Shown here piece by piece: positions 1-64,000 of a stretch of DNA of 64,000 bases. The stretch lies in the NCBI RefSeq assembly GCF_027594505.1, contig NZ_CP115149.1, positions 1,024,812 through 1,088,811 of the forward strand, written 5' to 3'. Positions within the stretch are counted from its first letter, which is position 1; every line of letters starts with the position of its first letter. The position numbers were made by a program, and so were the translations under genes. The notes under the pieces were generated by a model. It had not been told where the DNA came from, made no database searches, and saw only the letters and a program-made list of their open reading frames with translations. This DNA is from Tepidiforma flava (GTDB taxonomy: Bacteria > Chloroflexota > Dehalococcoidia > Tepidiformales > Tepidiformaceae).

Positions 1-141
1 CCGACGTGGCCGTCCCAGATGGGGTGGAGGATGCGGGAGCGGGGGCGGCCGCGGGTATCGACGGTGGTGACGACGGCCCAGACGACGCGGCGGGTGATGG
101 CATCGAATTCGGGCTGGAGTTCGGCCCAGGTGACGTTCATG
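1..141 (-). CDS. Pyridoxamine 5'-phosphate oxidase-like FMN-binding protein (N-terminal part)
   Basis: The first 47 codons of a minus-strand gene that runs off the left edge. The ATG lies at 139-141. The visible protein starts MNVTWAELQPEFDAI and continues with VVWAVVTTVDTRGRPRSRIL, the first strands of the split beta-barrel that binds FMN in the PNPOx-like superfamily (the R-G-R-P-R-S-R-I segment contacts flavin phosphate in relatives). Such small proteins reduce or oxidise diverse substrates, so no reaction can be assigned. The C-terminal part lies outside the window. Confidence 0.7.
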
Positions 142-189
142 CGGGTGGCGCTCCTCGCGGGATGCTGGGCGGACTGTACAAATATTTGG

Positions 190-735
190 CTATGCCTGTC
201 GAGGCGCGCGCCGGGGCGTCCTGCGGCGGGAGGGCTGGCGGCGCGGGGGCGGCTCGGCGAGGAGCGAGAGGAGCGCGGGCGGCAGTTCGAGCCCGGGCCG
301 CGGGCCGCCGGCGAGGAGCCACGCAGCGGCGAGGTGCGCCGCGGCCGCATCGGCGGCGAGGGCCGGGACGGCGGCGCGGAGCGCAGCAAGCAGCGCCGTG
401 AGCTGGCCGGGCGCGGCGGGCAGGGCGGCCGCCGGGGCGCGGGCGAGCGCGGTCTGCAGGGCGCGGAAGGCGGCGCCATCGGCGGGCTGCCGGAGGGCTT
501 CGCGGAGGAGTCGGGCGAGCGCGGCGAGGTCGGGCTGCTCGCGGAGGAGCTGCTGGTAGGCGGCGCGGGCTTCCGGCGAGAGGGTGACGGCATCGGGGAG
601 CGCGGCTGCGGGCGCGGTGGCGCCGGGCGGCGCAGCCGGGAGCCGGGCGAGGGCCTGCCGCGCCTCGGCGGCGCGGGCCTCGAGGCTGCGCTGGAAGGCG
701 GCGAGCGGCAGGTCGGCGGATTCGACGATGCGCAC
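190..735 (-). CDS. Hypothetical Ala/Leu-rich helical protein
   Basis: A 181-residue protein not recognised as a known family. A GTG start at 735 is chosen because AGGAG lies 9 nt upstream and the longer reading frame would run into the divergent CoA-transferase gene. It begins VRIVESADLPLAAFQRSLEA and is almost entirely Ala/Leu/Arg-rich amphipathic helix, with no signal peptide, membrane span or cysteine cluster. It ends about 50 bp before the PNPOx-like gene and may share its transcript. Such composition can arise as a shadow in high-GC DNA, but the RBS and position support a real gene. Confidence 0.5.
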   Translation of the reverse strand: MRIVESADLPLAAFQRSLEARAAEARQALARLPAAPPGATAPAAALPDAVTLSPEARAAYQQLLREQPDLAALARLLREALRQPADGAAFRALQTALARAPAAALPAAPGQLTALLAALRAAVPALAADAAAAHLAAAWLLAGGPRPGLELPPALLSLLAEPPPRRQPSRRRTPRRAPRQA

Positions 736-845
736 CGGGAGCGGCTCCTGCCGGGATCGTCGGCGGTCTGCAGGACGTCCGGAGGGGCAGCGGGGGACGG
801 GGAGGGGGCGGCCCGGGGTGCGGTGCCGGTTCGCGGCCGGCGGGC

Positions 846-851
846 TATAGT
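846..851 (+). promoter_or_regulatory. -10 box of the CoA-transferase gene, probable leaderless start
   Basis: TATAGT ends 8 nt before the ATG at 860, so transcription should begin at or next to the start codon. No Shine-Dalgarno sequence lies between. The same geometry recurs at secA, lysA and ubiE. Confidence 0.5.
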
Positions 852-859
852 TCCGGGCC

Positions 860-3157
860 ATGAGTGCGTTCAGCGGTTTCCGGGTGATCGACTTCTGCCA
901 GGGGATTGCGGGGCCGATGGCGACGATGCTGCTCGCCGACTTCGGCGCCGAGGTGATCAAAGTCGAGCCGCCGGGAGGCGACCGGATGGCCGCGCACCCG
1001 GGGTACTGGTGCTGGAACCGGAACAAGCGGGTGGTGACCCTCGATCTCCACCAGTTTGAAGGCCTAACTGCCGCTCGAGACCTCCTTGCCACTGCCGATG
1101 CTGCCGTGTTCGACTGGACACCGGGGGAGCTGGAGCGGAGCGGCCTCGACACCGTTTCCGTGCGAGGCACCGACCCCGCCCTGGTGCACGCATGGTTTCC
1201 GCCCTACTCCCCCCTCGGGCGCTGGAGCCAGCTGCCGCCGGATGAGGGGCTGCTCGAGGCGGTTTCCGGGGTGGCGTGGCTGCAGATGAGCTACGAGGAC
1301 CGGCCGACCTACCTCGTGACGCCGCAGGTCCACTACGGGCAGGCGATGCTCGGCGCGGGGGCGATCGCGAGCGCGCTCTACGCGAAGCTGCGCACGGGGC
1401 GCGGGCAGGACGTGGTCGTGAGCGGCCTCCACGGGGTGGCCGCGGTGGAGAGCGGGGGCACGATCCGGGCGGGCGAGATGTTCCGGCTGGGCGGCCGCGG
1501 CAGCCGCGGCGGCGTGCCGAACTACCGGCTGTACGAATGCGCGGATGGCAAATGGTTCTTCCTCGGGACGCTGACGCCGCAGTTCTTCCTGAAGGCGTTG
1601 GAAGCGACGGACATGCTCCACCTGATGGCGCTCGAGGGGGTGGAAGGCGAATTCACCAACCTGCTGAAGCCGGGCATCAACCAGCAGGTGATCGAGGCGC
1701 TGGAGGCGCGGTTCAAGGAGAAGCCGCGGCAGGAGTGGCTCGATATCCTCCACGCGGCAGGGGTGCCGCGCGGGCCGGTGGGCACGATCGAGGAATGGTT
1801 TGCGAGCGAGACGGTGCGCGCGAACGGGATGCGGGTGGAGCTGGAGCACGAGCGGCTCGGGACGGTGGTGATGCCGGGCGTGCCGGTGAAGCTGAGCGCG
1901 ACGCCGGGCGCGGTGCGCCACCTGCCGCAGCCGGCGCGCCTCGAGGAGATCGGGCCGCACGAGCGGGTGCGGGGCGGGAACGCGGCGCCCCTCCCGGGCG
2001 GGCCGCTCGCCGGCGTGCGGGTGCTCGACCTCGGGGCGTTCATCGCCGGGACGTACGCGCCGACGATCCTCGCGAACTGGGGCGCGGACGTCATCAAGGT
2101 GGAGCCGCTGGAGGGCGACCCGTTCCGGACGTACGGCCTCGGGTTCGTGGGCTACAACCGGGGGAAGCGGAGCCTCGCCATCGACCTGAAGCGGCCGGAA
2201 GGGCGGGAGGCGTTCTTCGAGCTGGTGAAGGTGAGCGATGTGGTGCTCGACAACTACCGGCTCGGGGTGCGCGAGCGGCTCGGGATCGACTACGCGGCGC
2301 TGCGGGCGGTGAACCCGCGCATCATCAGCTGTTCGGTGACGGGCTACGGGCCGGAGGGGCCGCTGGCGCAGGACCCGGGGTTCGACCCGCTGGTGCAGGC
2401 GCGGAGCGGGCTGATGGCGCTGCAGGGCGGCGACGACGAGCCGGTCTTCTACCAGATCCCGGTGAACGACACCGCGAGCGCGATGATGGCCGCCTTCGGG
2501 GTGGTGGCGGCGCTTGCGGCGCGCGAGGTGACGGGCGAGGGACAGGAGGTGACGACCTGCCTCGCGAACCAGAGCATCCTCACGCTCTCGGGCGAGGTGA
2601 CGTGGTACGAAGGGCGGCCGGCCAACCCGAAAGGCGGGCTCGACCTGCTCGGGCTCTCGGCGCTGAACCGGTACTACCGGTGCGCGGACGGCTGGCTGCT
2701 CATCGCGGCGGCGAAGCCGGAGCAGTTCCACGGGGTGTGCGCGGCGCTCGGCCACCCGGAATGGGCCGGGGGCTGGCTGGCGGAGCAGGCACTGCGGGAG
2801 CCGGCGTCGAGCCCGCTGGCGGAGCGGATCGCAGCGGCGCTGGCCGGGATGCCGCGGGCGGAGGCGCTGGACCGGCTGCTGACGCGGGGGGTGCCGGCGG
2901 CGCCGGCGCTCTCGGCGGAAGAGCTGTTCGAGGACCCGTGGCTGCACGCGTCGGGCTACTTCGAGGATTTCGACCACCCGGAGCTGGGGCCGATTCGCGG
3001 GCCGCGGCTGCTGGGCTGGTTCCCGGAGATGCCGAACGGCTACCCGCGGCGCTCGCCGCTGGTGGGCGAGCATTCGGCCGAGGTGCTGCGGGAGTGCGGC
3101 TTCGCGGACGAGCGGATCGCGGCGCTGCTGGCTGCCGGGGTGGTGCGGCAGGCGTAG
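860..3157 (+). CDS. CaiB/BaiF CoA-transferase family protein, two fused domains
   Basis: A 765-residue type III (formyl-CoA transferase/CaiB-like) CoA transferase that moves CoA between acyl donors and acceptors. Two homologous halves are visible: residues 1-370 begin with FRVIDFCQGIAGPMATMLLA and GAEVIKVEPPGGD, and residues about 380-765 repeat the pattern with RVLDLGAFIAGTYAPTILA and GADVIKVEPLEGD. Single-domain members are about 400 aa and act as interlocked dimers, so this gene encodes a covalent tandem pair. The second half keeps the substrate-loop region VTGYGPEGP; the first half lacks an obvious equivalent and may be mainly structural. The substrate cannot be deduced. It converges on the PIG-L gene with 6 bp between stops. 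Confidence 0.88.
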   Translation: MSAFSGFRVIDFCQGIAGPMATMLLADFGAEVIKVEPPGGDRMAAHPGYWCWNRNKRVVTLDLHQFEGLTAARDLLATADAAVFDWTPGELERSGLDTVSVRGTDPALVHAWFPPYSPLGRWSQLPPDEGLLEAVSGVAWLQMSYEDRPTYLVTPQVHYGQAMLGAGAIASALYAKLRTGRGQDVVVSGLHGVAAVESGGTIRAGEMFRLGGRGSRGGVPNYRLYECADGKWFFLGTLTPQFFLKALEATDMLHLMALEGVEGEFTNLLKPGINQQVIEALEARFKEKPRQEWLDILHAAGVPRGPVGTIEEWFASETVRANGMRVELEHERLGTVVMPGVPVKLSATPGAVRHLPQPARLEEIGPHERVRGGNAAPLPGGPLAGVRVLDLGAFIAGTYAPTILANWGADVIKVEPLEGDPFRTYGLGFVGYNRGKRSLAIDLKRPEGREAFFELVKVSDVVLDNYRLGVRERLGIDYAALRAVNPRIISCSVTGYGPEGPLAQDPGFDPLVQARSGLMALQGGDDEPVFYQIPVNDTASAMMAAFGVVAALAAREVTGEGQEVTTCLANQSILTLSGEVTWYEGRPANPKGGLDLLGLSALNRYYRCADGWLLIAAAKPEQFHGVCAALGHPEWAGGWLAEQALREPASSPLAERIAAALAGMPRAEALDRLLTRGVPAAPALSAEELFEDPWLHASGYFEDFDHPELGPIRGPRLLGWFPEMPNGYPRRSPLVGEHSAEVLRECGFADERIAALLAAGVVRQA

Positions 3158-3163
3158 CGCGGG

Positions 3164-4024
3164 CTACCCGGCTGCCCGCTGGGGCTTCTGGCGGGGCTCG
3201 GCGCCGGCCTGGGCCTGCTGCGGCATCCGGGGCGGCCGCCGGATGCTCCAGCGGCGAAACCGCTCTTCGATCGGCTTGCCGGGCTCGCGCTTCTCGCGCT
3301 CGGCGCGGTCGCGGAGGAAGTCCTCGCGGGTGCGGCCGCCGAGCTGGCTGGTGTGGCAGAGGATGGCCGCGATTTTCTTCTCCCAGTAGTCCGTGATGTC
3401 GACGGTGTAGTCGGGGTTTTCTGCGCCGGCGAGGAGGACTTCGTTGACCTGGTGGCTTTCGAGGCCTTCGTGCTCGTGCTGCTGGTAGAAGAGGCGGTCG
3501 CGGACGATGGGGTAGATCGCATCCATGGTGGCCTGGCCGACGTTGCGGTGGTCGCGGTGGTTGAAGGTGCCGCGGAAGGCGTCCCAGGTGATGACGACGT
3601 CGGGCCGGTAGAGGCGGAGGAGGCGGACGATCTGGCCGCGGAGTTCGGCGCTTTCGCTGGTGAAGCCGTCGGGGTAGCCGAGGAAGATGCACTCTTTGAC
3701 GCCGAGGACGCGGCAGGCTTCGCGCTGTTCTTCTTCGCGGATGGCGGCGAGCTTTTCGGGGTGCATGGCGGGGTCGTGGGTGCCTTTGTCGCCGCTGGTG
3801 ACGACGACGTAGACGACCTCCCAGCCCTCGGCGCACCACTTCGCGACGGTGCCGGCGCAGAGGAAATCGGCGTCATCGGGGTGGGCCATGATGACCATGG
3901 CGCGGCCTGGCCCTTCGATGGGAGGGAGGGGCGGGGACTGGAGGAGGGTGGCGGGGTTCGCCTCGGGCTGCTGCTGTTTCTGTTTCTTCTTCTTCGCCGG
4001 CTTCTTCGCGTTGTCCTTGCTCAT
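3164..4024 (-). CDS. PIG-L/LmbE family deacetylase
   Basis: A 286-residue zinc-dependent N-deacetylase-like protein. The metal motif AHPDD (residues 47-51) follows strand MVIM, and the second histidine motif HRDHRN lies near residue 157. Family members deacetylate GlcNAc-type substrates such as mycothiol or bacillithiol precursors, or GlcNAc-PI. The N-terminus is unusual: about 20 residues almost wholly Lys/Gln (KKPAKKKKQKQQQ), with no signal peptide, which suggests a flexible or nucleic acid/polyanion-binding tail. No thiol-biosynthesis partner is adjacent, so the substrate stays open. Confidence 0.85.
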   Translation of the reverse strand: MSKDNAKKPAKKKKQKQQQPEANPATLLQSPPLPPIEGPGRAMVIMAHPDDADFLCAGTVAKWCAEGWEVVYVVVTSGDKGTHDPAMHPEKLAAIREEEQREACRVLGVKECIFLGYPDGFTSESAELRGQIVRLLRLYRPDVVITWDAFRGTFNHRDHRNVGQATMDAIYPIVRDRLFYQQHEHEGLESHQVNEVLLAGAENPDYTVDITDYWEKKIAAILCHTSQLGGRTREDFLRDRAEREKREPGKPIEERFRRWSIRRPPRMPQQAQAGAEPRQKPQRAAG

Positions 4025-4093
4025 GGGGGCGGGGCTGCTCGCGCGGGGGTGTGGAGGGAACTGTAGCAGAGGCCGGGCCGAGGCGGGCCGGGA

Positions 4094-4486
4094 TCAGCGC
4101 GGACCGGCTGCCGCGGGGCGGACGCGGAGGGCGATTTCACCGCGGCCGATGGGGCGCTCTTCGACGAGGGCGAGGGAGGCGGGGCCGAGGAGGGGCTGGA
4201 TCTCGGCGCTGGCGGGCGATTCGGGCTCGGCGGGGTCGAGGATGAGCCAGGCTTCGCCGCGGGCGACGGAGGTCATCCAGGCGAGGCGGCTGAGGACGGC
4301 GGGGTCGAGGTGGGCGCGCTCGGGCCACCAGAGGATGCGGGGCGTCGGCTCGGCGGTGAGGATGGTGCTGGCGAAGGCGGGCCGCGGCTTCATGCGGGAC
4401 GCCTCGGCGAGGACGGAATCGGGCGCGGAGACGAGCATGATGGGCCCGTCGGCCGTGGAGAGGCCGAGGTCGGCGAGGGCGCCCAT
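4094..4486 (-). CDS. Small conserved hypothetical protein coupled to secA
   Basis: A 130-residue cytoplasmic protein beginning MGALADLGLSTADGPIMLVS. Its ATG shares its A with the secA stop (TGATG), so translation is probably coupled to secA. Tryptophans in ILWWPERAHLD and a C-terminal LVEERPIGRGEIAL segment are reminiscent of the DUF3052 group, but the match is from memory and weak. No catalytic motif is visible. Confidence 0.65.
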   Translation of the reverse strand: MGALADLGLSTADGPIMLVSAPDSVLAEASRMKPRPAFASTILTAEPTPRILWWPERAHLDPAVLSRLAWMTSVARGEAWLILDPAEPESPASAEIQPLLGPASLALVEERPIGRGEIALRVRPAAAGPR

Positions 4487-7098
4487 CAGCGGATGAGCTT
4501 CCGGCGCCTGGCGGCGGTGCTGCCTTTGCCCTGCCCGCCGCGCTGGGGCGCCGCGCCGAGGGTGCGAATCTCCTGCTCGCTGGGGCCGGTCGGCTTCGCG
4601 AGGACGGGCGCGGCCTTCGCGGCCGGGGCGGGAGCTGCCGGGGCGGCGGCGCCGTTCGCCTCGGCCGGGGCCGGGGCGGGCGCGGGCTGCTGGACAATGC
4701 GCACCTTGAAGATGGTGCGCGCCACCTGCCGGCGGATGTTCTGGACGAGCTGGACGTACATGTCGTGGCCTTCGCGCTTGAAGGCGACGAGGGGGTCGAC
4801 CTGGGCGTAGGCCTGGAGGCCGATGCTCTGGCGGAGCTCTTCGATGGCGGTGAGGTGTTCGCGCCAGTGGGTATCGATGGCTTCGAGGAGGAGCCAGTGC
4901 TCGACCTTGCGCATGTTCTCTTCGCCGATGGCCTGCTCCATCTGCTCGTAGCGGTCTTCCGCGCGGTCGAGGAGCTCATCGGTGAGGTCGTCGCCGAGCT
5001 CGGCCATCTCTTCGACAGAGGGGAGGTCCTCGGGGAGGAAGATTTCGCGGAGTTCGGAGTGGGCGAGTTCGAGCGATTCCGGGTCCTGGGTGTTGACGTT
5101 CTCGGTGATGCGCTCGATTTCGCGGAAGAGCATCTCTTCGAGGACGTTGGCGCGGGTATCGACGCCCTGGAGGATCTTGTCGCGCTGGGAGTAAATCTGC
5201 TTGCGGTGTTCGTTGATGACGTCGTCGAATTCGACGAGCCGTTTGCGGATATCGAAGTTGTGGCCTTCGACTTTTTGCTGGGCCTGCTCGATCGCCTTGG
5301 TGACCATGCGCGATTCGAGGGGCATGTCCTCGGTCATGCCGAGCTTCTGCATCATGCCGGGGACCCAGTCGGGGGCGAACCGCTTCATGATGTCGTCGCC
5401 GAAGGAGACGAAGAAGCGGGAGGAGCCGGGGTCGCCCTGGCGGCCGGCGCGGCCGCGAAGCTGGTTGTCGATGCGGCGGGATTCGTGGCGTTCGGTGCCG
5501 ATGACGTGGAGGCCGCCGAGTTCGGCGACGCCGGGGCCGAGCTTGATGTCGGTGCCGCGGCCGGCCATGTTGGTGGCGATGGTGACGGCGCCGCGCTGGC
5601 CGGCGAGGGCGACGATCTGGGCTTCGCGCTCGTGGTGCTTGGCGTTGAGGACTTCGTGGGGGATGCCCTTGCGGGTGAGGAGGCTGGAGAGGTATTCGGA
5701 CTTCTCGATGGAGGTGGTGCCGACGAGGACGGGGCGGCCGATCGCGTGCATCGCTTCGATTTCGGCGACGACGGCGTTGAACTTGGCCCGCTCGTTGATG
5801 TAGACGACGTCGGGGTGGTCCTCGCGGATCATCGGGCGGTGGGTGGGGATGACGACGACGTCGAGGCCGTAGATTTTGTGGAACTCTTCGGCCTCGGTTT
5901 CGGCGGTGCCGGTCATGCCGGCGAGCTTTTCGTAAAGGCGGAAGAGGTTCTGGAAGGTGATGGTGGCGTAGGTGATGGATTCGCGCTGGATGGGCACGCC
6001 TTCTTTGGCTTCGACGGCCTGGTGGATGCCGTGGCTCCAGCGGCGGCCGGGCATGAGGCGGCCGGTGAATTCGTCGACGATGATGATTTCGCCGTCGCGG
6101 ACGACGTAGTCGCGGTCGATGCGCTTGAGGTATTCGGCATCGAGGGCGGCTTCGAGGTGGCGGGCGAGGCGGGGGTCGCCTTCGAAGATGTTGGCGATGC
6201 CGAGGGCGCGCTCGACGCGCTCGATGCCTTCTTCGGTGAGGGCGATGTGCTTGGCCTTGTGGTCGACGATGTAGTCGATGTCTTCGCGGAGGCCTTTGAC
6301 GGCGCGGGCGAATTTGACGTAGGTGGCGCTGGCTTCTTCGGCCTGCCCGCTGATGATGAGCGGCGTGCGGGCTTCGTCGATGAGGATGTTGTCGACTTCG
6401 TCGACGATGGCGAAGTAGAGCTCGCGCTGCGCCTTGTCGCCCCATTCGCGGACCATGTTGTCGCGCAGGTAGTCGAAGCCGAATTCGTTGTTGGTGCCGT
6501 AGGTGATATCGGCCTGGTAGACCTCTTTGCGGGTGGCGGGGCGGAGGTCCTTGTAGCCGGTAGCGGGGCCTTCGGTCTCCGGCGCGTAGCCGGGTTCGTA
6601 CATGAACGAGATGCCGGCGTTCTGGATGACGCCGACGGTCATGCCGAGGGCGTGGTAGACAGGGCCGTACCAGGCGGCGTCGCGGCGGGCGAGGTAGTCG
6701 TTGACGGTGACGACGTGGACGCCGCGGCGGGCGAGGGCGTTGAGGTAGACGGGGGCGACGGCGGTGAGCGTCTTGCCTTCGCCGGTCTTCATCTCGGCGA
6801 TGCGGCCTTCGTGGAGGACGATGCCGCCCATGAGCTGGACGTCGTAGGGGCGTTCGCCGACTTTCCGGGCGGCCATTTCGCGGGTGACGGCGAAGGCCTC
6901 CGGGAGGATGTCGTCGAGGGTTTCGCCGCCGGCGAGGCGCTCTTCGAATTCGGCGGTCTTCGCCGCGAGCGCCGCATCGGAGAGGGCTTCGATACCGGGG
7001 GCGAGGTCGTTGATCTCGTCGACGATGTGCTGGAGGCGTTTCAGTTCCCGCTCGTTGGAATCGCCGAGGATGCGGTTGAGGAAGCCAAGCTTGGGCAT
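4486..7098 (-). CDS. secA: Preprotein translocase ATPase SecA
   Basis: The ATP-driven motor (870 aa) that pushes preproteins through SecYEG. The ATG at 7098 gives the canonical N-terminus MPKLGFLNRILGDSNERELK. Walker A is MKTGEGKT (about residues 103-110), Walker B is in VDEVDNILIDEARTPLI, and the second nucleotide-binding fold has NMAGRGTDIKLG and QLRGRAGRQGDPG. The C-terminus is a Pro/Ala-rich linker ending in RRRKLIR without the Cys-x-Cys...Cys-His zinc motif many SecA proteins use for SecB or membrane contact. The following small gene overlaps its stop. Confidence 0.97.
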   Translation of the reverse strand: MPKLGFLNRILGDSNERELKRLQHIVDEINDLAPGIEALSDAALAAKTAEFEERLAGGETLDDILPEAFAVTREMAARKVGERPYDVQLMGGIVLHEGRIAEMKTGEGKTLTAVAPVYLNALARRGVHVVTVNDYLARRDAAWYGPVYHALGMTVGVIQNAGISFMYEPGYAPETEGPATGYKDLRPATRKEVYQADITYGTNNEFGFDYLRDNMVREWGDKAQRELYFAIVDEVDNILIDEARTPLIISGQAEEASATYVKFARAVKGLREDIDYIVDHKAKHIALTEEGIERVERALGIANIFEGDPRLARHLEAALDAEYLKRIDRDYVVRDGEIIIVDEFTGRLMPGRRWSHGIHQAVEAKEGVPIQRESITYATITFQNLFRLYEKLAGMTGTAETEAEEFHKIYGLDVVVIPTHRPMIREDHPDVVYINERAKFNAVVAEIEAMHAIGRPVLVGTTSIEKSEYLSSLLTRKGIPHEVLNAKHHEREAQIVALAGQRGAVTIATNMAGRGTDIKLGPGVAELGGLHVIGTERHESRRIDNQLRGRAGRQGDPGSSRFFVSFGDDIMKRFAPDWVPGMMQKLGMTEDMPLESRMVTKAIEQAQQKVEGHNFDIRKRLVEFDDVINEHRKQIYSQRDKILQGVDTRANVLEEMLFREIERITENVNTQDPESLELAHSELREIFLPEDLPSVEEMAELGDDLTDELLDRAEDRYEQMEQAIGEENMRKVEHWLLLEAIDTHWREHLTAIEELRQSIGLQAYAQVDPLVAFKREGHDMYVQLVQNIRRQVARTIFKVRIVQQPAPAPAPAEANGAAAPAAPAPAAKAAPVLAKPTGPSEQEIRTLGAAPQRGGQGKGSTAARRRKLIR

Positions 7099-7107
7099 GC
7101 TACGCCC

Positions 7108-7113
7108 AGTGTA
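7108..7113 (-). promoter_or_regulatory. -10 box of secA, probable leaderless start
   Basis: On the minus strand TACACT lies 9 nt before the secA ATG. TTGCCG about 19 nt further upstream may be the -35. The same GCTACACTGG string precedes cysS. Confidence 0.45.
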
Positions 7114-7266
7114 GCGCGGATTGGGCAAGGCGCGGCAAGGCGTCCTGACCGAGGAGAAGCGGGCAACCTGTTTCCCGCACGTGATGCCATGAATTTCGCT
7201 GACGTTGATGAAGGGGAAAGGCTTCTTTACGTTCCGGGGCGGGACAACATTCCCGGGGAGAGACCG

Positions 7267-7713
7267 ATGACCTGGAAGCACCGGATTGCCGGGCCGGCAA
7301 CGGCCGCGGCGGCGCTTGCCGTGCTCGGCAGCGCAGCGCTGGGCCTGGGCGCATGCTCAGGCGACGATGACGACAGCGGCGTACCGACGCTGAACGTGGA
7401 GCTGTTCGACTGGGGCATCAAGGCGAGCCCGGCGAGCGTGGCCGCCGGCGACGTGCGGGTGAAGGCGAAGAACACGGGGACGACGGAGCACGAGGTGGTC
7501 TTCGTGCGCACGGACCTGCCGGAGGACAGGCTCCCGGTGAAGGAGAAGAAGGTGGATGAGCAGCAGGTGGAGGTGGTTGGCGAGGTGGAGAAGTTCGCGG
7601 CGGGAAAGAGCGAGAAGGCGACGCTGGAGCTGCCGGCGGGGCGCTACGTGCTCATCTGCAACATCGCGACGCACTACGAGCTCGGCATGCACACGGTGAT
7701 TACGGTGCAGTAG
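7267..7713 (+). CDS. Cupredoxin-domain lipoprotein (plastocyanin-like)
   Basis: A 148-residue exported copper protein. Residues 1-30 form a lipoprotein signal ending LGLGAC with Cys30 as lipidation site, followed by the acidic spacer SGDDDDSG. The cupredoxin fold covers residues 40-148. The expected type I copper ligands are all present: His75 (TEHEVV) and Cys131, His136 and Met141 in CNIATHYELGM. It is therefore predicted to be a membrane-anchored single-electron carrier. The ATG at 7267 follows GGGGAGAG. It is divergent from secA and convergent with the complex I operon, which fits a respiratory role, but the partner is unknown. Confidence 0.85.
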   Translation: MTWKHRIAGPATAAAALAVLGSAALGLGACSGDDDDSGVPTLNVELFDWGIKASPASVAAGDVRVKAKNTGTTEHEVVFVRTDLPEDRLPVKEKKVDEQQVEVVGEVEKFAAGKSEKATLELPAGRYVLICNIATHYELGMHTVITVQ

Positions 7714-7732
7714 CGGGCCGGCGGCAAGCGCG

Positions 7733-7758
7733 CGGGGCGCAGGTCTGTCAGCGCCCCG
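7733..7758. terminator. GC hairpin between convergent cupredoxin and nuoN genes
   Basis: An 8-bp perfect stem (CGGGGCGC / GCGCCCCG) with a 10-nt loop between two convergent stop codons. It lacks a clear T-run, so it is a candidate bidirectional terminator only. Confidence 0.45.
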
Positions 7759-7797
7759 GGTCGTTGCATGCAGGAAGGGCGGCGCGCCGCCGCTGCC

Positions 7798-9297
7798 TCA
7801 GGGAGCCTGGACGCGCGCGCTGGCTGCGGCGGAGGCGCTCTCGAAGAGCGGCTTCGCGGCCTGCTCCGAGAATTCGAACGCGGGGCCGGGGTACATGCCG
7901 ATGAAGAGGATGCCGAGGAGGAGGATGGCGGCGAGGCCCCAGAGCACCGGCTGGACCCGGAAGCGGACCGCTTCGCCGAGCGGGTCGAAGAGGTACATCT
8001 GGCGGATGACCATGAGGTAGTAGTAGAGGCTGATGAAGCTGTTGAGGACGGCGAGGGCGACGATCCAGATGGTCTCGTCGGTGGTGGCGCCCTGGAGCAT
8101 GAAGAGCTTGGTGGCGAAGCCGGCGAAGAAGGGGAGGCCGGCGAACGAGAAGAGCGAGGCGGTGATGACGAGGGCGAGGAAGGGCTGCGTCTCGGCGAGG
8201 CCGCGGAGGCCGGCGATCTCTTCGCTGCCGGTGCGGCTGACGGCCGCGGTGAGGGCGGAGAAGAGCGCGAGCGTGGTGACGATGTAGCCGACGAGGTGGA
8301 CGAGGAGGCCGCTCGTCGCGTTGAGGCCGACCTGGGCATCGCCGTAGCCGAGGGCGGCGATGCTGATGAGCATGTAGCCGACCTGCCCGATGGAGGAGTA
8401 GGCGACGAGCCGCTTGAGGTTCTTCTGCTGGATGGCGATGAGGTTGCCGACCGTCATGGTGACGGCGGCGAGGGCAAGGAAGGCCCAGCGCCAGCTTTCG
8501 GCGTCGGTGACGAAGGCGGTGGAGAAGAGCCGGAGGATGAGAGCGAAGCCGGCGGCCTTCGAAAGGGTGGAGAGGAAGGCCGTGATGGGGAGGGGCGCGC
8601 CCTCGTAGGCATCGGGCGCCCACATGTGGAAGGGAGCGGCCGAGACTTTGAAGCCGACGCCGGCGAGGATGAGCATCATGCCGACAGCGACGGCCGGGTC
8701 GAGCCCGGAATCGCGGCCGGCGAAGGCCTCGGCGATGCCGGCGTAGGAGGTGGTGCCGGCGGCGCCGTAGACGAGCGAAAGGCCGTAGAGGAAGAGGGCG
8801 CTGGAGAAGGCGCCGAGGAGGATGTACTTGAGCGAGGCTTCGTTGGAGCGGAGGTCGCGCTTCAGGATGCCGACGAGAACGTAGAGGGAGAAGGAGAGGA
8901 CTTCGAGCGCGAGGTAGGCGGTGAGGAGTTCGGTGGCGCCGGCCATGATCGTCATGGCCGAGCCGGCGACGAGGAGGAGCCCGTAGAACTCGCCCTGGTC
9001 GACGCCGCGCTGGCGCTTGAGGAATTCGGCCGACATGAGGGCGACGACGAAGACGATGCCGGCGGCGAGGAGCCGGAAGAAGGCGGTGAAGTCGTCGCTG
9101 ATGAAGAGGCCCTGGTAGGACTTCGGGTCGCGGTCGAGGAAGGCGAGGCCTGCGGCGAACCAGGCGACGGCGCCGAGGGCGGTGAGGTAGGCGAGGAGGT
9201 CCTTGCGGAGCCGCGGGGCGAACAGCTCGAGGGCGATGACGAGCAGGGCGACGCCGCAGGCGATGTACTCGGGGATGAAGAGGGCGTAATCGCGCAT
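7798..9297 (-). CDS. nuoN: NADH-quinone oxidoreductase subunit N
   Basis: A 499-residue antiporter-like membrane subunit of complex I with about 14 hydrophobic helices; it contributes a proton channel. The ATG at 9297 gives MRDYALFIPEYIACGVALLV. Conserved features include the broken-helix region with KVSAAPFHMWAPDAYEGAP and KRLVAYSSIGQVGYML, with the key lysines. It is the last gene of nuoABCDHIJKLMN and starts 1 nt after nuoM ends. The C-terminus carries a short Ala-rich soluble tail. Confidence 0.95.
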   Translation of the reverse strand: MRDYALFIPEYIACGVALLVIALELFAPRLRKDLLAYLTALGAVAWFAAGLAFLDRDPKSYQGLFISDDFTAFFRLLAAGIVFVVALMSAEFLKRQRGVDQGEFYGLLLVAGSAMTIMAGATELLTAYLALEVLSFSLYVLVGILKRDLRSNEASLKYILLGAFSSALFLYGLSLVYGAAGTTSYAGIAEAFAGRDSGLDPAVAVGMMLILAGVGFKVSAAPFHMWAPDAYEGAPLPITAFLSTLSKAAGFALILRLFSTAFVTDAESWRWAFLALAAVTMTVGNLIAIQQKNLKRLVAYSSIGQVGYMLISIAALGYGDAQVGLNATSGLLVHLVGYIVTTLALFSALTAAVSRTGSEEIAGLRGLAETQPFLALVITASLFSFAGLPFFAGFATKLFMLQGATTDETIWIVALAVLNSFISLYYYLMVIRQMYLFDPLGEAVRFRVQPVLWGLAAILLLGILFIGMYPGPAFEFSEQAAKPLFESASAAASARVQAP

Positions 9298-9298
9298 C

Positions 9299-10804
9299 TT
9301 AGCCAGTGACCCCCGGGAGGAGGGTGACGGTGTGGCCGACCCGCTCGGTGAACGGGGCCCACCAGACGCCCATGATGACGATGGAGGCGATGAGCATCGC
9401 GCCGGAGAGGCGCTCGAGCGGGGTGAGGTCCTTCAGGTCTTTCCAGTGCGGGTTGAGCGGGCCGAAGAAGACGGTCGCGAACATCCGGAGCATGTAGGCA
9501 GCGGCGAGGGCCGCGGCGAAGATGGCGAGCGCGCCGAAGACCGGGTAGGTCCGGAAGGTGCCGACGAAGATGTGGAATTCGGCGGTGAAGCCGGAGAAGC
9601 CGGGCAGGCCGACGTTCGCGAGGCCGGCGATGGCGTAGAAGATGACCCAGAGCGGCATGACGCGCCCGAGTCCGCCGAACTCCTTCATGTCGCGCGTATG
9701 CGCCTGGTCGTAGAGCGCGCCGATCATGAGGAAGACGAGGGCGGTCATCACCCCGTGGGAGAACATCTGGAGGACGGCGCCGGTGATGCCGATCGTGTTC
9801 ATGGTGGCGAGGCCCATGAGCACGTAGCCCATGTGGCTGACCGAGCTGTAGCCGGAGATGAGCTTGAAGTCGCGCTGGGTGAGGGCCGCGGTGGCGCCGT
9901 AGACGGCGCCGATGGTGCCGAGGACCATGAGCGCCGGCATCCAAAAGGCGGCGCCTTCGGGCAGGAGCTGGATGCCGAGCCGGATGATGCCGAAGGCGCC
10001 GAGCTTCATGAGGACGCCGGCGTGCACCATCGAGACGGCGGTGGGGGCGGACATGTGGCCGTCGGGAGACCATGTGTGGAACGGCCAGAGGGCGGCGAGG
10101 ACGCCGCAGCCGACGACCATGAGCGGGAAGATGACCTTCTGGGCGGTGGCGCTGATGGTGCCGTCCTGGCCGGCGGCCCAGAGCGACGGGAGGTCGAAGG
10201 TGCCGATGCCGGCCTGGTGGAAGGTGGCGAAGATGCCGATCCAGATGAGCACCGAGCCGCCGACGAGCATGAGCGTGAGCTTGGCGGCGCCGTACTCCTT
10301 CCGGGTGGAGCCCCAGACGCCGATGAGCAGGTAGAGCGGCATGACCGCGAGTTCGTAGAAGAAGAAGAAGAAGAACAGGTCGTAGGCGAAGAAGGTGCCG
10401 TAGACGCCGGCGAGGAGAATCCAGTAGAGGATGTAGAAGTCTTTGTTGCGGTATTCGATTTTCCAGCTGGCAAGGGCGCCGGCGAAGGCGACGACGCCCG
10501 TGAGGAGCGCCATGAGGGCGGAGATGCCGTCGACGGCGAGGCGGAGGGAGATGCCGCCCGGGCCGAGGAAGGCGACGTTTTCGACCCAGGCCCAGTTCAG
10601 GTTCATCTGGGCTTCGGGGCCATCGACCTGGTAGGCGACGAAGATATAGATGGAGAGGGCGGCGAGGATGGCGCCCGTGACGGCTGAGATGTAGCGGACC
10701 GCCATCTTCTGGGAGCCGGGGGTGAAGATGAGGATGAGCGCGGCCGCGAGCGGCAGCACGAGCGTGGCAAGGACGACGTAGCCCTGGCCTTCGTCGAAGG
10801 TCAT
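9299..10804 (-). CDS. nuoM: NADH-quinone oxidoreductase subunit M
   Basis: A 501-residue antiporter-like subunit M of complex I, a polytopic proton-pumping component. Diagnostic segments are LRLAVDGISALMALLTG, the helix with FFFFFFYELAVMPLYLLIG containing the conserved membrane glutamate, WPFHTWSPDGHMSAPTAVSM, and KLISGYSSVSHMGYVL. The start at 10804 lies 5 nt after the nuoL stop. Confidence 0.95.
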   Translation of the reverse strand: MTFDEGQGYVVLATLVLPLAAALILIFTPGSQKMAVRYISAVTGAILAALSIYIFVAYQVDGPEAQMNLNWAWVENVAFLGPGGISLRLAVDGISALMALLTGVVAFAGALASWKIEYRNKDFYILYWILLAGVYGTFFAYDLFFFFFFYELAVMPLYLLIGVWGSTRKEYGAAKLTLMLVGGSVLIWIGIFATFHQAGIGTFDLPSLWAAGQDGTISATAQKVIFPLMVVGCGVLAALWPFHTWSPDGHMSAPTAVSMVHAGVLMKLGAFGIIRLGIQLLPEGAAFWMPALMVLGTIGAVYGATAALTQRDFKLISGYSSVSHMGYVLMGLATMNTIGITGAVLQMFSHGVMTALVFLMIGALYDQAHTRDMKEFGGLGRVMPLWVIFYAIAGLANVGLPGFSGFTAEFHIFVGTFRTYPVFGALAIFAAALAAAYMLRMFATVFFGPLNPHWKDLKDLTPLERLSGAMLIASIVIMGVWWAPFTERVGHTVTLLPGVTG

Positions 10805-10808
10805 GCGA

Positions 10809-12713
10809 TTAGCCCCTCACCACCAGCCCGGCGAGAGCGAGCCCGATGACGCCGAGGGCGACGGCCATGGCATAGTTCGGGACGCGGCCGGTCTGGAGAT
10901 ATTTGAGAACACCGCCGGTGAAGCCGGTGATTTGCGCCGAGCCATCGACGCCGGTGTCGTTGACGACGTAGCGGTCGAACCACGAGACGATGTAGCTGAA
11001 GCCGAGGACGCCGCGGTCGATCATGCCCTGGTAGAGCTCATCGAAGTAGAACTTGCGGCGGAGCATGTCGTAGAGGCCGGGCTGCCAGTTGGCGAGGGCC
11101 GTGGCCCGGCGGAGGTCGTTCCCCCAGTACATCCAGGCGGCGGAGAAGATGCCCACGACGGCCATGGCGAGCGAGGCCGCGGCGAAGCCCCACTTCAGCT
11201 CGTATTCGTGCGGGCCGTGGTGCGGCAGGAAGATGAATTCGGTGATGCCGCCGGGGAAGCCGAGCGCTTTGCCGACCTCGTGGAAGACGACGAAGCCGCT
11301 GGTGATGGCGAGGAAGGCGAGGAAGACGAGCGCGCCCGTCATGACGGGCGGGGTTTCGCGGGTGTGCTCGTAGACGTGGGTGTCCGCCGGCTTGCCCATG
11401 AAGGTGCGGATGAAGAGGCGGGTGGTGTAGAAGGCGGTCGTGACGGCGCTGATGCCGAGGAGGATGACGGCCCAGGCGCCCCACTTGTGCTCGAGCGCCA
11501 CGAAGATTTCGTCCTTCGACCAGAAGCCGGCGAGGGGCGGGAGGCCGGCAAGCGCGAGCGAACCGATGAGGAAGGTGGTGCCCGTGATCGGCATCTTCTT
11601 CCAGAGGCCGCCGAGGCGGTCCATCTCCTGGTTGTGGTGGGTGCCGATGATGACGGAGCCCGCGCCGAGGAAGAGGAGGGCCTTGAAGAAGGCGTGCGTC
11701 ATCAGGTGGAACATCGCGACGGCCGGCTCGCCGGCGCCGAGGGCGATGAACATGAAGCCGAGCTGGCCGACGGTCGAGTAGGCGAGGACCTTCTTGATGT
11801 CCGTCTGGGCGAGGGCGATGAAGCCGGTGAGCAGGGCGGTGATGAGGCCGACGATGGTGACGGTGAGGAGCATGCCGTCGGCGACTTCGAACATGGGCAG
11901 GAGCCGGGCGGTGAGGTAGACGCCGGCGACGACCATGGTGGCGGCGTGGATGAGGGCGGAGACGGGCGTCGGGCCTTCCATCGCGTCCGGGAGCCAGACG
12001 TGGAAGGGGACCTGGGCGCTCTTGCCCATGCAGCCGATGAAGATGAAGGCCAGGGCGGTGAAGAGGTAGGGCTGGCTGAAGTGGCCCTCTTCGGCGAGGT
12101 GGATGAGCTCCTGGATGTTGAAGGTGCCGCCTGCGCGCCAGAGCAGGATGATGCCGATGAGGAGGCCGACGTCGCCGATCCGCGTGGTGATGAAGGCTTT
12201 CTTGGCGGCTTCGGTGGCGGAGCGCTTCTCCCAGTAGAAGCCGATGAGGAGGAAGGAGCAGACGCCGACGAGCTCCCAGGAGATGTAGAGCAGGAGGAGG
12301 TTGTCGGCCATCACCAGCATGAGCATGGAGGCTGCGAAGAGCTGGAGGACGGCGAAGAACCAGTGGTAGCGCGGCTCACCCTTCATGTAGCCGATGGAGA
12401 AGATGTTCACCATCAGGGCGACGGTGACGACGACCGCGAACATCACGATGGTGATGGGGTCGACATAGATGCCCATGCGGAGGTCGAAGGTGTCGCCGAT
12501 TTTCGACCACTGGATGTCGTTGACGACGGGGCCGAGCTTGCCGGGCGTATCGAGGAAGTCGGCGAGGACGACGAAGAAGAGGATGAAGGACGACGCGATG
12601 GCGGCGACGCCGAGGTAATCGCCGCCGCGCGGAAGGGCGCGTCCGAAGAGCGCGAGCACCAGAAACACGCCCGCCGGGATAGCGGCGAGCACCCAGGCCT
12701 GTTCAGCTCCCAT
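10809..12713 (-). CDS. nuoL: NADH-quinone oxidoreductase subunit L
   Basis: The largest antiporter-like subunit of complex I (634 aa), distal proton channel with the long lateral helix at the C-terminus. Family signatures include YISWELVGVCSFLLIGFYW, GKSAQVPFHVWLPDAMEGPT and KKVLAYSTVGQLGFMFIALG. Length is near the usual 610-680 aa. The ATG at 12713 gives MGAEQAWVLAAIPAGVFLVL. It lies 19 bp after nuoK. Confidence 0.95.
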   Translation of the reverse strand: MGAEQAWVLAAIPAGVFLVLALFGRALPRGGDYLGVAAIASSFILFFVVLADFLDTPGKLGPVVNDIQWSKIGDTFDLRMGIYVDPITIVMFAVVVTVALMVNIFSIGYMKGEPRYHWFFAVLQLFAASMLMLVMADNLLLLYISWELVGVCSFLLIGFYWEKRSATEAAKKAFITTRIGDVGLLIGIILLWRAGGTFNIQELIHLAEEGHFSQPYLFTALAFIFIGCMGKSAQVPFHVWLPDAMEGPTPVSALIHAATMVVAGVYLTARLLPMFEVADGMLLTVTIVGLITALLTGFIALAQTDIKKVLAYSTVGQLGFMFIALGAGEPAVAMFHLMTHAFFKALLFLGAGSVIIGTHHNQEMDRLGGLWKKMPITGTTFLIGSLALAGLPPLAGFWSKDEIFVALEHKWGAWAVILLGISAVTTAFYTTRLFIRTFMGKPADTHVYEHTRETPPVMTGALVFLAFLAITSGFVVFHEVGKALGFPGGITEFIFLPHHGPHEYELKWGFAAASLAMAVVGIFSAAWMYWGNDLRRATALANWQPGLYDMLRRKFYFDELYQGMIDRGVLGFSYIVSWFDRYVVNDTGVDGSAQITGFTGGVLKYLQTGRVPNYAMAVALGVIGLALAGLVVRG

Positions 12714-12731
12714 GCGTTGTCCTGGCCCCTT

Positions 12732-13040
12732 TTACCACTTCATGGTCGCTGCTTCGTCGACGTTCGCGGTCGCGCGGTTCCGGAAGAGCCGGATGACGAT
12801 GGCGAGCGCGAGGCCGACTTCGGCAGCGGCGACGGTGATGATGAAGACGGCGAAGATGGCGCCGACGATGCGACCGGGGTCGAGGTAGGCGGCGAACGCG
12901 ACGAAGTTGATGTTCACCGCGTTGAGCATGAGCTCGACGCTCATGAGGATCATCACGGCGTTGCGCCGGGCGAGGACGCCGTAGACGCCGAGAGCGAAGA
13001 CGATTGCGCTGAGGGCGAGGTAGTTTTCCAGCGGCACCAT
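12732..13040 (-). CDS. nuoK: NADH-quinone oxidoreductase subunit K
   Basis: A 102-residue three-helix subunit of complex I. The ATG at 13040 is preferred: it follows GGAGG and gives the typical start MVPLENYLALSAIVFALG, whereas the longer frame runs into nuoJ. The conserved membrane glutamate lies in MSVELMLNAVNINFVAF, with a second in VAAAEVGLALAIVI. It starts 4 nt after nuoJ. Confidence 0.95.
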   Translation of the reverse strand: MVPLENYLALSAIVFALGVYGVLARRNAVMILMSVELMLNAVNINFVAFAAYLDPGRIVGAIFAVFIITVAAAEVGLALAIVIRLFRNRATANVDEAATMKW

Positions 13041-13044
13041 CGGT

Positions 13045-13545
13045 CTACTCGCCCTCCTCTTGCCGAGCGACGATGATGGCCCCAACGAGGGCTACCAGCA
13101 AGAGGACGGAGGCGAGGATGAAGGGAAGCCCGAAGTCCTCGAAGAGCCGCTGGCTGATGGCTTCGATGGCGATGTTGGTCGGCGATTCGGTGTTGCCGGC
13201 CCATTCGGTGCTGAGGGCAGCGACGAGCAGGACGGCGGCGACGCCGATGCCGGCAAGCAGGGCGAAGGGCGCCTGCGGGCCGTTCACCTTCTCGGCGCGG
13301 CCGCTCGGGTCGGCCCGCGTGAGCATCAGCGCGAGCAGGACGAGCACGGTGACGGCGCCGCCGTAGATGAGGAACTGCGTGAGGGCGAGGAACTCGACGG
13401 TGAGGATGACGAACATCACGCCGACGCCCGCGAGGCTGCCGATGAGGAAGATCGCGGAGTGGATGACGGAGCGGGAGAAGACGACGCCCGCGGAGAGGGC
13501 GATGATGCCGAGGGCGAAGATCCACCAGATGACTTCGGTCGCCAT
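13045..13545 (-). CDS. nuoJ: NADH-quinone oxidoreductase subunit J
   Basis: A 166-residue five-helix membrane subunit of complex I. The pattern VEFLALTQFLIYGGAVTVLVL is the signature of the family, including the pi-bulge helix that moves during coupling. The ATG shares one base with the nuoI stop (TAATG), so translation is coupled. Confidence 0.94.
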   Translation of the reverse strand: MATEVIWWIFALGIIALSAGVVFSRSVIHSAIFLIGSLAGVGVMFVILTVEFLALTQFLIYGGAVTVLVLLALMLTRADPSGRAEKVNGPQAPFALLAGIGVAAVLLVAALSTEWAGNTESPTNIAIEAISQRLFEDFGLPFILASVLLLVALVGAIIVARQEEGE

Positions 13546-15158
13546 TACTCGATGCCCTCCGGCAGGGTGCCGCCCAGCTCTTTGATCGTCTGGATGACGT
13601 CCTCGGGGATGGGTTCGCCCTTCGCGAGCGCTTCGCGGGCGCGGCGCTCAGCGCGCATGCGGCGGGCGCGGACCTTTTCGAAGCTGTTCGGGTCGCCCTT
13701 CGGGCCGGTGCCCACGCCGGGCGGGGGCGTCCAAGCGCCGCCTTTCGCGCCGCCGCCGCCCGCGGCGGGCGCCGCGCTCCCGCCGCCCTGGGCGGCGAGG
13801 GTTTGCCAGATGCTGCCGCCGGGCGCAAGGTCGCTCCCCAGCTCGTAGAGCGTCTTTGCGAGCTCGTCCGGGATCGGTTCACCCTTCTCGGTCAGCTCTT
13901 TGAACTGGCGCTCGGCGCGCATCCGGCGGGCGCGCACTTTTTCGTAGCTGTTCGGGTCGCCCTTCGGGCCCGTGCCCACGCCAGGCGGGAAGCGCATGGT
14001 GCCGTCCGGGTTCGTCCCGGAGAGGGGCGCCGCGGCAGCCCCGGCGCCGCCGCCGCCCTGGCCGGCGAGGGTTTGCCAGATGCTGCCGCCGGGCGCGAGG
14101 TCGCTGCCCAGCTCGTAGAGCGTCTTTGCGAGCTCGTCGGGGATCGGTTCGCCCTTCTCGGTCAGCTCTTTGAACTGGCGCTCAGCGCGCATCCGGCGGG
14201 CGCGCACTTTTTCGTAGCTGTTCGGGTCGCCCTTCGGGCCCGTGCCGACCCCGGGCGGGAAGCGCATGGTGCCATCCGGGTTGGTGCCGGAGAGGACTTC
14301 GCCGGCGGGCGCGCCGGCGGCCCCGGGCGCAGGGGCGGCCTGGCCCGGCTTCAGATTCTTGTAGTACTCGATGCGGTCGAGGATCTCCTGCGGGACCGGT
14401 TCGCCGCGGTCGAGGTAGGCTTTCGCCTCGCGCTCGGCGCGCATCCGCTTGGCGCGGATTTTCGATTCGGAGAGGACTTCGCCTTCGCCGGCGGCGGCTG
14501 CGCCTGCTGCGGCAGCGCCGGCGGCGGCTGCGGCGGCTTTCGGTTTTTCGGGCTCGCGCTCCTGGATGGCGGCCGGTTCGCCGCGGGCGATGCGTTCGAG
14601 CTGGCGCTGGCGGTCTTCGGGCCGGGCGCCGACGAACGAGGGCGGCGGCGGCTCTTCGCCTTTGGCTTTGCGCTCGAGCGCCTCGATGTTGTCCTGCGGG
14701 CGGAACGGCCGGGCGAGCTGGCCGGAGCGGGAGACCTTCGTCAGCTCGTCGATGTCCATGTGGAGGTCGCGCCGGTCGTAGACGGCGTGCTCGTGGCCGC
14801 TCCACGTGTTGTCCATGACGATGGCTTCGAAGGGGCAGACTTCGACGCAGATGTTGCAGCGCATGCAGCGCGCGTAGTCGATCCAGAACTTTTCGACGAT
14901 CTTGCGGCGGTTGCTGGTGCCCTCGGCGTACTTCGGGTTGTCCATCATGACGGCCGTCATGCAGTCGACGGGGCAGTTGCGGACGCAGACGTTGCAGCCG
15001 GTGCAGAACGGCTCGTCGTGGTCGAAGTCCCAGACGAGGACGGGGAAGGAGCGCTGGCGGACGGGGAGGGCCTTGCGGTCGTCGGGGTATTCGACGGTGA
15101 CGGGCTTCCGGAGGAAGGTCGAGAAGGTGACGCCGAGGCCTTTGAGGATGCCTTTCAT
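13545..15158 (-). CDS. nuoI: NADH-quinone oxidoreductase subunit I with long repeat-bearing C-terminal extension
   Basis: The normal NuoI core is residues 1-165: two [4Fe-4S] motifs at Cys52/55/58/62 and Cys98/101/104/108 carry clusters N6a and N6b. The protein is 537 aa against the usual 150-220. Residues about 166-228 are a charged and Ala-rich linker; residues 229-537 hold four related units. Units 2 and 3 (289-365 and 379-455) are almost identical and start 90 residues apart; unit 1 is divergent and unit 4 is shortened. Each has a basic helix KVRARRMRAERQFKELTEKG, then EPIPDELAKTLYELGSDL and a Gly-rich linker. The extension is in frame and ends in a TAATG overlap with nuoJ, so it is not a frameshift artefact. 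Its role is unknown; the complex lacks NuoEFG, so it might dock another electron donor (inference). Confidence 0.93.
   Translation of the reverse strand: MKGILKGLGVTFSTFLRKPVTVEYPDDRKALPVRQRSFPVLVWDFDHDEPFCTGCNVCVRNCPVDCMTAVMMDNPKYAEGTSNRRKIVEKFWIDYARCMRCNICVEVCPFEAIVMDNTWSGHEHAVYDRRDLHMDIDELTKVSRSGQLARPFRPQDNIEALERKAKGEEPPPPSFVGARPEDRQRQLERIARGEPAAIQEREPEKPKAAAAAAGAAAAGAAAAGEGEVLSESKIRAKRMRAEREAKAYLDRGEPVPQEILDRIEYYKNLKPGQAAPAPGAAGAPAGEVLSGTNPDGTMRFPPGVGTGPKGDPNSYEKVRARRMRAERQFKELTEKGEPIPDELAKTLYELGSDLAPGGSIWQTLAGQGGGGAGAAAAPLSGTNPDGTMRFPPGVGTGPKGDPNSYEKVRARRMRAERQFKELTEKGEPIPDELAKTLYELGSDLAPGGSIWQTLAAQGGGSAAPAAGGGGAKGGAWTPPPGVGTGPKGDPNSFEKVRARRMRAERRAREALAKGEPIPEDVIQTIKELGGTLPEGIE
13794..14294 (-). 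repeat. Two near-identical tandem repeats (270-bp period) inside nuoI
   Basis: Copies at 14064-14294 and 13794-14024 encode the same 77 residues, from LSGTNPDGTMRFPPGVG to GGSIWQTLA, with few base differences. They are joined by a Gly/Ala linker that differs between copies. A shortened third relative follows at about 13548-13730. The high identity suggests recent duplication or conversion. Confidence 0.9.
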
Positions 15159-16312
15159 GACGACGACGCTCCGAGGGTGCGGTAGGTGCCGAGGAGGCCC
15201 TTAGTGGAGCGGGCGGAGGCGTGCCGGATGATGAGGAAGATGAGGAAGCCGGCGCCGACCGCGCTGGTGAGGGCGAGGAGTTCCTGCGGCCAGTCGTAGT
15301 AGAGGATGATGCCGTTGACGATGAGCTGGAGGAAGGAGAGTTCGAGGAGCACCTTCCAGCTGAAGTTCATGAGCTGGTCGATGCGGAGGCGGGGCACGGT
15401 GGTGCGGATCCAGATGATGACGACGACGATGGCGAGGGCCTTCGTGAAGGTGGTGGCGAGCTGGAGCGCCCAGTGGCTATCGACGCCGAACGGCCAGGCC
15501 CAGCCGCCGAGGAAGACGACGGAGCCGAACACCGCGAAGCCCCACATCGAGGCGTATTCGGTGAGCTGGAACATGCTCCAGCGGATGCCGGAGTACTCGA
15601 CGAAGTAGCCGCCGACGATTTCGGATTCGGCGACGGGGATATCGAACGGCGCGCGGTGGAGCTCGGAGAGCATCGCCGTGAAGAAGATGAGGAAGGCGAG
15701 CGGCTGGAGGACGATGTAGGGCCGGTCTTCCTGGAGGGCGGCGATGGTGTTGAGGTTGAGGGTGCCGACGCCGTTGCCCGTATCGGCGCCGGTGATCATG
15801 ACGACGCAGAGGAGGGAGACGACGAGCGGGATTTCGTAGCTGATCATCTGGGCGGCGGCGCGGACGGCGCCGAGGAGGGCGTACTTGTTGCCCGAGCCGA
15901 GGCCCGCCATGAGGATGCCGACGATGTTGAGGCCGAGGACGGCGAAGACGAAGAAGACGCCGAGGGCGAGGTTGCGGACGCCCCAGTTCTCGGCGAAGGG
16001 CAGCACCATGAGCGTGAGGAGGACGGGGATGAAGGTGGCGTAGGGGGCGAGTTCGAACACCCAGCGGTCGGCGTTCTTCGGCCGGATGTCCTCTTTGCCG
16101 ACGAGCTTGATGGCGTCGGCGAAGCCCTGCCAGAGGCCCCACGGGCCGGTCCGCATCGGGCCGAGGCGCTGCTGGAAGCGGGCGACGAGCTTCCGTTCGC
16201 CGTAGGTGCTGTAGATGACGAACACCGTCATCACGAGGACGACGATGACGATGCGGATGATGGCGTCGATCCAGCTGGGGAGCCCGAACAGGGGATCGGC
16301 AAAGAGCATCAT
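15155..16312 (-). CDS. nuoH: NADH-quinone oxidoreductase subunit H
   Basis: A 385-residue membrane subunit of complex I that forms much of the quinone-access chamber. Signatures are YGERKLVARFQQRLGPMRTG, AAAQMISYEIPLVVSLL and ELHRAPFDIPVAESEIVGGY. The ATG at 16312 overlaps the nuoD stop as ATGA. The stop overlaps the nuoI start by 4 nt. Confidence 0.96.
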   Translation of the reverse strand: MMLFADPLFGLPSWIDAIIRIVIVVLVMTVFVIYSTYGERKLVARFQQRLGPMRTGPWGLWQGFADAIKLVGKEDIRPKNADRWVFELAPYATFIPVLLTLMVLPFAENWGVRNLALGVFFVFAVLGLNIVGILMAGLGSGNKYALLGAVRAAAQMISYEIPLVVSLLCVVMITGADTGNGVGTLNLNTIAALQEDRPYIVLQPLAFLIFFTAMLSELHRAPFDIPVAESEIVGGYFVEYSGIRWSMFQLTEYASMWGFAVFGSVVFLGGWAWPFGVDSHWALQLATTFTKALAIVVVIIWIRTTVPRLRIDQLMNFSWKVLLELSFLQLIVNGIILYYDWPQELLALTSAVGAGFLIFLIIRHASARSTKGLLGTYRTLGASSS

Positions 16313-17466
16313 TTGTCGACCTCGCCGAGGACGATATCGAGGGAGCCGAGGATGATGATGGCGTCGGCGACGTAGGTGCCGATGACCATCTCGCGGAGGG
16401 CGGAGAGGTTGCAGAAGGAGGGCGAGCGGAGCTTCATGCGGTACGGCTTGTTGCCGCCCTTCGCGAGGGCGTACACGCCGTATTCGCCCTTGGTGCCCTC
16501 GGTGCGGACGTAGCATTCGCCGCTGTCGATGCGGAGGGTCTTGGGGAGGTCGGGGTTGAGGACGAGTTCGCCCTCCATCTGGGAGAGGGCATCGAGGCAC
16601 TGCTCGACGATGAGCGTGCTCTGCCAGGCCTCGGCCATGCGGACCATGAAGCGGTCGAAGACGTCGCCGTTGGCGCCGGTGGGGATATCGAACTTGAGGT
16701 TGGGGTAGACGCTGTAGGGTTCGTCCTTGCGGAGGTCGAACTTGTAGCCGGTGGCGCGGAGGCAGGGGCCGGTGAGGCCCCAGGCGATCGCCTGTTCGGG
16801 GGTGACGGGGGAGAGGCCGCGGCAGCGTTCGACGAAGATTTCGTTGCCGACGAGGAGGCCGTCGAAGTCTTCGAGGCCCTGGCGGATGGAGCCGAGGAGC
16901 CAGCGGACGCGGTCCTGGTAGTTCTCGGGCAGGTCCATCTGGACGCCGCCGGGGCGGAAGTAGGTGGGGAACATGCGGTCGCCGGCGACTTCTTCGAAGA
17001 AGTCGTAGATGCGTTCGCGTTCGCGCCAGCCGTAGATGAAGGAGGTGCCGAAGGAACCGACGTCGGCGCCGAACGCGCCGAAGAACATGAAGTGGGAGAG
17101 GATGCGGGAGAGCTCGACCATCATGACGCGGATGTACTCCGCGCGGAGAGGGACGCTGATGTTGCCGAGCTTTTCGACGGCCATGCAGTAGGCCATTTCG
17201 CAGGCCATGCCGGCGAGGTAGTCGGTGCGGTCCCACCAGCCCATGGCCTGGCGGTAGTCGTGGTTTTCGGTGAGTTTCTCGAGGCCGCGGTGGAGGTAGC
17301 CGATGTAGGGTTCGCAATCGACGACCTTTTCGCCGTCGACGGTGAGGACCATGCGGAAGACGCCGTGGGTGGCCGGGTGCTGGGGCCCGACGTTGATGGT
17401 CATGTCGACGGTTTCGAAGCCGTCGTCGGCGAGGGCGTGGACGCGCTCTTCGGGCCAGATGCTCAT
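16309..17466 (-). CDS. nuoD: NADH-quinone oxidoreductase subunit D
   Basis: The 49-kDa-type subunit (385 aa) that builds the quinone site with NuoB. It is separate from NuoC, not fused. Conserved stretches are VGPQHPATHGVFRMVL with the quinone-binding histidine, PYIGYLHRGLEKLTE, and the C-terminus VLGSLDIVLGEVDK with the family's invariant Asp. The ATG at 17466 gives MSIWPEERVHALADDG. Confidence 0.96.
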   Translation of the reverse strand: MSIWPEERVHALADDGFETVDMTINVGPQHPATHGVFRMVLTVDGEKVVDCEPYIGYLHRGLEKLTENHDYRQAMGWWDRTDYLAGMACEMAYCMAVEKLGNISVPLRAEYIRVMMVELSRILSHFMFFGAFGADVGSFGTSFIYGWRERERIYDFFEEVAGDRMFPTYFRPGGVQMDLPENYQDRVRWLLGSIRQGLEDFDGLLVGNEIFVERCRGLSPVTPEQAIAWGLTGPCLRATGYKFDLRKDEPYSVYPNLKFDIPTGANGDVFDRFMVRMAEAWQSTLIVEQCLDALSQMEGELVLNPDLPKTLRIDSGECYVRTEGTKGEYGVYALAKGGNKPYRMKLRSPSFCNLSALREMVIGTYVADAIIILGSLDIVLGEVDK

Positions 17467-17503
17467 GCGGCGTACCTCAGGCTGGCTCGGCGGGTGGCGG
17501 GCA

Positions 17504-18022
17504 TCAGAAGGTGAACCCCGGGGTGGTGTCTTCGATGCCCTGCAGGATCTCGGCTTTCTGGAGCGGGTGGGCCTTCAGGAGCGGGTGGATGCGGACGTCC
17601 TCATCGAGGAGGAGGTTCTTGAGGTTGGGGTGGCCGTCGAAGATGAGGCCGACCATTTCGGCGGCTTCGCGCTCGTGCCAGTTGGCGGCGGGGTAGAGGT
17701 CGGTGATGCTCGGGATGTGGGGGTTGCCCGGCGGGGTGAGGACGGTGACCTGCACCGCCTGCCGGTTCTTGTAGGAGAAGAACTGGTATTTGCAGGCGAG
17801 CCCTTCCTCGAGCATGTCGATGCCGACGATGTTGCGGAGGAAGTCGAACGCGAGGTCGCGGTGGTTCTTCAGCTCTTCGACGACTGCGCGGAAGTGCTCG
17901 GGCGGGCAATCGATGTTGGCGTCGGTAGCCGTCTGGTTGATGGCGACGGGGAGCTTGCCAAACCGCTGCTCGAGGAGTTTGACGACCTGGTCGATGGGCT
18001 TGGGGGCGAGGGTTTTGCTCAT
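17504..18022 (-). CDS. nuoC: NADH-quinone oxidoreductase subunit C
   Basis: A 172-residue 30-kDa-type peripheral-arm subunit. The signature [20 protein letters not shown] followed by [14 protein letters not shown] is clear. The ATG overlaps the nuoB stop (ATGA). It contacts NuoD and NuoB near the quinone site in characterised complexes. Confidence 0.95.
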
Positions 18023-18579
18023 CCGACCATCCGCCTGTCTTCCATGATCTTTTCCTGCAGGCGCAGGAAGCCGTCGAGGAGGGATTCGGGCCGCGGCGGG
18101 CAGCCGGGCACGTAGACATCGACCGGGATGATCTTGTCGACGCCCTGGAGGACGCGGTCGTATTCGGTGTAGGGGCCGCCGTTGGTGGCGCAGGCGCCCA
18201 TGGAGATGACGTACTTCGGATTCGGCATCTGCTCGTAGAGGAGCTTGATGGCGGGGGCCATCTTCTTGGTGACGGTGCCGGAGACGATCATGACGTCGCT
18301 CTGGCGGGGGCTGGGCCAGGGGACGATGCCGAAGCGGTCGAGGTCGTGGTTCGCCATGAAGGTGCCGATCATCTCGATGGCGCAGCAGGCGAGGCCGAAG
18401 GTCATCGGCCAGAGGGAGCTTTTGCGGCTGACAGCGAGGACGAGGTCGGCGCCGGTCTGGATGACGCCGGGGAGGACGATGCGGTAGGCGGCGCGCGCCT
18501 GCGGCAGTTCGACGGGCCGGAGCCGTTCGGGTTCGGCGCCGTAATCGGGGACGTAGGGCGGGACGGTCGCTTCGCTCAT
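18019..18579 (-). CDS. nuoB: NADH-quinone oxidoreductase subunit B
   Basis: A 186-residue subunit that ligates cluster N2, the last iron-sulfur centre before quinone. Ligands are the adjacent Cys pair in [10 protein letters not shown] plus MGACATNGG and [11 protein letters not shown]. The ATG at 18579 overlaps the nuoA stop (ATGA) and has GGAG 5-6 nt upstream; a GTG six bases earlier is also in frame but leaves no room for the ribosome-binding site. Confidence 0.96.
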
Positions 18580-18938
18580 TTCCACTCCAGGACGCCGCGT
18601 TTCCAGGCGTAGACGAGGCCGAGGCTGAGGATGGCGATGAAGAGGATCATCTGCCAGAAGATGAATTCAGCGAGCGAGAGGTAGGTGATCGCCCACGGGA
18701 AGATGAAGACGGTTTCGACGTCGAAGAGGAGGAAGACGATGGCGATGAGGTAGTAGCGGACGTGGACCTGCGCCCAGTTGCGGCCGATAGGGAGCATGCC
18801 GCATTCGTAGGAGATGCCCTTGGCGCGCTCGCGGGCGAAGGGGGCGAGGATGCGCGTGGCGATGAGGGCGGTGAAGACGAGGATGAAGCCGGCGATGGCG
18901 GCGATGAGGATGGCGGACCACTGGTCGTAGAAGCTCAT
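18576..18938 (-). CDS. nuoA: NADH-quinone oxidoreductase subunit A
   Basis: A 120-residue three-helix subunit and first gene of the operon. The family loop [20 protein letters not shown] and [15 protein letters not shown] are intact. The ATG at 18938 is chosen because the frame upstream runs through low-complexity intergenic DNA. Upstream lies a stem-loop (19052-19082, 8-bp stem GCACGGGC/GCCCGTGC) in the presumed operon leader. Confidence 0.95.
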
Positions 18939-19129
18939 AGGGCGCACCGGATGCGGGGGAGCAAGGCCACGATGCGACGTGCCGGGGCAGGGCAAGGCGA
19001 GGTGGCTGCTGCACTCATCGGCGGCGCGGGCTCCCAGGGCTTGTGCGACGGGCACGGGCTCGCGAGGGGCCCGGGCCCGTGCGGTCGTGAAGAAGCACAC
19101 AAACGATACCTTCGGGGGCAGGGGAGGGC

Positions 19130-19600
19130 AAGGGGAGGGAAAGGCGGGAAGCGGGAGGCGGGAAGCGGGAAGCGGGAATCGGGAAGCGGGAAGCGGGAGG
19201 CGGGAGGCGGGAGGCGGGAACCGGGAAGCGGGAGGCGGGAGGCGGGAACCGGGAAGCGGGAGGCGGGAGGCGGGAACCGGGAAGCGGGAGGCGGGAAGCG
19301 GGGAGCGGGAGGTGTGAGCTGGTAGGTGGGAGGAGGGAAGCGGGAGTTCGGAGTGGGGAGTTGGGAGGGCGCTCGATTTCGAACGTGGGGGTGGGCTTCC
19401 CGGCCCTCCGCGGGGACGGAGCCCCGCGACGACGGGAGTTGGGAGGCGGGAGGGGACGTCGCTCCGGCGCGGGGCCCGTCAACCCGCGGCCGAATCGCCG
19501 CCCGGCGATGGCTCCCTCCTCCCTCCTCCCTTCTCCCTCTCCCTTCTCCCAACTCGGAACTCCCAACTCCCAACTCCCAACTCCCGGCTGACTGCGCGGT
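19130..19600. repeat. Purine heptad array and hairpin core of the interspersed repeat family
   Basis: Positions 19135-19315 are a degenerate tandem array of about 7-bp units (GCGGGAA, GCGGGAG, CCGGGAA). Positions 19391-19435 hold the shared hairpin core, arms CGCGGGG and CCCCGCG around loop ACGGAG. GGGAGTTGGGAG follows, then a pyrimidine tract (19505-19587, CCCAACTCC-like) complementary to the purine tracts. No convincing gene is visible. Confidence 0.85.
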
Positions 19601-19628
19601 AGGGCGGGGGTTGCGAGAATACGGGACG

Positions 19629-20324
19629 ATGACCCACCTGCCGCCGCCCGAGGAGAAGGCCCGCGCCGTGCGGGCGATGTTCGACCGGATTTCGCCGACG
19701 TACGACCGGGTGAACCGGCTGATGACCTTCGGAGCGGACCAGCGCTGGCGGATGGCGCTCGTGGAGCGGCTGGGGATTTCGCCGGCGGATGTGGTGCTCG
19801 ACCTCGCCTGCGGCACTGGCGACTTCGCGGAGCTGTGCCGGGCGCGCGGCGCGCTCGCGATTGGGCTCGATTTCAGCCGGGGGATGCTGGAGCGGGCGGC
19901 GGCGCGCTCGGGCGAGACGGCGGCCTGGGTGCAGGGCGATGCGCTCCGGCTGCCGTTCCGGGATGGGGCGTTCACCGCGGCGGTCTCGGGGTTCGCGCTG
20001 CGGAACTTCGCGAGCATTCCGCCGGTGCTGGCCGAGCTGGCGCGCGTGCTGGAGCCGGGCGGCCGCCTCGGCCTGCTGGAGGTCGACCGCCCGCGCAATC
20101 CGCTCATCGCGCTCGGGCACCGGGCCTACTTCGAACGGGCGGTGCCGGTCCTCGGCGGCCTGCTGGCGGACCGCGACGCCTACCGCTACCTGCCGGCCTC
20201 GGCGGCCTATCTCCCCGGCGAAGCGGAGATGGTCGCGATGCTACGCGAGGCGGGCTTCCACCGCATCCGGAAGCGCCGGCCGATGCTGGGCGCGATCCAG
20301 TCCATCACGGCGGAGCGGCGATGA
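19629..20324 (+). CDS. ubiE: Menaquinone/ubiquinone methyltransferase UbiE/MenG
   Basis: A 231-residue SAM-dependent C-methyltransferase that methylates demethylmenaquinone in the last step of quinone synthesis. The ATG at 19629 gives MTHLPPPEEKARAVRAMFDR; FDRISPTYDRVNRLMTFGAD is the UbiE N-terminal signature. SAM motif I is VLDLACGTGDFAEL, and the second signature is SGFALRNFASIP. GAGAAT ends 8 nt before the ATG, a possible leaderless promoter. The stop overlaps menA (ATGA). Confidence 0.9.
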   Translation: MTHLPPPEEKARAVRAMFDRISPTYDRVNRLMTFGADQRWRMALVERLGISPADVVLDLACGTGDFAELCRARGALAIGLDFSRGMLERAAARSGETAAWVQGDALRLPFRDGAFTAAVSGFALRNFASIPPVLAELARVLEPGGRLGLLEVDRPRNPLIALGHRAYFERAVPVLGGLLADRDAYRYLPASAAYLPGEAEMVAMLREAGFHRIRKRRPMLGAIQSITAERR

Positions 20325-21232
20325 CGGCCGCGACGGCGGCATCCCGGCCGGGCCGGCTGCATGCGTGGCGGATGGCCGCGCGGCCGCCCACGCTGCCGGC
20401 GGCAGCCGCGCCCGTGGCGGTCGGCACGGCGCTCGCCATCCGCGACGACGCGTTCGCGCTGCTGCCGGCGCTCGCCGCGCTCTTCGGCGCGCTCTGCCTG
20501 CAGGTGGGCGCGAACTTCGCGAACGACGTCTTCGACCACGAGAAGGGGGCCGACACGGCGGAGCGGCTCGGGCCGCCGCGGGCGAGCCAGCTCGGCCTGC
20601 TGACGCCGCGCGAGCTGAAGACGGGGATGGCCGCGGCGTTCGGCCTCGCGACGCTGGCCGGCCTCTACCTCGCGTGGGTCGGCGGCTGGCCGGTCGTGGC
20701 CATCGGGCTGGCGAGCATCGCCGCGGCCGTCATCTACACCGGCGGGCCGTGGCCGATCGGCTACCACGCGCTGGGCGACCTCTTCACCTTCATCTTCTTC
20801 GGGCTCGTCGCGGTGATGGGGACGTACTACGTGCAGGCCGGGACGGTCACGTGGTTCAGCTTCGCGGCGGCGGTGCCGGTGGGGGCGACCGTCACGATGA
20901 TCCTCGTGGTCAACAACCTGCGGGACATCCCGACGGACCGGCGGGCGGGGAAGACGACGCTGGGCGTGGTGCTGGGCGAGCGGGGGACGCGCTGGTGGTT
21001 CGCCGCCCTGCTGGCGCTGGCGCTGGCGGTGCCCGCCGGGGCGACGGTCGCGGGAGCTGCGCCGCCCGGGGCGGCGGCGGCAGCGGCGGCGGGGGTGCTC
21101 GCGTGGCCGCTGCTGCGGCAGGTGTCCGGGGGCGCCAGCGGCCGGGCGCTGAACCCGGTGCTGAAGGGCACGGCCCGGTTCGCGCTCTGGCACGCGCTGC
21201 TCTGGGCGGCGGCGATCGCCATCCGGCCCTGA
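20321..21232 (+). CDS. menA: 1,4-dihydroxy-2-naphthoate polyprenyltransferase MenA
   Basis: A 303-residue UbiA-superfamily integral membrane enzyme that prenylates dihydroxynaphthoate to demethylmenaquinone. The two Asp-rich motifs are NDVFDHEKGAD and NNLRDIPTDRRAGKTTL. About eight hydrophobic helices alternate with these loops. It overlaps ubiE, its functional partner, by 4 nt. The pair lies beside the complex I operon, which would use the menaquinone. Confidence 0.93.
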   Translation: MTAATAASRPGRLHAWRMAARPPTLPAAAAPVAVGTALAIRDDAFALLPALAALFGALCLQVGANFANDVFDHEKGADTAERLGPPRASQLGLLTPRELKTGMAAAFGLATLAGLYLAWVGGWPVVAIGLASIAAAVIYTGGPWPIGYHALGDLFTFIFFGLVAVMGTYYVQAGTVTWFSFAAAVPVGATVTMILVVNNLRDIPTDRRAGKTTLGVVLGERGTRWWFAALLALALAVPAGATVAGAAPPGAAAAAAAGVLAWPLLRQVSGGASGRALNPVLKGTARFALWHALLWAAAIAIRP

Positions 21233-21318
21233 CCCGGGGCGGTTGCATCGCGCCTTTACAATGAGGGGAGAACGGCCGCGCCGCGCACGGCCTCGAACGC
21301 GGAGCGGAGGTGATTGCG

Positions 21319-21801
21319 ATGACAGCTGAACGGAACGTCCGGGCGACCGAAGGCCAGCAGGCCGCGCTCTCCGGCGCCAGCCGGACGACCGAGGGCCTGC
21401 TCATCGCGCAGGACGGGCTGCTCGCTGCGCTCCGGCGGCCCCAGCCCGGGCGCGAGCGGGACTGGGCCGCCCTCGTCGGGCAGGAGCTGGCGAAGGTCGT
21501 GGCCGCGCTGCGGGACCACCGGCTGGAGGTGGAGCGGGCGGAAGGGCTCTACGCGGAGATCCTGCGGGACGCGCCGTGGACGCAGCCGCGGCTGCGGCAG
21601 CTCGGCGCGCAGCTGCGCCGGCTCGAAGCCGAGGCCGCGGACCTGCAGGTGGAGGTGCGCCGGGTGGAAGAGGGCGACCTGCAGGCGCTGCCCGCCATCC
21701 GGCACGATGCCGAGCGGATGCTCGCCGGGGTGCGCGACCTGCTCTCGAAAGAGGCCGACCTCATCTACGAGCGGTTCGAACAGCCGCCGGCGGCCGACTA
21801 G
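21319..21801 (+). CDS. Hypothetical coiled-coil protein
   Basis: A 160-residue soluble protein of unknown function. The ATG at 21319 follows a strong GGAGGTGA at 21306-21313. After about 20 polar residues it is nearly all helix with heptad-like Leu/Ala spacing (LRQLGAQLRRLEAEAADLQV). No cysteines or membrane spans. Its TAG stop overlaps that of the convergent MFS gene (CTAG). Confidence 0.7.
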   Translation: MTAERNVRATEGQQAALSGASRTTEGLLIAQDGLLAALRRPQPGRERDWAALVGQELAKVVAALRDHRLEVERAEGLYAEILRDAPWTQPRLRQLGAQLRRLEAEAADLQVEVRRVEEGDLQALPAIRHDAERMLAGVRDLLSKEADLIYERFEQPPAAD

Positions 21802-23150
21802 CCGGCATCGGCCGGGGCGCTGCCGGCCTTCCACGCGGCGGCGGGCGCCGGGGCGGCGCCCCGCCCGGGGGCGAACGGCGCCGCGCGCTCCTCGGTGAGG
21901 GCGTTCGCCACCGTGCCGTCGATGCGGCGGAGCGACCCGCTGGCGAGGAGCATGGCGAGCGAGAGCGCCATCGTCACGAGCGAGGCGATGGCGACCGCGG
22001 CGGGCGCGCCGAGCGCCTCGGCGAGGGCGCTCACGGGCACGGTGCCGAGCGGCGTCAGCCCGAAGGTCATCATCATGATGCTCATCACCCGGCCGCGGAC
22101 CTCGTCCGGGATGAGCACCTGGATGAGCGTGTTCACGGTGGTCGTGAAGGCGCTGGCGAAGACATCGGCGGCGAACACGAGCGGGATGGCGAGCAGGAAC
22201 CACGGACTGAGCGAGAAGAGCAGCAGGCTGCCGGCGAAGGCGAGGAGCGTGCTCATCATCAGGCGGAGCTTGCGCGGGGATTCGCTGGCGAAGGCGACCC
22301 AGAACGAGCCCGCGATGCCGCCGAGCCCGGCCGCGGCCTGGAGCACGCCGAGCCCGCCGGCCCCCACGTGCCAGGTGTCATCGGCGAAGACGACGAGGAG
22401 CGCCTGGAACGGCATTGCGAGGAGGATGGGGATGATGGAGAGGATGAGGAGGGCGCGGACCGGCGGGTCGGTCGAGACGTAGCGGAGGCCGCCGACCAGC
22501 TCCGAAAGGACCGGGCGCCGGCCGGCGCCGTCGGCGGGCGGCGATGCGCTCACGTGGGCCATGGCGAAGAAGGCGAGCGCATAGAGGGTGACGGCCATCG
22601 CGTAGACCCAGCGGACCCCGAAGACGGCGATGATGAGGCCGGCGAAGACGGGGCCGACCACCCGCGCGGCGTTCATGCCGCCCATCTGGAGGGCCATGGC
22701 GCTCGCCATCCCCTGGCGGCCGACGATGCTGGCCACGATTGCCTGCCGCGCCGGCATGATGAACGGGAACGTGCAGCCCATCACGAAGACAACGGCGAGG
22801 AGGTGCCAGAACTCGAGCCGACCGAGAACGAGGAGGGCGAACACCGCCAGCTCGGAGGCGACGAGCACCGCCTGGCCCGTCATGATCAGCCGCCGCTTCT
22901 CGACGCGGTCGGCGATGACGCCGCCGAACGGCGAGACGAGCAGCATGGGGATGGCGACGACGAGGTTGATGAGGCCGAGCGCGAATTCGCTGCCGGTGAG
23001 GCGGTAGGCGAGCACGGAGCGGACGATGAACTGGCCGTTCATCGCGAAGAAGAAGGCGATGTTGGAGGCGAAGAGCCAGCGGAACTGCTGGTGCTGGAGA
23101 GAGGCCAACGGGCCGCGGGCCGGGGCCGGTTCGGCGGGGAGTTCGAGCAT
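21798..23150 (-). CDS. Major facilitator superfamily exporter (MFS_3/EntS type)
   Basis: A 450-residue 12-helix transporter. The ATG at 23150 gives MLELPAEPAPARGPLASLQH and then QFRWLFASNIAFFFAMNGQF. The loop 2-3 signature is present as GGVIADRVEKRRLIM, and the central loop contains RRPVLSELVGGLRYVS. The closest family character is the drug/siderophore exporter group; the substrate is unknown. The C-terminal tail is Pro/Ala-rich. Confidence 0.85.
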   Translation of the reverse strand: MLELPAEPAPARGPLASLQHQQFRWLFASNIAFFFAMNGQFIVRSVLAYRLTGSEFALGLINLVVAIPMLLVSPFGGVIADRVEKRRLIMTGQAVLVASELAVFALLVLGRLEFWHLLAVVFVMGCTFPFIMPARQAIVASIVGRQGMASAMALQMGGMNAARVVGPVFAGLIIAVFGVRWVYAMAVTLYALAFFAMAHVSASPPADGAGRRPVLSELVGGLRYVSTDPPVRALLILSIIPILLAMPFQALLVVFADDTWHVGAGGLGVLQAAAGLGGIAGSFWVAFASESPRKLRLMMSTLLAFAGSLLLFSLSPWFLLAIPLVFAADVFASAFTTTVNTLIQVLIPDEVRGRVMSIMMMTFGLTPLGTVPVSALAEALGAPAAVAIASLVTMALSLAMLLASGSLRRIDGTVANALTEERAAPFAPGRGAAPAPAAAWKAGSAPADAG

Positions 23151-23202
23151 CCCGTTAGCGTAGCACGAACGATTGCGGCCGGCGCCGGGCGGCAGGCGCG
23201 CG

Positions 23203-23208
23203 CGTATA
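23203..23208 (+). promoter_or_regulatory. -10 box of the aldo/keto reductase gene
   Basis: TATACT, 36 nt before the GTG start, in the short region between divergent genes. TTGCGG lies 24 nt upstream, too far for a standard -35. Confidence 0.4.
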
Positions 23209-23244
23209 CTTCGCGCCACAACCACTACCCCCGGGAGGCGATCC

Positions 23245-24183
23245 GTGGAGTTCCGTCATCTTGGCCGTTCGGGCCTCGAGGTGTCGCTCGTGGGGCTCGG
23301 CTGCAACAACTTCGGCATCCGCTGCGATTTCGAGCAATCGAAGGCGGTGGTGCACCGCGCGCTCGACCTCGGCATCACGCTCTTCGATACGGCGGACGTC
23401 TACGGCGGGGGCGGCCGCTCGGAGGAGTTCCTCGGCAAGATCCTGAAGGGCCACCGGGAGAAGGTGGTCATCGCGACGAAGTTCGGGATGAAGATGGGCG
23501 AGGGGCCGCACCGGATGGGCGCCTCGCGGAAGTACATCATGCAGGCGGTGGAGGATTCGCTGCGGCGGCTGGATACGGACTACATCGACCTCTACCAGGT
23601 GCACCGGCCGGACCCGCACACGCCGATCGAGGAGACGCTGCGGGCGCTGGATGACCTGGTGCGGCAGGGGAAGGTGCGGTACATCGGGCATTCGAACTTC
23701 GCGGGCTGGCAGACGGCGGAGGCGCACTTCGTGGCCCAGCGGCTGAACGTGACGCCGTTCATCTCGGCGCAGAACGAGTACAACCTGCTGGACCGGCGGG
23801 TCGAACAGGAGCTGGTGCCGGCCTGCAACGCCTACGGGCTGAGCATCCTGCCGTACTTCCCGCTGGCGAGCGGCTTCCTGACGGGGAAGTACCGGAAGGG
23901 GGAGGAGCTGCCGGCGGGGACCCGGCTGGCGAACGCGGGGCCCATGGCCGCGCGCGTGCTGACCGACCGGAACTTCGAGGTGCTGGAGAAGCTGGAGGCC
24001 TTCGCGCAGGCGCGCGGGAAGGGGATGGTGGACCTCGCCATCGGGTGGCTGGCGAGCCAGCCGCACGTGGGGAGCGTCATTGCGGGTGCGACGCGGCCGG
24101 AGCAGGTGGACCAGAACGTGGCGGCGGCCGCGTGGCGGCTGACGGCGGACGAGCTGGCGGAGGTGGACGCGATTACGCGGTAG
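23245..24183 (+). CDS. Aldo/keto reductase
   Basis: A 312-residue NAD(P)H-dependent oxidoreductase with a TIM barrel. The GTG start at 23245 follows GGGAGG with 7-nt spacing and yields MEFRHLGRSGLEVSLVGLGC. Catalytic tetrad elements are visible: Asp and Tyr in FDTADVYGGGGRSEEFLG, Lys in VIATKFG, and His in LYQVHRPD. The cofactor-binding C-terminus SVIAGATRPEQVDQN is typical. The physiological substrate is not evident. Confidence 0.9.
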   Translation: MEFRHLGRSGLEVSLVGLGCNNFGIRCDFEQSKAVVHRALDLGITLFDTADVYGGGGRSEEFLGKILKGHREKVVIATKFGMKMGEGPHRMGASRKYIMQAVEDSLRRLDTDYIDLYQVHRPDPHTPIEETLRALDDLVRQGKVRYIGHSNFAGWQTAEAHFVAQRLNVTPFISAQNEYNLLDRRVEQELVPACNAYGLSILPYFPLASGFLTGKYRKGEELPAGTRLANAGPMAARVLTDRNFEVLEKLEAFAQARGKGMVDLAIGWLASQPHVGSVIAGATRPEQVDQNVAAAAWRLTADELAEVDAITR

Positions 24184-24710
24184 CGGGGAGGAGGGAGGCC
24201 CCAGGTCCGCCCTGGCCCCGCCCCGAGGGAGAAGGGAGGAGGGAGGAGGGAACCCCTCCGCCGCTCACCCTTCCGCCCCAGGGAGGAGGGAGGCCCCACG
24301 TCCGCCTTGTCCCCGCCCCGAGGGAGAAGGGAGGAGGGAGAAGGGAGCCCCGCCCGGCCCAGCTGCCCCGCCGAGGGAGGAGGGAGCACCACCCGGCCGC
24401 CCAACCCCGCCGAGGGAGAAGGGAGGAGGGAGGAGGGAACCCCGCGTGCCCATCCGCTGTCCCACCGAGGGAGCCGGGAGCTGGGAGCTGGGAGCTGGGA
24501 GCTGGGGTGGCCGGTGCTCCTATTCGGTCAAGCTTCGACCTTCAAGCTCCAACCTCCGCGCTGGGGGCCGGGAGGCGGGCGGGGCGGGGCTCCCTCATCG
24601 CTCGGTGGGGAAGACGGGAGGGGCCGGGCTCCCTCCTCCCTCGGGGACGGGCAGCAGCCGGGGCCGGGCTCCCTCCTCCCTCGGGACGGGGAGGCCGGCG
24701 GGGGCTGGGG
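24184..24710. repeat. Purine-rich low-complexity repeats (GGGAGGAGGGAG type)
   Basis: About 520 bp without a credible gene. It holds irregular copies of CCCCGCCGAGGGAGAAGGGA-like units on the plus strand, four copies of GAGCTGGGAGCTGG near 24475-24505, and inverted pyrimidine versions (GGGCTCCCTCCTCCCTCGG) at 24620-24690. It is a simpler relative of the family seen elsewhere; the hairpin core is absent. Confidence 0.75.
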
Positions 24711-25361
24711 TCAGGTGCCGGCGAAGTAGCCGGGGGACATGCCGAGTGCGTCGCTCACGGGCCCGGAGCAGCGGACAAAGGCCTCCATATTATCCCGAAC
24801 GAAGGGGAGGAGGCTGCCGCCGGCTGCGGCGGCTTCGGGAATCTCGAGGCCCTCGGCGCGCAGGCAGCCGACGAGCTGAACGTGAGCGTCACGCAGCTGC
24901 GCCGGCGACGGCTGGTGCGCCTGCGACCAGATGGCGCTGATGCGGGCGTAGGTCGGCGAGGCGCAGGCGTCGACCGTCGCCTGGCTCGCGGCAGCGACGG
25001 CGCCGGCATCGCCCTCGGCGCGGGGCGGGAAGGTGAATTCGATGGCGTACACCTGGAGGGGGCCGGGGACCAGGGGCCGCGCCAGCTGGCCGCCCCGGGC
25101 CTCGACGCAGGCGACGAATTCGCGGGTCACGCGGTCGTACTCCTCGAACGACAGGCGGCCATCGGACAGGAGGTCTGCGGCGAGGAGGTCGCCCTCGCTG
25201 CGGGCGAGGTCGGCCTGGCCGGGCCAGACAACGACCCGGCCATCCCGGTCGAGCGAGCCGGGGCTGGCGTCGGCTGCCGGGGACCCGCCCGTGAAGAGCA
25301 GCCATGTACCGGCGACGGCTGCAGCCGAGAAGATGCCAAGCGCGAAGATGATGCGGCGCAC
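24711..25361 (-). CDS. Hypothetical membrane-anchored or secreted protein
   Basis: A 216-residue protein. The GTG at 25361 is supported by GGAGG 7-8 nt upstream and gives MRRIIFALGIFSAAAVAGTW, a signal anchor. The remainder is extracytoplasmic with four cysteines in FVACVEARGG, TVDACASPTY, LVGCLRAEG and AFVRCSGP, spaced as for two disulfides. A duplicated pattern (Cys after a helix, then acidic residues) suggests an internal repeat. No family recognised. Confidence 0.65.
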   Translation of the reverse strand: MRRIIFALGIFSAAAVAGTWLLFTGGSPAADASPGSLDRDGRVVVWPGQADLARSEGDLLAADLLSDGRLSFEEYDRVTREFVACVEARGGQLARPLVPGPLQVYAIEFTFPPRAEGDAGAVAAASQATVDACASPTYARISAIWSQAHQPSPAQLRDAHVQLVGCLRAEGLEIPEAAAAGGSLLPFVRDNMEAFVRCSGPVSDALGMSPGYFAGT

Positions 25362-25374
25362 TGCGTTCCCTCCG

Positions 25375-25779
25375 TTACCAGGTGTTCGTGCCGTAGTAGC
25401 CATCGAATGCGGTGATGAACTGCAGGGCATGCGTCCCGGCCGCAGCAGTTACCGGTGATGGATTGCCGATGTTGCCCCAGACGATGTCTCCGGAATACCA
25501 CCCGCCGGCAAGCGTGCGTGAGGTTCCGTTCTGAAGCACCACAGTGCCCGAGAGGTAGCGGGAACTCCCGCTGCAGCCAGTGGTTCCCGTGTATCCGGCA
25601 GGGTAGCTGAGCCAGGACTGGCCGTACCCGATGCATCCGCCGGCGTTCAGCGTCACTGTCGCGGGACCGGCGCCTGCCGGTGAAGCGCCCGCGAAGAGCA
25701 GGACAACCGGGAGCAGGGCGATCCACTGGAGCCACGACCGCGCTTCCCTGACTCCATGCCGAGGTACCGCCTTCAGCAT
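25375..25779 (-). CDS. Small secreted hypothetical protein
   Basis: A 134-residue protein with a signal peptide: basic start MLKAVPRHGVREARSWLQW, hydrophobic core, likely cleavage after SPAGAG. The mature part of about 95 residues is rich in Gly, Thr, Ser, Tyr and Trp, has two Cys (GGCIGYGQ and TTGCSGSS), and looks like a compact beta domain. GGAGGAGAG precedes the ATG. Base composition is visibly less GC-rich than neighbours. It ends 14 bp before the next gene, so they may form an operon. Function unknown. Confidence 0.65.
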   Translation of the reverse strand: MLKAVPRHGVREARSWLQWIALLPVVLLFAGASPAGAGPATVTLNAGGCIGYGQSWLSYPAGYTGTTGCSGSSRYLSGTVVLQNGTSRTLAGGWYSGDIVWGNIGNPSPVTAAAGTHALQFITAFDGYYGTNTW

Positions 25780-25861
25780 CGTATCTCTCCTCCAAGAGCG
25801 ATGCCGGGAGCGTAGTTCGTGCCGCGTGGGTTGTCAATGTCATGTTAACCATCTATTGACC

Positions 25862-25925
25862 TTGGGGGAGGGAGGAGGGAGCGCCGCCCATCCCCGGCCC
25901 CACCCCGAGGGAGGAGGGAGGAGGT
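25862..25925. repeat. Short purine-rich repeat
   Basis: GGGGGAGGGAGGAGGGAG-like sequence, with CCCCGAGGGAGGAGGGAG at 25905-25922, close in form to the array at 24184-24710. Confidence 0.6.
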
Positions 25926-25952
25926 TGAAGGGCCGGGGCAGGCCCCCGGGGC

Positions 25953-27161
25953 TCAGTCGATGGCGGAGTAGATGAGGTTCTTGAGCTGGCCGCGGAAGTT
26001 GAAGGTGCCTGACGGCATGAGCTGGGTCATGAAGATGCAGACGAGGTCTTCGCGGGGGTCGACCCAGAAGATGGTGGAGGCGGCGCCGCCCCAGTAGTAG
26101 TCGCCCTCGCCGAGGGTGCCGGCGCGGGCGGCATCGAGGGTGACGGCGAAGCCGAGGCCGAACCCGACGCCTTCGTTTGCGGTTTCCGAGAAGGCGCCGA
26201 TGGCGAGGCTGGTGAGGTCCTGGCCGCCGGGCAGGTGGTTGCGGGTCATCAGTTCGAGCGTGCGGCTGCTGATGATGCGGGCGCCATCGAGTTCGCCCCC
26301 GCGACGGAGCATTTCGCAGAAGCGCCAGTAGTCGTGGGTGGTGCCGACCAGCCCGCCCCCGCCCGAGAGGAACGACGGCTCGCGGAGGTAGCTGCTGGTC
26401 TCGGGGTCGTCGTTGAGCCTGAGCGTCTTATCGGGCTGGCGCTGGTAGTTGGCGGCGAACCGCTCCTGCTTTTCGGGCGGGACGAAGAAGGCGGTGTCGG
26501 TCATGCCGAGCGGCTCGAAGATGCGCTCGCGGAAGTATGCATCGAGCCGCTGGCCGGAGATCCGTTCGACGAGGGCGCCGCAGACGTCGGTCGCGAAGGA
26601 GTACATCCACCGTTCGCCGGGTTCGTAGCGGAGTGGCGCGCGGCCGAGCTTTTCGACGAAGGTATCGAGGGTTTCGCCGGGTCCGCGCTGGATGCCGAGG
26701 CGGCGGTAGGCCTTATCGACGGGGTGGTTGGTTGCGCCGTAGGTGAGGCCGGCGGTGTGGCTGAGGACGTGCTTGAAGGTGACCGGCCGGGCGGGCTCCT
26801 TCGTTTCCATCTCGTCGCCATCGCCGGAGACCCAGGTGCGGAGGCGCTCCCAGCCGGGCAGGTAGCGCGCGACCGGGTCGTTGAGCATGAAGCGCGCTTC
26901 TTCGAACTGCTGCATGAGGGCGATGGAGGTGATGGGCTTCGTCATCGAATAGATGCGGAAGATGGTGTCGTCGCGCATGGGGCGGTTCCGCTCGCGGTCC
27001 ATGAGGCCGAAGGTGCGGAAGTAGGCAGGGATGCCGCGGCGGGCGACGAGGACCTGGCAGCCGGCGATTTTGCCGGGCTCGATGTAGTTCCGTTCGATGT
27101 GGGCGGTGATGCGGTCGAGGCGGGCGGCATCGAAGCCGGCGCTGCGGGGGGAAGTCTCCAC
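25953..27161 (-). CDS. Serine hydrolase, beta-lactamase/esterase family
   Basis: A 402-residue member of the class C beta-lactamase-like serine hydrolases (family VIII esterase / beta-lactamase-related type). The catalytic S-x-x-K is SMTK at residues 72-75; MYSFATD has the Tyr position of the second motif, and VLSHTAGLTYG is family-typical. There is no signal peptide, so a cytoplasmic esterase or peptidase role is more likely than periplasmic penicillin breakdown. It converges with no gene; repeat DNA flanks both sides. Confidence 0.85.
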   Translation of the reverse strand: METSPRSAGFDAARLDRITAHIERNYIEPGKIAGCQVLVARRGIPAYFRTFGLMDRERNRPMRDDTIFRIYSMTKPITSIALMQQFEEARFMLNDPVARYLPGWERLRTWVSGDGDEMETKEPARPVTFKHVLSHTAGLTYGATNHPVDKAYRRLGIQRGPGETLDTFVEKLGRAPLRYEPGERWMYSFATDVCGALVERISGQRLDAYFRERIFEPLGMTDTAFFVPPEKQERFAANYQRQPDKTLRLNDDPETSSYLREPSFLSGGGGLVGTTHDYWRFCEMLRRGGELDGARIISSRTLELMTRNHLPGGQDLTSLAIGAFSETANEGVGFGLGFAVTLDAARAGTLGEGDYYWGGAASTIFWVDPREDLVCIFMTQLMPSGTFNFRGQLKNLIYSAID

Positions 27162-27194
27162 GTGTGTTCAAACTCCGGTGTTGGACGTAGGGGG

Positions 27195-27383
27195 AATGAT
27201 ACGGGAAGCGGGAGGCGGGAAGCGGGAGGCGGGAGAAGGGAACCGGGAGGCGGGAGGCGGGAGGCGGGAGGCGGGAGTCGGGAGAAGGGAGGAGGGAGCA
27301 GGGAGGGAGAACAACCTCCAACCTCCAACCTCCAACCTCCAACCTCCAACCTCCAACCTCCAACCTCCAACCTCCAACCTCCA
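27195..27383. repeat. Purine array abutting a (CCTCCAA)n pyrimidine array
   Basis: Positions 27200-27305 are GCGGGAG/GCGGGAA heptads; 27308-27380 hold about ten tandem copies of a 7-bp AACCTCC unit. The two halves are broadly complementary. The array ends 27 bp before the purF -10 box. Confidence 0.85.
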
Positions 27384-27409
27384 CCTCAGCGCCGGAGCGG
27401 AAGGGCCGA

Positions 27410-27415
27410 TATACT
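27410..27415 (+). promoter_or_regulatory. -10 box of purF
   Basis: TATACT, 36 nt upstream of the purF start, directly after the pyrimidine repeat array. No clear -35 is visible. Confidence 0.45.
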
Positions 27416-27450
27416 GGGGGTAGCCGTCACCGCAAGGAGGCCGGAGGGGA

Positions 27451-28995
27451 TTGCTCCCGGAAAGCGATAATCCGCGCGAGGCCTGCGGCGTCTTCGGGGT
27501 GTACAGCCCCGGCGATGACGTTGCAAGGCTGACGTTCTATGGGCTGTACGCCCTCCAGCACCGGGGCCAGGAAAGCGCCGGCATCGCCGCCAGCAACGGG
27601 GAGGACTTCAGCCTCCGCACCGGGATGGGGCTCGTCGCGCAGGTCTTCGATGAAGAAGACCTCGCCTACCTGAAAGGCCACATCGCCATCGGCCACACCC
27701 GCTACAGCACGGCCGGCGGTTCGCTCGCCTGCAACGCCCAGCCGATCGTCGTCCACGACCGCGAGACGGGCGAGCCGATTGCGCTGGGCCACAACGGCAA
27801 CCTGACGAACGTCGACATCCTGCGCGAAGACCTCGAGGCGCAGGGCATCCGGTTCGAATCGACCGCCGACTCGGAGGTCATCGCCCACCTGTTCACGATT
27901 GCGCCCGGCCGGACGATGGAGGAGCGGTTCCACTACGTGATGCGGCGGCTCGAGGGCGCCTACAGCGTGGTGATGATGACGAAGGACCGGCTGTTCGCGA
28001 TGCGCGACCCGATGGGTGTGCGGCCGCTCTGCCTCGGTCGGCTCGACGGCGGATGGGTGGTCGCCTCCGAATCGTGCGCGCTGGAGCACCTCGGCGTGCC
28101 GATGGAGCGGGAGATCCAGCCGGGCGAAGTGGTCGTCATCGACGCCAACGGACCGGTGAGCTTCTTCCGGCGGCGCCCGCGCGGAAGCGGGCGCTGTGCA
28201 CGTTCGAATACACCTACTTCGCGCGGCCGGCGGCGCCCGCGCGGAAGCGGGCGCTGTGCACGTTCGAATACACCTACTTCGCGACGGCCGGACAGCCGCA
28301 TCCGGCGGCCAGCTCGTCTACCCCGCGCGGGAGGAGATGGGCGACGACGCTGGCCCGGGAGCACCCGGTGGAAGCGGACATCGTCATCGGGGTGCCGGAT
28401 TCGTGCGACGCCGGCGGCGATCGGCTATGCGCGCGCCTCGGGCATCCCGTATCCGCGAGGCGGACTCGTGAAGAACCGGTACGTGGGGCGGACGTTCATC
28501 CAGCCTGACCAGCGCATCCGGGAAGCGGGCGTGAGCCTGAAGTTCAACGCACTCAGCGATGTGCTCGCCGGCAAGCGGGTCGTGCTCGTCGACGGAACAG
28601 CATCGTGCGCGGGACGACGACGCCGCGGGTCATCCAGCTGCTGCGGCGGGCGGGCGCGAAGGAAGTGCACATGCGGATCACGGCGACGCCGCCGATCGTG
28701 TCGATTCCCTGCTTCCTCGGGGTGGATATGGCGACGAAGGCGGAGCTGATCGCGGCGAACCATTCGATCGGGCAGGAGATTCGCCAGCACATCGGCGCCG
28801 ATTCGCTCGGCTTCCTGAGCCTCGAGGGCCTGAACCGGGCGACGGGGCAGGACCCGAACGACCTCTGCAACGCGTGCTTCACGGGCGTCTACCCGCTGAA
28901 CGTGCAGATGCAGATGGAGAAGCTCGAAGCGGAGCGCGGGCGGGAGCGCGGCGCTGGCCGCAGCCGAGAGCCTGCACCGGGCCGGCCGGCCGTAG
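27451..28995 (+). pseudogene. purF: Amidophosphoribosyltransferase PurF, frameshifted (probable sequence errors)
   Basis: PurF makes phosphoribosylamine from PRPP and glutamine, the first step of purine synthesis. The first 240 codons are intact from a TTG start with AAGGAGG upstream: Cys12 in REACGVFGVYS is the expected glutaminase nucleophile after propeptide removal, and GHTRYSTAGG and LGHNGNLTN follow. From about 28168 the frame breaks repeatedly (near 28170, 28284, 28301, 28343, 28403 and 28592), although the expected protein continues across all frames ([34 protein letters not shown]). A 60-bp tandem duplication lies at 28167-28283. The enzyme is nearly universal, so read errors are likelier than decay. 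The end is approximate. Confidence 0.85.
28167..28283 (+). repeat. 60-bp-period tandem duplication inside purF
   Basis: 57 identical bases at 28167-28223 and 28227-28283, encoding APARKRALCTFEYTYFA twice in the same frame. PurF homologues have this segment once. Confidence 0.9.
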
Positions 28996-29048
28996 CACTC
29001 CGCTTCGCGGGTAGCAGGGCGCGCGCCGCTTCGCGTAAGGTGGAGCGG

Positions 29049-29767
29049 ATGGGAGTGCTCGGCGACATCCGGGAGGATATCCGCGCGGCTGATGGAGCGC
29101 GACCCGGCGGCGCGCTCGGCGATCGAGGTCGCCCTCTTCTATCCCGGCTTCCATGCGCGGCTGGCGCACCGGCTGGCGCATCGCGCTCCACCGGCGGGGC
29201 GTTCCGCTCCTGCCGCGGGGCATCATGCACGCGGCGCGGTTCTTCACCGGCATCGAGATCCACCCGGGCGCGAAAATCGGCCGCCGGTTCTTCATCGACC
29301 ACGGGATGGGCGTGACGTCATCGGCGAGACGGCGGAGATCGGCGACGACGTGACGCTCTACCAGGGAGTGACGCTGGCGCGGGACGAGCACGCGCCGCGG
29401 AGATGAAGCGCCACCCGACGCTGCGCGACCGGGTGACGGTCGGCGCAGGCGCCAAGGTCATCGGCGCCGTGGAGATCGGCGAGAACGTGCGCATCGGCGC
29501 GGGGAGCGTGGTGGTGACGAACGTGCCGCCGAACGCGACAGTCGTCGGGGTGCCGGGCCACATCGTGGCGTTCCACGACGATTCGAACGGGGCGATTCAG
29601 CGGCTGCCGGACCCGGAATGGGAGCGGCTGAACGACCTCGACCGGCGGATGGACGAGCTGCGGCGGCAGATTGCGCACCTCGAGGAGCACCTGGCGCGGC
29701 TGCACGAGCAGCATCATGACGGCCAGCCGGCGCCCGGCCCGGCGGGGGAGCGGTCGAGGTGGGCTGA
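29049..29767 (+). pseudogene. cysE: Serine O-acetyltransferase CysE, frameshifted (probable sequence errors)
   Basis: CysE acetylates serine for cysteine synthesis. Fragments in shifting frames add up to a full protein: [67 protein letters not shown], then [19 protein letters not shown] and the left-handed beta-helix hexapeptides of VTVGAGAKVIGAVEIGENV. The active-site His lies in [10 protein letters not shown] place indels near 29089, 29183, 29315, 29375 and 29404. The C-terminus is extended by a coiled coil (LDRRMDELRRQIAHLEEHLA). The end is uncertain. Confidence 0.8.
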
Positions 29768-29947
29768 CGGAGGAGCGGGCGCGGAAGCTGGAGGCGCCTG
29801 CCGGCGGCGGATGCCGGTGAGCGGCCGGGGCTTGCTGACGGTGGAGCCGCACGCCATCCGGAAGCGGCTGGAGCGGCTCGCCAAGCGGCAAACGCCACGC
29901 CCGCCCGGGCCGCAAAGGGCCGAAACGCGCCCGAGCGGGCCCGCTGC

Positions 29948-29953
29948 TAGGAT
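29948..29953 (+). promoter_or_regulatory. -10 box of lysA, probable leaderless start
   Basis: TAGGAT ends 7 nt before the lysA ATG at 29961. Confidence 0.4.
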
Positions 29954-29960
29954 GGCGGGC

Positions 29961-31259
29961 ATGGACCTCTCGCAGTACCCCCTCGAAGCGCTCGCCGACC
30001 GGGTCGGCACTCCCTTCTACTTCTATGACGCGACGCGATCATGGACCGGAAGTTCGCCGAACTGGCCGCGCTGACGGCCGGGCCGGGGCTCCAGATCTGC
30101 CGCTACGCCGTGAAGGCGAACCCCGCCCGCCCGGTGCTGGAGACGGCGCGGCGCCACGGCCTCTGGATCGACGCGGTCAGCGGCAACGAGGTGCTGCGGG
30201 CGAAGGCCGCCGGCTTTCCGATGGGCCACGAGCCCCCGGTGGTGATGTACACGGCGGACGTCTTCCGTGAGCAACGCCCTGCAGGTCGTGCTGGAGGAAG
30301 GCATCCTGCCGAACGTCGGCTCGCCGGGGATGATTCGCGAGCTGGCGTGAGGCAGGCTACCGGGGCCCGATCGCCATGCGCATCAATCCCGGGTTCGGGC
30401 ACGGGCACGTGCAGGCGTGCGATACGGGCGGGCCCTCTTCGAAGCACGGCATCTGGTACGAAGACCACCTCGCGGCGAAGCGGCTGGCGGACGAGGCGGG
30501 CTTCCCGGTGGTGATCGCTCCATGCGCACGTGGGCACCGGCCCGCAGATTCGCGAGTTCGACGAGAACATGAAGAAGCTGATCGCGCTCTTCGCCCATCT
30601 GCTGCCGCACTACCCGGAGGCGCGAGGCGGTGAACCTCGGCGGCGGCATCCCCCACCCGTACCGGCCGGGCGCGCCGGCCTACCCGCTCGAGGAGTACGG
30701 CGCGATCCTCGCCGATGGGGTGCGGCAGCTGAGCGCGGCGCGCGGAGCGGCCGATCGGCATCGAAATCGAGCCGGGGCGCTACCCGGTGGCGGGGATGGC
30801 GCTGCTCGTCGCGCGGCGTGACGGACGTGAAGGCGACGCGCACGAACGAGAAGGGGCCGGGCCACCAGTTCATCATGTGCGACGCCGGGTTCCAACGACC
30901 TGGTGCGGCCGGCGATGTACGGCAGCTACCACCGGATTTCGATCGTCGGGCGGGGCGCCAACCGCCCGCCGGAGCCGTTCGTGGTCGCCGGGCCGCTGTG
31001 CGAGAGCGGCGACGTCTTCACGCGGGACGACCAGGAGCTGCTGCAGCCGCGGGACCTGCCGCGGCCGGAGCCGGGCGACCTCGTGGTGCTGCACGATGCC
31101 GGGGCGTACGGCGCGGCGATGTCCTCGAACTACGTGTCGCTCGGGCGGGTGCCGCAGGTGCTCTGGGAGGACGAGCCGGTGGCGCGGCTGCATCGCGCGG
31201 CGGGAAACGTTCGAGGACCTCGTGCGGCGGGAGTGCGACGAGCCGACGTGGCGCTGTAG
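29961..31259 (+). pseudogene. lysA: Diaminopimelate decarboxylase LysA, frameshifted (probable sequence errors)
   Basis: A PLP-dependent alanine-racemase-fold decarboxylase that converts meso-diaminopimelate to lysine. Pieces include MDLSQYPLEALADRVGTPFY, CRYAVKANPARPVLETARRH (PLP lysine in YAVKAN), GFGHGHVQACDTGGPSSKHG, NLGGGIPHPYRPGAP, the PLP-phosphate/substrate motif EIEPGRYPVAG after frame repair, and the C-terminal LVVLHDAGAYGAAMSSNY. Breaks lie near 30036, 30268, 30350, 30515, 30624, 30740, 30819, 30891 and 31202; almost all are single-base insertions. Total length after repair, about 430 aa, is normal. Confidence 0.82.
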
Positions 31260-31268
31260 CGGGGCGGG

Positions 31269-31962
31269 CTATTCGCCGCCGGATTTGCGGGCATCGGCGA
31301 CGAGGCGGTAGCCGACGTTGACGGACCGTTTGCGATGAAGGCGTGGCCGCCGACTTCGATCTTGGCGCGGATGCGCCGGATGTGAACGTCGACGGTCGGC
31401 GCGCGCCGCCGAAGTAGTCGTAGCCCCAGACGCGGTTGAGGAGCTGCTCGCGGGTGAAGACGCGGCCGGCGTTCATGGCGAGGAAGCGGAGGAGTTCGTA
31501 CTCCTTGAAGGTGAGGACGACGGGCTCGCCGTCGACGGTGACGCGGTAGTTGGTGAGGTCGATCTGGAGGGCGCCGCAGCGGATGGTGTTCTCGGCATCG
31601 ACGCCGTGCTTCCGCCAGAGGGCGCGCTCGATGCGGCGGGCGAGCTCTTCCGGCGGCGCGGTGAGGAGGGCGAAATCGTCGACGGGGAGGTCGGCGCTGG
31701 CGATGCGGTCGAGCCCCTCGGGCGGGACGAGGGCGAAGAGGATGACGCCGTTTTCGCCGTAGCGGCGCTGGCGATGATCGGGAGAAGGCGGCGGGCGGGA
31801 TGTCGCGGAAGTCGAGGACGGCGACGTCGATGCGGCTCTGGATTTCATCGGACGGCGAGCCGCTCGGGGGCGATGACGGGGGCGTTGAACCCGGCGCGCT
31901 CCAGCTCGGGCGCGAGGCGGGCGGCGTCCGGGTGGCGCGGTGACGAGGTAAACGGTGCGCAT
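31269..31962 (-). pseudogene. OmpR-family response regulator, frameshifted (probable sequence errors)
   Basis: A receiver plus winged-helix regulator. It starts MRTVYLVTAPP at 31962; the receiver Asp region appears as DVAVLDFRDIPP after frame repair. The output domain is clear: IRCGALQIDLTNYRVTVDGE, FKEYELLRFLAMNAGRVFTR, EQLLNRVWGYDYFGG, TVDVHIRRIRAKIEVGG and HAFIANRSVNVGYRL (the last two only after repair). Breaks lie near 31325, 31400, 31770, 31855 and 31945. It starts just after the histidine kinase gene; the two form a two-component pair. Target genes are unknown. Confidence 0.8.
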
Positions 31963-31977
31963 GCCGGTGCAGTCCCC

Positions 31978-33856
31978 TTACCCGGGCCAGTATACGCCCG
32001 GGCGGAGCGCCCCCGGCCGGGCGCTCGATGAATTCCGTGTGAAATCTGTCACGAACCGCCGGCGGCCGGCGAGGTAGAGGCGAAACGTTGCGCCAGCCCC
32101 GGGCGCCGATTCGACGACGACGCCGCCCCGGTGGCCGCGGGCGATGCCGGAGAGCAGTCGCGAGGCCGAGCCCGCGGCCGGTGACCTCGACCGCGTCGTG
32201 AAGAACGGCTCGAAGATGCGGTGCTGGAGGGCGGGGTCGATGCCTTCGCCGCGGTCGGTGACCTCGACGACGACGTAGTCGCCGGCGGGGAGGGGGCCGG
32301 GGTGAGTTCGTGGGCGAGCCCGCCGGCCGCGATCGTCTCGCGGCGCGTGCTGGACGGTGACCGGGACACCCGGCGGGAAGAGGCTTCGACGGCGTTGGCG
32401 ATGAGCGCGGCGGCGGCGAGCCGGAGCTGGCCGGGGTCGCCGAGGACCGGCGGCGAAGCCGCGGGCGAGCTGCCGCTCGACCGGGTGCTCGCGGCTGGCG
32501 GCAGCGGCCGCCTCCGCGACGGCGGCGCTGACGTCGACCGGCTGGCGGACGAACTGGCCGCGGCCGGAGAAGGCGAGCATCTGGCGGGACGAGGTCGGCG
32601 AGGCGCCGGGCCGCGTCTTCGATCTCCTGCAGGATGTTGGGCGGGCCGGGCTCTCCGCCGGCAGGTCGAGGAGGGCGAGGGCAGCGTTCCCGAGGATGCC
32701 GACGAGCAGGTTGTTGAAGTCGTGCGCCACGCCGCCGGCGAGGATGGTGAGGGCCTCGAGCTTGTCGGCGCGGGCGCGGGCCTCGGCGGCGCGGACGCGC
32801 TCGGTGATGTCGATGACCACCGACATGAGGCCGACCTGCGCGCCGGAGGCATCGCGCAGGGGGACGTAGTGGGCTTCGTAGACGGTATCGCGCCTGAAGG
32901 TGCCGGTGGTGGTGAACGCCTCGCCGGCGAGGCCGCGGCGGACCTCGGCGATGGCGCTCGGGCGCATCGCGGTTGAATTCGAAGATGGACTGGCCGACGA
33001 GCTGACCCGGGGCGGAGGCCGTAGCGGCCGAGGGCGCCGCCTTCGAGGAGGGTGTAGCGGCCCTCCATGTCGACCGCCCAGATGACGATGGGCGCAGCGG
33101 CGGCTGCCCGGGAGAGCAGTTCGCGGGCCTCGGAGAGGGCGCGGCGCTCGGTGATGTCGCGGGCGACGTGGAACGTCCCGGTGATGACATCGCCGTCGCG
33201 GACGGTGCGGCCTTTCACTTCGAACGCAGCGGCGTTCGCCGCTCTTGAAGACGAATTCGACTTCGAGCACCGGGACGTGCTGGCCGGCCCAGATGCGGGC
33301 GAGCGCCTCGGCGACGCGGGGCCGGTGTTCGGGGACGACGAAGCTGGCCTGGCGGACGAGCCTGATGAGCTCGGCCGGGGTGTAGCCGGAGACCTCGTAG
33401 CCGAGGCGGTTCATCTCCGTGAAGCGGCCCTGCCGGTCGAGGCTGAACATGATGTCGTTCGCTTCTTCGACGAGGCTGCGGGCGGTAGCGGTCGGGTTCG
33501 CCGGCGGGTTCAGGGAGGAGGGCGAGGACGGCGGCGACGGCGGGGGAGCCTTCGACAGGGCTGCGGGTGAGGCGGAGGGCCGCCGGGAGCGCGGGCGGCG
33601 CCGGCTCGCAGACGAGGAACTCGCGACTCCCCGGCGAGGAGCGCGGCCCAGATGGCCCCGGCGGTGAGGCAGGGGAGCGCGCGGGTCGACGGCCTCCGCG
33701 GCGGGTTCGCCAGGCGACACCCCCGGGTCGAGCGCAGCCCAGGCGGCGCTGGCGGCCGCGAGCACGGCCGCCCGCATCGACCGCGATGATCGGCACCGGG
33801 AGCGCATCGAGCAGGAGGGGGAGGTCGCGCGGGGCGAGCGACGGGTGGAAGCGCAC
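31978..33856 (-). pseudogene. PAS-domain sensor histidine kinase, frameshifted (probable sequence errors)
   Basis: Begins with GTG at 33856 (MRFHPSLAPRDLPLLLDALP). Reading across frames gives three PAS-like domains: SLVEEANDIMFSLDRQGRFT to EVEFVFKSGERR; TFHVARDITERRALSEAREL to AVDMEGRYTLLEGG; and EAFTTTGTFRRDTVYEAHYV ending in VIDITERVRAAEARA. Then come the phosphoacceptor box LAGGVAHDFNNLLVGILGN and the ATPase domain with DRGEGIDPALQHRIFEPFFT. No signal peptide or membrane span is seen, so it is probably a cytoplasmic PAS sensor. It lies directly upstream of the response regulator. Confidence 0.78.
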
Positions 33857-33978
33857 GGCGGGCGGGCCTTCCGGATTTTCGCAGATTCTTTACGAAATCC
33901 GCCGTCGTTGCAAGGCTGATATTTGGCAGCGCAATGTTACGGTCGTGTTTCGTGCCCGCAGCGGAGCGGCGTGCGAGG

Positions 33979-35353
33979 ATGTCGAGCGTGACCGCGCTCC
34001 CGCGGGTGGTGCTGGCAGCGCCGGCCTCCGGCTCGGGCAAGACGACGGCCGCGCTGGCGCTGATCGCTGCGCTCCGGGCTGCGGGGGCGACCGTGCAGCC
34101 GTTCAAGACGGGCCCGGACTACATCGACCCTTCCCATCTTGGGGCCGCCGCCGGTATTGCCGCGGGAGCCGTACAACCTCGACACGTGGTTCCTGTCGCC
34201 GGCGCAGGTGGCGCGGGCTCGACGTTCGTCCACGCCATGGCCGGCGCCGATATTGCCGTGGTCGAAGGCGTGATGGGGATGTTCGACGGCCGGGCGGGGG
34301 CGGGCGCGCGCGGGCTCGACGGCTTCGACCTCGCGAGCGGCGCTGGCTGCGCCCGTCATCCTCGTCGTCGATGCGGGCGGGATGGCGGCGAGCATCGCTG
34401 CGGTCGCGCGCGGCTTCGCCGGATTCGACCCGCGAGTGACCGTCGCCGGCGTCATCGCGAACCGGGTCGGTTCGGAGCGGCACGCGGCGATCCTCCGGGA
34501 GGCGCTGGGGGAGGGGGGGCTGCCGCTGCTGGCGGCTGGCTGCCGCGTGACCCGGCCCTTGCGCTGCCCGAACGGCACCTCGGCCTCGTGCTGGCAGGGG
34601 AAGCGGGCCTGCCGCGGGACGCGCTGGAGGCGGCAGGCGCCCGGTTCGACCTCGCGGGCGATCACCGCGATCGCCCGGTCGGCGGGGCCGCTGCCGCCGG
34701 CCGACAGCGTCTTCCCTCCCGCGCGGCCGCCGCGCGCCCGGCTCGCGGATGGGCGGAGGATGCGGCCTTCCGATCTCACCTATCCTGAGACGCGGGAGCT
34801 GCTGCGGCGGCTCGGCGCCGAGATCGTGCCCTTCAGCCCGCTCGCCGATGCGCGGCTGCCGCGGGCTGATGCGCTCTACCTCGGCGGCGGCTACATGTAC
34901 CTCCGGAGCTGCACGCCGAGGCGCTGGCGGCGAACCGGCCGATGCGGGAGGCGGTGCGGAGCTTCCCGGGGCCGATCGTGGCCGAGTGCGGCGGCTACAT
35001 CGTACCTCGCCCGCGGCATCACCGCCCGCCGGGCAGCGGCATGAGATGGTCGGCCTCGTCCCGGGGGAGGCGGTGATGGCGGACCGAGGCCGGTCCTCGG
35101 CTACCGCGATGTGGTCGCCCTGCGCGACAGCCCGGCGGCGGCGGCAGGCTGGCGGCTGCGCGGCCACGAATTCCACTACGCGCGGATGGAGGCCGGCGGC
35201 GCGCCGGCCTGGCGGCAGGCCGAAGGCGGCGCAACGGAGCGGCTACACCGACGGCCGGGTGCTCGGCAGCTTCATCCATCTCTACCTGCTGGCGCACCCG
35301 CCGGCGGCGGAGCGCTTCATCGCCGCCGCCGAAGCGGCCCGCCGGCCGCCTGA
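33979..35353 (+). pseudogene. cobB: Cobyrinate a,c-diamide synthase CobB/CbiA, frameshifted (probable sequence errors)
   Basis: An ATP- and glutamine-dependent amidase of corrinoid synthesis. The N-terminus VVLAAPASGSGKTTAALALI holds the P-loop; FKTGPDYIDPSHLGAAAG and DIAVVEGVMGMFDG are signature segments. After further frame changes ILVVDAGGMAASIAAVARGF and LPRADALYLGGGY appear. The C-terminal glutamine amidotransferase part keeps its Cys region near 34985 (VAECGGY) and [16 protein letters not shown]. No other cobalamin gene or cobalamin riboswitch is adjacent, so it may serve corrinoid remodelling or a pathway elsewhere. The end was chosen by family length. Confidence 0.8.
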
Positions 35354-35447
35354 GAAGCGGCGGCTCCCTAAAGGGGGGCGTGGAGGAGGGGGCCGGGAGT
35401 TCCCCGATTCGCGCGCGGCCGGGAGCGGCCGAGGATCGAACCTGCAG

Positions 35448-35475
35448 GGCAGCCGCGAACTCCTTCGCGGCTGCC
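35448..35475. terminator. Perfect 12-bp stem-loop between cobB and the chemotaxis receptor gene
   Basis: GGCAGCCGCGAA and TTCGCGGCTGCC flank a 4-nt loop and are followed by TAAAGATT. It is a strong hairpin with a poor T-run, a candidate terminator of cobB. Confidence 0.5.
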
Positions 35476-35509
35476 TAAAGATTGCCACCGTGCAGGGGGT
35501 CGCTCGACT

Positions 35510-37527
35510 GTGAAGCTGTCTCTATCCGCAAAACTGTTCGTGGGGTTTGCGCTGGCCGTCGCGCCAGCCATCGCAATCGCGTTCGTCGGCTGGACGCGGC
35601 TGGACCAGGCGGCGAAGGACGACGAAGCCGGCCTCGCCGATGAGGGTTCGTGCAGGCGACGATGCACATCACCGAGGCCCGCTCGCGGCTTCGAAGTCGG
35701 CATCACCAAGGCGGGGCTGCTCACGTACACGACGGAGCCGGCGGCCTTCATGAAGCTTCGTGAGGAGATTTCGCAGAGCCTCGGCCACGGCGTCGCAGCA
35801 GTTCCGCGAGCTGGAAGAGCACATGAAGACGGCCGAGGGCAAGGCGAAGTACGACGACGGCGCGGACCGCCGTGGTCGCCTTCGAAGAGTTCGCGACGAA
35901 GTACGGCGAAGCGCTCGACAAGAAGGACACGGCCGCGCTGCTGAAGACTCGCCGAGCCAGTCGCCGACGGTGATCGGCAACATCGACGTCGAAGCTGGAA
36001 GAGCTGAACGCCTACGTCGGCGAGCGGGCGCAGGAAGTGGCGAAGGACGGTGAGGACTCGGCGAACCAGGCGAAGCTGTTCATGGCCATCCTCGGCGTCG
36101 TCTCGGCGGCGGTGGCCGGCGGCGTCGGCTTCTTCATCGCGCGGCGGGTGGTCTCCGGCGTCCGCGAAGACGACCGAAGCGGCGCACCGGATCGCCAAGG
36201 GTGAGACCGACGTGACGGTGGAGGTGCGCTCGAACGACGAAATCGGCGAGCTGGCGCAGGCGTTCGGCGAGATGACCGGCTACCTGAAGGAGATGGCCGC
36301 AGCAGCAGCCGCTGTGGCGAACGGCGACCTGACCTCGCAGGTGCGGCCGCGCAGCCAGGGCGACACGCTCGGGACGGCGCTCAACGGGATGGTGACGAAC
36401 CTGCGCGAACATGATCGGCAACGTGCGCAAGGGCGCGGCGGCGATCACCGAGGCGGCGGAATCGCTCCGCGGCTCTTCGGACCAGATGGCGACGGCCACG
36501 GGCCAGATCGCGAACGCGATCGACGAGGTGACGCGGAGCCGGCGGTGGCGCTGAGCGGGCTTTCGCAGGAGAGCGCGCGCGAGGTGGAGCAGCTGGCGAG
36601 CGGCTCGCAGCAGCTGGCCTCAACGGCGGCAACGTCGGCTGACTCGGCGAAGCAGTCGCGCGTAGGTGGCGGCGGAGATCGGCGAGCGGATCCAGGCCGT
36701 GGCCGCGGCGTCGGAGGACGTGGCCCGCTCGGCGGAGGAATCGCGGCTGGCGGCCCAGCGCGGGCAGGAGGCCGTGGCGCAGGCCGTGGCCTCGATGGAA
36801 TCGATCGCAGCGGCGGTGGAGCGCGCCTCGAAGACGGTCGACATGCTGGGCGAATACGGCCAGCAGATCGGCGATATCGTGAAGGCGATCGACGAGATCG
36901 CTGGCGCAGACGAACCTCCTCGCGCTGAACGCGGCGATCGAAGCGGCGCGGGCTGGCGAGCAGGGCACGCGGGGCTTCGCGGTCGTCGCCGAGAACGTGC
37001 GGTCGCTGGCGGAGGCGGTCGAGCGCCTCGACGAAGGAGATCGCGGACCTCATCGCGAAGGTGCAGCAGGGCACGCAGGAGGCCGTCGAAGCGATGGCGG
37101 CCGGCGTGCGCGACGTGGAGGCGGGCCGCGGCATCACGAGCGAAGCGGGCCGGGGCCTCGCTCGATTCGATCATCGCCTCGGTGCAGGAGTCGGCCGTGC
37201 GGATGGCGCAGATTGCGGCGGCGACGTGCAGGGGCTGGCCTCGGGCGCGGAGCGGATCGTGGCCTCGGCAGAGCAGATCGCGACGATGGCCGGCGAATCG
37301 GCCGAAGGGGCGACGTCGATGGCGGCGGCGACGAGCCGGGTGACGGCGACGCCGAATCATCCAGGTCTCGGCAACGAGCGAGGAGACGAGCGCGTCGGCG
37401 GAGGAGGTGTCGGCCTCGACGGAGGAGCTCTCGGCGCAGGCGCAGGAGCTGGCGGCGACGGCGAACCAGATGCGGGAGCCTGGCCGAGGCGCTGAACGCG
37501 GCGACGGCGCGGTTCCGGCTGGCGTAG
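35510..37527 (+). pseudogene. Methyl-accepting chemotaxis protein, frameshifted (probable sequence errors)
   Basis: A transmembrane chemoreceptor that signals to CheA/CheW. The GTG start gives MKLSLSAKLFVGFALAVAPA (first membrane helix). A helical sensor region follows, then a second membrane segment (KLFMAILGVVSAAVAGGVGF), a HAMP domain (RIAKGETDVTVEVRSNDEIG ELAQAFGEM) and a long cytoplasmic coiled coil whose tip carries [20 protein letters not shown] after repair, the CheW/CheA contact site. Breaks occur throughout, for example near 35645, 35692, 36537, 36657 and 37477. It ends FRLA at a TAG. No che genes are in the window. Confidence 0.82.
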
Positions 37528-38272
37528 CCGGGAGCCGGGAGCCGGGAGCCGGGAGCAAGATGCTCGTTCTGCGGCGGGGGTGCAAGGCTGCGCCCCCGCC
37601 GTTCGTTGCGGGCGGAAGGGTGGCACGGCTGGCGCCGCGCAGGATGGCTGGACGCCTTCGGCGTCGGCGCCGCCGGATGCCGCCGCACCGCGGCGGCGGA
37701 GGGGGAGGCGGGCCCGGGAGTTGGGAGGTCGGAGTTGGGAGGTGGGAGTTGGGAGGTGGGAGTGAGGCTAAGGGGCGTCCGGGCGCCGTCAACCTCCAAC
37801 CTCCAACCTCCAACCTCCAACCTCCCAACTCCGTAGTCGCGGGGCTCCGTCCCCGCGGGGCGCCATGCGCCCAACGGATGCCCCGGGAACGGGGAACCGG
37901 GAAACGGGAAGCGGGGAGCGGAAACCGCGAGACGGGTGAATTCGAGCGGCCGGGCGGGCCTCGCCGGCCCTCAGCGGGCACGGAGGCCCGCGGCTACGGA
38001 GTTGGGAGGCGGGAGTTGGGAGTTGGGAGAGAGGCCGCGGCGCGTGCCGGGGCCGCCAACCTCCGACCTCCAACCTTCAACCTCCGTCGGTCGTCGCGGG
38101 GCTCCGTCCCCGCGGGGCGCCATGCGCCCAACGGATGTCGCGAGAATCGGGAACCGGGAGGCGGGAAGCGGGGAGTTCGGAATTGGAGTTGAGAGTTGGG
38201 AGTTTTGAGTTTGGAGAGAGGCCGCGGCGCGTGCCGGCGCCGTCAACCTCCAACCTTCAACCTTCAACCTCC
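37528..38272. repeat. Composite interspersed repeats: two inverted hairpin cores with purine and pyrimidine tracts
   Basis: About 745 bp without a convincing gene. Cores lie at 37831-37888 (CTCCGT loop), 37947-37999 (ACGGAG loop, opposite orientation) and 38088-38150 (CTCCGT loop). Purine tracts (GGGAGTTGGGAG) follow the ACGGAG cores and CCTCCAACCTCC tracts precede the CTCCGT cores, so 37947-38150 can fold into one long inverted repeat. A linker GCCGCGGCGCGTGCCGG occurs at 38035 and 38221. Confidence 0.85.
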
Positions 38273-38476
38273 CTACGGGGAGTAGAGGGCTACGAGGCGG
38301 CCGGGGAAGAGGGCGCGGGCGCGTTCGAGGGCTTCGGCCGGGCGGCTCGAGGCGTCGAGCCCGAGCGGGAACCAGTCTTCGAGCCCGGCGGGCGAGGTCC
38401 CGGGCTCGATGAGCCGGGCAGTCCATCCTTCGGGTGAGCAGCGAATGAGGACGCAGGTCGCAGTCGTGACAGCCAT
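38273..38476 (-). CDS. Small hypothetical protein
   Basis: A 67-residue protein beginning MAVTTATCVLIRCSPEGWTA. The composition is ordinary for coding sequence (Trp, Phe and Leu spread evenly) and the repeat family stops exactly at its 3' end. No known domain. It may be a short beta/alpha protein; the weak evidence is its sense-strand codon pattern alone. Confidence 0.45.
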   Translation of the reverse strand: MAVTTATCVLIRCSPEGWTARLIEPGTSPAGLEDWFPLGLDASSRPAEALERARALFPGRLVALYSP

Positions 38477-38547
38477 GCCCCCATGGTCGAACGGCGCCCG
38501 CGAACGGAAGACGATCGAGGGGTCCGGGTTTCGTGCCCGGTTGACCC

Positions 38548-38569
38548 AAAAACCCCGGCGGGATCCGCC
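38548..38569 (-). terminator. Intrinsic terminator of the GerW-like gene
   Basis: On the minus strand a 5-bp stem (GGCGG/CCGCC) followed by GGGG and TTTTT lies directly after the stop codon at 38570-38572. Confidence 0.65.
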
Positions 38570-38989
38570 TCAGCCGCGAAGGAGCTTCGCGAGGCCGCGG
38601 AAGGTGAGCCAGCCGGCGACGGCGCCGGCCAGGATGACGGGAACGAGGGAGGCCGGGTCTTTGATGCGGTGGAAGGTGGCCTGGCCGTCCTGGATTTCGA
38701 TGTAGCCGACCGGGCTGGCCATCACGCCGCCGCCGGCGCCGGAGCCCTCGCCGATATCGCCGTCGTCGCCGTCGCCGTCGATGCCGCGGCCGGCGCCGCC
38801 GCCGAAGCCCCAGCGGACCTTCGCCACCGGCACGACAGTGACGCCGTCGCGGTCGACGGGGTCGCCGAAGACAGCGGCGGCGCTGGCGTGGAGCCCAATG
38901 CGGGCGGCGATGCGTTCGACGAAGGAGGCGGAGGCGCTGGACGCGGCCTCCTGGGCTTCGCGGAGGACGCGGGCGAGGTCATCAGTCAT
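38570..38989 (-). CDS. GerW/YtfJ family protein
   Basis: A 139-residue protein with the conserved YtfJ (GerW) core: AVFGDPVDRDGVTVVPVAKV, RWGFGGGAGRGIDGDGDDGD and GGGVMASPVGYIEIQDG. A hydrophobic C-terminal segment (LVPVILAGAVAGWLTF) could anchor it. The ATG at 38989 follows GGGAGGT. In Bacillus YtfJ is a spore protein; relatives also occur in non-spore-formers with unknown function. The Gly/Asp-rich insert at residues 70-90 is longer than usual. No sporulation gene is in the window. Confidence 0.85.
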   Translation of the reverse strand: MTDDLARVLREAQEAASSASASFVERIAARIGLHASAAAVFGDPVDRDGVTVVPVAKVRWGFGGGAGRGIDGDGDDGDIGEGSGAGGGVMASPVGYIEIQDGQATFHRIKDPASLVPVILAGAVAGWLTFRGLAKLLRG

Positions 38990-39071
38990 GGGAGGCACCT
39001 CCCGGGAGGGATGGGGGCCATGGTGCGCCCCGCCCGGGCGCATGGCAAGGCTGGAACCTGCGGCAGTTCGG

Positions 39072-39290
39072 CTATTTGAAGCGGTAGGTGATGCGGCCGC
39101 GGGTGAGGTCGTACGGGGAGAGTTCGACGAGGACGCGGTCGCCGGTGAGGATTTTGATGTAGTTCTTCCGGATTTTGCCGCTGATGTGGGCGAGGACGAG
39201 GTGGCCGTTGGCCAGCTCGACGCGGAAGGTGGCGTTGGGGAGGGGCTGGGTGACGACGCCTTCGACTTCGATGCCGTCGCTTTCTGCCAT
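39072..39290 (-). CDS. infA: Translation initiation factor IF-1
   Basis: The 72-residue OB-fold factor that occupies the ribosomal A site during initiation. [40 protein letters not shown] and [13 protein letters not shown] are canonical. AAAGGAG lies 7 nt before the ATG. It sits outside the usual ribosomal-protein cluster, next to another RNA-binding protein gene. Confidence 0.97.
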
Positions 39291-39326
39291 GGTCGCTCCT
39301 TTCGTAGCGGGTGAGGGGTCGGCGGA

Positions 39327-39367
39327 GAAAATGGGCCGCGGGCGGGGTGTGGAGCCCCCGCCCGCGG
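39327..39367 (-). terminator. Intrinsic terminator after the RRM protein gene
   Basis: A perfect 12-bp stem (CCGCGGGCGGGG / CCCCGCCCGCGG) followed on the minus strand by CCCATTTTCT, between the RRM gene and infA. Confidence 0.75.
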
Positions 39368-39421
39368 TGTGCCTGGTGCGAACCGTGCGCGCCGTTCCCG
39401 CGCGGCGCGGCCGGGGGCGGA

Positions 39422-39772
39422 TTAGAAGCGGCGGTTGCCGGAGTAGCCGCCGCCGAAGCTGCCGCCGCGCCCGCCGCCGTAGCCGCCGCGGCTGCCGCCG
39501 CCGTAGCCGCCGCCCGAGCGGGGCCGGTCCTCGCGGGGGCGCGCTTCGTTGACGATGAGGGTGCGGCCGCGGAGCTGGCTGCCGTTGAGGGCGCTGATGG
39601 CGGCCTCGGCCTGGCCGCGGTCGTCCATTTCGACGAAGCCGAAGCCGCGGGAGCGGCCGGTCTCGCGGTCGGTGACGACCTGGGCGGAGCGGACTTCGCC
39701 GTGTGCGGCGAATGCCGCCTGGAGGTCGGCGTCGGTGGTTTCGTAGGAGAGGTTGCCGATGTAGAGCTTCAT
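39422..39772 (-). CDS. RNA-binding protein with RRM domain and Gly/Arg-rich tail
   Basis: A 116-residue protein. Residues 1-80 are an RNA recognition motif: RNP2 is LYIGNLS and RNP1 is RGFGFVEM, both with the aromatic residues that stack on RNA. Residues 81-116 are an RGG-like tail ([19 protein letters not shown]) typical of cold-inducible Rbp proteins of cyanobacteria and Chloroflexota. The ATG at 39772 is the canonical [17 protein letters not shown] start; about 250 bp of upstream DNA may be a long 5' UTR. A role as RNA chaperone is inferred from the family. Confidence 0.92.
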
Positions 39773-39980
39773 GTGATGCAGGTCCTTTCGCTGCTGGTGA
39801 GTCGATGCGGCAGGCCGGCTTCGGGCACGGACGACCACCTGCGACGACTCACGACAGACCAGCGGGAAACGGAACCTGCGAGAGAGAGCGAAAGCGAGCG
39901 TGCCTTGGGCTGGCTGGCCCGGGGTTCCCGGGTGCCACACGTCCACCGTACCACAGGCGGGGGAGGGTGGGAAGGGGGCG

Positions 39981-40009
39981 TGGCCAACCAACTCGGTGGG
40001 GGGTAGGAT
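39981..40009 (+). promoter_or_regulatory. Promoter of hicBA
   Basis: TGGCCA (39981-39986) and TAGGAT (40004-40009) with 17-nt spacing; GAGGAG follows before the hicB ATG at 40030. Confidence 0.45.
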
Positions 40010-40029
40010 GCCGGTGAGGAGCGTCTGCC

Positions 40030-40245
40030 ATGGCCACCTACACTGCGGTTTACGTCCGTGTACCCGAGGGCTACGTCGCCTTCGTCGAAGAGCTGCCCGG
40101 GGTGAACACCCAGGGAAAGACGCTCGACGAGGCACGCGAGAATCTCCGGGATGCGCTCGACCTCGTCATCGCAGCGAATCGCGAGCTCGTGGCACACGAC
40201 CTCGCCGGCCGGGAAGTCGTCCGGGAGCAGCTGCGCGCCGGATGA
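40030..40245 (+). CDS. hicB: HicB-type antitoxin
   Basis: A 71-residue protein with the partial RNase-H fold of HicB: YTAVYVRVPEGYVAFVEELP, GVNTQGKTLDEARENLRDAL and DLVIAANREL. It lacks the extra C-terminal DNA-binding domain of longer HicB proteins. It overlaps hicA by ATGA, so antitoxin is made first and the toxin is coupled to it. By family, it neutralises HicA and may repress the promoter. Confidence 0.88.
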   Translation: MATYTAVYVRVPEGYVAFVEELPGVNTQGKTLDEARENLRDALDLVIAANRELVAHDLAGREVVREQLRAG

Positions 40246-40427
40246 ACCGGCGCGACCTCGAACGGCACCTGGAAGCGCAGGGTTGCCACCTGCTCCGCGA
40301 GGGCAGACGCCACGCCGTATGGGTGAACCCGCGGACGCGGAGCATTTCGACCGTTCCACGGCATCGCGAGGTGAACGATTTCCTCGCGCGGAAGATCTGC
40401 CGCGACCTGGGCGTTGCGGAGCCCTGA
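40242..40427 (+). CDS. hicA: HicA-type mRNA interferase toxin
   Basis: A 61-residue double-stranded-RNA-binding-fold toxin. MNRRDLERHLEAQGCHLLRE and the catalytic-histidine segment GRRHAVWVNPRTRSISTVPR are typical, followed by HREVNDFLARKICRDLG. By family it cleaves mRNA when HicB is lost. The stop is followed within 2 bp by the repeat family. Confidence 0.88.
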   Translation: MNRRDLERHLEAQGCHLLREGRRHAVWVNPRTRSISTVPRHREVNDFLARKICRDLGVAEP

Positions 40428-40428
40428 G

Positions 40429-41050
40429 CCGGGAGGCGGGAGGCGGGAGTTGGGAGGCGGGGGATTCGAAACGCCGGGGCGGGCCTCCCGGCCCTCCGCG
40501 GGCACGGAGGCCCGCGGCTACGGTGTTGGGAGTTGGGAGACGGGAGCCGGGAGGGGTGTCGGCCTCAAACCTCCAACCTTCAACCTTCAACCTCCAACCT
40601 TCGCCGCGGGGCGCCATGCGCCCAACGGATGTCCCGGGAACCGGGAACCGGGAAGCGGGAAGCGGGAGACGGTGGATTCGAACGCCCGGGTGGGCCTCGC
40701 CGGCCCTCCGCGGGCACGGAGGCCCGCGGCTACGGAAGTAGGAGTTCGGAGTTGGGAGACGGGAGGGGTGTCGGCCTCCAACCTCCAACCTCCAACCTTC
40801 AACCTCCAACCGTAGTCGCGGGGCTCCGTCCCCGCGGGGCGCCATGCGCCCGACGGATGTCCCGGGAGGCGGGAGGCGGGAAGCGGGAGGCGGTGGATTC
40901 GAGACGCCGGGGTGGGCCTCCCGGCCCTCCGCGGGCACGGAGGCCCGCGGCTACGGCCTTGGGAGCCGGGAGGGGGCGTACGGCCGGGGTGCGGCCCGTC
41001 AGCGCCGGGGCGAGACGCCTCCTCCTCCCGGTTCCCTGTCCCCGGTTCCG
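40429..41050. repeat. Composite interspersed repeats, about 205-220-bp period
   Basis: ACGGAG-loop cores at about 40476, 40680 and 40900 alternate with CTCCGT-loop or truncated cores at about 40604 and 40811. Purine tracts (GTTGGGAGACGGGAG) and pyrimidine tracts (CCTCCAACCTTCAACC) fill the gaps. The linker GGGGTGTCGGCCTC occurs twice (near 40555 and 40767). No gene is supported here. Confidence 0.88.
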
Positions 41051-41061
41051 GTTCCCCCGGC

Positions 41062-41958
41062 TCAGGCGAGTTCGAGGTTGTCGAGGAGGCGCGTGCTGCC
41101 GAAGCGCACGACGAGGGAGAGGAGCGCCGGGCGCTCGACGCGGCCTTCGAGTTCCTCCAGCGTTTCGTCGTCGGCGAGGGAGACGTATTCGAGGGCGGCG
41201 AGCGGCTCGGCGGCGATGACGCCGCGGACGATGCGGCGGAGCGTCTCGGCGTCGCGTTCGCCGGCGGCCCACGCAGCGGCGGCGGCATCGAGGGAGCGCT
41301 TGACCACGGGAGCGGCGCCGCGCTGCTCCGGCGAGAGGTAGACGTTCCGGGAGCTCATGGCGAGGCCGTCGGGCTCGCGGACGATCTCGCAGGGGACGAC
41401 CTCCACGGGCAGGTCGAGGTCGCGCACCATGCGGCGGATGACGCGGAGCTGCTGGGCGTCTTTGCGGCCGAAGTAGGCGCGGGTGGGGCTGACGGCGTTG
41501 AAGAGCTTGAGGACGACGGTGGCGACGCCGCGGAAGTGGCCGGGGCGGGCGGCGCCCTCGAGCCGCTGCGTCAGGTGTTCGACGGTGACGTAGGTCTGGT
41601 AGCCGGGCGGGTACATCTCGGCGGCGGAGGGGAGGTAGACGGCATCGACGCCGGCCTCGCGGAGGAGGGCGAGGTCGCGGACTTCGTCGCGGGGGTAGCG
41701 TTCGAAATCCTCGCCGGGGCCGAACTGCGCCGGGTTGACGAAGATGGAGACGACGGTGAGGGGGTTTTCGGCGCGGGAGCGGCGGACGAGGGCGAGGTGG
41801 CCATCGTGGAGGTACCCCATGGTCGGCACGAAGCCGAGCTCGCCGGGGTGGTCGCGCCGCCAGCGCTGCATGGCGGCGGGGCTGGTGAGGATGACGGGCC
41901 CGCCGGGGCGCGGGGGCGCGCCGGCGAGGGAGAAATCGGCGTCGCTGGCGGGCGGCAT
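41062..41958 (-). CDS. panC: Pantoate-beta-alanine ligase PanC
   Basis: A 298-residue enzyme that joins pantoate and beta-alanine using ATP, the last step to pantothenate. FVPTMGYLHDGHLALVRRSR has the class I nucleotidyl-transfer motif; VVSIFVNPAQFGPGEDFERY, YFGRKDAQQLRVIRRMV and the KMSKS-like DGLAMSSRNVYLS are all present. It starts 11 bp after panB. Confidence 0.96.
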   Translation of the reverse strand: MPPASDADFSLAGAPPRPGGPVILTSPAAMQRWRRDHPGELGFVPTMGYLHDGHLALVRRSRAENPLTVVSIFVNPAQFGPGEDFERYPRDEVRDLALLREAGVDAVYLPSAAEMYPPGYQTYVTVEHLTQRLEGAARPGHFRGVATVVLKLFNAVSPTRAYFGRKDAQQLRVIRRMVRDLDLPVEVVPCEIVREPDGLAMSSRNVYLSPEQRGAAPVVKRSLDAAAAAWAAGERDAETLRRIVRGVIAAEPLAALEYVSLADDETLEELEGRVERPALLSLVVRFGSTRLLDNLELA

Positions 41959-41969
41959 AGGCGGGCGGG

Positions 41970-42812
41970 TCAGCCGGCCTGGGCGAGCTCGGCGAGGGTG
42001 GCGTCGTCCATCTCGAAGCTGTGCTCGGCGGTGGGGAACTGGCCGCCTTCGACTTCGCCGATGTAGGCGCGGACGGCCTCGCGGATGGCTTCGCCGAGGA
42101 CGGCGTACCGCTTCGCGTGCCTGAGCGGCCGGCGGTCGTCGTAGATGCCGAGCATGTCGTGGAGGACCTGCACCTGGCCGTCGCAGTGGGGCCCGGCGCC
42201 GATGCCGATGGTGGGGATGCTGATGCGCTCAGTGACCATGCGGGCGAGGGGCGCGGGGATGGTTTCGAGGACGACGGCGAAGGCGCCGGCTTCTTCGAGG
42301 GCGCGGGCATCGGCGATGAGCTTCGCGGCGGCGGCCGGCGTCTTCCCCTGGACTTTGTGGCCGCCGAACTGGTTGACCGACTGGGGGGTGAGGCCGAGGT
42401 GGCCCATGACGGGGATGCCGGCTTCGACCATGCGGCGGACGAGCGGGGCGAGCTGGCTGCCGCCTTCGAGCTTGACGGCGGTGGCGCCGCCTTCTTTGAG
42501 GAGACGGCCGGCGTTCCGCATCGCCTCGTTCGGGTCGGCCTGGTAGCTCATGAAGGGCATATCGGCGACGACGATGGCTTTTTCGGTGGCGCGGACGACG
42601 GCGCGGGTGTGGTAGACGATGTCGTCCATGGTGACGGGGATGGTGGAGTCGTAGCCGAGGACGACGGAGCCGAGGGAGTCGCCGACGAGGATGATGGGGA
42701 TGCCGGCCTGCTCGACGAGGCGGGCGGTGGGGTAGTCGTAGGCGGTGATCATGGCGAACCGCCGCCCCTGCGCTTTCCATTCTTTGAGTTTGTGGATCGA
42801 GAGCCGTCCCAT
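41970..42812 (-). CDS. panB: 3-methyl-2-oxobutanoate hydroxymethyltransferase PanB
   Basis: A 280-residue TIM-barrel enzyme adding a one-carbon unit from methylene-tetrahydrofolate to ketoisovalerate. ITAYDYPTARLVEQAGIPII, LVGDSLGSVVLGYDSTIPVT and AVKLEGG are diagnostic; VTERISIPTIGIGAGPHCDG contains the conserved C-terminal loop. The ATG at 42812 follows a strong AGGAGG. Middle gene of panDBC. Confidence 0.96.
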   Translation of the reverse strand: MGRLSIHKLKEWKAQGRRFAMITAYDYPTARLVEQAGIPIILVGDSLGSVVLGYDSTIPVTMDDIVYHTRAVVRATEKAIVVADMPFMSYQADPNEAMRNAGRLLKEGGATAVKLEGGSQLAPLVRRMVEAGIPVMGHLGLTPQSVNQFGGHKVQGKTPAAAAKLIADARALEEAGAFAVVLETIPAPLARMVTERISIPTIGIGAGPHCDGQVQVLHDMLGIYDDRRPLRHAKRYAVLGEAIREAVRAYIGEVEGGQFPTAEHSFEMDDATLAELAQAG

Positions 42813-42849
42813 GGCCCGGTGCCCCTCCTTCGCGCGGTGCGCGCGGGAA

Positions 42850-43257
42850 TCAGCCGGCGGCGCTGCCGGCGAGTTCGCGCGGGTTGTGGCTGTAGCCGTC
42901 GCCCGCTTCGACGCTGGTGATGCGGTTGTGGGCATCGACGAAGACGCGGCGGGGCGCGATGGCCTGCGCCTCGGCGTCGGTGAGGTGCTGGTAGGCGATG
43001 ATGATGACGATATCGCCGCGGTGGACGAGGTGGGCGGCGGCGCCGTTGACGCAGATTTCGCCGGAGCCGCGTTCGCCGCGGATGGCGTAGGTTTCGAGAC
43101 GGGCGCCGTTGGTGACATCGACGACGTGGACCTGTTCGTAGGGGAGGATGTTGGCGGCCTCCATGAGGTCCGGGTCGATGGTGATGGAGCCCTCGTAATC
43201 GAGGTTGGCGCCTGTGACGGTGGCGCGGTGGATTTTGCCGCTCATCATCACGCGCAT
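42850..43257 (-). CDS. panD: Aspartate 1-decarboxylase PanD (pyruvoyl type)
   Basis: A 135-residue proenzyme that makes beta-alanine. The self-cleavage Gly-Ser lies in [11 protein letters not shown], generating the pyruvoyl group; the substrate-binding Lys ([19 protein letters not shown]) and the C-terminal [17 protein letters not shown] are conserved. The ATG at 43257 is used; an internal MMSGKI start nine bases later is possible. First gene of panDBC. Confidence 0.95.
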
Positions 43258-43296
43258 GGTGCTGTCCCCTCCGGCGTGCCGCCGGCCGTTCAGCAA

Positions 43297-43331
43297 ACGT
43301 CCCCGCTTCGGTGCGTGCGAGGCGGGGACGT
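43297..43331. promoter_or_regulatory. 10-bp perfect inverted repeat in the panD leader
   Basis: ACGTCCCCGC (43297-43306) and GCGGGGACGT (43322-43331) flank a 15-nt loop, 40 nt upstream of panD within its presumed 5' leader. An attenuator hairpin or a regulator site is possible. Confidence 0.4.
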
Positions 43332-43481
43332 CACGGGGCTTGGCTGGGGGCGCACGGGGCGCTGGTTCCGGCTCAACTTCCCGGTCCGTACCGGCCACGC
43401 GGGTCCAGGCGGACGCTCGTTGAACGTGCAGGCGGTTCGTGTAGCAGGCTCGGCGTCCTTCCGGGGATCGCCGGCGGCATG

Positions 43482-43510
43482 ATCGTTTCGATACGGCGAA
43501 GCGTTGTCAA
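43482..43510 (-). promoter_or_regulatory. Promoter of panDBC
   Basis: On the minus strand a perfect TTGACA (43505-43510) and AACGAT (43482-43487) are 17 nt apart, about 225 nt upstream of panD. Repeats are absent from this gap. Confidence 0.6.
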
Positions 43511-43542
43511 GGGGCGAACCGCAGGATTTGGCGGTCCGCCCC
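43511..43542 (-). terminator. Hairpin terminator after the c-di-AMP-riboswitch gene
   Basis: GGGGCG-aACCGC pairs with GCGGT-cCGCCCC around an 8-nt loop, 11 bp after the stop of the 43554-44045 gene and abutting the panDBC -35. On the minus strand only CCTTGAC follows, so the T-run is weak. Confidence 0.5.
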
Positions 43543-43553
43543 GCGGGGGCGCG

Positions 43554-44045
43554 TCAGCCGGCCTCGCCGAGGTCGCGGTGGGTGGTTTCGAAGACGATCT
43601 GGGTGAGCCGGTTGTGGTGGCGGGCGAGGGCCATCTCGAGGAGGATGGCCTGCTCGCTAAGTTCGATCATCTTCCAGATGTCGATATCGCCGGGGGCGCT
43701 GGCCTCGGCCACGAGGTCGTCGATTTTGCGGGAGAAGGCCTCGTGCTCTTCGCGCTGCTGATCAACGCGGGGCATGAGCCGGGGCTCGAGCGTCTCGGCG
43801 AGGTTGAGGGGCGAATCGGGGAGCTCGGCGCTCCAGATGTGGTGGCGGATGGCGGCGCGGGCCTCGGTGACGGCCTGGCGGAAGGCGCTCTGCCAGGCCT
43901 GCGGCTGATTGGCGTGGAAGGGGAGCCGGGCGGCGTGGCGGAGCAGGTCGCGGGCCTCGGCGAGCGGGTCGCGGATGGTGAAGACGGAGCCATCCGCCTG
44001 GAGCGGAGCGAACGTGCCGGAATACGACGTGGGTGCTGAAGTCAT
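43554..44045 (-). CDS. Uncharacterised protein controlled by a c-di-AMP riboswitch
   Basis: A 163-residue soluble, mainly helical protein that I do not recognise. The ATG at 44045 follows AGGAGG with ideal spacing. After a polar start (MTSAPTSYSGTFAPLQADGS) come helices with several His and Glu: ARLPFHANQPQAWQSAF, AAIRHHIWSAELPDSP, QQREEHEAFSRKIDDLVAEA and EMALARHHNRLTQIVFETTH. The spacing of HH, EEH and HH loosely resembles a hemerythrin-like four-helix bundle, but the match is not firm. A well-formed ydaO-type riboswitch lies in its leader, so its level probably falls when c-di-AMP is high. It forms a single-gene unit. Confidence 0.8.
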   Translation of the reverse strand: MTSAPTSYSGTFAPLQADGSVFTIRDPLAEARDLLRHAARLPFHANQPQAWQSAFRQAVTEARAAIRHHIWSAELPDSPLNLAETLEPRLMPRVDQQREEHEAFSRKIDDLVAEASAPGDIDIWKMIELSEQAILLEMALARHHNRLTQIVFETTHRDLGEAG

Positions 44046-44151
44046 GGCAAAACCTCCTGGCGATGCCGTCGTGGGGCCGCGCCGCCGCCTCCGGGGAGGA
44101 GGGCCGGCGGGCCTGTTCGGATTCCGGGGAGGGCCGGGGCGGTGCCCTCCG

Positions 44152-44268
44152 AACGCCTGCGGGGTTAGCTGACGGGTTCGGCGTCGGAAGTCGCCTATGC
44201 GCCTGCTCGCGCAATACACCCCAGGGAGTGGGTCCCCCGCCCCCGCCGGCTGCGGCGGGGTTCGGCAT
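44152..44268 (-). ncRNA. c-di-AMP riboswitch (ydaO-yuaA type)
   Basis: Read on the minus strand the leader shows the conserved ydaO order: GCCGAACCCCG at the 5' end, GCGGGGGACCCAC, CTGGGGTGTATTGCGC, a variable stem, then ACGCCGAACCCGTCAGC and AGCTAACCCCGCAGGCGT at the 3' end. The terminal GCC/GGC helix (P1) closes. GC-rich stems between 44060 and 44140 could be the expression platform before the AGGAGG of the downstream gene. The family binds two c-di-AMP and usually turns genes off. Confidence 0.88.
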
Positions 44269-44358
44269 CAGTCACCGTAGCACGAGCGGGGCGCGGTGTG
44301 TGCTACGAACTGCCCGTTTCGGCGTTGCAATCGCATAACAAACGGCGCCGCGGGCGGC

Positions 44359-45732
44359 TCAGCGCTCGCTCCAGGTGGTGCCGTCGGGGCTGTCGTGGAG
44401 TTCGATGCCGAGTTCGCCGAGGCGGTCGCGGATGCGGTCGGCGAGGGCCCACTGCTTCGCGGCGCGCAGCTCGGCGCGCAGTTCGACGAGGAGGTCGATG
44501 AAGGGCGCGGCTTCGCGGCTGCGGCCGGCCGGCGCTTCGAGGGTAAGGCCGAGGACGCCGCAGAGTTCGCGGAGCGCGGCCTGGGCGGGGGCGACGTCGC
44601 CGCCCGCGGCGGCGGCGCGGTTGATCTCGCGGGCGAGGTCGAAGAGGGCGGCGAGGGCGCGCGGCGTGTTGAGGTCGTCGTCCATCGCTTCGATGAAGCG
44701 GGCGCGGACGGCGGCGTGGTCGATGCCGGCGGGCTGGCTGCCGCCGGGCGCGGAGGCGGCGTGGCGGAGGCGCTCGGCGCCGGCCCTGGCGGCTTCGAGG
44801 GCGTCTTCGGAGTAGGTGACCGGGCTGCGGTAGTGGCTGGTGATGACGAAGAGGCGGAGAGCATCGGCGCCGTACCGGTCGAGCGCCTCCTGGATGGAGA
44901 CGAGGTTGCCGATGGACTTCGACATCTTTTCGCTGCCGAGCTGGAGGAGGGCGTTGTGCATCCAGATGCGGGCGAAGGGTGGCTTGCCGGTGTAGGCCTC
45001 GGTCTGGGCGATTTCGTTGGTGTGGTGGGGGAAGATGAGGTCCATCCCGCCGCCGTGGATGTCGATCTGTTCGCCGAGGGTTTCGAGGGCCATGGCGGAG
45101 CATTCGATGTGCCAGCCGGGCCGGCCGGGGCCCCACGGGCTCTCCCAGCTCGGCTCGCCGGGCTTGGCGGCTTTCCAGAGAGCGAAATCGAGCGGGTCTT
45201 CTTTGTGCTCGGTGGGGTCGACGCGGGCGCCGGCGCGGAGGTCATCGATGTCGCGCTTGGCGAGGGCGCCGTACCGCTCGGCGCCGAAGGCCCGGACGCG
45301 GTAGTAGACATCGCCGCCGGCGGCGTAGGCGAAGCCTTTCGCGATGAGGCCTTCGATGAAGCGGATGATCTGGGGCATCACCTGCGTGACGCGGGGGTAC
45401 TGGTGGGCGGGGAGGACGTTCATCGCCGCGAGCTGGGCGAGGTACTGGCGGATGTTCTGTTCGGCGAGCTCGGCCATGGGGATGCCGAGGCGGTTGGCGC
45501 GCTCGATGAGCTTGTCGTCGATATCGGTGAAGTTCTGGATGTGGCGGACGGGGATGCCGCGCCAGTCGAGGTAGCGGCGGAGGGTATCGAAGGCGATGGC
45601 GTGGAGGGCGTGGCCAACGTGAGCTTCGGAGTAGGGGGTGATGCCGCAGACGTAGATGCGCACGACGCCGTCGTCGCCAACGGGCGGGAGGAGCGGCTTG
45701 CGCGTGGTGGAGAGCGTGTCCGTCAGCTGCAT
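44359..45732 (-). CDS. cysS: Cysteinyl-tRNA synthetase
   Basis: A 457-residue class I aminoacyl-tRNA synthetase. The HIGH motif is AHVGHA, KMSKS is in GSEKMSKSIGN (about residue 266), and the zinc site includes the N-terminal Cys, RPGWHIECSAMA and IFPHHTNEI. The ATG at 45732 gives MQLTDTLSTTRKPLLPP. The first motif reads YVCGITPYSEAHVGHA, where most CysRS have CGPTVY; the related ligase MshC has CGITPY. Length, FDLAREINRA and the C-terminal anticodon domain favour CysRS. Confidence 0.92.
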   Translation of the reverse strand: MQLTDTLSTTRKPLLPPVGDDGVVRIYVCGITPYSEAHVGHALHAIAFDTLRRYLDWRGIPVRHIQNFTDIDDKLIERANRLGIPMAELAEQNIRQYLAQLAAMNVLPAHQYPRVTQVMPQIIRFIEGLIAKGFAYAAGGDVYYRVRAFGAERYGALAKRDIDDLRAGARVDPTEHKEDPLDFALWKAAKPGEPSWESPWGPGRPGWHIECSAMALETLGEQIDIHGGGMDLIFPHHTNEIAQTEAYTGKPPFARIWMHNALLQLGSEKMSKSIGNLVSIQEALDRYGADALRLFVITSHYRSPVTYSEDALEAARAGAERLRHAASAPGGSQPAGIDHAAVRARFIEAMDDDLNTPRALAALFDLAREINRAAAAGGDVAPAQAALRELCGVLGLTLEAPAGRSREAAPFIDLLVELRAELRAAKQWALADRIRDRLGELGIELHDSPDGTTWSER

Positions 45733-45757
45733 CTCGTGCCCCCTTGGTGGTCGCTCC

Positions 45758-45763
45758 AGTGTA
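45758..45763 (-). promoter_or_regulatory. -10 box of cysS
   Basis: TACACT on the minus strand, 25 nt before the ATG, in the same GCTACACTGG context as secA; GGGGG precedes the start. Confidence 0.4.
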
Positions 45764-45845
45764 GCGGAGGACGGCGTTGCGGCACGTTCGGGGGCCGGCT
45801 GCGCGGGGATCGTGGGAATCCCGCGCATGACTCATGGTGGCGGGC

Positions 45846-45990
45846 GTATTGCCTGTTAGCGGGGTGCTGTGCGAACCTCAGGGGCACCCTTGGCGGGGTG
45901 AACAGGCGCGTTTGCCCCCGGCCCGGATTCCCCGGTCCGGCCCCTGCGCCCCGGGCTGGCGCGCCGAGACTGCCTATGGGAAACGGAAGT
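45846..45990 (+). ncRNA. Structured leader of the transglycosylase gene, possible second c-di-AMP-type riboswitch
   Basis: This 150-nt gap contains GCGAACC, AGGGGCACCC, TTGGCGGGGTGAACAGGCGC and long GC stems (CCCCGGCCCGGATTCC / GGTCCGGCC). GGGGCACCC followed by GGGGTGAA matches the 5' half of actinobacterial ydaO leaders before cell-wall hydrolase genes. The 3' conserved block (CCCGTCAGCTAACC) is not evident, so the assignment is weak. Confidence 0.3.
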
Positions 45991-46007
45991 TACGTGGAGA
46001 CCGCCGC

Positions 46008-46976
46008 GTGACGGCCCGGCTTCGCGAGGAGCCGGCGCGCGTCATGAGCAGGCTCGCAACGTGGGCTGATTACGGCCTTGCCGTGGCCCTGGCGCTGTGC
46101 CGGAGGCTGCGCCTGCCCGCGAAATCCGAAGCCGCCCTGCTCCAGCCAGCCTTCGAACCGGCGTACGCCTGCGACGCCTGCGGCTGTGCCCGCCCTGCCG
46201 GGATGTCGGCAGCGCTCGCCCCGCGCTGGCGGGAGGAGCCCCCGGCCCGGGAGGAGCCGCAGCGGCAGCCGTGGTTCGTGCGGCCGGCGGAAGTGCTGAT
46301 GCTGAGCCTTTCGTTCTTCCTGGCGGCGCACCTCGTGGGCGGCGGCACGCCGGAGGCGCGCGCGCCGCAGGTGAGCTTCGCGCTGGCGGCGGCGCTGCCC
46401 GCGCCGGCGCGGGTGATCGAGGTGCGGCCATCGAACGCGGCTGCGGAGGCGCCGGCCGCGCCGGCAGCAGCTGAGGCGGACGATGCAGCGGCAGCAGTCG
46501 AGGAGCCCCGGCCTGCCCCGGCGCCGACGACATCGAACGCGGCTGCGAGCAGCGCGCCCGCGCCGGCGGCTTCGCCCGCGGCGCCCCCGGCCGCCCGGGA
46601 GGAGCCGGCAGCTCCCCCGGCCCCGGCGCCGGCCCCGGCCATCGCGCCGCCGGCGGCGAGCCAGCCGCCGCTGACCTACGCGCAGGTGATTGCGTACGCC
46701 ATCGAGGCAGGGTGGCCGGCGGAGCTGGCGGACAGCGTGGCGCGGGTGGCCTGGTGCGAGAGCCGGTTCCGGCCGGATGCGGTGGGCTACGGCGCCTACG
46801 GGCTCATGCAGGTGATCCCGCTCTGGTTCGACTACGCGGGGCTGAGCTTCGAGCAATGGGCCGACCCGGTGGCGAACCTGAAGGCGGCGCTGGCGGCGTT
46901 CCGCTACAGCGAGGCGCAGGGCCACAAGCCGTGGTCGGCGTGGAGCTGCAAGCCGGAGGCGATCACGATCCCGTAG
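46008..46976 (+). CDS. Lytic transglycosylase-like (SLT/lysozyme-fold) membrane protein
   Basis: A 322-residue protein from GTG 46008 (GGAG at -8); an ATG at 46044 is an alternative start. Order: Cys pair YACDACGCARP (about residues 60-70), hydrophobic helix PAEVLMLSLSFFLAAHLVGG (about 105-125), a long Ala/Pro-rich linker (about 130-225), and a C-terminal lysozyme-like domain: VAWCESRFRPDAVGYGAYGL has the catalytic Glu, GLMQVIPLWF follows, and FRYSEAQGHKPWSAWSC closes it. The enzyme would cut peptidoglycan glycan strands outside the membrane. No signal peptidase site is evident. Confidence 0.8.
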   Translation: MTARLREEPARVMSRLATWADYGLAVALALCRRLRLPAKSEAALLQPAFEPAYACDACGCARPAGMSAALAPRWREEPPAREEPQRQPWFVRPAEVLMLSLSFFLAAHLVGGGTPEARAPQVSFALAAALPAPARVIEVRPSNAAAEAPAAPAAAEADDAAAAVEEPRPAPAPTTSNAAASSAPAPAASPAAPPAAREEPAAPPAPAPAPAIAPPAASQPPLTYAQVIAYAIEAGWPAELADSVARVAWCESRFRPDAVGYGAYGLMQVIPLWFDYAGLSFEQWADPVANLKAALAAFRYSEAQGHKPWSAWSCKPEAITIP

Positions 46977-46989
46977 GGGGCGGGCCGGA

Positions 46990-47018
46990 TTCACCGAATG
47001 CGGCGGGCGCGGTAGGAT
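46990..47018 (+). promoter_or_regulatory. Promoter of tRNA-Thr
   Basis: TTCACC (46990-46995) and TAGGAT (47013-47018) with 17-nt spacing; the tRNA begins 12 nt downstream. Confidence 0.55.
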
Positions 47019-47030
47019 GATGGGCAGTGG

Positions 47031-47106
47031 GCCTCGATAGCTCAGCTGGTAGAGCGAGCGATTCGTAATCGCTAGGTCCAGGGTTCGAGTCCCTGTCGAG
47101 GCTCCA
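47031..47106 (+). tRNA. tRNA-Thr (anticodon CGT)
   Basis: A complete 76-nt cloverleaf. Acceptor GCCTCGA pairs with TCGAGGC; the D arm is GCTCAGCTGGTAGAGC; the anticodon stem AGCGA/TCGCT encloses TTCGTAA with anticodon CGT (reads ACG, Thr); the T arm is CAGGGTTCGAGTCCCTG. Discriminator T and CCA are encoded. Confidence 0.97.
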
Positions 47107-47281
47107 CGATAATCATGCTGCCGTGAGCGCCGTGCCACGACTGCGGAGCGGCCGGAGCGGAGCGCGACCCGTGATGATTGCGTCCCTGATGCGTCCCCTG
47201 ATAGCATTCGGCGATTCCATGAGCGGAGCTCGCTGAGCTGTAGCCGACGGTCAGCCTCCGCCGAATCGGAGGTTCACCAGC

Positions 47282-47941
47282 GTGAGATCAGTTCTTCGAT
47301 CCTTCGTCGTGACGATGGTGGCCATCCTGGCTGTCGCATGCGGATCAGGCTCCGATGACGGGACAGACCAGCCGAGCGCCAACTCGGAGGACGAGCTCGC
47401 ACGCTCCCTGCTGCTCACGGTCGACGACTTCCCGACGGGGTGGGCGGAAACCCTCGACGACTCCGAAGACGATGGAGGAGAGGATCCTTTCGCCAAATGC
47501 CCGCGTCTGGCTGAGGCAGAAGGCATGACCGGCCGAGCAAAATCTGGGACTTTCTCCAGGGGCGGGGTGGCAGAAGTCGAACATGGTGTCGTTATTTACG
47601 AAGATGAAGGCAAGGCGTCTGCCGCGCTTAAAATGCTGGCCGAAGTGGTGACATGCAATGCGAGATTCATCAACGATGGACGATTGAACAATTCGGAGGC
47701 GGAATTTCGCGATGCAAATGTTGCTCGCATCTCGTTTCCCAAGGTGGGTGATGAGGTCAGCGCCATGAGAATCTCGTTCAAAGGATTCGACAAAACTTCA
47801 AGCTACGATTTCCATCTCGACTATGTTGTTGTGCGTAAAGGTCGCATCATCAGCGGTGTGGTTGCGTTCGATGCTCTTTCGCCGTTCGATACCGCCGACC
47901 TTGAGGCCCTGGTGAAAAAGGCGGTCGCCAAGCTTCCCTGA
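47282..47941 (+). CDS. Putative lipoprotein of lower GC content
   Basis: A 219-residue exported protein. The GTG start at 47282 follows GGAGG with 9-nt spacing. The signal MRSVLRSFVVTMVAILAVAC ends in a lipobox with Cys20, followed by a Ser/Asp-rich spacer. The mature part contains LLLTVDDFPTGWAETLDD, typical of small sensor-like lipoproteins of Actinobacteria and Chloroflexota, and ends in mixed beta strands (SSYDFHLDYVVVRKGRIISG). Bases 47570-47900 are clearly richer in A/T than the neighbours, and the gene follows a tRNA, so it may have been acquired. Function unknown. Confidence 0.75.
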   Translation: MRSVLRSFVVTMVAILAVACGSGSDDGTDQPSANSEDELARSLLLTVDDFPTGWAETLDDSEDDGGEDPFAKCPRLAEAEGMTGRAKSGTFSRGGVAEVEHGVVIYEDEGKASAALKMLAEVVTCNARFINDGRLNNSEAEFRDANVARISFPKVGDEVSAMRISFKGFDKTSSYDFHLDYVVVRKGRIISGVVAFDALSPFDTADLEALVKKAVAKLP

Positions 47942-47963
47942 CGCCGGCCGCCGCCCCGGCGGC

Positions 47964-47993
47964 TTGACGTGTTCGGCGCCGGGCCGCTACGGT
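47964..47993 (+). promoter_or_regulatory. Promoter of the riboswitch-terC unit
   Basis: TTGACG (47964-47969) and TACGGT (47988-47993), 18 nt apart; the riboswitch aptamer starts about 6 nt after the -10. Confidence 0.6.
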
Positions 47994-47998
47994 GAGTG

Positions 47999-48098
47999 GG
48001 CAAGGGGGAGTAGCCGTCGCCCGCTCCCCGGGAGACCGCGAGGGTCGTCACCACGCGCGCTGAGCGCCGGCCCCGCGAGGCGAGACCTTCGCCTGGTA
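47999..48098 (+). ncRNA. yybP-ykoY Mn2+ riboswitch
   Basis: GGCAAGGGGGAGTAGCC at the 5' side and GGCGAGACCTTCGCC at the 3' side are the two conserved junction elements of the family; the intervening stem carries CGGGAGACCGCGAGGGTCGTCACC. The family binds Mn2+ and raises expression of manganese exporters and TerC-type proteins. An intrinsic terminator directly follows, so control is probably by antitermination. Confidence 0.92.
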
Positions 48099-48100
48099 AG

Positions 48101-48142
48101 ACCCTGGCACATCCTGCACGAAGGATGCGGCCGGGGTTTTTT
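48101..48142 (+). terminator. Riboswitch-controlled intrinsic terminator before terC
   Basis: ACCCTGGC pairs with GCCGGGGT (one wobble) around an inner ATCCTGCACGAAGGAT hairpin, followed by TTTTTT, 21 bp before the terC ATG. It is the expression platform of the Mn2+ riboswitch. Confidence 0.85.
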
Positions 48143-48162
48143 GCTGGCCGCGAAGGGCACCC

Positions 48163-49107
48163 ATGACCGACCTCTTACCCTGGCTCATCTTTGCCGGCCT
48201 CGTGGCCGGCATGCTCGCGCTCGACCTCGGCGTCTTCCACCGGGACGCCCACGCCGTCTCGCGGCGGGAGGCGCTGGCATGGAGCGCGGCCTGGATCGGG
48301 CTGGCGCTGGCGTTCAACGCCGGGGTCGTCTTCTTCCGCGGCGGCGAGGCCGGCGTGGAGTGGGTGACCGGCTACCTGATCGAGAAATCGCTCAGCGTCG
48401 ACAACGTCTTCGTCTTCCTGCTCATCTTCTCGGCGTTCGCGGTGCCGCCGGCCTACCAGCACCGGGTGCTCTTCTGGGGCATCCTCGGGGCCGTGATCAT
48501 GCGGGCGGTGCTCATCGCTGCCGCAGGCTTCCTCATCCACACGCTCCATGTCGTCATCTACCTCTTTGGCGCGTTCCTCATCTTCACGGGCATCAAGTTC
48601 CTGCGGGACCAGGAGCACGCGCCGGACCTCGAGAAGAACCGGTTCGTGCGGCTGGCGCGGCGGCTCTTCCCGGTGACGGCGCGGTACGAGGGACAGAAGT
48701 TCTTCCTCCGGCGGGAGGGGGTACTGTACGCGACGCCGCTCTTCCTCGTGCTCGTGCTCGTGGAGAGCACGGACCTCGTTTTTGCGGTGGACAGCATCCC
48801 GGCGATCTACGCGGTGACGAGCGACCCGTTCATCGTGTTCACCTCGAACATCTTCGCCATCCTCGGGCTGCGGGCGCTGTACTTCGTGCTCGCCGGCTAC
48901 CTCGGCGGGCTGCGGTTCCTGAAGCCGGCGCTCGCGGCCATCCTCGTCTTCGTCGGCACGAAGATGCTCCTCGTCGACCTCTACAAGGTGCCGTCGCTGG
49001 CGAGCCTCGGCGTCATCGTGAGCATCCTCGCGGTGGCGCTGCTCGCTTCGTGGCGGTGGCCGAAACCCGCCGCAGCCCCGGCAGCGGAGGCGGCGCATGG
49101 GCACTGA
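48163..49107 (+). CDS. TerC/Alx family membrane protein
   Basis: A 314-residue integral membrane protein of about 9 helices. Acidic membrane motifs are typical: LIFAGLVAGMLALDLGVFHR, EKSLSVDNVFVFLLIFSAF and LVESTDLVFAVDSIPAIYAV, where the Asp residues are thought to bind metal. Homologues Alx and MeeY/MeeF export Mn2+, consistent with the upstream Mn2+ riboswitch. The C-terminal His-ended tail (AAHGH) is short. Confidence 0.92.
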   Translation: MTDLLPWLIFAGLVAGMLALDLGVFHRDAHAVSRREALAWSAAWIGLALAFNAGVVFFRGGEAGVEWVTGYLIEKSLSVDNVFVFLLIFSAFAVPPAYQHRVLFWGILGAVIMRAVLIAAAGFLIHTLHVVIYLFGAFLIFTGIKFLRDQEHAPDLEKNRFVRLARRLFPVTARYEGQKFFLRREGVLYATPLFLVLVLVESTDLVFAVDSIPAIYAVTSDPFIVFTSNIFAILGLRALYFVLAGYLGGLRFLKPALAAILVFVGTKMLLVDLYKVPSLASLGVIVSILAVALLASWRWPKPAAAPAAEAAHGH

Positions 49108-49212
49108 CACCGGGTTCCCCGGCCTTCCGGTACGATCGAGCAGTGTCGAGCACTGCACCTGTCCGGGAGACCGTAACCAGCACGACAGCAGCAGGAAAGG
49201 AGTCGACCCCAG

Positions 49213-49920
49213 ATGTGGAAACGGCTGACAGCCATCTTCCAGGCGAAGGCGAACAAAGCGCTCGACCGGCTCGAAGACCCGCGCGAGATGCTCGACCTGA
49301 GCTATGAGAAACAGGTGGAGATGCTGCGCGATGTGAAGCGCGGCATCGTCGAGGTGACGGCGGCGCGGCGGCGGCTCGAGCTGCAGGCGGAGGAGCTGCG
49401 CGCGAAGCTGCCGACGTTCGATGCGCAGGCGATGCAGGCGCTGAAGGCCGGCCGCGAGGACCTCGCGCACATCGCGCTCGAGCGGAAGGCCTCGACGCAG
49501 GCGCAAATCGAGAGCTTTGAAGCGCAGGTGGCGAACCTGAAGGCCGAGCAGGAACAGCTCGTGCAGGCAGAGCAGCGGCTGCAGGCGAAGGTGGAGGCCT
49601 TCCGCACCCGGAAGGAGGTGCTGAAGGCGCAGTACACGGCGGCGAAGGCGACCGTCCGCATCGGCGAGGCGGTCACCGGGCTCTCGGAGGAGATGACCGA
49701 CGTGGGCTACGCGATCCAGCGGGCGGAGGACCGGACGGCGCAGCTGAAGAGCCGCGGCCAGGCGATCCAGGAGCTGCTGGAGAGCGGCGTGCTGGAGGAT
49801 TCGCTCGACGGGAAGACGGGCATCGACCGCGAGCTGGAGGCGCTCGGCCGGCAGGCGAGCGTCGATGCCGAGCTGGAGCGGCTGCGGGCCGCCGTCGCCG
49901 CGGAAGGGGGTGCCCGGTGA
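49213..49920 (+). CDS. pspA: PspA/IM30 family membrane-stress protein
   Basis: A 235-residue ESCRT-III-like coiled coil that covers membrane lesions. The N-terminus MWKRLTAIFQAKANKALDRL forms the amphipathic helix, followed by EDPREMLDLSYEKQVEMLRD and long heptads (VANLKAEQEQLVQAEQRLQA). Length is near the usual 220-250. The gene overlaps the next by GTGA. A weak -10 (TACGAT, 49131-49136) lies upstream. Confidence 0.9.
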   Translation: MWKRLTAIFQAKANKALDRLEDPREMLDLSYEKQVEMLRDVKRGIVEVTAARRRLELQAEELRAKLPTFDAQAMQALKAGREDLAHIALERKASTQAQIESFEAQVANLKAEQEQLVQAEQRLQAKVEAFRTRKEVLKAQYTAAKATVRIGEAVTGLSEEMTDVGYAIQRAEDRTAQLKSRGQAIQELLESGVLEDSLDGKTGIDRELEALGRQASVDAELERLRAAVAAEGGAR

Positions 49921-50225
49921 TCGTGCGGCTGATGGGACGGGGCCAGTGGCGGCTCGATGACGCGCTCGTCGACGAGCTGAACCGGATCGACGCCGCGCTC
50001 GACGACGACATCACCCGGGGCGACGCGACGGAGTTCCGGGCGCACCTCGAGGCGATGCACCGGCTCATCGAGGAGCGGGGCGAGCCGCTGCCGGCCGATG
50101 AACTCGTGCCTTCCGATGCGTTCGTGCCGCCGGCGGACTGTTCGCTGGAGGAGCTGCGGAAGCTGATGGACCCGGACGGGCTCATCCCGGGCGGGCCGCC
50201 GGAGGTGGCCGCTGATGGTCGATGA
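49917..50225 (+). CDS. PspA-associated protein (PspAA domain)
   Basis: A 102-residue acidic protein. The GTG start overlaps the pspA stop (GTGA). The pattern MIVRLMGRGQWRLDDALVDE and ELNRIDAALDDDI, then a C-terminal LRKLMDPDGLIPGG, matches the small PspAA partner found after PspA in Actinobacteria, Chloroflexota and Archaea. It is thought to modulate PspA. It overlaps the zinc-ribbon gene by 11 bp. Confidence 0.8.
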   Translation: MIVRLMGRGQWRLDDALVDELNRIDAALDDDITRGDATEFRAHLEAMHRLIEERGEPLPADELVPSDAFVPPADCSLEELRKLMDPDGLIPGGPPEVAADGR

Positions 50226-50508
50226 GCTGTTCGAGGTGTTCGAGGAGCTCTTCGAGCGCCGGAGCAAGAAAAAGAAGAAGGAGAAAGAGGGGAAGGCCGG
50301 GAAGGGCGGCAATGCCGCCACCCCGGCCGCCCCGCCGATCTTCTGCGTCGATTGCGGCACCCGGAACGAGGGAGGCGCGCGCTTCTGCATGGAGTGCGGG
50401 GCGCTCCTCCCGAGCCCCGGGGAGGAGCTGCGCTGCCTGGGCTGCAATGCCCAGCTGCCGCTGCGGGCGAAGTTCTGCCCGCGCTGCGGGGCAAAGGCGG
50501 CCGTCTAG
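50215..50508 (+). CDS. Double zinc-ribbon protein of the psp cassette
   Basis: A 97-residue protein. An acidic helix (MVDELFEVFEELFERRSKKK) and Lys-rich segment lead to two C-x2-C...C-x2-C zinc ribbons: FCVDCGTRNEGGARFCMECG and LRCLGCNAQLPLRAKFCPRCG. Overlapping starts indicate cotranslation with PspA and PspAA. The role (adaptor or membrane-stress sensor) is inferred only from context. Confidence 0.82.
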   Translation: MVDELFEVFEELFERRSKKKKKEKEGKAGKGGNAATPAAPPIFCVDCGTRNEGGARFCMECGALLPSPGEELRCLGCNAQLPLRAKFCPRCGAKAAV

Positions 50509-50525
50509 GCCGGGGCCGGCCCGGT

Positions 50526-50924
50526 TCAGGCAGGGTCGAGTTCGGCCCGCAGCCGGGCGGCGGCGGCCCGGAGGACCGGCATGGCCGCGCTGACAGCCTC
50601 GTAGACTCGGCGCGCCTGGGCCTCGTCGTACGTGTGTGAGGTCTCATTGCGGGCCTGCAGGAGGGCGAGCCAGCCTGGCTCGTCGTCGATGAGGCCGGCG
50701 GCGTAGGCGGCGCGGATAGCGGAGCGGGGGCTGGCGGTTTCGACGCCCAGGTCGGCGAGCACACTCCGCAGGGCCTTCCAGGCGAGTTCGAACACGAACT
50801 CGAAGCGCTGGATGGTGCCGTCGAGGACGAGCGGGCTGGAGGGGTCCTCTGCCAGCGCCTCCTCGAGGCGCGCGAGGGGGCGCTCCAGCTTCTCGACGGC
50901 GACCCGGCTACGCTGCGACGGCAT
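50526..50924 (-). CDS. HEPN-domain toxin of a MntA-HepT pair
   Basis: A 132-residue helical nucleotidyltransferase substrate-binding-like protein. The start MPSQRSRVAVEKLERPLARL is at 50924. The catalytic R-x4-H motif is RNETSHTY at Arg92-His97, as in HEPN ribonuclease toxins. It overlaps the MNT partner by 17 bp. In HepT-MntA systems the toxin is neutralised by AMP or poly-AMP transfer to the Tyr of this motif. Confidence 0.85.
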   Translation of the reverse strand: MPSQRSRVAVEKLERPLARLEEALAEDPSSPLVLDGTIQRFEFVFELAWKALRSVLADLGVETASPRSAIRAAYAAGLIDDEPGWLALLQARNETSHTYDEAQARRVYEAVSAAMPVLRAAAARLRAELDPA

Positions 50925-51213
50925 GGTGGAGTTCGATGCCCTCCCGTTCGATGGCAGCGCGGAGCGCCTCCGGCGCGTCTTCGAGGCGGACGACGTCGAG
51001 CTGGAGGAGGGTCGGCGCCTCGTCGAGCGCGGCGAGGATGTCGTCCCAGGCGACCGGGTCGGCGCCGGGCGCTTCGATGGCGAGGTCGACGTCGGAGCGC
51101 TCCCGGGCATCGCCGCGGGCGCGGGAGCCGAAGAGGATGATGCGGCGGATGCGGGGATCGCCGCCGAGGCGGGCGACCACCCAGTCGGCGATGGCGCGGG
51201 TGCGCGGGTCCAT
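50908..51213 (-). CDS. MNT-domain nucleotidyltransferase antitoxin of a MntA-HepT pair
   Basis: A 101-residue minimal nucleotidyltransferase. LFGSRARGDARERSDVDLAI contains the G-S-x10-D-x-D active site (with SDVDL), and QLDVVRLEDAP supplies the third acidic residue. It precedes and overlaps the HEPN gene, the usual antitoxin-first order. Confidence 0.88.
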   Translation of the reverse strand: MDPRTRAIADWVVARLGGDPRIRRIILFGSRARGDARERSDVDLAIEAPGADPVAWDDILAALDEAPTLLQLDVVRLEDAPEALRAAIEREGIELHHAVAA

Positions 51214-51251
51214 GGGGCGAGTGTAGCGGAAGCCGCGGCCGGGGGCGGGGC

Positions 51252-51950
51252 TCAGCGGATGGTGAAGGAGCCGGCGGCGATGGTTCCGCTCAACTTCGAC
51301 CCAGATGCCGAAACGGTAACGCTGTAATGACCGGCCTGGATATTGAATGCGGTTACCCGCAGCGTCTCGGGCACCGAACGATAGAGGAATCCGGAATCTG
51401 AACCGTAAAACCCGAACGAAGGTGAAATCCTCATATCGACCGAAACTGGATAATCGTAATTTCCCAAGGCCTGAACCGTTACCTCAAACGTCACTGATTG
51501 CCCGATCATGCTGCACCTCGCAGAAACCAAAACATCGGCAACGTAGGAGGTCACAAAAGCTGGGCCACACGATAGCGGACGGGGGGTCGGGGTCGGCGTC
51601 CGAGTCGGAGCACCGCCTACCCCGGACGTTGGGTACCCCGGCGGTGACCATGGCGTGGGCGGGGCGTAGGGCGGCGGAGGGACGTAGGGCCGGGGCGTGG
51701 GGGTCGGTGTTGGTGTCGGCGGGCGCGGCGTCGGCGTCGGGGTCGGCGGGACGGGCGTGGGCGTCGGGGTGGGGGTAGCGGTCGGCGTCGGAGTCGGCGT
51801 GCGGGTCGGCGTGGGTGTCGGGGTCGGGGTGGCGGTCGGCGTGGGGGTGGGCGTGGGGGTCGGGGGCGGGGCTTCGCCCGGGAGACAGGCAGCGCCGCCG
51901 AGGACGGCAACCAATGCGGCGAGGGCGGGCAGGAGGGGCCGGCAGCGCAT
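51252..51950 (-). CDS. Secreted or lipid-anchored protein with long Thr-Pro repeat linker
   Basis: A 232-residue exported protein. The signal MRCRPLLPALAALVAVLGGA is followed by AC, a weak lipobox with Cys at residue 22. Residues about 28-85 are Pro-Thr dipeptides with occasional Ala/Arg/Val, a rigid wall-spanning linker. The C-terminal 100 residues form a beta domain with two Cys (LSCGPAFVTSY and SARCSMIGQSVTFEVTVQA). The corresponding DNA is a 6-bp tandem repeat (GGGGTC-like). GC of the terminal domain is lower. Function unknown. Confidence 0.7.
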   Translation of the reverse strand: MRCRPLLPALAALVAVLGGAACLPGEAPPPTPTPTPTPTATPTPTPTPTRTPTPTPTATPTPTPTPVPPTPTPTPRPPTPTPTPTPRPYVPPPPYAPPTPWSPPGYPTSGVGGAPTRTPTPTPRPLSCGPAFVTSYVADVLVSARCSMIGQSVTFEVTVQALGNYDYPVSVDMRISPSFGFYGSDSGFLYRSVPETLRVTAFNIQAGHYSVTVSASGSKLSGTIAAGSFTIR

Positions 51951-52118
51951 GACGGCTGCGGATGATAGCAGGGGAAGGCGTCATCCCCTGTCGCGCGGGG
52001 GCGACGCGCGTGTTCAAACGAGGGCGATTCGCATTCTGCGGCCGATGCCCTATCATGCTCGGGATTGCGGGCCGGTTTCCCCGGCCCAGCCCGGCAACCC
52101 CAGGAAGAAGGAACAGCC

Positions 52119-53423
52119 TTGGAACTTCAGAACGTCGTCATCGTCGATGGTGTCCGCTCCGCCTTTGCGCGCGGCGGGCGCGGCAAGCTCGTGGCCACGC
52201 GGCTCGATGAAGCGGGCGCGCAGGTGTTGCGGGCGCTCCTCGAGCGCAACCCGAAGGTGAAGCCCACGATGATCGAGGATATCGGCCTCGGTAACGTGCA
52301 GGGCGCCGGCGAGCTCGCCGGCATCGGCGCGGATACCATCGCGCGGCTCGCCGGCCTGCCGGCCGAAATCTCGGCCTTCGATACGAACCGGCAGTGCGGT
52401 TCGAGCATGGAGGTGCTCCACCGCATCGCGCAGTCGATCGCCGTCGGCGCGACGGAGTGCGGCATCGCGATGGGCGCGGAGCGGATGGGCCGCGGCCTCG
52501 GCGGCGGCCAGCGCGGCCCGACGACCCGCATCACCGAGTTCAACCGCCGCCGGCTCGAGCAGACGCCGGAGCAGCGGAACATAGCGCCCGACCACTTCGA
52601 GAACTTCTCGGTGCCGTTCCCGGATGCCATCCTCGACTACTCGCCGGTGCTCTCGATGGTGCAGACCGCCCAGAACGTGGCGGAGGTCTACAACCTGAGC
52701 CGGGAGGAGATGGACCAGTTCGCGGTGGAGAGCCACCGGAAGGCCGTCGCCGCCTACGAAAAGGGCGTCTACAAGGACGAGATCATCCCGCTCGAGGTGG
52801 AGGACCCGGTGTTCGACGCCGAGGGCAACTGGGTCGAATCGGAGCGGGGGAAGATGATCGTCTTCGACCGGGATGAGTGCATCCGGCCGGGCACGAACAT
52901 CGAAGCGCTCAGCCAGCTGCCGCCGGTGAAGGGCATCGTGAGCCCGACGGGGCAGGAGCTGCGCATCACGGCGGGCAACAGCTGCCCGACGAACGACGGC
53001 ATCAGCGCGGTGCTGCTGATGAGCGAGAAGAAGGCGCTGGAGCTCGGCCTCGAGCCGCTCGCCCGGATCGCCGGCTACGGCATCGCCGGGGTGAAGCCGC
53101 AGGTGATGGGCCTCGGCCCCGTCCCCTCGACGAAGAAGGCGCTCCGCCACGCGGGCATCGAAGCGGACCAGATCGACCGGGTCGAGTTCAACGAGGCGTT
53201 CGCCGCGCAGGTCATCCCGTCCTGCAAGGAGCTGGGCATCCCGCTGGAGAAGGTGAATGTGAACGGCGGCTCGATCGCCATCGGCCACCCGCTCGGCGCG
53301 ACCGGCGCCCGGCTCGTCCTCACCGTCGCGCACGAGCTGCGCCGCTCGGGCAAGCGCTACGGCCTCGCGACCCAGTGCATCGGCGCGGGCATGGGCATCA
53401 GCACCATCATCGAAGCGCTCTAG
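52119..53423 (+). CDS. Thiolase family acetyl-CoA acyltransferase
   Basis: A 434-residue thiolase that cleaves 3-ketoacyl-CoA with CoA or catalyses the reverse condensation. The TTG start is chosen because AAGGA lies 7 nt upstream and gives MELQNVVIVDGVRSAFARGG. The nucleophile Cys93 (TNRQCGSSMEV), His390 (IAIGHPLGATGAR) and the second Cys420 (ATQCIGAGMG) are present. Length slightly exceeds the 390-430 norm. The substrate is unknown; the enoyl-CoA hydratase and CoA transferase in this window suggest fatty-acyl catabolism. Confidence 0.93.
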   Translation: MELQNVVIVDGVRSAFARGGRGKLVATRLDEAGAQVLRALLERNPKVKPTMIEDIGLGNVQGAGELAGIGADTIARLAGLPAEISAFDTNRQCGSSMEVLHRIAQSIAVGATECGIAMGAERMGRGLGGGQRGPTTRITEFNRRRLEQTPEQRNIAPDHFENFSVPFPDAILDYSPVLSMVQTAQNVAEVYNLSREEMDQFAVESHRKAVAAYEKGVYKDEIIPLEVEDPVFDAEGNWVESERGKMIVFDRDECIRPGTNIEALSQLPPVKGIVSPTGQELRITAGNSCPTNDGISAVLLMSEKKALELGLEPLARIAGYGIAGVKPQVMGLGPVPSTKKALRHAGIEADQIDRVEFNEAFAAQVIPSCKELGIPLEKVNVNGGSIAIGHPLGATGARLVLTVAHELRRSGKRYGLATQCIGAGMGISTIIEAL

Positions 53424-53449
53424 CCCGCCGCACCGGGTTCAACCCTTCC

Positions 53450-53481
53450 GCGCGGCGCCGGGACGTTTCCCGGCGCCGCGC
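53450..53481. terminator. 14-bp perfect stem-loop after the thiolase gene
   Basis: GCGCGGCGCCGGGA and TCCCGGCGCCGCGC flank a 4-nt loop. It lies 26 bp after the thiolase stop with no T-run. Confidence 0.5.
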
Positions 53482-53502
53482 CGCGTTCGGCCGCCCGGCC
53501 GG

Positions 53503-53520
53503 CCTTTACCGGGGTAAAGG
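53503..53520. promoter_or_regulatory. Inverted repeat CCTTTACC-gg-GGTAAAGG upstream of the YceI gene
   Basis: An 8-bp perfect palindrome with a 2-bp spacer, AT-rich relative to surroundings, 67 bp before the YceI start. It is a candidate dimeric regulator operator. Confidence 0.35.
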
Positions 53521-53587
53521 GGCCTGACGGGGCCTTCCTGCCGTGTGCGCGAAGATAGGCGGGACATCCGTGTCCCGGGAGCTGCTC

Positions 53588-54352
53588 ATGAATCGGAAGC
53601 TGCTGATGTTCGGCGGGGGCGGGCTGGCGGCGGTAGCCATCGCCGCCTTCGCCGTGTGGTTCTTCTTCATCCGGAGCGACGCGCCGGAGGAGGTCTCGCT
53701 CGAAGGTGCGCTCGAGACGCTGCGCACGCCGACGGCGACAGGGCAGGCGAGCGGCGGTTCGACGCCAGCCGCCGGCGCGACGGGCCAGGCCGGGAGCGGC
53801 AGCAGCGCCGCCGGCGGCATCGACGGCGCCTGGGGCATCGCTTCCGCCGGCGAGACGTTCGTCGGCTACCGGGTGCAGGAGGAGCTGGCGCAGATCGGGG
53901 CGGTGACCGCCGTGGGCCGCACCTCCGAGGTCCGCGGCACGGTCACCATCCGGGACGGCACGGTGCAGCCGGGGAGTTCGTTCACGGCGAACCTGCAGAC
54001 GCTCCGGAGCGACCGCTCGCAGCGCGACAACGCGCTCCGGCGGCAGGCGCTGGAGACGGACCTCTTCCCGAACGCGACGTTCACGCTGAAGGAGGCCGTG
54101 CAGCTGCCGGCCGGCTTCGCGAACGGCGAGGCGTTCAGCACCACGCTGAAGGGCGCGCTCGAGCTGCACGGGGTGACGCGCGACGTCGAAATCCCGGTGC
54201 AGGCGAAGGTCGAGAACGGCCTCATCGTGGTCGTGGGGTCGATCGAAATCAAATTCGCCGACTACGACATCGCCCAGCCGCGGGCGGCGATCGTGCTGAG
54301 CGTGGACGACAAGGGCGTCATGGAGTTCCAGCTCTTCCTCCAGAAGCAGTAG
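53588..54352 (+). CDS. YceI-like lipid-binding protein with N-terminal membrane anchor
   Basis: A 254-residue protein. The ATG at 53588 (GGGAG upstream) gives MNRKLLMFGGGGLAAVAIAA and a single anchor helix ending WFFFIRSD. A Gly/Ser/Ala-rich linker follows (about residues 45-80). The YceI beta-barrel covers about residues 85-254: VGYRVQEELAQIGAVTAVGR, FPNATFTLKEAVQLPAGFAN and LKGALELHGVTRDVEIPVQA are typical. Such barrels bind isoprenoid quinones or lipids; here the barrel faces out of the cell. No partner gene is evident. Confidence 0.88.
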   Translation: MNRKLLMFGGGGLAAVAIAAFAVWFFFIRSDAPEEVSLEGALETLRTPTATGQASGGSTPAAGATGQAGSGSSAAGGIDGAWGIASAGETFVGYRVQEELAQIGAVTAVGRTSEVRGTVTIRDGTVQPGSSFTANLQTLRSDRSQRDNALRRQALETDLFPNATFTLKEAVQLPAGFANGEAFSTTLKGALELHGVTRDVEIPVQAKVENGLIVVVGSIEIKFADYDIAQPRAAIVLSVDDKGVMEFQLFLQKQ

Positions 54353-54380
54353 GGCGGCGGCCGCGAACCCGGCGCGTTCG

Positions 54381-54410
54381 AACCGGGGGTGCGGCGCCGC
54401 GCCCCCGGTT
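54381..54410. terminator. Long GC hairpin between convergent YceI and EamA genes
   Basis: AACCGGGGGTGCGGC pairs with GCCGCGCCCCCGGTT (one wobble), ending in TT on both strands: a probable bidirectional terminator. Confidence 0.6.
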
Positions 54411-54425
54411 TCGCGGGTCCCGGCC

Positions 54426-55268
54426 TCAGGCCGAGATGAGCGCCACCCCGGCGAGGGCGAAGGCGGCGCCGAGGATGCGCCGCGGGGTGAACCGCTCGCC
54501 GCCGACGAGCCGCGCGAGCAGCAGCGTCTGCACCGGGTAGAGCGAGCCGAGGACGGAGGCGACGGCGACGTTGCCGCGGGCCGTGGCGATGGCGAAGGAG
54601 AGGTTCGCGGCGGTATCGATGGCGCCGATGGCCGAGAGGCGGAGGCCGGGGAGCGCGCCCGGCCAGCGCAGCGCGCCCGCGGCGGCGCCGACGGAGCCCG
54701 TGAAGAGCGCCGCGCCGACGCGCGCGAAGAGGACGGCGACGAGGGCGTCGGCGTCGCTGGCGGCGGCGCGGCCGATGAGGAGGAAGAAAACGCCGAAGCC
54801 GGCAGCGGCCGCGAGGCCGAGGGCGACGGGCTGGAGGTGGCGGCCGCCGGCGAAGAGGCGGCCCTCGGCCGGGAGCGAGACGAGGATGATGCCGGCGAAG
54901 GCGAGCGCCATCCCGGCGAGGGCCGCCGGGCCCGGCGCATCGCCCGTGATGAGCGCAGCGGCGACGGGGATGACGGCGCCGCAGGCCGACAGGGGCGCGA
55001 CGACCGCTGATTCGCCCAGCGAGAGGCCCTTGTAGAGGGCGAGGCCGCCGAAGCTCGTCGCGAGGCCGGCAGCGAGCCCCCAGCCGAGCGCGGCGCCCGA
55101 GACGCCGGCCCCGCTGATGAGCAGCGCCGCCGCGAGCAGCGCGACCGCCGAGACGTGGGCGGCGAAACCGACCGTGAAGACGGGCAGGCGGGTGGTGAAC
55201 CGGCCGCCGAGGAAATCGGAGGTGCCCCAGGCGAGCGCCGCCCCGAGCCCGAGGAGGATGGACGTCAC
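54426..55268 (-). CDS. EamA/DMT-family transporter
   Basis: A 280-residue, ten-helix drug/metabolite transporter. Two EamA repeats of five helices each are visible: LLGLGAALAWGTSDFLGGRF near the start, with its loop containing LYKGLSLGESAVVAPLSACG, and the second ending LGSLYPVQTLLLARLVGGER. The substrate is unknown. It lies 12 bp after gyrA and may be cotranscribed. Confidence 0.87.
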   Translation of the reverse strand: MTSILLGLGAALAWGTSDFLGGRFTTRLPVFTVGFAAHVSAVALLAAALLISGAGVSGAALGWGLAAGLATSFGGLALYKGLSLGESAVVAPLSACGAVIPVAAALITGDAPGPAALAGMALAFAGIILVSLPAEGRLFAGGRHLQPVALGLAAAAGFGVFFLLIGRAAASDADALVAVLFARVGAALFTGSVGAAAGALRWPGALPGLRLSAIGAIDTAANLSFAIATARGNVAVASVLGSLYPVQTLLLARLVGGERFTPRRILGAAFALAGVALISA

Positions 55269-55280
55269 CGGCTGGCGGCG

Positions 55281-57947
<2,667 letters not shown>

Positions 57948-57991
57948 GGGCAGCTCCGGGGCAGGCTGGGGCAGGGGAAATGGTTGAGGTT

Positions 57992-57997
57992 ATTGTA
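57992..57997 (-). promoter_or_regulatory. -10 box of gyrA
   Basis: TACAAT on the minus strand, 44 nt before the gyrA ATG, in a short A/T-rich stretch; no clear -35. The repeat family begins about 20 bp further upstream. Confidence 0.4.
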
Positions 57998-58017
57998 CCA
58001 TTTTGGCAGGTTCGGGG

Positions 58018-58345
58018 GAGGGGACGGAGGCTGGAGGTTGGAGGTTGGAGGTTGAAGGTTGGAGGTTGAAGGTTGGAGGTTGTTTCCCCTCCCCGTTTCC
58101 CAGCTCCGATCTCCGTACTCCCAACTCCCAACTCCCATCTCCCATCTCCCATCTCCCATCTCCCGCCTCCCGGTTCCCGCTTTCCGGTTCCCGCTTCCCG
58201 TGGACATCGGTTGGGCGCATGGCGCCCCGCGAGGACGGAGCCCCGCGATTACGGCTGGAGGTTGACGGCAGCCCGCACGGGCGCACGCTCTCTCCCACCT
58301 CCCAACTCCTCACTCCCCGCCGCGGGCGGTGCGCCCGCGCCATCC
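58018..58345. repeat. Composite interspersed repeat
   Basis: The purine tract GGAGGTTGGAGGTTGGAGG (58030-58080) faces a pyrimidine tract (58090-58200, CCCAACTCCCATCTCCC-like). The hairpin core with loop ACGGAG lies at 58209-58256, joined to GGTTGGGCGCATGGCGCC, which is the reverse complement of the flank found beside CTCCGT cores at 37831 and 40811. Confidence 0.85.
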
Positions 58346-58349
58346 CGCC

Positions 58350-59237
58350 TCAGTGGAAGAGCTTGCGGTAGTGGGTGCTGGCGAAGAAGTCGCGCAGGAC
58401 GCTGGCAGCGGGGCCGGCGAGGGGCAGGGCGTCCACCTCGCGCGGGGCCCAGTAGCGGAACGCCTGCCCTTCGCGCACCTCGATGAGCTCCTCGGGGACA
58501 TCCGGGTCGCCGTAGTAGATGTGGTAGACGTGGGTGAGCGAGCCGGGCAGCTCGCTGGCGCGGTAGACGCGGAAGAGGCGGAGGTCGTCGAGCAGGACGC
58601 CGGTCTCTTCTTCGAACTCGCGGAAGGCTGCGGCGTCGGGCGGTTCATCGGGTTCGACGAGGCCGCCGGGGATGGACCAGAGGCCGGGGAAGCGCTCGGG
58701 CGGGAGGTCGGCGTCGCGCAGCTGGAGGAGGGCGCGGCCCCAGCGGTCGAGGGCGATGACGCCGACGCCGACGCGGAAGGGCTGGAGCATGCCGACGGTG
58801 CCCCGGTAGGCGTCGCTGGCGGTGAAGCGGGCGAGCAGCTGGCGGGTGCCGGGGTTCATCGGCAGGGCATCGAAGGCCGACGGGTGGTGGTACTGGAAAT
58901 CGAGCCCTTCGCGCACCTCGATGGCGGCGCGGGGGACGGGGTCGTCGGCCACGAAGAGGTGGAGGCAGGAGGGGAGGAGGTCCGGCACCTGCGCGGTGGT
59001 GACGGTCTCGATGTAGCGGAGGCGCTGGAGGCGGACGCCGGTTTCCTCTTCGAACTCGCGCCGGGCGGTCTCGAGGGGGGATTCGCCGGGTTCGCGGCCG
59101 CCGCCGGGCGGCGTCCAGCGGCCGATGCCGGCAGGCGGCACGTCGTCGTCGCGCTGCTGGAGGAGGATGGAGCCGTCGGGCGCGACGAGGAAGACGGCGG
59201 AGCCTTCGCGGCCGGAGCCGGGCGCTTTGTAGGGCAT
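58350..59237 (-). CDS. Two-domain Nudix hydrolase
   Basis: A 295-residue protein with two complete Nudix domains. The first box (residues 46-68, G-x5-E-x7-REFEEETGV) lies in domain 1-130, the second (residues 192-214, same consensus) in domain 150-295. Both keep all catalytic Glu and the Arg. The ATG at 59237 gives MPYKAPGSGREGSAVFLVAP. Typical Nudix hydrolases (150-200 aa) cleave nucleoside diphosphates linked to X; a tandem pair is less common. The substrate cannot be read from sequence. Confidence 0.9.
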   Translation of the reverse strand: MPYKAPGSGREGSAVFLVAPDGSILLQQRDDDVPPAGIGRWTPPGGGREPGESPLETARREFEEETGVRLQRLRYIETVTTAQVPDLLPSCLHLFVADDPVPRAAIEVREGLDFQYHHPSAFDALPMNPGTRQLLARFTASDAYRGTVGMLQPFRVGVGVIALDRWGRALLQLRDADLPPERFPGLWSIPGGLVEPDEPPDAAAFREFEEETGVLLDDLRLFRVYRASELPGSLTHVYHIYYGDPDVPEELIEVREGQAFRYWAPREVDALPLAGPAASVLRDFFASTHYRKLFH

Positions 59238-59310
59238 GATTCCACCGTAGCAGCCGGGCGCGCCGGCGGGGAATTGCCCGGGGCCGGGCGGTTCGGCACG
59301 ATGGTGGCCG

Positions 59311-60147
59311 ATGGCGACGCCCTTCCTGAAGTGGGCCGGGGGCAAGGCGCGGCTGGTGCCGACGGTGGCCGCCGGGCTGGAGGGGCTGCGGGTCGAGCGG
59401 TACATCGAGCCGTTCCTCGGCGGGGGCGCGATGTTCTTCGGGCTGCGGGCGCTCGGGCTGCGGACGCCGGCCATCCTCGCCGATGCGAACCCCGAGCTGA
59501 TCGCGACCTTCGCAGCCGTGCGCGATGACGTCGATGGGGTGATTCGCGCGCTGGAGCCGCTGGCCGAGGCGTACCTCGCTGCCGACCGGACGGGGCGGCG
59601 GGAGCTGTACTACCGGGTGCGGGCGTGCGAGCCGGCGGCGGCTGCCGCGCGGGCGGCGCGGGTGATCTTCCTCAACCACACCTGCTACAACGGGCTCTAC
59701 CGGGTGAACCGGCGAGGCCGCTTCAATGTGCCGCACGGCCGGTACGCGCGGCCGCGCATCCTGGACGAGGCCAACCTCCGGGCCTGCGCGGCGGAGCTGG
59801 CGGATGCGGAGCTGCGGTGCGCCGATTTCGCCGAGGTGTGCGCGGAGGCCGGGCCGGGCGATTTCGTCTACCTCGACCCGCCCTACCACCCGCTGAGCGC
59901 GACGGCGAACTTCACGGCGTACACGGACCGGGCGTTCGGCTGGTCCGACCAGGAGCGGCTGGCGGCGGCGGTGCGGGGGCTCGCCGCGCGCGGGGCGTGG
60001 TTCGCGCTCTCGAACTCGGCCCACCCGGCCATCGCGGCGCTGTACGAAGGGCTTCGGCCGCGGGTGGTGCAGATGTCGCGCGCCATCAATTCGAAGGCGA
60101 ACGGCCGGGCGCCGGTGGCGGAGTACCTCTTCGGCAACGTGGGGTGA
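59311..60147 (+). CDS. Dam-type DNA adenine methyltransferase (D12 class)
   Basis: A 278-residue N6-adenine methylase. Motif X/I is MATPFLKWAGGKARLVPTV and YIEPFLGGGAMFFGLRALG; motif IV is DPPY (189-192) followed by HPLSATANFTAYTDRAFGW. The recognition part keeps the FNVPHGRY segment typical of the Dam/M.DpnII group, so GATC is the likely site (inference). No restriction endonuclease is adjacent. It is followed by repeat DNA. Confidence 0.9.
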   Translation: MATPFLKWAGGKARLVPTVAAGLEGLRVERYIEPFLGGGAMFFGLRALGLRTPAILADANPELIATFAAVRDDVDGVIRALEPLAEAYLAADRTGRRELYYRVRACEPAAAAARAARVIFLNHTCYNGLYRVNRRGRFNVPHGRYARPRILDEANLRACAAELADAELRCADFAEVCAEAGPGDFVYLDPPYHPLSATANFTAYTDRAFGWSDQERLAAAVRGLAARGAWFALSNSAHPAIAALYEGLRPRVVQMSRAINSKANGRAPVAEYLFGNVG

Positions 60148-60440
60148 GGCGGCGGGATGCCGCGGGCTGGCCGCCCGCGGCGGGGGATGGCTCGCCGCCG
60201 GCGGCGGCATCGCCGCGGGATGCCGGCGCTCCGCGCCGGCGGTGGAGGGGGGAGGGGGAGTTGGGAGATGGGAGTTGGGAGTTGCGAACGGGGAGGCGGG
60301 AGCACCGGCGCCAGTGAACGCGAACGCCCGGGTGGGCCTCGCCGGCCCTCCGCGGGGGCGGAGCCCCGCGGCTGCGGAGTCGGGAGTTGGGAGTTGGGAG
60401 GCGGGAACGGGGAGCACCCACCTCCAACCTCTACCCTCCT
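60148..60440. repeat. Composite interspersed repeat with a second hairpin module
   Basis: Positions 60153-60245 hold GGATGCCGCGGGCTGGCC and CGCCCGCGGCGGG plus GGCGGCATCGCCGCGGGATG, a module repeated at about 63745-63845. Positions 60322-60381 are the ACGGAG-loop core. A purine tract (GGGAGTTGGGAGGCGGG) and a short CCTCCAACC tract follow. No gene here. Confidence 0.82.
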
Positions 60441-60441
60441 T

Positions 60442-60471
60442 TTCAAAACTCGAACGCGGTTCGGGTAGAAT
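60442..60471 (+). promoter_or_regulatory. Promoter of the P450 gene
   Basis: TTCAAA (60442-60447) and TAGAAT (60466-60471), 18 nt apart, just after the repeat ends; the leader would be about 12 nt with GGAGG before the ATG at 60491. Confidence 0.55.
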
Positions 60472-60490
60472 GGCGAGCGGAGGTGCCCGC

Positions 60491-61666
60491 ATGGTAGCTG
60501 CCCCGAACATCAACGACCCGGCGTTCCTCGAGAACCCGTTCCCGTTCTACGAGCTGGGCCGGGCGATGAGCCCGCTGATCCTGCCCGAGCGCGGGCTGGC
60601 GATGGTCTTCGGGTACGACGACGCGACGGCCATCCTGAAGGACTGGGAGACGTGGTCGTCCCGGTTCCCGCCGCCGCCGGAGGTGACGGACCCGCCGGAG
60701 CCGATGATGCTGAGTTCGGACCCGCCGCGGCATACGCGGCTGCGGTCGCTGGTATCGCAGGCGTTCACGCCGCGGATGGTCGAGCAGCTCGAGCCGCGCA
60801 TCCGGGAGATCACGCGGGAGCTTTTGGCGCCGGCGCTCGAGGCGGGGGAGTGCGACCTCGTGGCGGCGCTGGCGTACCCGCTGCCGGTCATCGTCATCGC
60901 CGAGATCCTTGGCATCCCGCCGGAGGACCGGGCGAAGTTCAAAGAGTGGTCGGACGAGGCGGTCGCGAGCCTGGGGACGGCGCTCGGGGGCAGCGGCCGG
61001 CAGATCCGGGCGGAAGTCTTCGAGGAGATGCGGGAGTACTTCACCCGGATGACGGAGGAGCGCCGGCAGCGGCCGCGGAACGACCTCATCAGCGGGCTCG
61101 TGCAGGCGGAACAGGACGGGGAGCGGCTGACCTTCGCCGACCTGCTCCAGATGCTGGTGCTGCTGCTGGTGGCGGGCAACGAAACGACGACGAACCTGAT
61201 CAGCAACACGATGCTTTCGTTCCTGGAGCACCCGGGCGAGCTGGCGAAGGTGGCGGCGGAGCCGGCGCGCATCCCGGGCGCCATCGAAGAGGTGCTGCGC
61301 TACAACTCGCCGGTGCAGGCGACGGTGCGGCGGCCGACGCGCGATGTGGAGGTGCACGGGAAGACGATCCCGGCGAACCTGCCGACGGTGGTGTGGCTGG
61401 CAGCGGCGAACCGCGACCCGGCGCAGTTCCCCGAGCCGCTGCGGTTCGACGTGGAGCGGTCGCCGAACCGGCACCTGGCGTTCGGCCTCGGCATCCACTT
61501 CTGCCTCGGGGCGCCGCTGGCCCGGCTGGAGGCGCGGGTCGCCTATGAGGAGCTGCTGGGCGCGGCGACCGGCTTCGAGCGGACGACGGAGGGCATGCTG
61601 CCGCGGGTGCCGACGTTCATCATGCGGGGCGTGCTGGAGCTGCCCATCGCGTTCCGCCGGCGGTAG
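60491..61666 (+). CDS. Cytochrome P450
   Basis: A 391-residue soluble bacterial P450. The ATG at 60491 follows GGAGG with 7-nt spacing; an earlier ATG at 60470 overlaps the -10 box. The I-helix motif is LLLVAGNETTTNLIS (about residue 225), ExxR is in EEVLR (about 266-270), and the haem-ligand loop is FGLGIHFCLGAPLAR with Cys338. This resembles CYP107/CYP102-like class I monooxygenases that accept hydrophobic substrates. No ferredoxin or reductase gene is adjacent. Confidence 0.94.
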   Translation: MVAAPNINDPAFLENPFPFYELGRAMSPLILPERGLAMVFGYDDATAILKDWETWSSRFPPPPEVTDPPEPMMLSSDPPRHTRLRSLVSQAFTPRMVEQLEPRIREITRELLAPALEAGECDLVAALAYPLPVIVIAEILGIPPEDRAKFKEWSDEAVASLGTALGGSGRQIRAEVFEEMREYFTRMTEERRQRPRNDLISGLVQAEQDGERLTFADLLQMLVLLLVAGNETTTNLISNTMLSFLEHPGELAKVAAEPARIPGAIEEVLRYNSPVQATVRRPTRDVEVHGKTIPANLPTVVWLAAANRDPAQFPEPLRFDVERSPNRHLAFGLGIHFCLGAPLARLEARVAYEELLGAATGFERTTEGMLPRVPTFIMRGVLELPIAFRRR

Positions 61667-61669
61667 GGA

Positions 61670-61701
61670 CCCCTCAGCGCTTGAGGCCGGGGGTGCCGGG
61701 G
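61670..61701. repeat. 32-bp direct repeat, left copy
   Basis: CCCCTCAGCGCTTGAGGCCG followed by GGGGTGCCGGGG. It matches 62797-62828 except for one C/T and is a copy of the end of the enoyl-CoA hydratase gene (codons for PGLKR and stop). It begins 3 bp after the P450 stop. Confidence 0.9.
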
Positions 61702-61702
61702 C

Positions 61703-62092
61703 TCAGTAGATGCGGCGCGCTCTGCCATGACGGTCCCATCGAAATGCGAACGGCCGAGGAACAGACGCGTCCACCGTCTGTAGCCACTCCCAGCGCCAGA
61801 GCAGGAGGCGCAGCACCTGCCAGCGCGGCCACTGGCCGGTGGGAAGGAAAATGAGACCAGCCCCCCAGCGCCGCGCCTCCTGAATCACCGCGGGGCTCTG
61901 GAGAATTTTCAGGTCCTCGGTAAGACCGAGGTAGCCATTGGCGCCTACATGCCGAACCCACTCGATGTCCGTGGCGCCGAGGCCAACCACACCGCCCTTC
62001 CTGGGCCGTGCGATGTCCTGGGCGGGCGCTCCGACGTGCCGCAATGCGTCCGGCACAGTCGAGCCGATATTTTCATCAAAGAACAGCTTCAC
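61703..62092 (-). CDS. DUF5615-type PIN-like toxin
   Basis: A 129-residue protein beginning MKLFFDENIGSTVPDALRHV. Asp6, Glu7 and Asp59 (LTEDLKIL) are the acidic residues expected of the PIN/Mut7-C-like fold. Such proteins pair with DUF433 proteins as toxin-antitoxin modules and are presumed RNases. It overlaps the upstream partner by ATGA. The stop lies 2 bp inside the left direct repeat border. Confidence 0.82.
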   Translation of the reverse strand: MKLFFDENIGSTVPDALRHVGAPAQDIARPRKGGVVGLGATDIEWVRHVGANGYLGLTEDLKILQSPAVIQEARRWGAGLIFLPTGQWPRWQVLRLLLWRWEWLQTVDASVPRPFAFRWDRHGRARRIY

Positions 62093-62772
62093 GCAGCGAA
62101 CCGGATTGCCGCCTCGACGTCGACGGGCTCGAGGTCGAGGTCGCGGGCAATGCTCTCGATGCTCTCGCCTCCCCGTTTGAATCGCTGCGCGATGAAGTCG
62201 ACTCGCAGGTTCCGGCCCACGATAATCGGCATGCCGGCAGCGCGGGTCGGGTCGACCACGATGGCGCCATCCCGACCTGCGGGGAACCAGCGGGTCGCGA
62301 GCTGGGCCAGCGTCAGATCGAACTCGAACTGTGCTTGAAGCTGACCTACCGAGAACGGCAGAGCAAACTGCCCATCGAGATCCAGCACCAGCCGCCCGGG
62401 TCCAGGATTCTCACCCTCGAAGTCGTGAAGGATGTTCACACCATCGGTGAACAGATGCTGGCTCGCGAAGGGGTGTTCGATTCGCAGGCGCTCGGAAGCG
62501 AACGCATGTGCTCGCCGGAGCCGCTCGAGGGGGAGGCGAGCCACGCCATCCCGCCCTTCGCGAAACCCGCGCACGACCACGACCTCGCAAAGGTCAAGGA
62601 ACGAGAGCCGAAGGTCGCTGCTGAATTCGCGCGTGAGGACCGCACGCCGCTGGACCGTCCCGGCCAGCCAGGCGCGAAGCGTCGAGGGGTGCACTTCGGT
62701 CAGCCGCGCCGCCTCCCCGAGGGTGTAGCGAGGCTCTCGGCGCAGCCGGTCGATGAGCTCCAGGTTTTCCAT
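62089..62772 (-). CDS. DUF433-domain antitoxin with N-terminal helix-turn-helix
   Basis: A 227-residue protein. Residues 1-40 (RREPRYTLGEAARLTEVHPS TLRAWLAG) form a MerR-like helix-turn-helix; the C-terminal DUF433 region GAIVVDPTRAAGMPIIVGRN with ESIESIARDLDLEPVDVEAA is well conserved. GGAG precedes the ATG. It probably represses the pair and binds the PIN-like protein. The middle 90 residues match no motif that I recognise. Confidence 0.82.
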   Translation of the reverse strand: MENLELIDRLRREPRYTLGEAARLTEVHPSTLRAWLAGTVQRRAVLTREFSSDLRLSFLDLCEVVVVRGFREGRDGVARLPLERLRRAHAFASERLRIEHPFASQHLFTDGVNILHDFEGENPGPGRLVLDLDGQFALPFSVGQLQAQFEFDLTLAQLATRWFPAGRDGAIVVDPTRAAGMPIIVGRNLRVDFIAQRFKRGGESIESIARDLDLEPVDVEAAIRFAA

Positions 62773-62796
62773 GAGACGCTCCGTGAGAGATTTGGC

Positions 62797-62828
62797 CCCC
62801 TCAGCGCTTGAGGCCGGGGGTGTCGGGG
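62797..62828. repeat. 32-bp direct repeat, right copy (end of the enoyl-CoA hydratase gene)
   Basis: The same 32-bp sequence, one mismatch from the left copy, covering the hydratase stop codon (62801-62803). Together the repeats bracket the toxin-antitoxin pair exactly. Confidence 0.9.
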
Positions 62829-63700
62829 CGGTACATCCCTTCGCGCCAGTCGAGCGCGCCTTTCAGGCCGGTGCCGGCCTCCATGCTCTCCCGCATCTTG
62901 TCCTGCCAGGCGTAGCTGAACGCGGTCATCTGGGCCATCGCATCCATGTCGGTGGAGCTGCGGACCGAGCTGTAGATGCCCATGTTCTCGTAGAACCGGT
63001 TCATGTTCAGCTTCAGGATGGCGAGGTGGTCGGCGGTGGCGTTGGCGAGCCGGTCGGCGAGGGCGATGGTGTTCGCCTCGAGGTCCTCCTTCGGCCAGGC
63101 GTAGTTGATCATGCCGATGCGCTCGGCTTCGCGGCCGGAGATGGAGTCACCCGTGTAGTAGAGCTCCTTCGCCTTGCGCATGCCGATGACGAGCGGCCAG
63201 ATGACGCCGGTGCGGCTGGTGCCGAGGCCGCGCAGGCCCGGGTGGCCGAGCTGGGCGTCTTCGGCGGCGACGACGAGGTCGGCCATCATCGCCAGTTCGC
63301 AGCCGCCGGCGAGCGCGTAGCCGTGCACCTGCGCGATGGTGACCTTCGCCATGTTCCAGAAGTAAAGATGGATGTCGGTGATCTGCTGCATGCCGGTGCG
63401 GATGCCCATGAGCAGGCGGCGGCCTTTGTCGTCGCTGGTGCGGTAGCGGCGGACGACGCCGTCGGCGCCGCCGCGCGGGGGCGCGAGGTCGTACCCGGCG
63501 CTGAAGGCGCGGCCGGCGCCGCGGACGATGATGACGCGGGCGGAATCGTCGGCCTCGAGGTCGTGGAGGGCGTCCCAGAATTCGAACAGGAGCTCCTGGG
63601 AGAGGGCGTTCATCTTCTCGGGGCGGTTGAGGGTGATGCGGGCGACGCGGCCGTCGGTCCCGACGCGGTCGATGAGGAGGTGGTCGAAGGAGCGGCTCAT
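62801..63700 (-). CDS. Enoyl-CoA hydratase/isomerase family protein
   Basis: A 299-residue crotonase-fold enzyme. RITLNRPEKMNALSQELLFE, RGAGRAFSAGYDLAPPRGGA (oxyanion hole) and HGYALAGGCELAMMADLVVA are family motifs; the catalytic Glu positions lie around QLGHPGLRGLG and need structural alignment to confirm. Length is longer than the usual 260, with an extended C-terminus SMEAGTGLKGALDWREGMYR. The ATG at 63700 is preceded by repeat DNA. Confidence 0.88.
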   Translation of the reverse strand: MSRSFDHLLIDRVGTDGRVARITLNRPEKMNALSQELLFEFWDALHDLEADDSARVIIVRGAGRAFSAGYDLAPPRGGADGVVRRYRTSDDKGRRLLMGIRTGMQQITDIHLYFWNMAKVTIAQVHGYALAGGCELAMMADLVVAAEDAQLGHPGLRGLGTSRTGVIWPLVIGMRKAKELYYTGDSISGREAERIGMINYAWPKEDLEANTIALADRLANATADHLAILKLNMNRFYENMGIYSSVRSSTDMDAMAQMTAFSYAWQDKMRESMEAGTGLKGALDWREGMYRPDTPGLKR

Positions 63701-63714
63701 GACCGGGGATTATA

Positions 63715-64000
63715 GGGAACCGGGAGGCGGGAGCCGGGGAGCGGGATGCCGCGGGCTGGCCGCCCGCGGCGCGGGACGGCCCGCTGTCTTCGGCGGCATC
63801 GCCGCGGGATGCCGCCGCTCTGCGCCGGCGGTGGAAGGGGCGGCAGGAGGGGGAGGGGGCAACACCTAACCTGCAGGCTCCAACTTCCAACCGGGGCGGA
63901 GGATGAGGGAGGCGGGGTGGCCGCGGGGCCCCGTCCCCGCGGACGCCAACGCGCCGACCGGATGCCCCGGGGAACCGGCACGCGGGAAGCGGGAGAGGGG
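63715..64000. repeat. Composite interspersed repeat, to the window end
   Basis: GGATGCCGCGGGCTGGCC (63747-63764) and GGCGGCATCGCCGCGGGATG repeat the module of 60153-60245. A short pyrimidine tract (CTCCAACTTCCAACC) follows, then a degenerate core at 63917-63970 with GGATGCCCCGGGGAACCGG. No gene. Confidence 0.8.

Follow-up and report, generated by a model that had tools for sequence, protein, structure and literature searches.

What kind of element forms the long, GC-rich inverted repeats that recur between genes in a 64-kb stretch of the chromosome of the hot-spring bacterium Tepidiforma flava (Chloroflexota, Dehalococcoidia; the stretch, called the window, is G000:C1:1024812-1088811, in a genome, G000, that is one contig of 2,767,986 bases), and why do its copies lie where they do? 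The original prediction described a composite interspersed element in which GC hairpin cores, with stems CGCGGGG/CCCCGCG or CGCGGGC/GCCCGCG and a CTCCGT loop, face one another across complementary tracts, and that description was borne out: both stem versions and the loop recur, and the connecting tracts are (GGGAGTT)n and (CCTCCAA)n. The two stretches proposed to form single long hairpins are predicted to do so as RNA (37947-38150, -122.7 kcal/mol, z -2.3; 40680-40868, -114.6 kcal/mol, z -4.3). Further, the similarity goes beyond base composition. With the GTAG head included and at most three mismatches allowed, the core matched 11 times in the window versus 0.00 in 100 dinucleotide shuffles, and 97 times across the genome (48 forward, 49 reverse) versus once for a reversed control pattern. 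The intergenic placement claimed for the window extends to the whole chromosome, where the 97 copies form 40 clusters, none of which overlaps a predicted gene; genes were called with a two-model codon-usage caller, to handle strand-specific codon usage. The listed copy sites were likewise found, except that the one at 27.2 kb consists of heptamer tracts without a core.

The copies fall into two types, T1 and T2, which share the plan GTAG-Y-CGCGGG[G/C]-CTCCGT-[C/G]CCCGCG followed by a second hairpin. In T1, this continuation is GGGCGC-CAT-GCGCCC and then AACGGATG; in T2, it is GGGCC-GGCGA-GGCCC and then ACCC. The GTAG head is exact in 72 of the 94 typed copies, and these copies thus carry the tetranucleotide next to a palindromic stem-loop that defines a GTAG REP. 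In 10 of the 30 distinct T2 sequences, both sides of the loop-closing pair have changed, G-C becoming C-G, with the stem kept, and 97.7% of T2 stem cells are paired, versus 42-55% in slid controls. A (GGGAANC/GGGAGNC)n linker connects the tails of a T1 and an inverted T2, forming a GTAG...CTAC unit, and the heads of consecutive units face each other over (GGGAGTT)n and (CCTCCAA)n, so that inverted T1/T2 pairs occur in both head-head and tail-tail arrangement, with a spacing that varies with linker length. The inverted pair at 40812-40954 is an example of the inverted REP pair by which a REPIN is recognized; as single-stranded DNA, it has a predicted fold of -51.9 kcal/mol (z -3.35). The arrays of the window are as follows.

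19145-19330, + strand: heptamer array of tail-linker type, (GGGAAGC/GGGAACC/GGGAGGC)n, on the leading strand (sequence, motif scan)
19389-19433, - strand: single T2-type REP with GTCG head and heptamer tracts on both sides (65.6 bits)
27203-27386, + strand: core-free heptamer array, (GGGAAGC/GGGAGGC)n then (CCTCCAA)n (motif scan)
37717-37832, + strand: (GGGAGTT/GGGAGGT)n tract, centre and (CCTCCAA)n tract up to the first REP (sequence)
37833-37880, + strand: T1-type REP with GTAGT, hairpins CGCGGGG-CTCCGT-CCCCGCG and GGGCGC-CAT-GCGCCC, and AACGGATG
37881-37951, + strand: tail linker (GGGAACC/GGGAAGC-like) from T1 to inverted T2
37952-37997, - strand: T2-type REP with GTAGC and hairpins CGCGGGC-CTCCGT-GCCCGCT and GGGCC-GGCGA-GGCCC
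37998-38085, + strand: head-head linker of (GGGAGTT)n, a GC-rich centre and (CCTCCAA)n
38090-38137, + strand: T1-type REP with GTCG head
40477-40521, - strand: T2-type REP (68.1 bits)
40603-40631, + strand: T1-type REP remnant without GTAG and first hairpin (sequence)
40688-40733, - strand: T2-type REP (75.4 bits)
40734-40811, + strand: head-head linker, a purine tract then (CCTCCAA)n
40812-40859, + strand: T1-type REP
40812-40954, + strand: complete REPIN of T1, tail linker and inverted T2, GTAG...CTAC (sequence, single-stranded DNA fold)
40910-40954, - strand: T2-type REP, end of the REPIN (72.5 bits)
58032-58204, - strand: heptamer tracts of a reversed array (GGTTGGA on +, GGGAGTT on -; motif scan)
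58205-58252, - strand: T1-type REP with decayed head (GTAA), in one of the 3 reversed-polarity clusters among 40
60257-60402, + strand: (GGGAGTT)n, a T2-type REP on the - strand at 60330-60375, and (GGGAGTT)n
63917-63960, + strand: diverged T1-like REP with GTGG head, its T2 partner lying just past the window edge

By sequence and structure, then, the cores are GTAG-tagged REPs (PMC3733652), and the layout identifies their inverted dimers as REPINs (PMC3116915) in BIME-like arrays. The interpretation that no known REP, BIME or CRISPR name would fit therefore gave way where REPs and BIMEs are concerned, leaving the prediction partly supported. CRISPR is excluded by the layout, in which units of alternating orientation are separated by heptamer repeats, and a known RNA family is excluded as well, with Rfam giving only a c-di-AMP riboswitch (ydaO/yuaA; 44140-44277, - strand) and a tRNA in the window. 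The GTAG REP superfamily, which includes Chloroflexi, has head-head and tail-tail dimers that are often heterodimers (PMC3733652); the copies described here share with it a short GC palindrome that has GTAG at one of its ends, the high copy number, the intergenic placement, the inverted dimers of two element types and an enrichment in convergent gaps. They differ from it in having a second hairpin and heptamer-minisatellite spacers, in being confined to the terminus and oriented by replication, and in the lack of a RAYT gene in the genus. E. coli BIMEs, compared at the level of their general alternating layout, likewise consist of alternating REPs with different linkers clustered between genes, although the REP and linker sequences are other than those of Tepidiforma.

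The most striking property of these REPs is their geography, which a reading of the window alone could not reveal. The GC skew of the chromosome turns negative near 1.2 Mb and positive again at about 2.3-2.4 Mb, and codon usage, which splits leading- and lagging-strand genes almost perfectly, switches where the skew does, with both usages mixed between 1.16 and 1.26 Mb. These two switches, on which our placement rests, put the terminus near 1.21 Mb. In a genome-wide pattern search, all 97 copies fell within 736,117-1,734,339, about 1 Mb of the 2,768 kb, reaching about 0.47 Mb from the terminus on one side and 0.52 Mb on the other and leaving 64% of the genome without a copy; with copies merged at 10 kb into 25 clusters, the chance of all lying in one such arc is about 6e-10. 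A covariance search for degenerate REPs beyond this zone returned no copy at E<0.1 in the 348 kb sampled. Overall, direct reading covered 0.82 Mb of the genome, and pattern and profile searches the remainder. Beyond T. flava, a scan of the genome collection found the core only in Tepidiforma sp. KatS3mg064 (G002), where exact matches are limited to contigs 2, 3 and 5.

Within this terminus-centred third of the genome, the copies are also polar. Left of the terminus, T1 lies on the + strand 17 times and on the - strand twice, and T2 on the - strand 26 times and on the + strand once; right of it, the counts are 19 - and 1 + for T1 and 27 + and 1 - for T2. Orientation thus follows the direction of replication in 89 of 94 typed units. 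Counted by cluster, the agreement is 37 of 40 (p 2e-8), and in KatS3mg064, 22 of 27 REP loci agree with the local GC skew. The three exceptional clusters lie at 802.1, 1083.0 and 1597.6 kb, the second being the copy at 58.2 kb of the window, which runs opposite to the other window copies; the first and third mirror each other about 1199.9 kb. As evidence for polarity, G tracts alone are weak because most G-rich octamers in this genome already show a leading-strand share of 92-98%. This background takes force from any reading of the tracts as a special signal; better evidence comes from the REPs and from the lagging-strand GGTTGGAGG tract.

Gene orientation does not account for this pattern. 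Clusters occur whether the neighbouring genes converge, diverge or run the same way, and the orientation of the REPs flips at the terminus irrespective of flanking genes, and therefore transcription does not explain the polarity. The same observations bear on whether the hairpins are mainly RNA elements, acting between genes as transcription terminators or as stabilizers of mRNA 3' ends, as REPs elsewhere can do (PMC3733652). The strength of the hairpins at 37947-38150 and 40680-40868 speaks for such roles, and so does the enrichment of clusters in convergent gaps (13/40 versus 13/138), which would also be expected if some of them acted as terminators. However, 11 of the 40 clusters lie between divergent genes, orientation tracks replication rather than transcription, most of the chromosome has no copy, and a GTAG head is irrelevant for termination. 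We therefore consider a mainly RNA-level role very unlikely, and the divergent gaps and gene-independent polarity rule out pure termination as the main one.

Comparison of T. flava with KatS3mg064 suggests how polarity can persist through rearrangement. Five synteny breaks between the two genomes fall inside arrays (802/1597, 1044/1402, 897/1549, 1103/1314 and 1102/1314 kb), with midpoints at 1.200-1.223 Mb, mirror-symmetric about the terminus. The arrays are thus points of recombination for inversions about the terminus, and polarity survives such inversions. One could go further and attribute confinement and polarity to descent only: a single polar array of the terminus zone would have multiplied through local recombination and mirror inversions, without any transposition. 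Besides the five breaks, the near-identical tandem units among the T. flava copies are in keeping with such a history, as are the mirrored tandem REP arrays on opposite genome sides of Pseudomonas fluorescens SBW25 (PMC3116915). It would nevertheless have to explain how 40 clusters, isolated single units among them, came to occupy unrelated intergenic sites, and why matching tracts hold REPs in one of the two species but not in the other, and so we think it unlikely that descent sufficed.

The heptamer tracts prove separable from the REPs. Two further Tepidiforma genomes, G003 and G004, have heptamer arrays without REPs, (GGGAGCT)n and (GGGAGCR)n, respectively, and no convincing REP core was found in 604 kb of them. 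In G004, where the GC skew flips at about 1.24 Mb, the arrays among the matches listed lie on the + strand at 378-1204 kb (95/96 matches) and, between 1304 kb and the 1500 kb covered, on the - strand; stretches sampled at 0-0.3 Mb and 1.6-2.4 Mb contained none. Array polarity in G003, among the matches listed, flips between 368 and 576 kb, where the GC skew also flips. T. flava itself has tract-only arrays, for example, at 641, 699, 859 and 1052 kb, and KatS3mg064 has REPINs in tracts at 1052 and 1602 kb where T. flava has the tract without a REPIN; the first of these two sites is the core-free array at 27203-27386 of the window, whose counterpart in this sister species holds the REPIN. Together, the REP-free arrays of G003 and G004 and the tract-only sites of T. 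flava imply that confinement and polarity belong to the heptamer arrays, and most likely, as this distribution suggests, the REPINs entered them later, in the lineage of T. flava and KatS3mg064. REP edges lie in fluid heptamer tracts in which no target-site duplication or clean insertion boundary can be read, and the empty G003 sites, among them the one matching the REP at 58205-58252, lie in intergenic DNA too diverged for insertion boundaries.

Could the arrays themselves be functional landmarks of the chromosome? In such a case, Tepidiforma would mark about 1 Mb around its terminus with replication-polar G3-heptamer arrays that act like the FtsK/SpoIIIE orienting sequences KOPS and AIMS, steering FtsK translocation, segregation or fork convergence, and the REPINs would have been tolerated or drawn in as added sites, their polarity kept by selection. 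A selfish REP family would then have become part of the map of the terminus domain. The heptamer arrays of four species show the leading-strand bias and terminus enrichment typical of KOPS and AIMS, with termini at different coordinates where contigs could be placed, and T. flava encodes an FtsK with a gamma domain. Moreover, E. coli FtsK works in a zone of about 400 kb around dif (PMC3140498), and AIMS are octamers of the leading strand that become more frequent towards the terminus (PMC5993296). The likeness in polarity and zone, however, sets dispersed octamers beside intergenic minisatellites with hairpins. Further, the heptamer differs by species (GGGAGTT, GGGAGCT, GGGAGCR), the arrays are rich in indels, KOPS-like or heptamer-derived octamers scattered outside them are unremarkable, with only general skew in the sampled stretches, no arrays were seen in two members of the genus (G001 and G005, both drafts), and dif was not found in the T. 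flava stretches examined. We thus doubt that the arrays serve as landmarks, and relaxed selection is the more likely cause of confinement than a dedicated function.

The evidence on how the REPINs may have moved comes from relatives. Inverted GTAG hairpins built to the same plan enclose genes for RAYT-like Y1 transposases in three genomes from other genera of the same family (G008, G026 and G021; loci L118, L084 and L096, respectively), the gene in G008 having GTAGCCGCGGGCCACCGTGCCCGCA on both sides. A RAYT gene in another family of the class (G043, L095) is likewise placed between inverted GTAG hairpins, and GTAG hairpins of mixed orientation border one in G011 (L078) on each side. A covariance model built from T2 units of T. 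flava picked up the RAYT flanks at L118 and L084 unprompted. The RAYT proteins of L118, L084, L096 and L078 match NCBIfam REP_Tyr_transpos at E values of 1e-17 to 1e-21, below the model cut-off. The five flanked loci, with their differing stem sequences, make a set for the study of RAYT-REP co-evolution. Searches of six Tepidiforma genomes with PF01797, NF047646 (both of which matched in an E. coli positive control) and a relative's RAYT protein (P0001) found no RAYT, and a RAYT gene flanked by its own REPs is thus seen only in other genera with related hairpins. Since no Tepidiforma genome searched has a RAYT, the copies look orphaned, having apparently outlived their transposase. The REPIN/RAYT system (PMC3116915, PMC8266576), in which RAYT proteins read the GTAG motif and need it for cleavage (PMC8266576), compares closely in that an inverted REP pair forms the unit and same-family RAYT genes are flanked by inverted GTAG hairpins; it differs in that T. 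flava has no RAYT and in that its unit is asymmetric, with T1 and T2 ends, and replication-polar.

We conclude that the elements are probably formerly mobile GTAG REPINs, their RAYT now lost, that colonized G-rich heptamer minisatellites of the terminus zone, an explanation in line with the REPIN/RAYT literature (PMC3733652, PMC3116915, PMC8266576, PMC6006769). REPINs would be non-autonomous miniature elements once moved as single-stranded DNA by a RAYT, a Y1 HUH transposase, with replication forks as the very probable place. The minisatellites, whose leading-strand repeat is (GGGAGNN)n and whose lagging-strand tracts are of TTGGAGG type, are confined to intergenic DNA around the terminus with a fixed polarity and would have come first, and the REPINs, arriving later, would have taken their confinement from them; an insertion bias of the RAYT alone would not explain it because REP-free tracts share it. 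REPIN polarity could, in turn, stem from strand-specific insertion into single-stranded DNA together with polarity-preserving, mirror-symmetric inversions about the terminus, while relaxed selection in late-replicating intergenic DNA would have favored accumulation there. Once the genus had lost its RAYT, the orphan copies would have changed mainly by local duplication, deletion and recombination. With no RAYT present now, past mobilization in the Tepidiforma lineage itself is inferred from the comparisons above.

REP and REPIN families are usually scattered over the chromosome. The element class is known, and what seems new, on the genomes compared, is terminus confinement and replication polarity within separable heptamer arrays; in the open literature, we found no REP family described as terminus-confined and replication-oriented within heptamer arrays that also occur REP-free. 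The nearest precedent for terminus-confined REPs is the set of mirrored tandem arrays in P. fluorescens SBW25 (PMC3116915), a genome that shares large REP-free regions (repeat deserts, PMC2718517). That genome has a few such arrays, and its deserts lie here and there, whereas one terminus-centred domain holds every T. flava copy. Tepidiforma separates two questions that usually come entangled, namely whether repeats follow replication through their mode of insertion (single-stranded DNA at forks) or through a need of the chromosome for polar marks near its terminus. Its species span tracts with REPs, tracts only and, in the drafts, neither, and cultured type strains exist. The genus would offer a clear case of orphan REPs outliving their transposase, and of REP arrays as mirror-symmetric inversion breakpoints.

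Several further observations concern the surroundings of the arrays. In KatS3mg064 (contig 3, 94.3-97.0 kb; L035/L036), REP arrays flank an ABC-transporter-like gene pair that is missing at the matching place in T. flava, and the segment between the arrays may have been gained or lost. Sampled T. flava genes show a very strong replication-strand codon bias, with G-ending codons in leading-strand genes and C-ending codons in lagging-strand genes, a rule with hardly any exceptions away from the terminus and origin zones. Leading-strand genes at 27400-37500 of the window read as short broken ORFs, with HAMP-domain and MCP-like pieces in different frames at 36.0-37.5 kb; assembly frameshift errors may explain these, the genome having a completeness of 91.7% versus 98% in two sister genomes. 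A gene for a D12-class adenine DNA methyltransferase (59311-60144, + strand) adjoins the array at 60.2 kb. Finally, a second intergenic GC-rich repeat, GGATGCCGCGGGC...GCCCGCGGCGGGGGATGGCTGGCCGCCTTCGGCGGCGGCGCCG..., lies at 37610-37700, 60155-60245 and 63740-63835 of the window and near 1468670 of the chromosome (G000:C1), and often adjoins REP arrays.
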